From positions 35,426-74,386 of the forward strand of contig NZ_KK211076.1 in the NCBI RefSeq assembly GCF_000620125.1: DNA of 38,961 bases. The letters run 5' to 3'. Position 1 is the stretch's first letter; every line of letters begins with the position of its first letter. A model generated the notes under the pieces. The model searched no databases. It had not been told where the DNA came from and was given only the letters and a program-made list of their open reading frames with translations. A program made the translations under genes and the position numbers. Of the stretch, positions 1 to 38,961 are shown in pieces. The stretch comes from Clostridiisalibacter paucivorans DSM 22131 (GTDB lineage: Bacteria > Bacillota > Clostridia > Tissierellales > Clostridiisalibacteraceae).

Positions 1-100
1 GAAGTTTCAATTCCTCATAGGTAAAGTAATAACAGCCTGGTGCCTGGGGGAGAGTACCCTTTATATATTTGTTTCAATTCCTCATAGGTAAAGTAATAAC
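1..100 (-). CRISPR. Leader-proximal end of a type I-B CRISPR array (partial)
   Basis: Two identical 30-nt repeats lie at 4-33 and 71-100, separated by a 37-nt spacer (34-70). The array runs off the left edge of the window. Read on the minus strand each repeat ends in GAGGAATTGAAAC, whose last eight bases ATTGAAAC are the usual 5' handle of type I-B crRNAs. Transcription is therefore leftwards, in line with the cas operon, and 71-100 is the leader-proximal repeat, so 34-70 should be the newest spacer. The spacer matches nothing else I could see in the window. Confidence 0.95.
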
Positions 101-230
101 CCATTACAAAGCAGCATATATCCCAATATACAATTAATTCCAAATCATTTTTTCTCTTATACTTATATTCTATATAAAAAACAAAATTCCTTCTAATTGC
201 ACTAATTTTCTTTAATTCATCAATTTCAGT
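101..230 (-). promoter_or_regulatory. CRISPR leader
   Basis: This AT-rich, gene-free stretch lies between the cas operon terminator and the first repeat. On the minus strand it carries TTTGGAATT (136-144) and ATTGGGAT (120-127), the second ending 19 nt before the repeat. Both motifs recur in the same order upstream of the orphan repeat at 37,497. A TATAAG-like -10 lies further upstream. The position fits a leader that drives array transcription and guides spacer insertion; the promoter itself is inferred. Confidence 0.7.
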
Positions 231-295
231 CTAAAAAAATAAATGTCGTCGACCTCCAGGGGTTTTTACACTACTGGAGGTCGACGACATTTATT
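231..295 (-). terminator. cas operon terminator, 22-bp hairpin
   Basis: Arms 238-259 and 274-295 form a perfect 22-bp stem with a 14-nt loop. On the minus strand it is followed by a T-run (complement of 232-239). It begins directly after the cas2 stop codon, so it should end the cas transcript before the leader. The stem core GTCGTCGACC is unusually GC-rich for this region. It belongs to a family of three similar hairpins (see findings). Confidence 0.85.
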
Positions 296-559
296 TTATA
301 GAAAATTATCTTGTCCACCTTTCTTTATACCCATTATTTCTACTGATGAATATCTTGTTGTTCTAAATGAATAAATTATCACTGAATCTGCATCTTCATT
401 TATTATTTTACCTAATTCTAATTTTAATTTTACTAAATTGGCATCAGTTATTTCACCTTCAAATACTGAGTTTTGTACCCAATATAAATATTTCCTACAG
501 GTCTTTAATACCTTTGCTACTCTTTTTTGCTCTATATCATATACTAATATTACAAACAT
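296..559 (-). CDS. cas2: CRISPR-associated endonuclease Cas2
   Basis: This 87-residue protein is of normal Cas2 length. It opens with the ferredoxin-fold strand FVILVYDI carrying the conserved Asp8, followed by the usual helix and the motif YWVQNSVFEGE. Cas2 is the dimeric bridge of the Cas1-Cas2 integrase that inserts new spacers at the leader end of the array. It is the last gene of the operon, 9 nt after cas1, and its stop codon abuts the terminator hairpin. Confidence 0.97.
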   Translation of the reverse strand: MFVILVYDIEQKRVAKVLKTCRKYLYWVQNSVFEGEITDANLVKLKLELGKIINEDADSVIIYSFRTTRYSSVEIMGIKKGGQDNFL

Positions 560-568
560 TTTTGCCTC

Positions 569-1561
569 CTACCATCTAGATACAAAGGCACTATATGGCT
601 TTTCTCCCATGAGATGTTTTTCTATTTTGTATAGTTCCAACCTAATTAGTCTTCTATAAGATACATTTCTTCCTAATTGTCTATGTTTTATAGTAGCCCT
701 CATCCTATTATCAAATTCTTGAACAAATAATTTTCTTGCTCTGTCTTTTAATATTATCCCTTCCATATCTTCTTCAAAATCTTCCTTAGTTATCATTTTT
801 CTTCCCAATAATGAAAATATTAATCTATCTACTATTATAGGTTTAAATATCTCTGACACATCTAAATTCAAAGTAAATCTCCTAAAGTTAGTACTATGTA
901 GATATCCTATTCTAGGGTCTAAATGAGTTTTATAAATTTCTGATAAAACCATTACATACATCAGTGAATTTCCAAAACTTATCATTGAATTCAAATAATT
1001 TTCTGGTGGCCTTCTAGATCTTTTCTCAAATACAAAATCTTTATTGTTTATAATTCTATCGAAGCTTTTATAATATATATCCCTTATATTCCCTTCTATA
1101 CCCATCAACTGATTAGTAGTAAAACATTTAGGTATTTCCCTCGATAAATTTTTAATACTCTCATCTATGTCAGATATATCTTTCCCCCTATTAATATAAT
1201 ATTTCAGTACACTTAACATGTTTTTATAACTACCATTAACAAACTCCATTGCAATATTAAGCCTTTTATCTTCATTTAAATAATATTCTGATTGTTTTAA
1301 AATCATATATCCCGAATTTAAATGCTCCCTAGGATAATAAGAGCCCATATAATATCCATAATAATTAAAAAAATGTATAGTAATCTCTTTTTGAGATATA
1401 TAACTTAAAAATCTTTTATTTAAAGTAACTTCACCAAATATAAAAAAATCACTTACATCTTCTATAGGAATATATGACTTTTTATCATCTGTTTCAAAAA
1501 ATATAGTATTATCTTTTCTTTTTATTTCTCCATCATTAAATATATAAATAACTTTTTTCAT
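569..1561 (-). CDS. cas1: CRISPR-associated integrase/endonuclease Cas1 (type I-B)
   Basis: Cas1 is the catalytic subunit of the spacer integrase. The 330-residue protein has the family layout: an N-terminal beta domain and a helical C-terminal domain with the metal-binding triad Glu156 (LMGIEGN), His222 (YLHST) and Asp234 (LDVSEI). The 66- and 12-residue spacings between these match other Cas1 proteins. I chose the ATG at 1561 (MKKVIYIF) because a GGGAG ribosome site lies just upstream; the open frame extends nine codons further to 1588 but would overlap cas4. It lies between cas4 and cas2, as in most type I-B loci. Confidence 0.97.
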   Translation of the reverse strand: MKKVIYIFNDGEIKRKDNTIFFETDDKKSYIPIEDVSDFFIFGEVTLNKRFLSYISQKEITIHFFNYYGYYMGSYYPREHLNSGYMILKQSEYYLNEDKRLNIAMEFVNGSYKNMLSVLKYYINRGKDISDIDESIKNLSREIPKCFTTNQLMGIEGNIRDIYYKSFDRIINNKDFVFEKRSRRPPENYLNSMISFGNSLMYVMVLSEIYKTHLDPRIGYLHSTNFRRFTLNLDVSEIFKPIIVDRLIFSLLGRKMITKEDFEEDMEGIILKDRARKLFVQEFDNRMRATIKHRQLGRNVSYRRLIRLELYKIEKHLMGEKPYSAFVSRW

Positions 1562-1575
1562 GATATTCTCCCTTT

Positions 1576-2076
1576 CTAAGACCAACAAAATTCACTATAA
1601 GCACAGTTTTTACAATATTTTATTTTTTTAGGCTCTTGAGGGATATCTTTATAAATTATATTTAAAATTTTTTTCTCCATATCTTTAATATCTGCTATAA
1701 TTTTATCATTTAACTTTATCTCTATCCTCTTCCTCTCTTTAGGAAACATTAATATTCCTTCTCCATCTATTCCATATTCTTTAAGTTTATAAAGATAATA
1801 TGCTAATTGCATCTTTGCACTCTCTTGAAACTTTGAACTCTTTTTCACCTCTCCCACCAGTACATTCCCTTTATGTCTTTTAAGTACATCCACTTTTATA
1901 TTTCCTATTGAAATCTCTTTTTTCTCTCTTCCATAGGAATTTTCATGTATAAATCTTCCTATATCCATAAATTTATTATCTTGATCAGCTACAATCTTTC
2001 TAGACATCAACCAAACTTCTCTTTTACAAATGTAATAATACCACACTAAAGTCCCATTAATTTTTATGTCTTCCAC
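1576..2076 (-). CDS. cas4: CRISPR-associated exonuclease Cas4
   Basis: This is a RecB-like nuclease with an iron-sulphur cluster that trims prespacers and helps select PAM-containing ones for Cas1-Cas2. The four cluster cysteines are visible: Cys17 in YICKREVW and the C-terminal trio CKNCAYSEFC. The nuclease motif shows as VGEVKKSSK. The ribosome site AAGGTGG lies 7-8 nt before a GTG at 2076 and overlaps the cas3 stop codon, so I start there (166 residues). A GTG at 2088 is in frame but has no ribosome site. Confidence 0.93.
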   Translation of the reverse strand: MEDIKINGTLVWYYYICKREVWLMSRKIVADQDNKFMDIGRFIHENSYGREKKEISIGNIKVDVLKRHKGNVLVGEVKKSSKFQESAKMQLAYYLYKLKEYGIDGEGILMFPKERKRIEIKLNDKIIADIKDMEKKILNIIYKDIPQEPKKIKYCKNCAYSEFCWS

Positions 2077-2089
2077 ATTATCACCCACC

Positions 2090-4366
2090 TTAAAGGAATA
2101 TGGCTTCTTTTATATCTTCCCTAGTAAATCCTATATCATCTCTATATAATCTATCCTTGTCTTCTATGGGCATTCTTATAAACTTACTTTGGTCTATATC
2201 AAACTCTTTTAGATATCTATCTGGTATAGATATAATATACTGACTAATTTTAGGATATATTTTTAATAATTCTGCATATTTTTTCTTTCCTTTTTTCATT
2301 TGTCTTATTTCTTTATACCTTTCATATAAATCCACAGCTTCATTATCTGTTTCAAAGTATACATCTATATAATTTGGTCTATTTTTAATTATTGAAAAAC
2401 TTTTAATTATCTCAAAATCCAGTTTTTGTATCGCTTCTATAAGCTCTTCGCTTTTATCCTCAGTATTTTTCATCTTATATGCCTCTAAAAAATATTTTTC
2501 TATTAAATCAAGAAAATCAGATTCCTGTAAAGTTTTATCTTCTAATAAATCACTGGCAATCCTTAGAAGCATATTTCCATACACATATCTTCCATATAAT
2601 GAACCGTCTTCCTTTACCATTTTAGTAACTTTCACTATACCTGTTTCCTCATTATTTCTATTACATCTACCTGCCGACTGAATTATACTATCTATTGGAG
2701 CTAAATCCCTTATTACCACATCAAAATCTAAATCTACTCCTGCCTCTATCACCTGAGTAGAGATTACTATAGGATTTTCTTTAATTTTATCCCTTATAGT
2801 TTGTATTCTCTGTTGTCTTTCCTTTGGTATTATATTAGTTGACAAATACATTACTTTTCTATCTATACCTGTCAATTTATCATATATGTCTAATGACTGT
2901 CCTATAGTATTGCACACTATTAGATATGACTTATCTTCTAAATTATCTAAAAAATCATCGCAAAATCTATCGACAGATATAGATTCATTATCATAATATA
3001 ACTTCACTCTATTGAGCTTTTTAAAATACTTTTCATAATTATTTAGCAGTTCAACACTATCTTTTAAAATTATAGGCTTTGTAGCTGTCATAGTTATAAC
3101 TCTACAATCCAGTTCTTCACATACTTTGACTAATAAATCATCTATAAGATTCCAATACTCTATAGGTATAGTCTGTAACTCATCTAATATAATTACTGCA
3201 CCTTTTATACTATGATATTTTTTTAGCATTTTATTTCTAACACCCAAAAGACTTTCAAATAATTGTACAAAGGTAGTTATTATGATAAAACTATTCCATC
3301 CTTCTATCATTAGTTTCGATTGATCTACATCATAGTCTATATCTTCATTTTTATATTCAATATCTGATAAATTGTGATGCTTTATTATATATCTACTTAT
3401 ATTATTTATAAAATCTTCATCATGCAAATATAATTCTTTTATAACTTCATAATTTTGATCTATGATTGATGTAAATGGCAGTGCATATATAATTCTTCTA
3501 TTACCCAAATACTGTGATAATTTTTTTGCTGCATAAAACCCTGCTAATGTCTTTCCTGTCCCTGTAGGTGCTGTTATTGAAAATATCTTTTGGTCTATAT
3601 TCTCATTCATATTCTTTTGTATATTATCAAAAACTTCTCTCCTAAGTAATGATAAGCCATCAGTACTTGTGTATCTATTTATATATATATCAACTAATTC
3701 TTCATAGGATATATTCTTTATAGTACCCTCTAATGTATTAGATGCGCTCATTTTATCTGCATCTATGAGAGCAGAATATATAAGCTGATGCATATAAAAT
3801 ATTTTTGTTGTATCTATCATTTCCATATCCATTTTATGCTTTATTGTCCTCAAATTTTTAAGTATTTTTTCATATGGTCTTTCATCTATAAACTTTTCAA
3901 AATATATTGATATATCTATTTCTTGTAAATCTGTAGATATAATCTCTTTGTGTTGTTCCATATTATCAATTTGTCTATCTACTATATCTAAATTGATCTT
4001 AAGATTTGACATGTCTCTAGTACTTCTAGGCATATGTTTATCTATATCTGTTAAATTTCCATGGTGATGTAGGATAGCATTGTATATTATTAGGGAAAGA
4101 ATACTATCTTTCCCTAATATATTTTGACCTATATATGCACCAAATAATGCAGATATAAAACTATGGTCTGCTAGAGGATTCTTATCACTATCATGTAATC
4201 TTTCTTGAAAGTATGTTGTATATTTCCCAAAATCATGAGTTTTGCTTGTTATTTTTAGTGCATTCTTTATATTTTCATCTACCTCGCCCATATATACAAG
4301 TGATTTTTCAGTAACCTCTTTGATATGGTCTATCAAGTATTTGTCTGGATGCGATTTGAATCTCAT
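2090..4366 (-). CDS. cas3: CRISPR-associated helicase-nuclease Cas3 (HD-DExH fusion)
   Basis: Cas3 is recruited by target-bound Cascade, and unwinds and degrades the DNA strand. The 758-residue protein has an N-terminal HD nuclease domain (His44-Asp45 in THDFGKY, His67-68 region ADHSF, and the triple His100-102). The superfamily 2 helicase follows, with Walker A TAPTGTGKT (264-272), DExH-box DELQ (394-397) and motif VI QSAGRCNRN near residue 560. The start has an AAGGATG ribosome site. All key residues are present, so interference should work. It follows cas5 by 11 nt. Confidence 0.97.
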   Translation of the reverse strand: MRFKSHPDKYLIDHIKEVTEKSLVYMGEVDENIKNALKITSKTHDFGKYTTYFQERLHDSDKNPLADHSFISALFGAYIGQNILGKDSILSLIIYNAILHHHGNLTDIDKHMPRSTRDMSNLKINLDIVDRQIDNMEQHKEIISTDLQEIDISIYFEKFIDERPYEKILKNLRTIKHKMDMEMIDTTKIFYMHQLIYSALIDADKMSASNTLEGTIKNISYEELVDIYINRYTSTDGLSLLRREVFDNIQKNMNENIDQKIFSITAPTGTGKTLAGFYAAKKLSQYLGNRRIIYALPFTSIIDQNYEVIKELYLHDEDFINNISRYIIKHHNLSDIEYKNEDIDYDVDQSKLMIEGWNSFIIITTFVQLFESLLGVRNKMLKKYHSIKGAVIILDELQTIPIEYWNLIDDLLVKVCEELDCRVITMTATKPIILKDSVELLNNYEKYFKKLNRVKLYYDNESISVDRFCDDFLDNLEDKSYLIVCNTIGQSLDIYDKLTGIDRKVMYLSTNIIPKERQQRIQTIRDKIKENPIVISTQVIEAGVDLDFDVVIRDLAPIDSIIQSAGRCNRNNEETGIVKVTKMVKEDGSLYGRYVYGNMLLRIASDLLEDKTLQESDFLDLIEKYFLEAYKMKNTEDKSEELIEAIQKLDFEIIKSFSIIKNRPNYIDVYFETDNEAVDLYERYKEIRQMKKGKKKYAELLKIYPKISQYIISIPDRYLKEFDIDQSKFIRMPIEDKDRLYRDDIGFTREDIKEAIFL

Positions 4367-4377
4367 GTTATCATCCT

Positions 4378-5127
4378 TTACATAAATAATATATTTTCAT
4401 CTACTCCATTATATTGAACATTGATACAATTTCCCTTTAATTTCACTGGAATAGGATTTGTATTTTCATCAAATATATAATATTCAATAGCTTTAATATT
4501 TCTATTTCCTTCAAATTCTCTAGGCATTCTTTCCTTTACTATCATCACATTTTTAGTGTCAATTTTAGACAATACTATTCCCCTATCTTCAATTTTATTA
4601 AATGGTATAGGTGAAACTATATAGGTCATATCATCACCTTCATTTTCAGTTGCTATTGTTTTAGCAATATAGTCTATACCACAATTAAATGAGGCTGCTC
4701 CTAAAAATGGTGAATAATAATATTTTCTATTTTTTAACCTATACTCCAACTCATCCATAAAACTTTTGTCTTTATGACTTATATATATTCTATAACTTAG
4801 ATAGTCATTTACCGACAGTACCATCTCATAAGGTATTTGAGTATGATTTTCAGGAAACTCAAAATGTTTATTAGTAGTTATCTTCATATAATTTACACTC
4901 TGAAGTATCTTTCTTGTCTTTATATTTTTTCTTATTGCTATATCTACATTATCTGCTGAAAATTCATCATAATAACTATCTCTTTCCCTACCCATAATAG
5001 CCGCAACAATCCCCGATATAGTAGTCCTAGGAGGTATGCTATATGTTAGGGATGATGAATTAGTGTAAAACTTCCTAAAATGTCCAGCATATCCCCATAT
5101 ATCAAATATTAATATGTCTTTATTCAT
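4378..5127 (-). CDS. cas5: Cascade subunit Cas5 (type I-B, Cas5h-like)
   Basis: Cas5 caps the 5' handle end of the crRNA in the Cascade complex. The protein of about 249 residues begins with a RAMP-type strand (ILIFDIWGYAGHFRKF) and has the family's SLTYSIPPRTTISGIVAAIMG segment near residues 27-50. I start at the ATG at 5127, 7 nt after AAGGTG; a GTG at 5136 is in frame but lies inside that ribosome site. It sits between cas7 and cas3, with almost no gap to cas7. Confidence 0.93.
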   Translation of the reverse strand: MNKDILIFDIWGYAGHFRKFYTNSSSLTYSIPPRTTISGIVAAIMGRERDSYYDEFSADNVDIAIRKNIKTRKILQSVNYMKITTNKHFEFPENHTQIPYEMVLSVNDYLSYRIYISHKDKSFMDELEYRLKNRKYYYSPFLGAASFNCGIDYIAKTIATENEGDDMTYIVSPIPFNKIEDRGIVLSKIDTKNVMIVKERMPREFEGNRNIKAIEYYIFDENTNPIPVKLKGNCINVQYNGVDENILFM

Positions 5128-5132
5128 ATTTA

Positions 5133-6017
5133 TCACCTTATCTCTATTAGCCTAAAATCTCTAAATATTTCATTAAACTCCCCATTAGTTATTTTTAGAT
5201 TTCTGTCTTTAAAATAATATATTTTATCAACATTTTCTCTGTTTTCCTTTAAAAAATTTAATAAATCCCCCACATCCAATGCTACTTCACTTATATCTCT
5301 AGGGTTTTCAGTATTTTCTACTAATTTGATCATGGTTCTCATATCCCCTAATATAGTTTCTGGGTCTTTATACTGTACCCTTATATATAATCTGGGATAT
5401 TGTCCAACCTTACTCCTTGTAGCTAGTAGTGGTATAGACTTAACTACTGCTTTATCTAATTTATTTATATCCTCTTCCTGCAAATGAGTTTTTTCTGCTC
5501 TATTTCCGCTTACAACTCCTGAAAAAGCTATAAACGAATATTTAACTCTATAATCTCTACCCATGGCCCCTTGGGCATTTTTATCTCCTGTGGAAAAATG
5601 ACTAGTTATTGCAGACTCCATTAGTTCTACCTTATTTAAAGAATAGCCCCAATTAAATTGTACTGGTCCTGTAAAAGTCTTCGTTTCTTTTTGAATAGGT
5701 ATTGTAGCTCCAAAAAGTCGTACATCTATCAAATTATCTAATATATCTTCCTTTTCTATATCTTTTTTATTTAACTTAGTTTTTAACTTTTCTACTATCT
5801 TTTCAGGCTTTACACTTTTATCCTCTAATTTTGTTACAAATATTTCTTCTCCTTTAGATTGCAAATAATCTCTAATATATCTTTTCAATCTCAAATCCGA
5901 AACTAAATTTATGTCCCTTTCATAATCCATTCTTGGCCTGTTTTCCTCATCTGGATCACCATTTGGATTGGTCATTTTTGCATCATATAAAAATAATATT
6001 TCACTATTCTTTATCAT
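5133..6017 (-). CDS. cas7: Cascade backbone subunit Cas7 (type I-B, Csh2-like)
   Basis: Cas7 forms the helical backbone along the crRNA spacer. The 294-residue protein carries the Csh2 N-terminal motif YDAKMTNPNGDPDEENRPR (about residues 11-29), then the RRM-like core and the loop with HFSTGDKNAQGAMGRDYRVKYS. The length is normal for the family. The start overlaps the end of cas8b by about 14 nt and has an AAAGGAG ribosome site inside that gene, suggesting translational coupling. Confidence 0.96.
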   Translation of the reverse strand: MIKNSEILFLYDAKMTNPNGDPDEENRPRMDYERDINLVSDLRLKRYIRDYLQSKGEEIFVTKLEDKSVKPEKIVEKLKTKLNKKDIEKEDILDNLIDVRLFGATIPIQKETKTFTGPVQFNWGYSLNKVELMESAITSHFSTGDKNAQGAMGRDYRVKYSFIAFSGVVSGNRAEKTHLQEEDINKLDKAVVKSIPLLATRSKVGQYPRLYIRVQYKDPETILGDMRTMIKLVENTENPRDISEVALDVGDLLNFLKENRENVDKIYYFKDRNLKITNGEFNEIFRDFRLIEIR

Positions 6018-7911
6018 TATTCTTCTCCTTTCTAAACATCATTTTTGTTGTTCCATAGGAATAACCTGAAAGTATATAGTAAAGATTGTCATGCTTACTC
6101 AATTCCCATCTATTAATATGTTTGTCCAAAAGCATTTTATGGACAAAATATGTTTTTTCATTGTACTTTAGTATTTTATTTTGTCTAAGTTTATTTACTA
6201 TCTCACTGGATAATCTCTTTACTTTATTTATGTCCATACTATTAAAATTAATCTTATTTAATATAGGCTTTCTTCCTTCTCTATCCATATACTGCCTATT
6301 ACCCACTTGAGATACTAAATATCCCAAAATAAACATCGCAGTCTGCTGTTCTGAATACTTCATTTCATCTAGGTAATTTTTCATATCTTCATCAACATCT
6401 ATAATATTTATATTCATTCCCTCTCCCTCCTTCAAACAACCTATTTCTTCTAAAAGCCTTATGAGCATGTTAGATTGTACTATACTATTACTAAAAATAT
6501 TATTAGGCTTTATGTTAAATTGGTTTTCTTTATTAAAATAATGAATTTTAACCATGTCTATAAACCCTTTAATTAAAATATCTTTTTTAATTTCATTTCC
6601 TTTAAATACATCATTATATATAGACAACAATTTTCTAAAATCTGATACTTGTCCATCTTTTAATTTAACCGGTGTTAAATAATATATACTTTGTAATCCC
6701 AATGGCATATTAAATCTATCAGATATTAATTTCTTAAATTTTTGAGTTACATTAGTAGCAGCATTTATAATATGCGTAAATCTTGATGGATTTACATCTT
6801 TAATAAGCTTCTGTACTTTAACTGATTTTTGACTTATTCTATAAAATAATATATTTAAAAGATAATAATTGTTATCACCTAAGATCTCAAAGGATGTGTC
6901 TATTTCCCCTCCAATATTACTCAATCCTTCCACCTTTTTAGCTTGGTTAAAAGTATCTACTATCTTTGATGATAGTAAATCAATATTTTTTCTACTAAAT
7001 TCAGGATCAAATAAGAAATGAGGAATAATATAAACAGGCATACCCCCCAATCGAGTATTTAAATTATCCATTATGTATTGTTCTCCTGTCATTAAATAGG
7101 TCAAACAATTGCTGCAAATTTGCATATTTTTATAATAGTTCTTTTTGGAAAATTTAGAAGGGAAATTTATATTTGTGGTAGTATAAAATTTTAATTGTAG
7201 TTTACTAGTATCGGAAGTCACATCGGTAAGATTACTACATAGTGAACAATAGTCATCTTTTGCTTTATTATCTAGTCCATACCTTTCTTCTTTTATCGCA
7301 TTTTTATACTCTTCATTGTAACTTAAAGGTACTCCATCTATGGATATAAAATATAATGTTATAGACCTATTGTTTAATCCATATTTATCCTTTATGTAAT
7401 TGTCTATAATCTTAGATGTATATTTTGTAGTTTTTTTCACGTCTTTATTATTTTCATTAAAAATTGTATCCATGTCTTGAAAATCTTCAGATATCTTTTT
7501 AATATCCATTATATATCTATATCTATTTTTTGTACCTTTTTGTTCCCCCATATCATAATAAAAGTCATCTATTATTTTCTCTAATTTCTTACTTATATAA
7601 GGCAATTCCATATTTACTATATTTGGCAATGTTTGTGATATTAGATACTCATTCTTATTACCTGTCACATACCATTGGGGAGATGATGTCCCACTAGCTG
7701 TCCCTATCCAAAGTAGATCTTTTGCACTGTTTTTAGTAACTTCCCCATAATCATTTATTTCTATTTTATTTTTATTTGTGTCTATATTTATCTGAATTAT
7801 ATGTTTAGGATTTCCCTTCCTGTCTTCTAGCTGTATATCTTTTACTAGATTTATAAGGGCATTTTTATCATCATATACTGCCTTTCCCACCTGCAATATA
7901 CCTTCTTGCAT
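6004..7911 (-). CDS. cas8b: Cascade large subunit Cas8b (Csh1/TM1802-like)
   Basis: This is the type I-B large subunit, which recognises the PAM and starts DNA melting. The 635-residue protein has no simple catalytic motif, but fits the TM1802/Csh1 family in size, position and a two-part zinc ribbon: CSLC at residues 222-225 and CSNC at 266-269. Its ATG follows a perfect AGGAGG. It is the first gene of the operon. In most type I-B loci cas6 precedes it, but here the upstream 125 nt hold only a promoter, so the crRNA-processing enzyme must be encoded elsewhere. Confidence 0.9.
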   Translation of the reverse strand: MQEGILQVGKAVYDDKNALINLVKDIQLEDRKGNPKHIIQINIDTNKNKIEINDYGEVTKNSAKDLLWIGTASGTSSPQWYVTGNKNEYLISQTLPNIVNMELPYISKKLEKIIDDFYYDMGEQKGTKNRYRYIMDIKKISEDFQDMDTIFNENNKDVKKTTKYTSKIIDNYIKDKYGLNNRSITLYFISIDGVPLSYNEEYKNAIKEERYGLDNKAKDDYCSLCSNLTDVTSDTSKLQLKFYTTTNINFPSKFSKKNYYKNMQICSNCLTYLMTGEQYIMDNLNTRLGGMPVYIIPHFLFDPEFSRKNIDLLSSKIVDTFNQAKKVEGLSNIGGEIDTSFEILGDNNYYLLNILFYRISQKSVKVQKLIKDVNPSRFTHIINAATNVTQKFKKLISDRFNMPLGLQSIYYLTPVKLKDGQVSDFRKLLSIYNDVFKGNEIKKDILIKGFIDMVKIHYFNKENQFNIKPNNIFSNSIVQSNMLIRLLEEIGCLKEGEGMNINIIDVDEDMKNYLDEMKYSEQQTAMFILGYLVSQVGNRQYMDREGRKPILNKINFNSMDINKVKRLSSEIVNKLRQNKILKYNEKTYFVHKMLLDKHINRWELSKHDNLYYILSGYSYGTTKMMFRKEKNNDKE

Positions 7912-7984
7912 ATATTTACCTCCTTTCTATTTTTCTTTAATTATGTATATCATCACCTCCATATACTATATTAGGAAATACTCT

Positions 7985-8025
7985 GCATTTATTATATTCT
8001 ATATTACGACACTTTTTACCTGCTT
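7985..8025 (-). promoter_or_regulatory. Putative cas operon promoter with GTGTCGTAATAT motif
   Basis: On the minus strand TATAAT (7991-7996) lies about 80 nt before the cas8b start. The expected -35 position has no good hexamer. Just upstream of the -10 is AGTGTCGTAATAT (8001-8014), a motif found again upstream of the peptidase gene at 9575-9592. A weak core promoter with a shared adjacent motif suggests an activator or repressor site, but this is inference. Confidence 0.4.
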
Positions 8026-8036
8026 TTATTCAATTT

Positions 8037-8088
8037 AAAAATTATCGCCGATTTCCAGCATTTTTACTGAATAATCGGCGATAATTTT
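8037..8088 (-). terminator. Hairpin terminator of the S41 peptidase gene
   Basis: Arms at 8038-8053 and 8073-8088 form a 16-bp stem, extended by a partly paired inner helix. On the minus strand the stem ends in TTTTAAATTG. It overlaps the stop codon of the peptidase gene and separates it from the cas operon. It is one of three related hairpins in the window. Confidence 0.8.
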
Positions 8089-9505
8089 ATTTTCCATGCT
8101 TATTATTTATTATCTCTAATGCTATTTCTAATGCATCCCTTTTACCTAAATCATTTATATCATAATCTGGCAATACACCCCTTCCAGTGTCAAGTCCATT
8201 GGGCCTAGTAAAATATTTATGGGATACAAAGATTTTTAGATGGGTATTAGGTAGTCCAAATTGATATAGATCACCATAATGACTAGCTATTCCTCCTGTT
8301 TCTTCACCTATTAGATACCCTATATTATAATCTTTTACGGTAGATGCTAACATGACTGCACTGGAAAAAGTTCGTCTCCCTATTAGAAAATATACATCCC
8401 CTTGAAACTTTGGGTTATCCAAAAACTTCCTCGATGGCTGTCCTTTATAAGTATAGCATTCTCCTTTGTATTTCATATATTCACTCTTTAATTTTTCTAT
8501 CTCTTCTTTGTCTTCATTTGTTTCTCTCATTAAATTAGTATAATGCTCTATGATTTGGTCACTTATTTTTACATCCATACTATTTGCTTGCGTATATCTT
8601 CCATCATATATATATTCTATCAATAGATCTCCCAATCGAGAATTTCCTCCCCCATTTTTTCTTAAATCTATTATGAGGTTATCCAGTTTTTCTTTATTAA
8701 TCTCTTCAAAGGTTTCAGCTAAAAACTCCTCAAACTTTTCAAAATTACTAAAACTATTAAATGTGATTAAGCCCGTATTATTGTTTAATTTCTCGTATAT
8801 ATAATCTTGTTTCTTTTCTTCTTTGTCATTTAATTTTTGAGCCTCTTCAAGACTAATACCTTGAATCTTTATAATTTCTTTTTTATCCCCATTTTTAACG
8901 TTTATCATATATTCATCTTTTGGCTCGTTATTTAGATAGTAGTATAACACAAAATTATTTTCAATAGAAGACTCCTTAAACCCTAGTTTAGAGCCACTTA
9001 CGTATCCTAACATTTCGTCATATATTTTTGATGCCTTTTTTCCATTTATTGATTGAATTTCCCATCCTTTATATTTTTCGTATTGGTCTATAAAGGTATC
9101 ATATATATGTATTTTACCATCCTTTATATGTACATTAATAAAAAGTATCTCGTCATTATTTTTTATTTTTGTTATATAGTCATTTGGTAAACGCATACCA
9201 GTATGACCATCTTTGAAACTATTAATAATAGGTGAAAACTTTTTATAAAATTTAATACTAGTTATTAATCCATCTATATCTTTTAATTCATCATTTATTA
9301 ATCTATCTATATCCTCTTTTGATACTGCAAAATACAAATCTGGATGAACACTCTCTAAAGTCTCCATCATAAATTCTATATCTTCCTTAGCCTGTGTCTT
9401 TGTAATTTTTTCATCTGTCTTAATATTATCTGCCCCATAGACATTGATTGTCGTCATACTGATAATTAATACAGTACATAAAATCAATTTAATCAATCTC
9501 TTCAC
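8087..9505 (-). CDS. Secreted S41-family (tail-specific protease-like) peptidase
   Basis: This 472-residue protein starts with a signal peptide (basic KRLIKL, then a hydrophobic stretch ending near VYGA, residue about 25), so it should act outside the membrane. The C-terminal half has the S41 fold: LIIDLRKNGGGNS (about 284-296) and the nucleophile segment RRTFSSAVMLAS (about 378-389), followed by GEETGG. No PDZ domain is obvious. The substrate is unknown. The GTG start at 9505 follows AAAGGAGTGG at good spacing. It is a single gene with its own terminator. A non-proteolytic S41-like protein is possible, but the Ser-containing motif is intact. Confidence 0.85.
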   Translation of the reverse strand: MKRLIKLILCTVLIISMTTINVYGADNIKTDEKITKTQAKEDIEFMMETLESVHPDLYFAVSKEDIDRLINDELKDIDGLITSIKFYKKFSPIINSFKDGHTGMRLPNDYITKIKNNDEILFINVHIKDGKIHIYDTFIDQYEKYKGWEIQSINGKKASKIYDEMLGYVSGSKLGFKESSIENNFVLYYYLNNEPKDEYMINVKNGDKKEIIKIQGISLEEAQKLNDKEEKKQDYIYEKLNNNTGLITFNSFSNFEKFEEFLAETFEEINKEKLDNLIIDLRKNGGGNSRLGDLLIEYIYDGRYTQANSMDVKISDQIIEHYTNLMRETNEDKEEIEKLKSEYMKYKGECYTYKGQPSRKFLDNPKFQGDVYFLIGRRTFSSAVMLASTVKDYNIGYLIGEETGGIASHYGDLYQFGLPNTHLKIFVSHKYFTRPNGLDTGRGVLPDYDINDLGKRDALEIALEIINNKHGK

Positions 9506-9574
9506 TTTTATCCACTCCTTTATATTTATATCTTCTTACAACCTTTATATTATAACATTAATTTTTTTATTTTT

Positions 9575-9592
9575 ATATTACGCCACCCTTTT
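9575..9592 (-). promoter_or_regulatory. Second copy of the GTGNCGTAATAT motif, upstream of the peptidase gene
   Basis: ATATTACGCCAC here matches ATATTACGACAC at 8001-8012 in 11 of 12 positions, followed by a C/T-rich tract in both. It lies about 75 nt before the peptidase start, and on the minus strand a TATAAT (complement of 9549-9554 region) follows downstream. This placement mirrors the copy in front of cas8b. Confidence 0.4.
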
Positions 9593-9672
9593 ATGTATTC
9601 TTTATCATAAATATAATTTATCCCTACTAAATATATAAATAAGTAGAAAATACACTGTTGGAGTTGATATTT

Positions 9673-10344
9673 ATGAAAATTAATAGCTTTATAATGGATT
9701 CCAGTGAATACTATATAGGTACAAACGATACCTTAGAAGCAGCTTTAAATAAATTTCAAGTATCAAATTCAAACAATCTTATAGTAATGGATGATGCTAG
9801 TCTGCCTAAAGGAAGTATTTATATCTATGATTTGATATCATATTTGACTAATCAATCCTTAAATAAAGTTTTAGTAAAAGATGTCATGTCTAAAAATTTT
9901 CTCTATATAGATATAAGAGATAATATTAACCCGCCACTATTATACGATCACGATATTATTGTGGTTTTGAACAATAATAATTTTAAAGGTATTATAAAAA
10001 AAGAAGTAATAAACAGATATTATCTCTTAAAAGAACACTCCCTACATACCTATCTAAACACAATAATAAACAGTATCCCCTATGGTATAATGGCAATAAC
10101 AAACACCAGTGAAATAATAGTCTATAATAATGCCGTTAAAAAACTATTGGGATTAAGAAAAAATAGTATTATAGGAAAATCTATATATGATGTCTCGAAG
10201 TTAAAAAATATCTTCAAATTTATAAAATTTGAAGAACAATTTAGAAATAAAAAATGTAATGTCCAAAAATACAATACTACAGTAACTATCACTCACCTAA
10301 AAATTAATAAGGAAGTAAAGGGCAAAGTCATTATTTTTCAATAA
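9673..10344 (+). CDS. CBS-PAS sensor protein lacking an output domain
   Basis: This protein of 223 residues looks like the N-terminal sensory half of Firmicutes sigma-54 activators. A CBS-pair-like region covers about residues 1-125 (DTLEAALNKFQVSNSNNLIVMDD, then VKDVMSKNFLYID). A PAS domain follows from about 130 (LNTIINSIPYGIMAITNTSE, NNAVKKLLGL, GKSIYDV). It stops where PAS would pass into the AAA+ domain (KGKVIIFQ), and no AAA+ or HTH sequence follows. I start at the ATG at 9673 behind GGAG at 9 nt; a TTG at 9658 has no ribosome site. It could be a true adaptor or a degraded regulator. Confidence 0.75.
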   Translation: MKINSFIMDSSEYYIGTNDTLEAALNKFQVSNSNNLIVMDDASLPKGSIYIYDLISYLTNQSLNKVLVKDVMSKNFLYIDIRDNINPPLLYDHDIIVVLNNNNFKGIIKKEVINRYYLLKEHSLHTYLNTIINSIPYGIMAITNTSEIIVYNNAVKKLLGLRKNSIIGKSIYDVSKLKNIFKFIKFEEQFRNKKCNVQKYNTTVTITHLKINKEVKGKVIIFQ

Positions 10345-10361
10345 CTTTGCCCTTTACTTCC
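10311..10361. terminator. 18-bp perfect inverted repeat between convergent genes
   Basis: Arms 10311-10328 and 10344-10361 are perfectly complementary with a 15-nt loop. The left arm and loop encode the last ten or so codons of the CBS-PAS gene, and the stop codon TAA touches the right arm. The pgi stop codon follows 5 nt later. The U-rich side (TATTAATTTTTAG) is on the minus strand, so it mainly ends the pgi transcript and probably works in both directions. Confidence 0.75.
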
Positions 10362-10365
10362 TCCA

Positions 10366-11694
10366 CTATATCCTTTTTATCAATAATTCTCTCAATTCTT
10401 CATATCCTGGTTTTCCAAGGAGTGCAAACATATTATTTTTATAGCTTTCAACTCCTGGTTGATTAAAGGGATTGACTCCTAATAGATAACCACTTATAGC
10501 ACATGACTTTTCAAAGAAATATATCAGCTTTCCAAAATAATATTCATCCATTTTAGGTACATTAATAATAAGGTTTGGGACTCCACCATCTACATGGGCA
10601 AGCAATGCTCCCCTATATGCCTTTTTATTTACAAAATCCATAGTCTTTCCCATTAAATAGTTCAATCCATCTAAATCCTCTTTATCTTCTTGTATCACTA
10701 TATCATCTTCTGGTTCTTCTACATTTAGTACCGTTTCAAATAATTGTCTTCTGCCATCTTGAAGATATTGGCCTATAGAATGAAGATCTGTAGAAAAATT
10801 CACCGATGCTGGGAATATACCTTTTCCATCTTTTCCTTCGCTTTCTCCATATAACTGTTTCCACCATTCAGCCATATAATGGAGTCTTGGTTCATAACTT
10901 ACCATGATTTCTATACTCTTGCCTCTAGAATAAAGAATATTTCTACAGGCAGCATATTGATAACACATATTTTTTGTTAATTCTTCTGCCATATATTCTT
11001 GTCTAGCATCCTTTCCTCCTGTTATCATATTATCTATATCTAACCCTGCTACAGCAATGGGAAGCATACCTACAGGTGTAAATATAGAAAATCTTCCTCC
11101 TACATCATCAGGAATTACAAAGGTTTCATATCCTTCTCTTTCTGCCAAAGTTTTTAATGCCCCTTTTTCTTTATCTGTTGTGACATATATCCTTTCCTTT
11201 GTCTCTTCTTTACCGTACTTTTTTTCCATATATCTCTTCAATACTCGAAATGCAATGGCTGGTTCTGTGGTAGTTCCCGATTTAGATATTACATTTAGGC
11301 TTACATCCTTTCTTTCAATTACTTCTAATAAATGTTTTAAATATGTGCCACTAATATTATTTCCTGCAAAATATATCTCTGGTCCATTGGATATTTGATT
11401 ATAAAAGGAATGACTGAGGGCCTCTATAGCTGCTCTAGCTCCTAAATACGACCCTCCTATACCTATTACGACAAAAACCTGAGATTTACTTCTTATATTC
11501 TGTGCTGCATATTTAATCCTTTTAAATTCTTCCTTATCATAGTAAATTGGATAATCTATCCATCCCAAAGAGTTGTTCCCTGGAACTGTTTTATTATGAA
11601 GCATTTTATGTGCATGAATAATATGGGGTGTTATATATTCTATCTCATGACTTTCAATAATCCCATTGGAATAATCAAAGTTTATATTTTTCAT
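10366..11694 (-). CDS. pgi: Glucose-6-phosphate isomerase
   Basis: The enzyme interconverts glucose-6-phosphate and fructose-6-phosphate in glycolysis. The 442-residue length is typical of Gram-positive enzymes. Visible motifs are [14 protein letters not shown], the phosphate loop [23 protein letters not shown] and the catalytic glutamate segment [10 protein letters not shown]. The ATG at 11694 follows AAGGTGAT at normal spacing. It lies 11 nt after ptsI, so both are likely one transcript, linking PTS sugar uptake and glycolysis. Confidence 0.97.
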
Positions 11695-11705
11695 CAAAAA
11701 TCACC

Positions 11706-13412
11706 TTATTTCATTATATTTTTCATATATCCCTCTATTTCTTTTACAGTAGACATATTCAATACCTTTTCTGATATCTCTCTAACATATTCATATTTTA
11801 ATGATCTAATTAATTTTCTTACCTCCAATATATCTGTTGGACTCATACTAAGTTCATCGATACCCATTCCTAGTAATATTGGAATCATTTCTTTTTTTGC
11901 TGCCGCTTCTCCACACATACCTACCCAAATGTTTTCCTCATGCCCATTGTCTATAACCATCTTTATCAATCTTAATACTGCTGGATTAAATGGGCTATAT
12001 AGATGGTGTATCTTTTCATTCATTCTGTCCACCGCTACTGTATATTGTATTAAATCATTTGTACCTATACTAAAGAAATCTACATGTCTTGCTAATACAT
12101 GACTTATTACTGCTGTTGAAGGTACTTCTATCATAATCCCTACTTTTATATCATGGTCATAGCTTATTCCTTGTTTATCTAAACTAATCTTTACTTCTTC
12201 TAATATGGATTTTGCTTCTAGCAATTCTTCTAGACTGGAAATCATCGGAAACATAATCTTTAGATTCCCATATATACTTGCCCTTAACAATGCCCTCAAC
12301 TGAGTCTTAAATATGTTCTGTTGATCTAAACAAATCCTAATAGCCCTATATCCTAAAAAAGGATTTGCTTCATTACCTATTTTTAAATATGAAACCTGCT
12401 TGTCTCCACCTATATCTAAAGTTCTTATTATCACTGGTTTTGGATTCAAACTCTGAATTACTTTTTTATATACATTGAATTGTTCCTCTTCTGTAGGCAT
12501 TGTGTCTCTATCCATGTATATAAATTCTGTTCTAAACAGTCCTATTCCCTCTGCATCATTCTCATTAACCCCTAAGATATCATCGGGACCACCTATATTA
12601 GCAGCTAATTCTATTTTCCTACCATCTATTGTTATACTTTCCTTCCCTATGATATTCTTCAATTCTCTTTTATTTTTATCATATTGTGCCTTTAATAATT
12701 CATATTCTTTTATTTCCTCATCTGTAGGATTTATTATTACCTTTCCTGATTCTCCATCTAATATGAGAAAATCTCCTGTTTTAACCCTTTTTGTTATATC
12801 CCTCAATCCTACTATAGCTGGGATTTCTAAACTCCTAGCCATAATAGCCGTATGGGATGTACCTCCTCCAATATTGGTTACAAATCCCAATACATTTTTC
12901 TTATTCATTGTGGCTGTATCAGAGGGTGTTAAGTCTTTTGCTACTAATATTACTTTATCATCTATATTGGATAAATCAAATATTTTTTGCCCCAAGATAT
13001 TTTTTATAATACGATTAAATACATCTTTAATATCTGATATCCTTTCCCGTATATATTCATTGTCCATACTTTCAAACATGATAATAAATTGGTCTGCTGT
13101 TTCTTTTAATGCCCATTCCACATTAATTTTCTTCTCTTTAATCTTACTATTTACATTATCTATAAGCTCTGGGTCCTCTAAAATCATCATATGGGCTTGG
13201 AATATATCTGCTTTATCCCTTCCAAACTCCTTTAATACCCTTTCCCTTATCTCCAATAATTGCCCTTTAGATATCTTCAATGCTGTTTGTAGCTTTTTTT
13301 GTTCTATTTCTATATTATCAATTTGTCTCTTTTCTATATTTATTAGTTCTTCTTCAATAACCAATGCCTTTCCATATACGATACCATCAGAAACACCCGT
13401 TCCTAATATCAT
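11706..13412 (-). CDS. ptsI: PTS enzyme I (phosphoenolpyruvate-protein phosphotransferase)
   Basis: Enzyme I takes phosphate from phosphoenolpyruvate and passes it to HPr, the first step of PTS sugar import. The 568-residue protein shows the phospho-histidine motif GGGTSHTAI with His187, the PEP-binding region FLGYRAIRICL, and the C-terminal signature FFSIGTNDLIQYTVAVDR and MCGEAA. The ATG follows GGGGAGAAGAGG. No ptsH lies next to it, which is less usual; HPr must be encoded elsewhere. It forms an apparent operon with pgi. Confidence 0.97.
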   Translation of the reverse strand: MILGTGVSDGIVYGKALVIEEELINIEKRQIDNIEIEQKKLQTALKISKGQLLEIRERVLKEFGRDKADIFQAHMMILEDPELIDNVNSKIKEKKINVEWALKETADQFIIMFESMDNEYIRERISDIKDVFNRIIKNILGQKIFDLSNIDDKVILVAKDLTPSDTATMNKKNVLGFVTNIGGGTSHTAIMARSLEIPAIVGLRDITKRVKTGDFLILDGESGKVIINPTDEEIKEYELLKAQYDKNKRELKNIIGKESITIDGRKIELAANIGGPDDILGVNENDAEGIGLFRTEFIYMDRDTMPTEEEQFNVYKKVIQSLNPKPVIIRTLDIGGDKQVSYLKIGNEANPFLGYRAIRICLDQQNIFKTQLRALLRASIYGNLKIMFPMISSLEELLEAKSILEEVKISLDKQGISYDHDIKVGIMIEVPSTAVISHVLARHVDFFSIGTNDLIQYTVAVDRMNEKIHHLYSPFNPAVLRLIKMVIDNGHEENIWVGMCGEAAAKKEMIPILLGMGIDELSMSPTDILEVRKLIRSLKYEYVREISEKVLNMSTVKEIEGYMKNIMK

Positions 13413-13475
13413 TTCCTCTTCTCCCCTTAATTATTAGATTTCGTAAGGTCTAATTTGTATATATAACTTTATTAT

Positions 13476-13534
13476 AAAAAATTATCGTTGATTTCAAAAG
13501 TATTTATGCTATTTGAAATCAACGATAATTTTTT
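13476..13534 (-). terminator. 23-bp hairpin terminator after recX
   Basis: Arms 13476-13498 and 13512-13534 form a perfect 23-bp stem with a 13-nt loop. Both flanks are A/T tracts, so it can end transcription in both directions, but only recX (stop at 13543) runs into it. It is the third member of the hairpin family also seen after cas2 and the S41 peptidase. Confidence 0.85.
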
Positions 13535-13542
13535 TTTACACT

Positions 13543-14190
13543 TTAATCTCCATATCCATCTATGTCATTTAACAATTGTCTAACTACTTTTTTTACTATG
13601 TCATAATTAAATCCCTTATATATCAAATGTCTAGACAATTTCTCATATACCTTTCTTTTGTCTTTATCCTTTATAACTCTTAACTTTTTCTGTCCCAAAT
13701 ACAATGCATTTTTATATTCTTCATCCTCTTTTATTTGAGACTTTATGGCATATTCTATTATATCTTTATCTATGCCCTTTTTGTATAAATCTTGCTTGAT
13801 GCGATTTCTGCCATATCTTTTTATATGTTTTTTATCATTTACTATCATCTTTGCCAATTCTTGATCATCTATCATCTTATATTCTTTTAGTATCTTTATC
13901 ACTCTATCTATTGTATGCTGTTCATAGTCTTTTTTGCCTAATTTAAACCTTATATTTTCTTCACTTTGCATATTATGACTCAAAATATTGAATGCGGTAT
14001 TCTTTGCTTTTATATAGTTTTCTTCATCTACTATTTCTTTTAGCTTATCTTCTTCTATTTCTACACCTTTATTCAATCTCAATTTATATACTATTTCTGT
14101 AGATATGCCTAAAAAAAACTTGTTATCTATATATATATTTACCCTGCTTTCATTCTTTTTTTGTTGTTCTATTTTAGTTATTGTACCCAA
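13543..14190 (-). CDS. recX: Regulatory protein RecX
   Basis: RecX binds RecA filaments and restrains recombination. The 215-residue protein begins with the Gram-positive RecX pattern ITKIEQQKKNESRVNIYID. It then has three-helix repeats including AFNILSHNMQSEENIRFKLGKKDYEQ and KRYGRNRIKQDLYKKGID. The best start is TTG at 14190 with GAGGTAG upstream, since no ATG lies nearby in frame. It follows the EamA permease gene by 22 nt and is probably co-transcribed with it. recA is not in the window. Confidence 0.93.
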   Translation of the reverse strand: MGTITKIEQQKKNESRVNIYIDNKFFLGISTEIVYKLRLNKGVEIEEDKLKEIVDEENYIKAKNTAFNILSHNMQSEENIRFKLGKKDYEQHTIDRVIKILKEYKMIDDQELAKMIVNDKKHIKRYGRNRIKQDLYKKGIDKDIIEYAIKSQIKEDEEYKNALYLGQKKLRVIKDKDKRKVYEKLSRHLIYKGFNYDIVKKVVRQLLNDIDGYGD

Positions 14191-14212
14191 ATTACCACTA
14201 CCTCTTCATCTA

Positions 14213-15112
14213 TTAAATATTAGTATCAGGGCTCTTTTTTCTTAAAAATTCCCATTTAGTCTCTGCTGTTAATATCCCTATAAATATAACTAAACATCCT
14301 ATAAACATCTTAATTGTAAATATCTCTCCCAAAATAAGTATGGAAAATATAGTCCCAAATACCGCCTCTAAACTGAGTATTATAGCTGCATGGGTAGAAG
14401 ATGTATACTTTTGAGCTACATTCTGTATTAAAAATGCCACCAAGGTACTAAACGCCCCTAGATATAGTACCGTAAACCACCCTTGACCACTAAATTCAAG
14501 TACTATAGGCTCTCTCAATGCTGCCAAAACTATGGAAAATAAAGATGCTACAAAAAACTGTATTATAGTAAGTACTATAGGGTCATGCTTTTTAGTATAA
14601 TGACCTATAGAAACTATATGTCCTGCAAATAACACTGCACATAAAAGAGTCAAACTATCTCCTTGGTTTATAGACAATCCCTTTTCTAGGGTCAAAAATC
14701 CTATCCCTAAAAGAGTCACAAAGGTAGCTACTATTTCAAAATTATCTGGCTTCTTCTTACTTATAAACCAATAAATAAATGGAACCATTACCACATTTGT
14801 AGCTGTCAAAAATGCCTGCTTACTTGCAGTAGTATATTGAAGCCCCACTGTCTGAGCTGCAAATGCACTAAAAAGAAAAAATCCTATTACGGCACCGCCC
14901 TTTAACTCTTCCTTTGTTATTCCCTTTAGTTTCTTCATAAACACTATGCTCATCAGTACAGCGGCAACTATCATTCGCATCGCATTCATCAAAAGTGGTG
15001 TTATTTCATTTAGTCCATTTTTAGTAACCACAAATCCACTTCCCCATATTATAGCTACCAATACCAAAGCCAAATCACCATATAAACTTTTCTTCTGTTC
15101 AACTTTCCCCAT
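14213..15112 (-). CDS. EamA/DMT-family permease
   Basis: This 299-residue integral membrane protein has about ten hydrophobic segments and the two EamA repeats. The first contains LALVLVAIIWGSGFVVTKNGL and PLLMNAMRMIVAA, and the second begins near DSLTLLCAVLFAGHIVSIGHY. This places it in the drug/metabolite transporter superfamily. Such proteins export amino acids or other metabolites; the substrate cannot be read from sequence. The ATG follows AGGGGGAT. It lies upstream of recX. Confidence 0.92.
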   Translation of the reverse strand: MGKVEQKKSLYGDLALVLVAIIWGSGFVVTKNGLNEITPLLMNAMRMIVAAVLMSIVFMKKLKGITKEELKGGAVIGFFLFSAFAAQTVGLQYTTASKQAFLTATNVVMVPFIYWFISKKKPDNFEIVATFVTLLGIGFLTLEKGLSINQGDSLTLLCAVLFAGHIVSIGHYTKKHDPIVLTIIQFFVASLFSIVLAALREPIVLEFSGQGWFTVLYLGAFSTLVAFLIQNVAQKYTSSTHAAIILSLEAVFGTIFSILILGEIFTIKMFIGCLVIFIGILTAETKWEFLRKKSPDTNI

Positions 15113-15175
15113 TTTTATCCCCCTTGTACAGTGTATTTAAATTATCCCCTCTGAAAATTATACCATAAAGACATC

Positions 15176-16162
15176 TTAGTTAGAAGAGCTCCCTGTAAAT
15201 GATGTAGATGCTCCAATTGCTGCTATCATAGCAATCTGTTGAGCCTGAATAATATTTTGAATAATAGTATTTAATCCTGTTTCTATTGTCTTGTCATTTT
15301 TATTTTTGTCAATTGTATTTAACAACAAAAGTATGATAGATAATATTATATTTATATCTCTATTCCATTTAAAATGTTTTTCATTTTTAAACCTGTTTAT
15401 TAAATCTTTTAATGTATTAATTTCTTTTTCTAAATCTACATTGAATAATACTAAAAGGGCTATAGATGGATATAGAACCCTCCTTACCTTTATATTGTTT
15501 TGTTTAAATATATTATACATTTCCTTGCATCTTTCCACGATGCTATCCCTTAAGTCACTCTCTGATAGAGTTAAAAGCTGTGACATTAATTGCAGTTCAT
15601 TCCCCTTTTTAAATTTAGTTTCCGCTAAAGAAGCATAGTAGTACTCCATATCGAGAATAACCTTTTCTTCATCCTTTAAATCTTTAGCCAACATAATGGC
15701 CAATGGATAATCATCTTGTGATGTAAGAAATTTATGATTTTCTTTCATACCTTTAAATATTTTAGATGTGTTTTCAAGTCTTTTATCCAAGTCCTTTTCT
15801 TCTAAAAGAATAAAACTACTTATTCCCAAATACGGCCCCTTTTTAAAACCATATTCCTTCATCTTATCTATACATACTAATAATTGGTCAAACTTATACT
15901 TTGGATCTTCATAATTAGATATCAATAGTGCAGCTATAGAGTAAGTCTGTTGTGATTTTATTGGAGAGAAAAAACCTGTGTTCTTTTTTATATAATCCAC
16001 TACGTCTTCATACAATTCCATATCAAATTTCTTGTCATTTATTACATATATGAGAGGTAACATACCTAAAACCTGAGATGGTAATTTCCATTTAAACTTT
16101 AATCTCATATCTGTATAAATATCCATATAACTATAATAGTTAGACTCTACCTCTTTTCCCAT
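15176..16162 (-). CDS. DUF4003 family protein
   Basis: This protein of 328 residues resembles the DUF4003 family, known from Firmicutes but without assigned function. It is mostly helical and soluble-looking, with patterns such as YSIAALLISNYEDPKYKFDQL, GPYLGISSFILLEE and LTSQDDYPLAIMLA. The C-terminus is Ala/Ser/Gly-rich (IAAIGASTSFTGSSSN). I take the ATG at 16162, 7 nt after GGGGG; an ATG at 16168 lies too close to that site. It stands between EamA and the reductase with no clear functional link. Confidence 0.75.
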   Translation of the reverse strand: MGKEVESNYYSYMDIYTDMRLKFKWKLPSQVLGMLPLIYVINDKKFDMELYEDVVDYIKKNTGFFSPIKSQQTYSIAALLISNYEDPKYKFDQLLVCIDKMKEYGFKKGPYLGISSFILLEEKDLDKRLENTSKIFKGMKENHKFLTSQDDYPLAIMLAKDLKDEEKVILDMEYYYASLAETKFKKGNELQLMSQLLTLSESDLRDSIVERCKEMYNIFKQNNIKVRRVLYPSIALLVLFNVDLEKEINTLKDLINRFKNEKHFKWNRDINIILSIILLLLNTIDKNKNDKTIETGLNTIIQNIIQAQQIAMIAAIGASTSFTGSSSN

Positions 16163-16200
16163 AAACATTCCCCCTACTTATTTTAAGCATAATTATATCA

Positions 16201-16224
16201 AAAAAGACTGGGCTATTTCCAGTC
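16201..16224 (-). terminator. Terminator of the flavin reductase gene
   Basis: GACTGG (16206-16211) pairs with CCAGTC (16219-16224), and on the minus strand a run of five T follows. It starts directly after the stop codon of the gene ending at 16226. Confidence 0.8.
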
Positions 16225-16225
16225 C

Positions 16226-17299
16226 CTATTTATTAAATATGCAAATATTCCCCTCTGGTCTAAAACATTGATTACAAGAAATACACTTAGATTTTTTCAA
16301 ATCCCCCTTTAACCATCTATTGACTAGATTCGATTCTCTTATAAATGGCCTTGACATAGAAAACATATCAATATTGGAATTTCTCAATATATTTTCCATT
16401 CCCACTACAGAACGATTTCCTCCAACTAGTATTACAGGCACATCTACTACATCAGCAATCTCCTTTGCATATTGACTATGATAAGATTCGTCCTTAGATG
16501 TCTTTATTCCCATTCTAATGGCATATTTATCTCCTGTTACTCCGCCACTTATCTCTATTCCATCTATTCCCTTTAGACTCAATTGTCTACAAACATATTT
16601 GCTTTCCTCAAATGTTAATCCATTATCCATGAAATCTGAACAATTAATTTTTATTAATACAGGAAAGTCATTACCTACTTTTTCTCTAATATGTCCAAAT
16701 GCCTCTAAAATTATTCTGGCCCTGTTTTCTATAGAACCACCGTATTCATCTGTTCTTACATTATGATGGGGATTCAAAAATTGACTTAAAAGATATCCAT
16801 GTGCACTGTGGAACTGAACCCCATCAAACCCTGCCCTTTTTACTCTCAATGCTGCATCTCCATGGGCCTTCACTATGTATTCTATTTCTTTTTTTGTCAT
16901 TTCCTTTGGTATTACCCCTGTATTAATTTCTGGTACAGCAGAGGGCCCCAATATTGTTCTATCTTCAGTATTGTATCTAGTCTTTGATCCACCATAGGCA
17001 ATCTGCATTACTATTTTACAATTATTCTTATGTACCATATCTATCAATGCCCTATATTCATCTATATATGAATCATCACATATGCCCATCATTCCAGGAT
17101 TAGGACATTCTTCAGGCACTATATAGGAATATCCAGTAATTATCAGTCCCACTCCCCCTTTAGCTAAATTTCTATATACATTAAAAAGCTTATCTGTCAT
17201 CCTACCATCCTTAGCCATTCTTTCCCATGTTGCACTCCTTACAATTCTATTTTTTATATCCATATTACCTAACTTTGTAGAGTCAAATAAAGACTTCAT
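16226..17299 (-). CDS. NADH:flavin oxidoreductase (Old Yellow Enzyme family)
   Basis: This 357-residue protein is a TIM-barrel FMN enzyme. Features are the start LFDSTKLGNMDIKNRIVRSATW, the substrate-binding region FDGVQFHSAHGYLLSQFLNP, and NVRTDEYGGSIENRARI. These match the enoate/dienoyl reductase branch. The C-terminus carries a cysteine cluster, CISCNQCF and a Cys eight residues later, like the iron-sulphur site of the larger 2,4-dienoyl-CoA reductase and BaiCD group. The second FAD/NAD domains of those enzymes are absent. The real substrate is unknown. It has its own terminator. Confidence 0.9.
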   Translation of the reverse strand: MKSLFDSTKLGNMDIKNRIVRSATWERMAKDGRMTDKLFNVYRNLAKGGVGLIITGYSYIVPEECPNPGMMGICDDSYIDEYRALIDMVHKNNCKIVMQIAYGGSKTRYNTEDRTILGPSAVPEINTGVIPKEMTKKEIEYIVKAHGDAALRVKRAGFDGVQFHSAHGYLLSQFLNPHHNVRTDEYGGSIENRARIILEAFGHIREKVGNDFPVLIKINCSDFMDNGLTFEESKYVCRQLSLKGIDGIEISGGVTGDKYAIRMGIKTSKDESYHSQYAKEIADVVDVPVILVGGNRSVVGMENILRNSNIDMFSMSRPFIRESNLVNRWLKGDLKKSKCISCNQCFRPEGNICIFNK

Positions 17300-17341
17300 A
17301 AGTTCATTCCCCCTTTTTTCATATTATACCAATATTATCTA

Positions 17342-17376
17342 GATAAAAAAAGAGTGAAGAAAAAATTTCTCCACTC
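17342..17376 (-). terminator. Terminator of the pot operon
   Basis: On the minus strand GAGTGGAGAAA pairs with TTTCTTCACTC, with one mismatch, and is followed by seven T. It lies just after the potD stop codon. Confidence 0.85.
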
Positions 17377-17382
17377 AGGTTG

Positions 17383-18426
17383 TTAATGGGCCTTAACCTC
17401 AGTCCATATCCTATCATATACCTTCAAGAAATCACCAGGATCATGGAATACTTCACAGTTATCAGTTATATCTTTTTCTGGATATGCAACATTACTATTT
17501 CTTATTTCTTCATCAAGCATAGTAACTGTTTCTTTATTTGTAGTTGAATACCCTATATAATTTGTATTTTTCAGTGCTATTTCTGGTCTAGTCATAAAAT
17601 CTATAAACTTCTGTGCCAGTTCCTTGTTTTGACTAGTTTTGGGTATAACCATATTGTCAAACCAAAGATTAGATCCTTCATTGGGCACTACATAATTTAG
17701 ATTAGGATTTTCATCCATCATATACATGGCATCTCCAGACCAAACTACTGCCAATTTAGCCTCTTCACCTATCATCATGCCCTTCACTTCATCTCCCACA
17801 TAGGCCAATACCAATGGTTTTTGTTTTATTAATTCTTGCTTCGCCTCTTCCAATTCTTCTCTATCCCTTGAATTCATAGAGTATCCCAATTTTTTCAATG
17901 CCACTGCTATGGAATCTCTCTGACTATCTAACATAAGTATTTCACCTTCATACTTTTCATCCCAAAGTATATCCCAACTATCTACTTTTCCATCTACTTC
18001 TTTTGTATTATATATAATGCCCACAGTCCCCCACATATAGGGTACTGAATATTCATTATTAGGGTCAAAGTCTAGACCTTTAAATCTCTCATCTATATAT
18101 TTATAGTTTGATACATTATCCATATCTATTTTCAATAACATATCTTCTTTTATCATTTTTTCTATCATATAATCAGAAGGTATAGCTACATCATATGCAT
18201 TTCCTCCTTGCTTCAACTTCTGATACATATCTTCATTGGTTGCAAATGTCTCGTAGTTTACCTTTACTCCAAACTCCTGTTCAAATTGTGGTATAACGCT
18301 CTCATCTATATAATCGCCCCAATTATATACATTAAGCGTTGGCCTATCCTCTCCACAACCTACAAATATAATAGATAAAACTAAACTTAAAGATAATACC
18401 AAAACAATTTTAGACATCTTTTTCAC
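17383..18426 (-). CDS. potD: Spermidine/putrescine ABC transporter, substrate-binding lipoprotein
   Basis: PotD captures polyamines outside the membrane and delivers them to PotBC. The 347-residue protein has a lipoprotein signal with the lipobox IIFVGC (Cys at about 24). It then carries the family motif LNVYNWGDYIDESVIPQFEQ and DVAIPSDYMI; VWSGDAMYM lies in the binding cleft. The start is a GTG with AAAGGGTGAT upstream; the gene begins immediately after the potC stop codon. It closes the xre-potABCD operon. Confidence 0.95.
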   Translation of the reverse strand: MKKMSKIVLVLSLSLVLSIIFVGCGEDRPTLNVYNWGDYIDESVIPQFEQEFGVKVNYETFATNEDMYQKLKQGGNAYDVAIPSDYMIEKMIKEDMLLKIDMDNVSNYKYIDERFKGLDFDPNNEYSVPYMWGTVGIIYNTKEVDGKVDSWDILWDEKYEGEILMLDSQRDSIAVALKKLGYSMNSRDREELEEAKQELIKQKPLVLAYVGDEVKGMMIGEEAKLAVVWSGDAMYMMDENPNLNYVVPNEGSNLWFDNMVIPKTSQNKELAQKFIDFMTRPEIALKNTNYIGYSTTNKETVTMLDEEIRNSNVAYPEKDITDNCEVFHDPGDFLKVYDRIWTEVKAH

Positions 18427-19212
18427 TTATATCACCCTTTCTTTAGATTCTTTATCACTTCTTTTATTAACTATCAATAATAGCACCAATACCGTTAAAA
18501 ACATTAGTGTTGACAATGCATTGATTTTAGGGTTTATACCCTTTCTGGCCATGGAATATATTGTTATGGATAGATTAGTCACTCCTGATCCAGTAGTGAA
18601 AAAACTTATTACAAAATCATCTATGGATAGAGTAAACGCCAACAATGCCCCTGTAAATATCCCTGGCATTATCTGGGGAAGTATTACTTTCCTCAATGCG
18701 TATGAAGGTGTTGCCCCTAAGTCCAATGCTGCATCTAATATATCCTTGGGTAATTGTCGCAGCTTTGGTAACACCGACAATATAACATATGGAATATTAA
18801 ATGACACATGGGCCAATAACATAGATACAAATCCCAAAGGTAATCCTACAAATACATAAAGTGCCATCAAAGATATCCCTGTTACAATATCAGGATTTAT
18901 AACAGGTAAATAATTTATATTTAGTAATGTCTTTTTGCCTATTCCTCTCATATTATATATACCTATAGCTGCTGCTGTTCCTACAATAGTAGATATTATA
19001 GAGGAAAGTATTGCTATAGTAACTGTATAGTATAAAGCCTTCATTATATACCTATCCTTTAATAATTCAAAATACCACTTAAAAGTAAAACCATCCCAAT
19101 GACCCCTAGACTTTGAATTGTTGAAGGAAAATACTATAAGGACTATTATAGGTGCATATAAAAATAAAAATATCAAGTATATATAGAACTTTTTTATAAA
19201 TCTCTCTACCAT
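18427..19212 (-). CDS. potC: Spermidine/putrescine ABC transporter permease PotC
   Basis: This membrane subunit of 261 residues has about six transmembrane helices and the permease coupling motif ALDLGATPSYALRKVILPQIMPGI (about residues 160-185), which docks on PotA. It overlaps the end of potB by 7 nt and directly adjoins potD. Size and order match standard potABCD operons. Confidence 0.95.
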   Translation of the reverse strand: MVERFIKKFYIYLIFLFLYAPIIVLIVFSFNNSKSRGHWDGFTFKWYFELLKDRYIMKALYYTVTIAILSSIISTIVGTAAAIGIYNMRGIGKKTLLNINYLPVINPDIVTGISLMALYVFVGLPLGFVSMLLAHVSFNIPYVILSVLPKLRQLPKDILDAALDLGATPSYALRKVILPQIMPGIFTGALLAFTLSIDDFVISFFTTGSGVTNLSITIYSMARKGINPKINALSTLMFLTVLVLLLIVNKRSDKESKERVI

Positions 19213-20048
19213 AGTCCTCCCCCTCCATTTTCATTATCATATTTATTCATAAAGGCCATAGATATAAGTATCAGAATCATCATTATTATAGAGATAGCAG
19301 AGCCAAAATTCCAATCTCCAACTACTAAAAACTGTTGCTCCACCAGATTACCTATGAGCATATATTGTCCTCCACCAAGAAGTCTTGAAATCACAAAAGT
19401 ACTAACTGCGGGCATAAATACCATAGTTATGCCCGACATAACACCGGGAAGGCTCAATGGAAATATCACCTTCCTAAATACAGTATATCTATCTGCTCCC
19501 AAATCTTCTGCTGCTTCTATAAGATTTTTATCCATCTTGCTCAATATGGTGTATATAGGTAATACCATAAAAGGTAGAAAGTTATATACCATCCCCAATA
19601 CTACTGCACCATTATTATAAAGAAGGTTAATTTCCGGTAATTGAAATAGCCTCAATAACATATTTATAGTTTTGTTTAAAATTCCATTTCTCCCTAAAAT
19701 AGTAAGCCATGCATATGTTCTAAGTAAAAAGTTCATCCACATGGGTAATACAAATAATAATACCATCATATTTCTCTTTTTTGAATCCTCTTTTGCCAAT
19801 ATCATTGCAGCTGGATAACCTATAATTAGACATATAATCGTTGAAATCAATGCTAAAAATACAGATCTCCATAATACCTTTATATATATGGGATCTAAAA
19901 ACCTAATATAATTCGATAAACTAAACTTTATTTCTGATAAATTTGATATATCCCCTGTTGTAAGACTAAAAAATAATACAGCCAACAGTGGAATAACTAT
20001 AAACATACCACTCCAAATAATATATGGATAAGCAAGCCATTTTTTCAT
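19206..20048 (-). CDS. potB: Spermidine/putrescine ABC transporter permease PotB
   Basis: This 280-residue membrane subunit pairs with PotC to form the polyamine channel. It has about six transmembrane helices and the coupling loop EAAEDLGADRYTVFRKVIFPLSLPG near residues 180-205. It begins 2 nt after the potA stop codon, so translation of the two is probably coupled. Confidence 0.95.
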   Translation of the reverse strand: MKKWLAYPYIIWSGMFIVIPLLAVLFFSLTTGDISNLSEIKFSLSNYIRFLDPIYIKVLWRSVFLALISTIICLIIGYPAAMILAKEDSKKRNMMVLLFVLPMWMNFLLRTYAWLTILGRNGILNKTINMLLRLFQLPEINLLYNNGAVVLGMVYNFLPFMVLPIYTILSKMDKNLIEAAEDLGADRYTVFRKVIFPLSLPGVMSGITMVFMPAVSTFVISRLLGGGQYMLIGNLVEQQFLVVGDWNFGSAISIIMMILILISMAFMNKYDNENGGGGLW

Positions 20049-20050
20049 AA

Positions 20051-21094
20051 TTAGCTCATCTCCTTCTCCATAATATGAATATCCTCTGGCCCAAATGCCA
20101 TACCTATTTCTGTTCCCTTATCTGCCATTTTTGTACTATGGATCATCCACTTTCTATTGTTTTCTGCCACTAACATTTCATAGTGTACTCCCTTAAATAT
20201 AACTTCTTCCACTATGCCAGTAAGCATGCCTTCTTCCCTATTGACTACATTTATATCTTCAGGTCTTATTACTACATCTACAAATTCATTTGATTTAAAT
20301 CCTTTATCTACACAGTCAAATTTATTGTCTGCAAATTCTACATAATAATCTCTAATCATCTTTCCGTCTACTATATTACTTTCTCCAATAAAATTTGCCA
20401 CAAATCTGTTAGTAGGTTCATTATATATATCTTCAGGGGTACCCTTTTGTTGTATTTTTCCTCCATCCATTACTACTACTGTATCGGACATAGTCAATGC
20501 TTCTTCCTGATCGTGGGTCACATATATAAATGTAATTCCTATCTTTTGTTGCATATTTTTAAGTTCTATTTGCATCTCTTTTCTAAGCTTTAAGTCCAAT
20601 GCACCCAAAGGTTCATCTAATAAGAGTACCCTAGGCTCATTTATAAGGGCCCTAGCTATGGCTATCCTCTGTTGTTGACCTCCACTCAATGAATCTACTG
20701 ACGCCCTTTCGTATCCTTGAAGATTCACAAGCTTGAGCATTCTTGCTACTCGTTCATTTATCTCTTTATTGGAAACCTTTTTTATCTTTAATCCAAATGC
20801 TATATTTTCAAATACATTCATATGGGGAAATAAAGCATATTTTTGAAATACAGTATTTATCTGTCGTTGATATGGAGGTATGTGATTTATTAACTTATCT
20901 TCAAATAAGACTTCCCCTTCAGTTGGAGTCAAAAAACCTCCTATTATTCTAAGAGTTGTAGTCTTACCACAACCACTGGGACCTAAAAGTGTCAAAAATT
21001 CATTTTCCTTTATATTTAAGTTAATTCCCTTTAACACCTTTAAACCATCATACTCCATAGCTATATTTCTCAATTCTATTATGTTTTCTCCCAT
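20051..21094 (-). CDS. potA: Spermidine/putrescine ABC transporter ATPase PotA
   Basis: PotA hydrolyses ATP to drive polyamine uptake. The 347-residue protein has Walker [10 protein letters not shown] (38-46), signature LSGGQQQR (about 138-145), Walker B VLLLDEP, the switch His in VTHDQEEA, and a C-terminal TOBE-like regulatory domain from about residue 245. It lies 26 nt after the XRE-cupin regulator and begins the transporter set. Confidence 0.96.
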
Positions 21095-21120
21095 GTTATT
21101 TCACCCCCGTAATGATTATG

Positions 21121-21660
21121 TTAGAAATTTGGTGGTGTATTTACCCACAATATCTTTGCCTTACTCTTTCCTGCATTGACAATATAATGTACCCTATCTG
21201 CCTTATAATAAAAGCTATCTCCTTTTTTAGCCTTATATCTTTTATCTCCTATATAAATATATATGCTCCCTGACAATACATATCCATATTCTTCTCCCTC
21301 ATGGGGATCATCTTCCTTATATTTCCCTGCTGATTCCAGTTCCACCATTATAGGCTCCATCAAATTCTTTTGTGCATTGGGTACTAGCCAACTTAGCTTA
21401 TATTTATAATCTTCATCTTCTGTTATAAAGATATCATCCTTGCCAAATACTATTTGCTCTTCCTCTCGATCATTAAAAAAATCCTTTAGATTGGTCCCTA
21501 AACTCTCCAATATATCTACTAAAGTAGCTATAGATGGAGACGTTAAGTCCCTTTCCACTTGAGATATAAACCCCTTGGATAAATCACATCTATTGGCTAA
21601 TTCTTCTTGAGTAAGAGACTTTTGCACCCGCAGTTCTTTAATTTTTTTTCCTATATCCAT
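21121..21660 (-). CDS. XRE-family regulator with C-terminal cupin domain
   Basis: This 179-residue protein has an N-terminal helix-turn-helix (GKKIKELRVQKSLTQEELANRCDLSKGFISQVE, about residues 4-36) and a C-terminal cupin barrel (HEGEEYGYVLSGSIYIYIGDKRYKAKKGDSFYY). This is the layout of PuuR-type polyamine regulators. As first gene of the pot operon it probably senses polyamine or a related ligand and controls its own operon. That link comes from context. Confidence 0.92.
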   Translation of the reverse strand: MDIGKKIKELRVQKSLTQEELANRCDLSKGFISQVERDLTSPSIATLVDILESLGTNLKDFFNDREEEQIVFGKDDIFITEDEDYKYKLSWLVPNAQKNLMEPIMVELESAGKYKEDDPHEGEEYGYVLSGSIYIYIGDKRYKAKKGDSFYYKADRVHYIVNAGKSKAKILWVNTPPNF

Positions 21661-21689
21661 TTCTTACCCACCTCATTTTGAGAATTAAC

Positions 21690-21723
21690 ATTATATTAAA
21701 CTCCATGTTTATAATTGCTAAAC
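21690..21723 (-). promoter_or_regulatory. Putative pot operon promoter and operator
   Basis: On the minus strand TATAAT (21690-21695) lies about 30 nt before the regulator start. A 17-bp imperfect palindrome, GTTTA-N7-TAAAC (21707-21723), overlaps the expected -35 position, where only a poor GCAATT is found. This would suit autoregulation by the XRE protein but is unproven. Confidence 0.35.
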
Positions 21724-21814
21724 TATTTGACTTATTTATTATAGTATCTCCAGATTTAAAAAGTCAATAGTTTTTTATAAAAATTTTTCCTATAAATATA
21801 TATTTTTTCACAAA

Positions 21815-21841
21815 TAAAAAACACCTGATTTTTCAGGCGTC
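21815..21841 (-). terminator. Terminator of the chemoreceptor gene
   Basis: On the minus strand ACGCCTGA pairs with TCAGGTGT (one G-U pair) over a 4-nt loop, followed by TTTTTT. It ends the chemoreceptor transcript that stops at 21876. Confidence 0.85.
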
Positions 21842-21875
21842 CTTTATTATAAACTACTAATCATATCACTACATA

Positions 21876-23486
21876 TTATATTTTAAAGCTTGATATCATT
21901 TCCTTTAATTTATCCATACTTGAACTCACATTATTGGTTTTTTGTAAAACTTCATTAGATTTTGTAACTATAAATGCTGTCTTTTCAGCTATATCTGTAG
22001 TTCCCTTAGCTCCTTCATCCATAGCCAATGTTATCTCATTTATTGCCCTTATCATATTTTCCATAGATGCAGATATTTGTTGAGATGTAGCACTAAAATC
22101 GGTTATAAGCTCTTCCATATATTGAGCATCATCACTATAAGTTTCGCCTATTCCTACTAGGTTTTCATAATCATGTACTACCTTATTTTCTATAAAATCC
22201 AATGCCCTATTGGAACCATCTGTCAATTTATCTACTGCATTTATAACTGTATCGGTTACTTCTTGTATTTTTGTAACTGTACTGCTTGAGGTCTCAGCTA
22301 ATTTTCTTATCTCTTCTGCTACTACAGCAAATCCTTTACCAGCTTCACCTGCTCTAGCAGCCTCTATTGCTGCATTCAATGCAAGAAGATTAGTTTGAGC
22401 TGTAATCTCCAATATAGAGTCTGATAACATTCTAATCTGTTCTACAGCCTTAGATTCCTCTATTGCCATTTTTAAATCTCTGTCCACTTCTTCCCTAATT
22501 TCATGGGTACTCTTTCTAGCCTCAATAGCATTCCCTTTAAGTCTTTTTGCTCTATCACTTATTTCTGACACCTTTATTGCTCCATCTTCTGCCCTTGATG
22601 CTATATTCTGAACTGCTTGGTCTATCTCTAGTGAAGTTGCATTCATCTCTTCAGTTGCCGCTGCAGTCTCTTCCATACTAGCAGATAATTCTTCTGTTGT
22701 AGCTGATATGTCTTCTATTGAGCTATTTAAATCATTCATATTATTTCCTGCCTCATCAGCAATGCTAGAAACAGTATTGGATTCAGACATTATGCCTCCA
22801 ATCAACCCTTTGAATGAATTTTGCATTTCTCCTACTGATTTTACCATACTTCCTATTTCATCTTTTAATTCAAGATATTTCTCATCTAAATCCTGGCTTA
22901 GATCCCCTGAAGCCATTACTTCCAAATGCTCTTCTGTATATGATAGTCCTTTAGATATATACCTTGAGATAAATATAACTGCTAATATTATAAATAGTAG
23001 AGATAATATAACCACTAATATTATAGTCTTTAATGCATTGTTAAATTCCTCTAAGATGCTGGATTTAGGTACGGTACTAACTAGTGACCAATTTTCTCCA
23101 GTACTGTCTATTTGGATAGGATATGCGACCCTGTACGATTCTCCAAATGTATCTGACTCTCCAAAATCCTTATATACTTCTCCTTTATCCATACTGGTCA
23201 TTATATCAATCCAGTCCTGACCACTATCTGCTGAATTAGCCATTACCTTTTCTGGTTCTGAACCGTGGGCTACAAAAATACCTTCCTTAGATATAAGCCT
23301 TGCTGCTCCTCCCATAGGGGTTATGCCTTCTATCAAGGTTTGAAAACTACTTAATTCATAGTCCATAGATACAACACCCATAAATTGATTGTTTTCATCA
23401 AGTATTGGTACAACTATAGATGCCATCGTTACCTCTTTACCTGCTACATCATATGTTGTTGGCTCAGTTATATATGTTCCCTTCAT
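21876..23486 (-). CDS. Methyl-accepting chemotaxis protein, C-terminal part of a frameshifted gene
   Basis: This open frame of 536 residues holds the second half of a dCache-type sensor ([40 protein letters not shown]), a transmembrane helix near 155-180, a HAMP-like segment, and the signalling domain with the hairpin tip [35 protein letters not shown]. It joins seamlessly in meaning, but not in frame, to the frame ending at 23483. The ATG at 23486 overlaps the upstream stop as ATGA and has no ribosome site of its own. So this is most likely one receptor interrupted at an A7 tract, not an independent gene. Confidence 0.85.
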
Positions 23487-23980
23487 TTTTTTGTTTCATT
23501 ATACCATCTCTTATCTGAGCTTTCAGTATATGCAGGTTCAATATTATATCCATTACCATCTCTTGTTATATAAGGTATAAATTCTCCATTTGACCCATAC
23601 CACGATTGACCTACAAATTCTTGATCCTTACCATCAAAGATATTAGGTTCATAAGCAACAGCAATACCAAATATAGATTCATCAGATTTCAATATCTGTT
23701 TTTGCATATCTATTACAGCTTGCCTATTTGCTATACCTTTTTTTCTATACTTTTCAATACTAATGCCCAAACCCTTACCTAGCTTTTCAACTAGTGTAAA
23801 GTCTTCTTTTACATCTATAGCATTACCTTTAGAAACTTCAAATGCTAAAGTTTGTGCTTGGTTTAATCCACTATTATATAGATTTATAAGTATAATGGAA
23901 AATATTATTGCAAAAGATAATATAATAGAAGCAGACACTAGTACTATTATTTTGGTTTGAACCTTTAAATTTTTTAACAT
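23483..23980 (-). CDS. Methyl-accepting chemotaxis protein, N-terminal part of a frameshifted gene
   Basis: These 165 residues form the start of the receptor: cytoplasmic LKNLKVQTK, a transmembrane helix ([21 protein letters not shown], about 11-31) and the first half of a dCache domain ([47 protein letters not shown]). It then hits TGA just after seven A. One extra A would restore a single receptor of about 700 residues. The ATG follows AAAGGAGG at good spacing. A sigma-28-like promoter lies about 45-70 nt upstream. Confidence 0.85.
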
Positions 23981-24021
23981 ATTATTCCTCCTTTATTCAT
24001 TTTTTACTTTTATTACTATTT

Positions 24022-24049
24022 ATATCGACATAATATATTAGTATCTTTA
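24022..24049 (-). promoter_or_regulatory. Putative sigma-28 (motility) promoter of the chemoreceptor
   Basis: On the minus strand TAAA (24046-24049) and GTCGATAT (24022-24029) are separated by 16 nt, close to the flagellar sigma consensus TAAA-N15-GCCGATAA. It lies 42 nt before the receptor start. This would place the receptor in the motility regulon. Confidence 0.5.
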
Positions 24050-24106
24050 GCATTTTTTATATTTTTTTGTGGAATTTTGTCGATACTTGTCATTTATAAT
24101 AGAAAA

Positions 24107-24127
24107 AGGGCCCTAATTAAAGGCCCT
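24107..24127 (-). terminator. Terminator of the small unknown gene
   Basis: AGGGCC (24107-24112) pairs with GGCCCT (24122-24127). On the minus strand the stem is followed by TTTTTCT. It lies 22 nt after the stop codon at 24150. Confidence 0.8.
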
Positions 24128-24149
24128 CTCTCTTATGAAATACTTATGC

Positions 24150-24404
24150 TTAGCAAGCTATATTTTTGAATTTTTCTTTAGCTTTGGATAATATGGTTCC
24201 CTCTACTGCAATTACTGGAGTTCTTCCATTTAAAAACTTTGAAATTTCTACCTTATCCAACTTTATATATCCTTGTCTTTCTAATATTTTTGCATTATGT
24301 TTTATTAAATATTGATTTTCCTCTGTTGGTATAAAAATTTTTCTGAATTTAGAATTTCCCAAACATCCTGATACTAAATTTTTCAAAAGATTTTCTCTGA
24401 ACAT
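24150..24404 (-). CDS. Small protein of unknown function
   Basis: I do not recognise this 84-residue protein. It is basic and soluble-looking, with a mixed helix/strand pattern (ENLLKNLVSGCLGNSKFRKIFIP, YLIKHNAKILERQGYIKLDKVEISKFLNG), and has two cysteines, one next to the C-terminus (KNIAC). The ATG at 24404 follows AAGGAG at 8 nt; a GTG at 24413 lies inside that site. It has its own terminator, and upstream at 24515-24535 is a motif shared with the crotonase promoter region. Confidence 0.7.
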   Translation of the reverse strand: MFRENLLKNLVSGCLGNSKFRKIFIPTEENQYLIKHNAKILERQGYIKLDKVEISKFLNGRTPVIAVEGTILSKAKEKFKNIAC

Positions 24405-24514
24405 AAAATCCACTCCTTTTTAATTATTATCTATTCTACAAGGTGTCAATTCCTTTAGTCTTTTCTGTTATTTTATATCGTACTTATATTTTAATGTATA
24501 ACATCTAAATAGTG

Positions 24515-24535
24515 AAGTACGCACTTTTTTGTTAT
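24515..24535 (-). repeat. 21-bp motif, copy 1 (AAGTACGCACTTTTTTGTTA + T)
   Basis: This sequence is identical over 21 bp to 31658-31678. Both copies are intergenic, in the same orientation, about 110-130 nt upstream of a minus-strand gene. The rest of the 24,414-24,634 gap holds no gene that I can see. I do not recognise the motif; a shared operator or an upstream activating site is likely. Confidence 0.6.
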
Positions 24536-24631
24536 ATAATATCTATTATTATACCTAGTATGTAAAAAGATACTATTGAATAGAGTAGGATTTTATTTCA
24601 TTATATATATACCCAAATATAACGTTAATAA

Positions 24632-24658
24632 AAAATTGACCTTAATATTAAGGTCAAT
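24632..24658 (-). terminator. Terminator of the PepSY-like gene
   Basis: A 24-bp perfect palindrome (24635-24658) folds as ATTGACCTTA over its complement, and the minus strand then reads TTTTTTATT. It lies 25 nt after the stop codon at 24684. Confidence 0.85.
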
Positions 24659-24683
24659 CTTTTAAGATACTGTACTTATAAGA

Positions 24684-25121
24684 TTAATAGGAGCCTTCCC
24701 AAACATAACCAGTAAATCTATCTACATTTAATACACCAACAGTTTTATTGTCTTTTTCTACTTCAAAAATGTAATATCTAAAATTTTCTTCACCATCTTC
24801 ATTTATAGTATATTTACTACCATAGCTGTCATTTAAGTACTGTTTAGCTACTGAAAAGGCATCATCCATGTCTAATTCATCAAATTCTTCATTGAAACCA
24901 TATCCTCCAAATGAATTATTAAAGTGCCCTCCACAGTGATTAAAACCGCCACCATAGCCTCCCATCATATTGTATCCTCTCATCATTCCATATCCCATAT
25001 TATTATATCTCCCAACACCATTTCTTCTTCCCATAGTATAAGGTTGGGCAAAGGATACCGACGTAACTGTCACTAAGAGCAACACTGTCGCTAAACTAAA
25101 TAAAATTTTATATTTTTTCAT
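24684..25121 (-). CDS. Secreted Gly/Met/Tyr-rich protein with PepSY-like C-terminus
   Basis: This 145-residue protein has a signal peptide (KKYKILFSLATVLLLVTVTSVSFA, cleavage near 25). Then follows a low-complexity stretch rich in Gly, Met, Tyr, Asn with HCGGH (about residues 30-75), and an acidic C-terminal segment resembling a PepSY domain (DAFSVAKQYLNDSYGSKYTINED, YYIFEVEKDNKTVGVLNVDRFTGYVW). The Met/His/Cys content and the divergent metal ATPase suggest extracytoplasmic metal binding, but this is inference. The ribosome site is GGAGGG. Two 11-bp direct repeats lie in the promoter region. Confidence 0.8.
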   Translation of the reverse strand: MKKYKILFSLATVLLLVTVTSVSFAQPYTMGRRNGVGRYNNMGYGMMRGYNMMGGYGGGFNHCGGHFNNSFGGYGFNEEFDELDMDDAFSVAKQYLNDSYGSKYTINEDGEENFRYYIFEVEKDNKTVGVLNVDRFTGYVWEGSY

Positions 25122-25152
25122 CTCTAATCCCTCCTATATATTTTGTAAATTC

Positions 25153-25190
25153 ATTTTAAATTAAAACTATGAAGGAATTATGAAGAAAGC
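25153..25190 (-). promoter_or_regulatory. Putative response-regulator box and promoter of the PepSY-like gene
   Basis: On the minus strand two 11-bp direct repeats, CTTCATAATTC and CTTCATAGTTT (25169-25190), are followed 10 nt later by TAAAAT (25153-25158). Direct repeats with one-helical-turn spacing just upstream of a -10 are typical of OmpR-family activators. No two-component system is in the window. Confidence 0.45.
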
Positions 25191-25212
25191 ATATAAATTT
25201 AATCTTTTCCTA

Positions 25213-25241
25213 TTGACAGTCATATAAAAGAGATTTATAAT
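25213..25241 (+). promoter_or_regulatory. Consensus sigma-A promoter of the metal ATPase gene
   Basis: TTGACA (25213-25218) and TATAAT (25236-25241) are exact consensus hexamers with the ideal 17-nt spacing. This is the strongest promoter in the window, so expression should depend on repression at the adjacent operator. Confidence 0.9.
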
Positions 25242-25281
25242 ATACATGAACATATGAATACATGCTCATATGTTCATGTAT
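25242..25281 (+). promoter_or_regulatory. 15-bp inverted repeat operator of the metal ATPase gene
   Basis: ATACATGAACATATG (25242-25256) and its exact complement (25267-25281) flank a 10-nt centre. The site begins right at the end of the -10 and covers the start of transcription, where a repressor would block the polymerase. The inner TGAACATATGAAT resembles ArsR/SmtB-family sites, which fits a Zn/Cd exporter. No arsR/smtB gene is adjacent. Confidence 0.75.
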
Positions 25282-25302
25282 ATTCTTAAAGGGGGTAGAC
25301 AT

Positions 25303-27663
25303 ATGTCTCACGAAAAAGTACTTTTATTGGAACATTTAAATTGTGCACACTGTGCAGCAAAAATAGAAGATAGGGTATCAAAATTGAAAAATATAAAGAA
25401 TTCTTCTTTAAATTTTACAGCCAAAACATTAAATATAAATATAGAAGATTTGAATAATAGCGAGGAAACTATAAATGATATTAAAGATATTGTCTCTGGA
25501 TTAGAACCAGATGTCACCGTAAAAGAAAAAAAACAAACATATGAAAAGTACTTAATATTAGAAGGATTAGTTTGTACAAGTTGTGGTCAAAAGATTGAAG
25601 AAAAAACTAGGGCATTTAATGGTGTAAAAAATTCTAATATTAACTATACCAATGGGAAGCTTTCTATTGAATTAGATGACCCTTACCAATGGAAAAATAT
25701 CAAATCTAAAGCAAAATCTTTAATTGCTCAAATTGAACCAGATGTTAATATTATTGATATGGATGAAGATCTACCTTCAAATACTATTAAAAGAGATAAT
25801 ATAAGTGTATTATCTTTAAATAAATCTAAACTCATAAGATTTTCCATAGGTGGATTACTATTTATTTTAGCATTATTTACAGATACTAAGATTCCAAAGC
25901 TGTCATTGTTCATCTCTAGTTATATACTAACTGGTGGAGATATAGTATTAAGGGCATTAAAAAATATCCTTAGAGGAAATTTGTTCGATGAAAATTTTCT
26001 AATGTCCATAGCAACTCTTGGTGCATTTGCCATTGGAGAATATCCTGAAGCCGTTGCTGTTATGCTTTTTTACCAAACTGGAGAAATGTTTCAAGATATG
26101 GCCGTTACCCGTTCTAGAAGATCTATTAAGGATCTTATGGATATAAAGCCTGAATATGCTAACATAAAAAAAGGTAATAATACAGAAAAAGTTTCCCCAG
26201 AGTCAGTTAATATTGATGATATTATAGTCATCAAGCCTGGTGAAAAGGTACCTTTAGATGGAATTGTTGTTTCTGGTAGCTCAATGATGGATACATCTCC
26301 CCTTACTGGAGAATCTGTTCCCAGAAAAATAAACGTAGAAGACGCAGTTTTAAGTGGATTTATAAATACAAATGGTGTATTAGAAGTAAAAGTTAAAAAA
26401 ACCTTTGCTAACTCTACAGTATCTAAAATTTTAGAATTAGTAGAAAATGCAGGTAGTAAGAAAGCACCCACAGAAAAATTCATGACTAAGTTCTCAAAGT
26501 ACTATACACCTGTAGTAGTTTTTTCAGCATTGGCATTGGCTGTAATACCTCCATTGATACTTCAAGATGCTTCTTTTTCCCATTGGCTATATAGAGCATT
26601 GATATTTCTAGTTGTATCATGCCCTTGTGCATTGGTTGTATCAATTCCTCTGAGCTTTTTTGGAGGTATAGGAGGTGCATCCAAAAAAGGAGTATTAATA
26701 AAGGGAGGAAACTTTTTAGAGGCATTAAATAACGCCCATATGGTTGTATTTGATAAAACTGGAACATTAACTAAGGGGAATTTCAATGTGTCATCTATTG
26801 TAACTAAAAATAATATATCTAAAGATAGTTTATTGAAATTTGCGGCTTATAGCGAAAGCTACTCTAATCATCCCATTGCAAAGTCTATAACAAAATACTA
26901 TGGTAAAACTATTGATGAGTCACTAATTAAAGACTATAAGGAGATCTCTGGTCACGGTATAGAAGCCATTATAGATGGTAAAAAAGTAGCCATTGGGAAT
27001 AATAAACTCATGAAAATGAACAATATTGACTGTGATACTGTAAATACCACAGGTACAGTAGTTCATTTGGCCATAGATAATATTTATAGTGGCTATATAA
27101 TAATATCCGATACAGTTAAAGAAGACTCCCGTAATGCTATACAAGGTATTAAAGACTTAGGTATAAAAAAGACCATAATGCTCACTGGAGACAATAAAAC
27201 AACAGCAGAGAATATCAGTAAAAAGCTAGGTATTGATGAAGTATATAGTGAATTATTGCCTGAAGGTAAGGTAGATATAATAGAAAAGCTAGACTCACAA
27301 AAACCTGACAAAAGTAAAATAGTGTTTGTTGGAGATGGTATCAATGATGCCCCTGTACTTGCTAGAGCAGATATAGGTGTATCAATGGGAGCATTAGGTT
27401 CTGATGCAGCTATTGAAGCTGCCGATATAGTCCTAATGACAGATGAACCTTCAAAATTAATAGATGCATTCAAAGTGGCTAGAAAAACCCGTAAAATTGT
27501 ATATCAGAACATTGGATTTTCATTGGGCATAAAATTGATAGTACTAATCATGGGAGCTATGGGTATGGCAAATATGTGGGAAGCGGTATTTGCCGATGTA
27601 GGTGTAGCCCTCATAGCAGTATTGAACTCTCTTAGGGTTCTAAATGTAAAAAATATAGATTAA
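25303..27663 (+). CDS. cadA: Heavy-metal P1B-type ATPase, Zn/Cd type (CadA/ZntA-like)
   Basis: This ATP-driven metal exporter of 786 residues has two N-terminal HMA-like domains with CAHC (14-17) and CTSC (91-94). The phosphorylation motif DKTGT (Asp about 484), the SHPIAKSI His segment and GDGINDAPVLARADIGVSMG follow. The transport motif CPCALVVSIPL (about 442) and a final helix with ADVGVALIAVLNSLR point to Zn/Cd/Pb rather than Cu. I start at the ATG at 25303 behind AAAGGGGG; the frame is open to 25270, but that part overlaps the operator. It has its own promoter and terminator. Confidence 0.95.
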   Translation: MSHEKVLLLEHLNCAHCAAKIEDRVSKLKNIKNSSLNFTAKTLNINIEDLNNSEETINDIKDIVSGLEPDVTVKEKKQTYEKYLILEGLVCTSCGQKIEEKTRAFNGVKNSNINYTNGKLSIELDDPYQWKNIKSKAKSLIAQIEPDVNIIDMDEDLPSNTIKRDNISVLSLNKSKLIRFSIGGLLFILALFTDTKIPKLSLFISSYILTGGDIVLRALKNILRGNLFDENFLMSIATLGAFAIGEYPEAVAVMLFYQTGEMFQDMAVTRSRRSIKDLMDIKPEYANIKKGNNTEKVSPESVNIDDIIVIKPGEKVPLDGIVVSGSSMMDTSPLTGESVPRKINVEDAVLSGFINTNGVLEVKVKKTFANSTVSKILELVENAGSKKAPTEKFMTKFSKYYTPVVVFSALALAVIPPLILQDASFSHWLYRALIFLVVSCPCALVVSIPLSFFGGIGGASKKGVLIKGGNFLEALNNAHMVVFDKTGTLTKGNFNVSSIVTKNNISKDSLLKFAAYSESYSNHPIAKSITKYYGKTIDESLIKDYKEISGHGIEAIIDGKKVAIGNNKLMKMNNIDCDTVNTTGTVVHLAIDNIYSGYIIISDTVKEDSRNAIQGIKDLGIKKTIMLTGDNKTTAENISKKLGIDEVYSELLPEGKVDIIEKLDSQKPDKSKIVFVGDGINDAPVLARADIGVSMGALGSDAAIEAADIVLMTDEPSKLIDAFKVARKTRKIVYQNIGFSLGIKLIVLIMGAMGMANMWEAVFADVGVALIAVLNSLRVLNVKNID

Positions 27664-27673
27664 ACTAGTAATT

Positions 27674-27719
27674 GACAGTTAGTAGTTCATAACCGTTTAT
27701 GGACTACTAACTGTCTTTT
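27674..27719. terminator. 19-bp hairpin between convergent cadA and gntP
   Basis: GACAGTTAGTAGT at 27674 pairs with ACTACTAACTGTC ending at 27715, with an extended inner stem (one G-U pair) and a 3-nt loop. The plus strand continues CTTTTA. Convergent gene ends on both sides suggest a bidirectional terminator. Confidence 0.85.
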
Positions 27720-27723
27720 ATAT

Positions 27724-29022
27724 CTATAATCCCATTGAAGCCATAGGTATTACTAATAATGCCAATACCAAAATAGGTATTATTATTTGAGTTACTGCTA
27801 TATCTCCATATCCTTCCTTATGGGTCAATCCACATATAGCCAATAATGTAATCTGTGCACCTTGATGGGGTAATGTATCAAAGGTTCCAGCAGCTATTAC
27901 TGATATCCTGTGTACATATTTCAAATCTATTCCCATACTTATATAAGTATCTTTTAATGCTTCGTATGCTATACCCAGTCCTCCTGATGCAGACCCTGCT
28001 GCTCCAGCTGCTATAGCTGTGGTTATAGCAACAAATACCATAGGTGAAAGCCTTAAATTCTTAAGACCGCCTATAATCTTTTCAAATCCAGCAGTTACCT
28101 TTACTACTCCAGCAAACCCAACAACTATAGCAGTATTTAATATAGCTGTAGCTGAATTTATTGCACCTCTATTCAATGTATCTATCCATTCTTTACTTCC
28201 ATTTCTTTGTTTTCTTAAAAGAAGTATTGCTGATAAAATGCCTACAGTTACTGCACCTTCCACTGGCAATTTTAAAATATTAAAACAGACTAATATTAAT
28301 ATTGCAGGTATGGCAGAAAGCCATGGATTTGGCAATTCTACTTGATTTTCCCGTTCTAACTCCTTTACAGGTTTCAACGATGGATCATCAAATTCATATC
28401 CCTTTTTTCTTAAAGATTTAGTCCTATATTCTAACCATATAAATATCAATACAATTTGGCCTATCAATGCAGCTATTGCTGGCAAAAGTGCCGCTGTACT
28501 AGTAGTCCCTAAATATCTCATTGGTATAATATTTTGTATAGAAGGGCTTCCTGGACCACTCATGGACCAAGTCCATGCACCAGCTGATATTGCTGCAGGC
28601 ATAATCCTTCTTGAAACATTAGTACTCCTAAATAATTGTAATGCTATGGGATACATCGCAAAGAATACTACAAACCCACTTACTCCTCCATATGTAAGTA
28701 GCCCTGTTATTATCATAACTACTGGTGCTGCCCATCTTCCCTTCGTTACCTTTACTAGAGCCCTTGCTATGGACTCTGCTGCTCTAGTATCTTCCATTAC
28801 AGCACCAAATAGTGCTCCCACAAAAAACACTAGAAAAAACTTTTCTATATATCCTGCTGCTGAACCCATATAGGGCCCTAATAAAGACTCAAACATAGGC
28901 AATCTGGCAAGCACTATAACAAATATTGATACTACTGGTCCCAATATTATAGCACTAATCCTTTTAAAAGCTAGTATTGAAAATAATATTAATGCAAAAA
29001 CAAGTATAAGGATATCAAACAT
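27724..29022 (-). CDS. GntP-family carboxylate permease
   Basis: This 432-residue membrane protein has about 12 hydrophobic segments. It shows GntP family features: the start ILILVFALILFSILAFKRISAI, FFLVFFVGALFGAVMEDT, GGVSGFVVFFAMYPIA, and the near-C-terminal AGTFDTLPHQGAQITLLAICGLTHKE. Members import gluconate or other hydroxy-acids with protons. With the CoA-transferase upstream and crotonase beyond, the substrate is more likely a short organic acid such as a hydroxy- or keto-acid. The ATG follows AAGGGGGATGG. It lies 21 nt after the CoA-transferase stop. Confidence 0.9.
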   Translation of the reverse strand: MFDILILVFALILFSILAFKRISAIILGPVVSIFVIVLARLPMFESLLGPYMGSAAGYIEKFFLVFFVGALFGAVMEDTRAAESIARALVKVTKGRWAAPVVMIITGLLTYGGVSGFVVFFAMYPIALQLFRSTNVSRRIMPAAISAGAWTWSMSGPGSPSIQNIIPMRYLGTTSTAALLPAIAALIGQIVLIFIWLEYRTKSLRKKGYEFDDPSLKPVKELERENQVELPNPWLSAIPAILILVCFNILKLPVEGAVTVGILSAILLLRKQRNGSKEWIDTLNRGAINSATAILNTAIVVGFAGVVKVTAGFEKIIGGLKNLRLSPMVFVAITTAIAAGAAGSASGGLGIAYEALKDTYISMGIDLKYVHRISVIAAGTFDTLPHQGAQITLLAICGLTHKEGYGDIAVTQIIIPILVLALLVIPMASMGL

Positions 29023-29043
29023 GTTTTAACCATCCCCCTTAGA

Positions 29044-30591
29044 TTATTTTAAGCCCATGGGCTGGTCACGGAATATTCTTTCATCCATCAGTTTAGGTTC
29101 ACCATCCATTTTAGGCTTGAATCCCATATGATTAAATACATCTTTTTGTAGATCAATTCCAGGTGCTATTTCAATCAAATACAAACCATCTTCTCTTAAC
29201 TCGAATACTGCTCTTTCTGTAATATACATAACAGGTTGTTTTACCTTGACTGCATATTCACCGCTAAATGTTACCTGTTCCACTTCCTTTACAAATTTAT
29301 CTACTTTTCCTTCATTCTTTATTATTAATTTTCCATCATTCACATCTACCTTTAATCCACCAGCTGTAAACGTTCCACAATAGAATACTTTTTTAGCATT
29401 TTGTGTTATATTTATAAATCCACCACATCCAGCTATCCTTGGTCCAAATTTGCTTACATTTATATTTCCCTTTTCATCTGCTTGAGCTAATCCTAAATAA
29501 GCCAAATCTAATCCTCCACCATCATAAAAATCAAACTGATATGGTTGATCTAGTATTGTATGGGGGTTAGTAGAAGCTCCAAAACATCCTCCTCCAGCAG
29601 GGATACCACCAACAGGACCTGCCTCAACAGTCAATGTCATATACTCTCCTATTCCTTCTTCATTGGCTACCATTGCTATAGCCTCTGGAATACCTATACC
29701 TAAATTCACTATAGTATCAGGTTCTAATTCCATAGCAGCCCTTCTACCTATAATCTTTCTTTCATTTAGTCCCATAGGTTTGACACTATCTACAGGTACT
29801 ACTGTTTCTCCACAATATGCAGGATTGTATGGCTGATTGAAACATTGTTCCTGTTCTTTACCCTGTGCAATTACAATTCCATTTACATATATGCCAGGTA
29901 TTTTTACAAGTTTAGGATCTAATGTTCCTGCTTTAACAACCCTTTCAACTTGGACTATAACAATACCCCCAGAATTTTTGGCAGCCTGTGCCATAGATAA
30001 TGCCTCCAGTGTAACAGCCTCTTTTTCCATGGTAATATTGCCATTTTCATCAGCAGTAGTACCCCTTATAAATGCCACATCTATAGGCAACGATCTATAT
30101 AATAGCCTCTCTTGGCCTGCTATGTTTACAACTTCTACTATATCTTCAGTGGTCTTGTCATTTAGCTTTCCCCCTTGATTCCTAGGATCAACAAAGGTAT
30201 TCAACCCCACATGGGTAATCGTTCCCACTTTTCCTGCTGCAATATCTCTAAAAAGATGTGCTATAACACCTTGAGGTAAGTTATACGCCTCTATCCTATT
30301 TTCTATAGCCAATCTGCCCAATTTAGGTGCTAGATTCCAGTGTCCACCTATTACCCTCTTTACAAATCCTTCATGGGCAAAATGGTTTGAACCCCTATCT
30401 TTTCCATCTCCTTGACCTGCTGCATAGATTAATGTTAAGTCCTTGGGGTTTCCATTATCTAAGAATCTTTTTTCTAAAGCTATAGACAATGATTCAGGAC
30501 ATGCACTTCCAACAAAACCCTCCGTAGCTACTGTATCTCCATTTTTAACAAGTTTGGCCGCTTCTTCAGCAGTCATAATTTTTACTGCCAT
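29044..30591 (-). CDS. Propionate/acetate-type CoA-transferase
   Basis: This 515-residue enzyme moves CoA between short-chain acyl-CoAs and acids. It is a fused alpha-beta class I CoA-transferase, like Clostridium propionicum Pct and E. coli YdiF. The catalytic glutamate is Glu323 in [15 protein letters not shown], almost the Pct position (324). The alpha half has [18 protein letters not shown] and the Gly-rich CoA loop. The ATG at 30591 follows AGGAGG at 9 nt; the frame extends to 30618 without better support. It probably activates the acid imported by the adjacent GntP permease. Confidence 0.93.
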
Positions 30592-30691
30592 CTCAAACTT
30601 CCTCCTTTTAAGACACATTTTTAAATGATTGATATATTTTTAACAATTTTTTCAAATAAAAAAACTCCAATGATAGTACTTTAAAGTCTAT

Positions 30692-30732
30692 GCGGGTCTG
30701 GCCTGACCCTTGATGGGTCAGGATTTTGCCCG
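30692..30732. other. GC-rich hairpin in the gap between crotonase and CoA-transferase genes
   Basis: CCTGACCC (30702-30709) pairs with GGGTCAGG (30715-30722), and CGGG/CCCG further out can extend the structure. There is no T-run on the minus strand, so it is not a classical terminator. Its GC content stands out strongly from the AT-rich surroundings. It might stabilise or attenuate the mRNA, or be a dispersed repeat. Confidence 0.6.
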
Positions 30733-30750
30733 ATATAAACCTATTTTAAA

Positions 30751-31527
30751 TTAACAACCTTTGAAGTCTGCCTTTCTCTTTTCGATAAATGCTGTCATGC
30801 CCTCTTTTTGATCCTCTGTAGAAAAACACAATCCAAATATATCAGCTTCATATTTATAAGCAGACTCTGTATCCATATTAAGTCCATCATTTATTGCAGC
30901 CTTTGCTAAACTAACAGCTACTGTACCTCTACTAGCAATCTTATTGGCCATTTCTCTTGCCTTGTCCATCAATTCATCTGGGTCATAAACTTTATTTACC
31001 AATCCTATTCTATATGCCTCTTCAACATCTATCATGTCACCAGTAAATATAATCTCTTTAGCTAATCCCTTTCCAATTAATCTTGGAAGTCTTTGAGTAC
31101 CAGCAAATCCAGGAGTTATGCCTAATGTAACCTCTGGTTGTCCAAATTTAGCCTTCTTAGATGCTAATCTCATATCACAAGCTGATGCTAATTCACATCC
31201 TCCACCAAGGGCATATCCATTGACAGCAGCTATAACTGTCTGTGGCATATGTTCTATATTAGAAAATACCTTTTGAGCTAATCTTCCCAATGCCCTTCCT
31301 TCCATGGCATTTAAATCACGCATTTCCTTTATATCTGCTCCTGCTACAAAGGATTTATCACCTGAACCTGTAATAATTACAACTTTTACCTCTTTGTTTG
31401 ATGATAGATCATCAATTACTTCTCCCAGCTCTTTTATAGTTTGACTATTAAGAGCATTTAGAGCCTTTGGCCTGTTTATTATAACTTCGGCCAATTTTCC
31501 ATTCACATTACAAATTACATTTTCCAT
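30751..31527 (-). CDS. Enoyl-CoA hydratase (crotonase family)
   Basis: This 258-residue protein is a normal-length crotonase that adds water to short enoyl-CoAs. Both catalytic glutamates are present, Glu112 (GGGCELASACD) and Glu132 (GQPEVTLGITPG), 20 residues apart as in the family. The oxyanion-hole segment SFVAGADIKEM lies at 59-69. Likely substrate is crotonyl-CoA or a relative. The ATG follows AGGGGGT. It precedes the CoA-transferase by about 160 nt with the GC-rich hairpin between. The rest of a butyrate pathway is not in the window. Confidence 0.93.
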   Translation of the reverse strand: MENVICNVNGKLAEVIINRPKALNALNSQTIKELGEVIDDLSSNKEVKVVIITGSGDKSFVAGADIKEMRDLNAMEGRALGRLAQKVFSNIEHMPQTVIAAVNGYALGGGCELASACDMRLASKKAKFGQPEVTLGITPGFAGTQRLPRLIGKGLAKEIIFTGDMIDVEEAYRIGLVNKVYDPDELMDKAREMANKIASRGTVAVSLAKAAINDGLNMDTESAYKYEADIFGLCFSTEDQKEGMTAFIEKRKADFKGC

Positions 31528-31842
31528 TAGATTTACCCCCTATTATTTTTATTTGCTTTGCAAAGCTTTACATTAGGGTCATGCATGATGTGAAATATGA
31601 ATATTTTGTATATTTATTATCTATGTTATTAGTGTAACAATGAAAAGGTTTTCGCACAAGTACGCACTTTTTTGTTATCCCATAGCATTTTTAATACTAA
31701 CATTACTAAATGTCTGTAATGCTTTGAAATATACTAAGTACCTAATTAGTTACTTATCAATTACTATTAATATATATTATGTTAATTAATCTATTTTTTT
31801 ACTTTAATTGAAATTATATCATATATTAGTTATTAATAAACA
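31528..31842. promoter_or_regulatory. Upstream region of the crotonase gene
   Basis: This gene-free gap has a 12-bp perfect palindrome GCTTTGCAAAGC (31555-31566) about 28 nt before the crotonase start, close to CATGCATGATG (31581-31591). Further up is the second copy of the 21-bp motif (31658-31678). No ORF with a ribosome site is visible in the rest, which is AT-rich. The palindrome could be an operator, but I see no clear core promoter. Confidence 0.4.
31658..31678 (-). repeat. 21-bp motif, copy 2 (AAGTACGCACTTTTTTGTTA + T)
   Basis: Identical to 24515-24535, in the same orientation, about 130 nt before the crotonase start. The flanks differ between copies, so the element itself is 21 bp long. 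This argues for a shared regulatory site rather than a larger duplicated segment. Confidence 0.6.
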
Positions 31843-31876
31843 AAAGAAGCTATGTATAGTTATACATAGCTTCTTT
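31843..31876 (-). terminator. Terminator of the 90-residue gene
   Basis: AAAGAAGCTATGTATA (31843-31858) and its complement (31861-31876) form a 16-bp inverted repeat; on the minus strand it ends in CTTCTTTTGTTT. The gene stop at 31882 is 5 nt away. Confidence 0.8.
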
Positions 31877-31881
31877 ATTAC

Positions 31882-32154
31882 CTAATTCGTTAAATTGTTA
31901 TTCTCATTGCCCTTGGTCATAATTTCATTTACCAGCTGTTGGCCCTCAGGATATTTTAAAAATTCACTGTGTATTCTTCCAAAATTCTTTCTAAATTCAG
32001 GGTCGTCTTGCATTATTCTTATTGCTACTTCCGTCAAATTGTTAAATAGTTCAGTTACCTGATTCAAATCCCTTGTGTCTTCTTCTCTAACATTTTTTGC
32101 AAAAGAATTGGCCAAATATCCTTGAAATTCAGTAATAAAATCAGGTACTTTCAT
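31882..32154 (-). CDS. Small acidic helical protein of unknown function
   Basis: I do not recognise this 90-residue protein. It has no signal peptide or membrane segment and appears all-helical (FITEFQGYLANSFAKNV, LNQVTELFNNLTEVAIRIMQDD, EFLKYPEGQQLVNEIM), ending in an Asn-rich tail. The ATG follows GGAGGTGAT, a strong ribosome site, and a terminator follows. It lies downstream of the soluble chemoreceptor by about 80 nt and might be co-transcribed with it. Confidence 0.75.
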   Translation of the reverse strand: MKVPDFITEFQGYLANSFAKNVREEDTRDLNQVTELFNNLTEVAIRIMQDDPEFRKNFGRIHSEFLKYPEGQQLVNEIMTKGNENNNLTN

Positions 32155-32235
32155 ACATATATCACCTCCAACACAGGATTGTAATTATTATTTCCTTTAA
32201 AAAGCCTTTACATTCGCTAGAGATGATATTGTCTA

Positions 32236-33114
32236 TTATTCTTCTTCAATATTATTTAACATTTCTGACTGCCTTCTTAAATTTTCAGTTTCTTTAGTCA
32301 CTTTATCTGTGAAATTAGTTATAGCTTCTAAAAAGTCCATCTGACTTTTGGAAGCATGTCCAATATCAGTTATAGTTGAATTAATTAGGTTCGTTATATT
32401 TTCTAACTGATTCAATACATCTACTATTTCCTTAGCAGAGTTTTTACTGTCATCAGCTAGTTTTCTTATTCTATCTGCAACTACTCCAAAACCTGCCCCA
32501 TCTCTTCCTACTCTAGCTGCCTCTATAGTTGCATTTAACCCTAAAAGATTGGTCTCATCAGCTATTTTTTCTATAAATCTAAGTATATCGTTGGTTTTGT
32601 TCATATATTCTACCGCATTATCCGAAAACTCTATTAATTTATCTGCTATAGCACCTAATTGTTCTGATTCTGCATATGTCTGTTGAGTTTGAGCAGATAT
32701 ATTTTTCATATCATTAGAAATTTGCCTTATGCTTTTAAATAATGCTTCTTGTTTTTCGATAGATTCACATAAAACCATCCCCCCAATGATATTGTCATTA
32801 TCATCATATAGCGGAGTAGCACAAGCTATATATGGAAACCCCCAAGCCGAATCCTCGGCCTCAACCTTTTGTACTATTCTAGTGTTATTCTCAATAGCCT
32901 GAACTATAACTGTAGATTCTCGTAGGGGATCTCCCCTTTTTAAACCAAAATCTATAGTGCTACCTGGAACTCCTATTAGATATTTTTCTCTATCACTTAC
33001 ACCAACAAAATAGTCATTTACCGTTCCCCTATTTATGTAAGGTGCCACATATACAAAATGATTAAGAATTTCAGAATCGTTAGTATTATAATCATTCACA
33101 TTATTTGTATTCAA
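32236..33114 (-). CDS. Soluble methyl-accepting chemotaxis-like protein
   Basis: This protein of about 292 residues has no transmembrane helix, so it signals from the cytoplasm. The N-terminal sensor (about 1-140) has [29 protein letters not shown] and [22 protein letters not shown] short signalling domain follows, with the tip [39 protein letters not shown] place the start at TTG 33114, 6 nt after GGGGAGG; the frame extends to 33144 but that part covers the ribosome site. Similar short receptors occur in Clostridia with unknown ligands. Confidence 0.85.
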
Positions 33115-33298
33115 TTCAAAGCCTCCCCACAATATAATATACAAAATGTATAACCTTAAACTTAAACCTTAAAAATCCTAACTATAATATACCATAATAT
33201 ATATATTAATAGTTAACATTTCTACATTATACCACTGTTTTCCTTCAAAAGTACTACAATTCTATCAGGGAATATAACGAATAGTCACTAAAAAAGTA

Positions 33299-33338
33299 AA
33301 AACATATAAGATCTCCTTGTTAACCAATCCTATATGTT
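33299..33338 (-). terminator. Terminator overlapping the stop codon of the secreted partner gene
   Basis: On the minus strand AACATATA pairs with TATATGTT, followed by TTTTTAC. The stop codon of the gene at 33330 lies inside the stem. It ends the SLH/partner gene cluster. Confidence 0.65.
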
Positions 33339-34484
33339 AAAATTCAAATAAATATAATCAACTCTTTCTCCACCTACAACTACTACCGATTTTTCTGCTT
33401 TGTCTGTAAGTCCATTGTCATCTTTTACTTCTACCTCAAAAACAGTATCTTCACTAATTTTAGTATCAACCGATATTTTATTGTCCCAACTAGACTTATA
33501 CTCTCCATCTACATACCATTTCCTAGATACTATTTTTCCTGAAGAATAAGACATTGAACTGTCTAATGTAAACCTTTCTCTTTTTTCCACTTGTGATGGA
33601 CCTGCAAGTATAGCTTTTATTTCTTCATCATTACCTCCCATTTTGGCTCTTACCTGGTGCGTTGCATAGGAGGTTTGTCCATCTTCTGTTCTAATTTCTA
33701 GCTTGAATCCTTTTTGATTACCATCTACAGAAAAAGATGGATTCTTTTGATTGGAGAAAAACTGCCAATTGCTATTTTGCCAATGATACCATTTGTAGGA
33801 TTTTATTTTTGATAGTCTTGATGTAGACCTATCAACTAAATCTACTTTAAAAGGTAGAGATTCTACCTCTACCTCTCCATCTGTGACATCTTTTCTTTCA
33901 TATTTTATTTGAAATTCTGCTTGAGCCAAATCTTCTGGCTCTACTACAGTAAATTCCACAGGAACAAAGTACCAACCTTTTGAGTTTCCATGCGTACTTC
34001 TCCAAATTCCATTCTCTGACCAGTTGTCATAGCCATCGAAGCTGTCATCATCATATACTGCTATGAATATCCCCCACGTACCTGGTCGGTCTAGAGTTAT
34101 CTTTCTACCATCTATGGAAGATACTATCCTAGATGAAAAGTGACTTGCGTCACCTTCTCTCACCTGTAAATCATAGCCTTCTATCTCTGTACCATTAAAA
34201 CTCAAACTTGAACTATCCTTAATTGTTAATGTATCACCCACAACTGCTGTAAATTGTGAGTTCATCTCATCTAAGTTGGTTACAATAGGAAGGTTTCCAC
34301 TTCTCCCTGGAAAAACTCTTCCATCGGATAATTCCACTGAGTAAGCACAGTATGGTTTAGTTCCTCCTTCATGCTCTACAGTCCTCCAATCTCCTATTGG
34401 TTCCTTAGTCGCTAATACATTGCTAGGAAATATGGATAAACTTAATGTTATAATAAGTAAAAGACTTATTATTTTTCTATTCAT
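33330..34484 (-). CDS. Secreted protein with C-terminal PKD-like domain, partner of the SLH protein
   Basis: This 384-residue protein has a signal peptide (NRKIISLLLIITLSLSIFPSNVLA). I do not recognise the N-terminal part (about 25-180), which contains KPYCAYSVELSDGRVFPGRSG and the VVGDTLTIKDSSSLSFNGTEI strand-rich region. The C-terminal 100 residues look like a PKD/Ig-type domain (AILAGPSQVEKRERFTLDSSMSYSSGKIVSRKWYVDG). It lies 13 nt after the SLH gene and is probably co-transcribed. A truncated paralogue lies at 35642-36109. A structural or adhesive cell-surface role is inferred. Confidence 0.8.
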   Translation of the reverse strand: MNRKIISLLLIITLSLSIFPSNVLATKEPIGDWRTVEHEGGTKPYCAYSVELSDGRVFPGRSGNLPIVTNLDEMNSQFTAVVGDTLTIKDSSSLSFNGTEIEGYDLQVREGDASHFSSRIVSSIDGRKITLDRPGTWGIFIAVYDDDSFDGYDNWSENGIWRSTHGNSKGWYFVPVEFTVVEPEDLAQAEFQIKYERKDVTDGEVEVESLPFKVDLVDRSTSRLSKIKSYKWYHWQNSNWQFFSNQKNPSFSVDGNQKGFKLEIRTEDGQTSYATHQVRAKMGGNDEEIKAILAGPSQVEKRERFTLDSSMSYSSGKIVSRKWYVDGEYKSSWDNKISVDTKISEDTVFEVEVKDDNGLTDKAEKSVVVVGGERVDYIYLNFNI

Positions 34485-34496
34485 TTTAAATACCTC

Positions 34497-35609
34497 CTAC
34501 TCCTTATATTGAGGGTATTCTTCATAAAAATCTGTTACAAAATGTACTTTCCCCTTAACAAAATATTCTTTCTCTACTTCCCCTTTTTTAACAGTCACCT
34601 TGTATTCCATTTCCATACCTTCTTTTAAATGAAATTCCTTTTCATGTTCTATTGTTGTATAGTAGAAAGCTGGTAGATTATATAGGCTTCCTGTAGGAAT
34701 TACCGTAGGATGGTTTAATCTTCTGCTCTCTCTCCAAAAGGTTATATCATGTATTTTTCCTCTTGGTAATTGGCGTTGATTTAATTTAGGGTATGTTATA
34801 TGTTCAACTTTAAACTGATATTCATCTTTATCAATGTAATCTTCATTATTTTCCACTACTACAGAATGGATAATATAGTGTCCTGCGTTATCATTATCCT
34901 TCACTATTATTTGTGGTTCAATGAAATCTTCTTCAGATATTGGCTCTTCCATAATCTCTGGAATATCCCTTTCATCTGGCTCAATTAGCTTTACTAACAT
35001 AGTACTAGCTTCTGCTCTTGTAGCAGTTTTCTCTGGTGCAAATCTACCATTTGGTAGCCCTTTGACTATACCTGCTGCATATACTTGCAACACATACTCT
35101 CTATACTCTACTTTTATGTTCGTATAATCTGCTATGTTGTTTTTGTATGCTTTCCAATTCTCTGGCTCTTCTTCCATAGCCCTTGCTATCATTCTAGCCA
35201 TTTCTGCTCTGGTGATATCTTGGTCTATATCGGCAAATTCTCCTTCACATATATATCCTTCCTTCATAGCCTTTTCTATGTAGTTTTTTGCCCAGTGTCC
35301 ACCTTTATAAACCCCTGGGTCATCATGTAATGCAACTACTAAAAGTTTAGTGAACTCTGCCCTGTTTATTGCCTTATCTGGCTTAAATGTTCCGTCTGGA
35401 TATCCTGCTATTACTCCCTTATCCACTAATAGACCTATAAATTCCTTAGCCCAATGGTTTATCAAATCCGTAAATACTTTGCCTATATCCTTAACTACAT
35501 TAGTAACTCCATCCACTGCTTTATCTACCAATTGGTGGCTATCTGCATAAACCAATCCCATATTCATAACTAACATTACTATTAATATAATACTCACTAT
35601 TTTTTTCAT
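34497..35609 (-). CDS. S-layer homology (SLH) domain surface protein, copy 2
   Basis: This protein of 370 residues has a signal peptide and three SLH repeats: HWAKEFIGLLVDKGVIAGYPDGTFKPDKAINRAEFTK, HWAKNYIEKAMKEGYI...NITRAE-type, and YREYVLQVYAAGIVKGLPNGRFAPEKTATRAEA (to about residue 215). These anchor proteins to cell-wall polymers. The C-terminal 150 residues are an unrecognised strand-rich domain (YPKLNQRQ, AFYYTTIEHEKEFHLKEGMEMEYKVTVKKG). I start at the ATG at 35609, 9 nt after AGGAGG. Its SLH part is nearly identical to the copy at 36121-37251, while the C-terminal part has diverged. Confidence 0.88.
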   Translation of the reverse strand: MKKIVSIILIVMLVMNMGLVYADSHQLVDKAVDGVTNVVKDIGKVFTDLINHWAKEFIGLLVDKGVIAGYPDGTFKPDKAINRAEFTKLLVVALHDDPGVYKGGHWAKNYIEKAMKEGYICEGEFADIDQDITRAEMARMIARAMEEEPENWKAYKNNIADYTNIKVEYREYVLQVYAAGIVKGLPNGRFAPEKTATRAEASTMLVKLIEPDERDIPEIMEEPISEEDFIEPQIIVKDNDNAGHYIIHSVVVENNEDYIDKDEYQFKVEHITYPKLNQRQLPRGKIHDITFWRESRRLNHPTVIPTGSLYNLPAFYYTTIEHEKEFHLKEGMEMEYKVTVKKGEVEKEYFVKGKVHFVTDFYEEYPQYKE

Positions 35610-35641
35610 CTTTGCCAACCTCCTATATGTTTTATATAATT

Positions 35642-36109
35642 TTACTTAAAATAAAATAACCGTTTAAAATTAAACTTAGCTTTTCTATTTTGCAAAGGAT
35701 ATATTTCATTTTCTTCAAAATCCATGCCAGCAATAATATTGTCTCTAGATGAAAAGTGACTTGCGTCACCTTCTCTCACCTGTAAATCATAGCCTTCTAT
35801 CTCTGTACCATTAAAACTCAAACTTGAACTATCCTTAATTGTTAATGTATCACCCACAACTGCTGTAAATTGTGAGTTCATCTCATCTAAGTTGGTTACT
35901 ATAGGAGATTTTCCACTTTGCCCTGGAAAAACTCTTCCATTGGATAATTCTACTGAGTAAGCACAGTATGGTTTACCTCCACCAGTTGATGGATCATGCT
36001 TAACAAGTCTCCAATCATTTATAGGTTCTTTTGTTGCTCCAAAAACACTTCGAGGAATTATTGAAATTACTAATATTAGAACTAAAAAAACACTTATTAT
36101 TTTCTTCAT
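35642..36109 (-). pseudogene. Truncated paralogue of the secreted partner protein
   Basis: These 155 residues carry a signal peptide and the same N-terminal domain as the gene at 33330-34484 up to GDASHFSSR. After that the frame continues for 33 unrelated residues (DNIIAGMDFEENEIYPLQNR and on, basic end) and stops. The DNA at 35745-35899 is identical to 34129-34283 over 155 bp, then similarity ends abruptly. The PKD-like part is missing. The ribosome site GGAGGGG is intact, so it may still be expressed and secreted. It probably arose when the SLH/partner pair was duplicated and a deletion fused foreign sequence to the end. Confidence 0.75.
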
Positions 36110-36120
36110 TTCAACCCCTC

Positions 36121-37251
36121 CTACTCCTTGTATTGAGGATAATCTTTATAATAATCCATTATGAATTTCAGTTTTCCTTCTACAAAATATTCTTTTTCAA
36201 TATCTCCTTTTTTTACTGTCACTTTATATTTCATTTTCATACCTTCTTTTAAATGAAAATTTTTCTCATGTTCTACAGTGGTATAGAAAAAAGCTGGTAA
36301 ATCATATATACTACCTTTTGGAATCACAGTAGGATGGTTTAATCCTTTTCCACTCCTCCAAAATCTTCTATCCTTAATTTCTTTATTTGGAAATTGCCTT
36401 TGATTTAATTTTGGATATGTTATATTTTCAATTTTAAACTGGTAATCTTCTTCTACTCCTATATAGTCTTCATGATTTTTAACTACAATTGAGTGAATTA
36501 TATAGTTTTCTAAAATATCATTATTTTTTAATTCTAATTGTGGTTCAATGAAATCTTCTTCAGATACTGGCTCTTCCATAATCTCTGGAATATCCCTTTC
36601 ATCTGGCTCAATTAGCTTCACTAGCATAGTACTAGCTTCTGCCCTTGAAGCTGTTTTCTCTGGTGCAAATCTACCATTTGGTAGTCCCTTGACTATACCT
36701 GCTGCATATACTTGCAACACATACTCTCTATACTCTACTTTTATGTTCGTATAGTCAGCTATATTGTTTTTGTATGCTTTCCAATTCTCTGGCTCTTCTT
36801 CCATAGCCCTTGCTATCATACGAGCCATTTCTGCCCTAGTAATATTTTTGTCTACATCTTTAAATTCACCTTCAAGAATATATCCTTCTTGTATAGCCTT
36901 TTCTATGTAGTTCTTAGCCCAATGTCCACCTTCAAATACCTCTGAGTCATCATGTAATGCAACTACTAAAAGTTTAGTGAACTCTGCCCTGTTTATTGCC
37001 TTATCTGGCTTAAATGTGCCGTCTGGATATCCAGAAATTACATCTTTTTCTAGAAGTTTTTCTACCCATTGAGTTGACCAATGATCCTTCATATCGGAGA
37101 ATTTTTCTACTATGGAAACTATAGTCTCTCCCTCTCTTGACACTATCTCTCTTCTTTTTTCTTCTGTAGACAATGACTCTGCTATTGTCACTGAAGAAAA
37201 GATCATACAAAAAACTAAAATTAAAGAAATTATTCTTTTCAAATACCTCAT
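36121..37251 (-). CDS. S-layer homology (SLH) domain surface protein, copy 1
   Basis: This protein of about 376 residues has a signal peptide (YLKRIISLILVFCMIFSSVTIA) and three SLH repeats (HWSTQWVEKLLEKDVISGYPDGTFKPDK; HWAKNYIEKAIQEG; YREYVLQVYAAGIVKGLPNGRF). It ends in the same unrecognised C-terminal domain as copy 2, about 70% identical there and nearly identical in the SLH core. The start is uncertain. ATG 37251 has AAAGG immediately before it, TTG 37242 is better spaced, and the frame is open to ATG 37284 through a repeated segment. It lies 12 nt before the truncated partner gene. Confidence 0.85.
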   Translation of the reverse strand: MRYLKRIISLILVFCMIFSSVTIAESLSTEEKRREIVSREGETIVSIVEKFSDMKDHWSTQWVEKLLEKDVISGYPDGTFKPDKAINRAEFTKLLVVALHDDSEVFEGGHWAKNYIEKAIQEGYILEGEFKDVDKNITRAEMARMIARAMEEEPENWKAYKNNIADYTNIKVEYREYVLQVYAAGIVKGLPNGRFAPEKTASRAEASTMLVKLIEPDERDIPEIMEEPVSEEDFIEPQLELKNNDILENYIIHSIVVKNHEDYIGVEEDYQFKIENITYPKLNQRQFPNKEIKDRRFWRSGKGLNHPTVIPKGSIYDLPAFFYTTVEHEKNFHLKEGMKMKYKVTVKKGDIEKEYFVEGKLKFIMDYYKDYPQYKE

Positions 37252-37262
37252 CCTTTCATTTT

Positions 37263-37367
37263 TTTGTTCCAAATCCTCATACATTCTTTCTATACCTACT
37301 CATTTAATTCCTTTATTCCATAGTTTATGCTCTTGTTCCAAATCCTCATATATTCTTTTTATACCGT
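37263..37367 (-). repeat. 69-bp-period direct repeat with coding character
   Basis: A segment of about 33 bp occurs at 37263-37297 and again 69 nt away at 37332-37366 with few differences. On the minus strand both copies read in the same frame as RIYEDLEQEHK and RMYEDLEQKNE, exactly 23 codons apart, with a TGA between. This looks like the remains of a protein with 23-residue repeats that now forms the leader region of the SLH gene. Confidence 0.6.
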
Positions 37368-37403
37368 GGTAGTCAGTTATTTAGTCATTATTTATGTGGA
37401 ATA

Positions 37404-37496
37404 TTGGTTTTTTGCTCTTTTATTTGCTATATTATTAAGTAAGGATATTTGGAATTGGTGTTTTTTGGACATTGGGATGTTTACTTCATCACAATG
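37404..37496 (+). promoter_or_regulatory. Leader-like sequence and putative promoter of the one-spacer CRISPR unit
   Basis: TTTGGAATT (37448-37456) and ATTGGGAT (37471-37478) occur in the same order and at nearly the same distance from the repeat (18 versus 19 nt) as in the main array's leader. Upstream are TTGGTT (37404-37409) and TATATT (37428-37433) with 18-nt spacing, a plausible promoter pointing into the repeat. Confidence 0.5.
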
Positions 37497-37593
37497 GTTT
37501 ATACTTTACCTATGAGGAATTGAAACTTGACTAGAAAGGAAGAAAAGAAAAGCCAAGAAATCAGTTTATACTTTGCCTATTATTGCTTTGTCT
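37497..37593 (+). CRISPR. Orphan one-spacer CRISPR unit
   Basis: The 30-nt repeat at 37497-37526 matches the main array's repeat (minus-strand reading) at 28 of 30 positions, the two changes lying together at positions 4-5. It is followed by exactly 37 nt of spacer (37527-37563, purine-rich) and a degenerate second repeat (37564-37593). The second repeat keeps GTTTATACTTT, CCTAT and little else. The degenerate end repeat marks the distal end, so transcription runs rightwards. The mature 3' repeat lacks the ATTGAAAC handle, so only the first handle can form. Confidence 0.8.
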
Positions 37594-37630
37594 TCATTTT
37601 ATATAAGTAACATATCAATCTTAAAAAAAT

Positions 37631-37677
37631 AAAAAATAGAGAGATTAACATGTTACATGTTAATCTCTCTATTTTTT
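37631..37677 (+). terminator. 22-bp hairpin terminator after the one-spacer CRISPR unit
   Basis: Arms 37631-37652 and 37656-37677 are perfectly complementary with a TTA loop, flanked by A6 and T6, so it works in both directions. It lies 37 nt after the degenerate repeat. The only other gene reading towards it is the small membrane ORF at 37798, which ends 120 nt away. Confidence 0.85.
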
Positions 37678-37797
37678 CTCAATAACAGTACCATAAACTA
37701 TAGATTAGGGCATTAATTATAAAGGTCTTTTTAACATATAATTTTAAAGCATTTGTATGCTTTTATAGTTAATTAATGACATGTCTGATTATTGTTG

Positions 37798-38040
37798 CTA
37801 TACACTTCTTTTTACTAATATAATTAGCGTTATATAACTAATTATTGAAATTATTGAAGTTAAGTTACTAAAAACAATATTAGATTTTAGCATTACAAAT
37901 TTATATTCTAATAACATTTTTGACAGAAAAAAAATACCACAAATGAAAAAAACACCAATTTCCACCTTATACTTATTTTGTTTTTTATAAAGTATGAAAC
38001 TAAGATAAAAATATAAAGCAGAAATGATTAAACTATACAT
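37798..38040 (-). CDS. Small membrane protein of unknown function
   Basis: I do not recognise this 80-residue protein. It has three hydrophobic segments (YSLIISALYFYLSFILY, IGVFFICGIFFLSKMLL, LTSIISIISYITLIILV) with a short basic loop after the first (KKQNKYK). A plausible ribosome site, AAGGCGGTG, precedes the ATG. The 37,681-37,797 stretch after it holds nothing I can identify. It lies between the orphan CRISPR unit and the transposase fragment. Confidence 0.55.
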   Translation of the reverse strand: MYSLIISALYFYLSFILYKKQNKYKVEIGVFFICGIFFLSKMLLEYKFVMLKSNIVFSNLTSIISIISYITLIILVKRSV

Positions 38041-38356
38041 TAAAACACCGCCTTAAAAAATCATTTTTTACATTATCTTTTATTTGGTGGTTACTTGTTG
38101 CTATTTTCATAGCTAATTGATATTATGGTTATACAAAATATAAGTATAAAGAGAATGTTCTCTCCTGCAACCTCTTGATGATAAGGGAATTTTGAGAGGT
38201 GGAATATCGTATATTCAAATCCCTTTATCTACCATATTATTATATCATTTGCTATCAACACAAACAATATTGGCTTCATTTTAGAAAAAAGTAGGTTGTT
38301 TTATGTTTGATGTAAAAGATAAGGATTAAATTATTTATAAAAAAATATACCCACTA
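38041..38356. other. Gap without recognised gene
   Basis: This 316-nt AT-rich gap has no ORF with a ribosome site. A weak inverted repeat ACCTCT/AGAGGT lies near 38169-38200. The sequence might contain the promoter of the small membrane gene to its left, but no clear hexamers stand out. Confidence 0.4.
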
Positions 38357-38596
38357 ATGATTAGAGTATTATACTTATTGATGTTTTCTGCAATATATGC
38401 TTCGGCAATAAATGCAGAAAAATATTTTAAAATAATTGCAATTATTTTGCCAATTATACTGGCAATTGGTTTTTTCTTAGGGGGGGGGATAGAAGAAATT
38501 TATATTAAAAATAGAAAAGTACTTGGTTATGTAAGCTATGTCTTAGGCGTTATTATTCCAACTCTCTTTCTCTATATGTTATATATTGTATCTTAA
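38357..38596 (+). CDS. Possible small membrane protein with a G9 tract
   Basis: The frame of 79 residues is strongly hydrophobic, with two or three membrane segments (VLYLLMFSAIYASAI, IIAIILPIILAIGFFLGGG, YVSYVLGVIIPTLFLYMLYIV). I do not recognise it. No ribosome site precedes the ATG, which weakens the call. Nine consecutive G at 38480-38488 encode the Gly triplet; a change in this tract would shift the frame. It may be a remnant, or part of a frame that starts elsewhere. Confidence 0.4.
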   Translation: MIRVLYLLMFSAIYASAINAEKYFKIIAIILPIILAIGFFLGGGIEEIYIKNRKVLGYVSYVLGVIIPTLFLYMLYIVS

Positions 38597-38639
38597 ACTT
38601 ACACACACAAATGTGGTAAAAATATAAAATTAATAAGAA

Positions 38640-38700
38640 CTCCCCCCTGTGTTAGAATAGTTGTCATATAGATGTTATAATAATTGTGAGTAAAGAAAGG
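38640..38700 (+). mobile_element. Possible left end of an insertion sequence
   Basis: The stretch ending just before the transposase fragment contains CTCCCCCCTGTGTTAGAATAG (38641-38661 region). A sequence beginning TGTGTTAGAATAG is plausible as the terminal repeat of an IS3-type element. The other end lies outside the window, so no inverted repeat can be confirmed. Confidence 0.35.
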
Positions 38701-38712
38701 ATGACAATCTAT

Positions 38713-38961
38713 ATGAAAAATAAGAGCTATAATAAAGAATACATTGAAGATATATTAAGGCAAATATCTCCGCCAATAAATAAAAAAGTATCACAGGTAT
38801 CTAAGGAAACAGGAGTATCTACAAACACTATCTATGGGTGGAAGAGAAAAGCTAGAATAGAAGGCAAATTAATACCCAATAGTAATCCTAATCGACTTAA
38901 GAGATGGAGAAAAGAAGATAAACTTAAAATTGTAATGGAAACATTTACAATGAATGAAGAA
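38713..38961 (+). CDS. Transposase, N-terminal part (cut by window edge)
   Basis: The 83 visible residues include a helix-turn-helix (VSQVSKETGVSTNTIYGWKRKARIEGK) followed by a basic segment (NPNRLKRWRKEDKLKIVMET). This is the DNA-binding start of an IS3-like orfA or a related HTH transposase. The ATG follows AAAGGATG at 9 nt; an ATG at 38701 is in frame but lies at the ribosome site. The catalytic part is beyond the window. Confidence 0.8.
   Translation, partial: MKNKSYNKEYIEDILRQISPPINKKVSQVSKETGVSTNTIYGWKRKARIEGKLIPNSNPNRLKRWRKEDKLKIVMETFTMNEE

Follow-up and report, generated by a model that had tools for sequence, protein, structure and literature searches.

Among the described systems closest to a CRISPR unit with a single spacer are minimal type I-B arrays served in trans by a distant cas locus, the CreA guide of CRISPR-regulated toxin-antitoxin pairs (CreTA) and the cas-regulating crRNA-like RNA CreR; paired divergent arrays occur in Sulfolobus. 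According to the available part of PMC12737573, CreA and CreR act on promoters, and the available part of PMC9458426 describes a first CreA repeat that is more degenerate than the second. Concerning genomes with many arrays, the accessible sections of PMC12814883 report that arrays farther from cas are shorter in most types, I-B included, cite work in which leaderless arrays tend to be shorter, and give similar update rates at any distance to cas for arrays with identical repeats. The accessible portion of PMC4390879 describes no case of a divergent or shared-leader array pair.

The locus presented here lies in a stretch of 38,961 nt (the window), which corresponds to C81:35426-74386 of a 3.25-Mb genome in 85 contigs and whose end is the contig end. 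An initial annotation had described its plus-strand unit as a stand-alone, complete small CRISPR RNA gene. The unit is one half of a divergent, head-to-head pair of one-spacer arrays with two different repeats, here called type 1 (plus strand) and type 2 (minus strand). The features are as follows.

1-292, minus strand: start of the main array with its leader and leader hairpin (hairpin at about 244-292)
296-7911, minus strand: cas8b(TM1802)-cas7-cas5-cas3-cas4-cas1-cas2 operon, with the sole cas1 and PF05107 cas7 found in the genome
36121-37284, minus strand: gene for an S-layer homology (SLH) domain protein, directly behind the minus array, its called start inside R2
37266-37295, minus strand: type-2 repeat R2, 1 mismatch to the C54 repeat
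37296-37334, minus strand: spacer of 39 nt, no supported target
37335-37364, minus strand: type-2 repeat R1, 3 mismatches to the C54 repeat
37365-37437, minus strand: retained part of a type-2 leader, from BLAST to the C54 leader and array
37432-37437, no strand: junction of two truncated leaders, from the ends of plus- and minus-leader homology
37432-37496, plus strand: retained leader-proximal part of a type-1 leader, from block comparison with seven leaders
37497-37526, plus strand: type-1 repeat R1, 30/30 to five other places of the genome and 28/30 to the main array
37527-37563, plus strand: spacer of 37 nt, no supported target
37564-37593, plus strand: degenerate terminal repeat with the handle lost, 19/30 (11 mismatches in 30), its first 11 bases identical
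37631-37677, no strand: inverted repeat, probable two-way terminator, in a trailer common with C26 and partly with C65

Genome searches returned one cas1, one cas7 (PF05107) and, with the TIGR01877 profile, one cas6; the PF10040 profile gave no match for cas6. The cas6 gene is located at C81:30864-31451(-), outside the window and the cas operon, past the far end of the main array. A cas8b-type effector, cas6 and the adaptation genes, by which a type I-B system is recognised, are all present in the genome. The plus unit is 37 kb away from the end of cas2 and the main array, and 29.6 kb from the end of cas8b. Since the searched cas1, cas7 and cas6 occur once each and the leader hairpin described below occurs ten times, a single type I-B system seems to serve many arrays.

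Most components that had been proposed for the plus unit were recovered. Its repeat differs from the main-array repeats at 4-33 and 71-100 by 2 mismatches in 30, in agreement with the reported 28/30 identity (no match in 100 shuffles), and is identical over 30/30 to two repeats of the C85 array and to one each at the ends of C26, C56 and C65. Given these identities, R1 is a normal repeat of a sister array family in this genome and no degenerate copy of the main repeat. Rfam matched it to CRISPR-DR2 with 38.6 bits, reported on the opposite strand. The 37-nt spacer follows directly (37527-37563), and so does the degenerate end repeat, with 11 mismatches over 37564-37593; 3'-degenerate terminal repeats with 3 to 10 mismatches also stand at five other array ends of the genome. 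Both leader motifs, TTTGGAATT at 37448 and ATTGGGAT at 37471, stand in the same order as in the main leader, the former being confined within the window to the main leader and the plus unit, the latter occurring at five further window places. As had been noted, the unit shows a single ATTGAAAC handle. Also present is the inverted repeat at 37631-37677, which folds into a long hairpin on the plus strand, although a terminator was called on the minus strand only; it is a probable two-way terminator. Trailer and terminator together are 87% identical to C26, and 81% over 70 nt to C65. A promoter scan of 37250-37800 gave 2 sites against 3.7 expected, which is chance level. Of the features of type I-B arrays that were checked, the unit has repeat identity with the arrays of its genome and a leader before the first repeat, of only about 65 nt.

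What did not hold is the isolation of the unit. Just upstream, the minus strand holds another one-spacer array at 37266-37437, which has a repeat and a leader of its own, and a direct repeat at 37255-37365 resolves into its two 30-nt repeats, 39 nt apart. A stretch from the start of contig C54, which read outward contains a hairpin, a leader, and then repeat, spacer and repeat of type 2, aligned to the window with 139/176 identities over 37269-37437 (E-value = 1e-32). It is because of this match that the minus-strand repeats are identified as an array, and together with their leader they contradict the label "stand-alone". Allowing up to 3 mismatches, the type-2 repeat has four copies in the genome, at C54, at the end of C56 and twice in the window, a count that leaves out the last, cut-off copy at the end of C54; it was found in 0 of 198 other genomes of the order searched. 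Treating the minus repeats as degenerate type-1 repeats was tried and rejected, with 9 mismatches to the C80 form and 10 to the plus repeat, and 2 places against 0.8 expected, which is not significant. At the start of C54 (L114), the coding end of a transposase-like zinc-finger protein, which we take to be TnpB-like, and a possible structured RNA lie directly upstream of the type-2 leader hairpin.

For the plus leader, identities to seven other leaders were determined block by block before the first repeat, with shuffled versions of this leader as the control. Block -1 to -35 of the plus leader has an identity of 0.56-0.83, exceeding the shuffle maximum of 0.65 for five of the seven, and block -36 to -65 an identity of 0.53-0.74, exceeding the maximum of 0.69 for two of the seven (C84a and C2). 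In blocks -66 to -100 and -101 to -135 no leader of the seven stands above the shuffle maximum, and the main leader keeps 0.68-0.83 with the other leaders in these same blocks. No block of the plus leader reaches the shuffle maximum against the main leader, and C84a and C2 are therefore its closest counterparts; the stretch 37428-37527 (leader and repeat) is 88% identical to C84 (E-value = 1.3e-27). The homology of the plus leader to other leaders extends over about 65 nt at most, and the nucleotides farther upstream belong to the leader of the minus array. The minus-leader homology starts at 37437, and the two leaders meet without a gap at about 37432-37437. The plus promoter would be located within the proximal leader, because several related leaders show a TTGACA-like and TAATAT-like pair nearby. 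A search of a collection of genome contigs with the leader pattern gave no match.

Complete leaders of this genome carry one more element, a palindromic hairpin whose stem, judged by eye, has about 15 bp and encloses a loop of 14 nt. In each of the seven type-1 leaders measured, among them that of the zero-spacer array on C3, the hairpin stops 142-144 nt short of the first repeat; in the type-2 leader of C54 this distance is 118 nt. The hairpin is absent from the divergent pair, the only GTCGAC sites of the window being those at 248 and 280. Its ten copies in the genome are located on C2, C3, C53, C54, C65, C80, C81, C84 (two) and C85, those of C53 and C65 running off their contigs before any repeat. 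Across the order it was found in 14 of 199 genomes, the present one included. Sixteen loci outside this genome were considered (one per genome for 13 genomes and three from named genomes, two of these three repeating sequences already in the set), and in 13 of them a tandem array stands within 400 nt; the other three are a locus that runs off its contig after one repeat (L082), one with a single degenerate repeat (L089) and one with no array (L081). As an observation in its own right, I-B-like arrays in several families (L082-L093, L125) are preceded by this conserved hairpin, whose loop is conserved too, at a distance of about 100-145 nt from the first repeat. No CRISPR-array paper was among the literature matches listed for pieces of the hairpin sequence, and Rfam at gathering thresholds returned no match to the hairpin in the window.

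Taken together, the locus is likely a rearranged and shrunken divergent pair of one-spacer arrays, which depends on one type I-B cas locus and perhaps yields one crRNA from each side. Both leader-proximal segments are homologous to longer leaders elsewhere in the genome and each is cut short. The DNA between two longer divergent arrays, both leader hairpins among it, would have been deleted, and recombination between repeats would have reduced each array to one spacer. Transcription would start in the conserved leader-proximal segment, Cas6 would cut the intact repeat and leave a handle of the ATTGAAAC type, the plus RNA would end at the inverted-repeat terminator, and its crRNA would then be loaded onto the cas8b Cascade in the same way as the final crRNA from any other array of this genome. 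Deprived of the hairpin and the upstream leader, acquisition of new spacers would be weak or absent, so that loss of function, rather than selection for the guide, would keep the spacer content fixed.

The other arrays of the genome bear on this reading. Multi-unit arrays start on C81, C85, C80, C84 (two) and C2; several of them are estimated at about 18 to 42 repeats by arithmetic from their visible ends, the interiors being masked, and the readable C2 array has 20 intact repeats and a variant twenty-first. At the other extreme, an array at C3:140583-140648(-) (L062) has zero spacers, with a complete leader and hairpin (kept with two mismatches), after which come one degenerate repeat and a hairpin resembling a terminator. 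Locus L089 of another genome is similar, its complete leader and hairpin being followed by its one degenerate repeat, and these two loci show that arrays in this group shrink to nothing. The initial annotation had left a choice between a remnant array and a fixed guide for regulation or addiction. The remnant-array reading is supported, because the arrays of the genome range from several tens of units to zero spacers and the plus leader is truncated; for the other no positive evidence emerged. Several points count against a shrunken pair. The plus R1 is perfect and the minus repeats nearly so, unlike old decay; the C3 array lost all its spacers yet kept its hairpin, showing that hairpin loss is not needed for shrinkage; the similar update rates of identical-repeat arrays, as far as the accessible sections of PMC12814883 go, also weigh against it, as do the chance-level promoter scan and the similarity of block -36 to -65 to only two of the seven leaders. 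An unfused divergent ancestor of the pair was not found.

The same perfect R1, the conserved leader-proximal segment and the presence of cas8b-7-5-3-4-1-2 and cas6 could be claimed for a working minimal defence array, newly seeded or reset, which still acquires spacers against an unsampled phage or plasmid; the leader length given in the accessible portion of PMC4390879 points the same way, about that much being kept here. We consider this unlikely, since the leader has lost everything beyond about -65, the hairpin included, a single spacer stands on each side of a rearranged junction, and no convincing protospacer was found.

The search for targets also bears on a second alternative, that of a fixed regulatory guide, in which a crRNA-like RNA steers Cascade without cutting to the promoter of cas (as CreR) or of a toxin (as CreA). 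One spacer, an intact handle and a terminator-like hairpin would suit such a guide, and the truncated leader may prevent replacement of its spacer. Against the cas promoter, the longest seed run of the plus spacer is 5 nt, equalled by 40.5% of shuffles, and the minus spacer reaches 8/12, with 92% of shuffles as good; a CreR reading was rejected on these results, both spacers performing no better than shuffled ones. The flanks tested (upstream and downstream for the plus spacer, downstream for the minus spacer) gave matches at shuffle level, and a CreA reading was set aside for want of a match there. The seed of the minus spacer does match its own leader at 10/12 (P = 0.05), which would favour the guide, but six equal matches occur elsewhere in the window. 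In the host genome, seeds of the plus spacer with up to 2 mismatches in 15 were found at 19 non-self places against 13 for the reversed control, a level close to that control; over the full spacer, 18 of these places agree at 17 to 26 positions of 37, and the remaining one, on C65, does not appear in the ten best full-spacer matches listed. Within the window, the longest exact seed match of the plus spacer (9 nt, at 16320) falls in an open reading frame. For the minus spacer, the first 25 nt matched only themselves in the host genome when up to 3 mismatches were allowed, and the best non-self matches in the window and 54 partly overlapping stretches of the own genome are 26/37 for the plus spacer and 25/39 for the minus spacer. 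Concerning the repeats, R1 of the minus array is more diverged than R2, in the direction of CreA, and the perfect R1 of the plus unit runs opposite to the CreA pattern. On balance, a fixed regulatory guide is very improbable.

The phage, plasmid and viral-contig collections may leave out records very near the genome of the window, so that targets inside close relatives could be missed. For the plus spacer they gave 66 phage records at E-values up to 10 and 64 plasmid records, the best among the 20 listed having an E-value of 0.1 in each case. Seven Enterococcus phage records cover the whole plus spacer at 81.6% (E-value = 2) and were taken as chance. The minus spacer gave 78 phage records, of which the 8 listed all have an E-value of 7. 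Six exact scans of viral contigs with 19-24 nt pieces of both spacers returned one match, to a purine-rich 21-nt core, which over the whole spacer amounts to 25/37 with a mismatched seed and was likewise taken as chance. These comparisons thus support no target for either spacer, be it in the cas promoter, in the flanks, in the host genome or in the phage and viral collections, and none in plasmids for the plus spacer.

Downstream of the minus array, the start called for the SLH gene falls inside R2. Translation probably begins 33 or 42 nt beyond that position, at one of two likely start codons, which the end of R2 precedes by 14 or 23 nt. The scan of 37250-37800 revealed no terminator between R2 and the gene, and a related SLH gene follows a type-2 repeat on C56. 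These distances would fit a minus unit that serves as promoter and 5' leader of the SLH gene, with Cas6 cuts in the repeat setting the 5' end of the mRNA. On C56, however, about 370 nt and a gene of 203 aa intervene, so the direct contact seen in the window may be a local deletion, and such a role for the unit is highly improbable. Hardly more credit can be given to a two-way guide cassette, in which the fused leaders would lack the uptake part and keep their promoters, two fixed crRNAs with different repeats would be made, and the minus unit would also be the Cas6-cut 5' leader of the surface-protein gene. At the end of C56 (L120), promoter-like and terminator-like stretches are visible by eye in the roughly 370 nt between the type-2 repeat and the 203-aa gene; this stretch could encode a structured RNA, and had no Rfam match at gathering thresholds.

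The pair stands in a locus that is a mosaic of duplicated segments, because the trailer is common with C26, the gene downstream with C29, and the minus half with C54 and C56. An assembly artefact joining known contigs is unlikely, as the divergence from the paralogous copies amounts to about 13% for one half and 21% for the other. The C26 copy of the trailer adjoins a BhlA-type holin gene and a sigma-factor gene. About 0.6 kb past the terminator, a small gene resembling membrane-protein genes (38283-38598, plus strand), considered as a possible toxin gene beside the guide, has a paralogue on C29 that is 89% identical and open, the window copy having a stop near its start; the C29 paralogue had no match in PHROGs or Pfam. 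On the other side of the pair, at 33330-37284(-), the SLH-domain gene and a following gene for a secreted-looking protein are duplicated in tandem, the two copies of the latter measuring 155 aa and 384 aa. An element at 38640-38961, probably an insertion-sequence end, recurs on eight other contigs in matches of 58-62 nt; seven or more of these lie within about 350 nt of a contig end.

Single repeats also occur outside arrays, at C29:4030-4059 (L038) and C65:5351-5380 (L033). The former is followed almost directly by a terminator-like hairpin, and the latter lies upstream of the C65 copy of the plus unit's terminator region. Contig C65 (7.3 kb) is plasmid-like, with ParA-like, resolvase and D12 methylase genes, and as it starts in an array end and ends at the leader hairpin, it could represent a circular element that carries an array of its own. 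With 37420-37680 as query, 17 of 59 other genomes, all from other families, matched at E-values up to 0.001; among the matches listed nearly all begin in or beside the repeat, G029 matching the terminator region only.

In a type I-B genome with many arrays, these evidently spread, become truncated or fused and may be reduced to a single spacer or none, with one cas locus, as far as the searches showed, serving them all. The natural truncation of a leader, set against seven full leaders with hairpins, also offers a direct test of which leader parts are needed for transcription and which for spacer uptake.

Compared with the described systems, the plus unit resembles most plainly a minimal type I-B array served in trans by a distant cas locus, having the repeat, spacer length, handle, leader-proximal segment and degenerate terminal repeat of the other arrays in its genome; it differs in its leader of about 65 nt, the missing hairpin, the single spacer and the divergent partner with another repeat. 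With CreA it shares one guide, a Cas6-type repeat and a type I-B host system, but the mismatches of the plus unit (R1 0, R2 11) are the reverse of the CreA pattern given in the available part of PMC9458426, those of the minus array (R1 3, R2 1) follow it weakly, and no partly complementary neighbouring promoter was found in the tested flanks. With CreR it has in common a single guide outside the long arrays, whereas neither spacer matches the cas promoter beyond chance. Finally, like the multi-array genomes described in the accessible sections of PMC12814883, this genome has several arrays per cas locus, the distant ones being shorter; in contrast to those, two one-spacer arrays with different repeats meet here through fused, truncated leaders.
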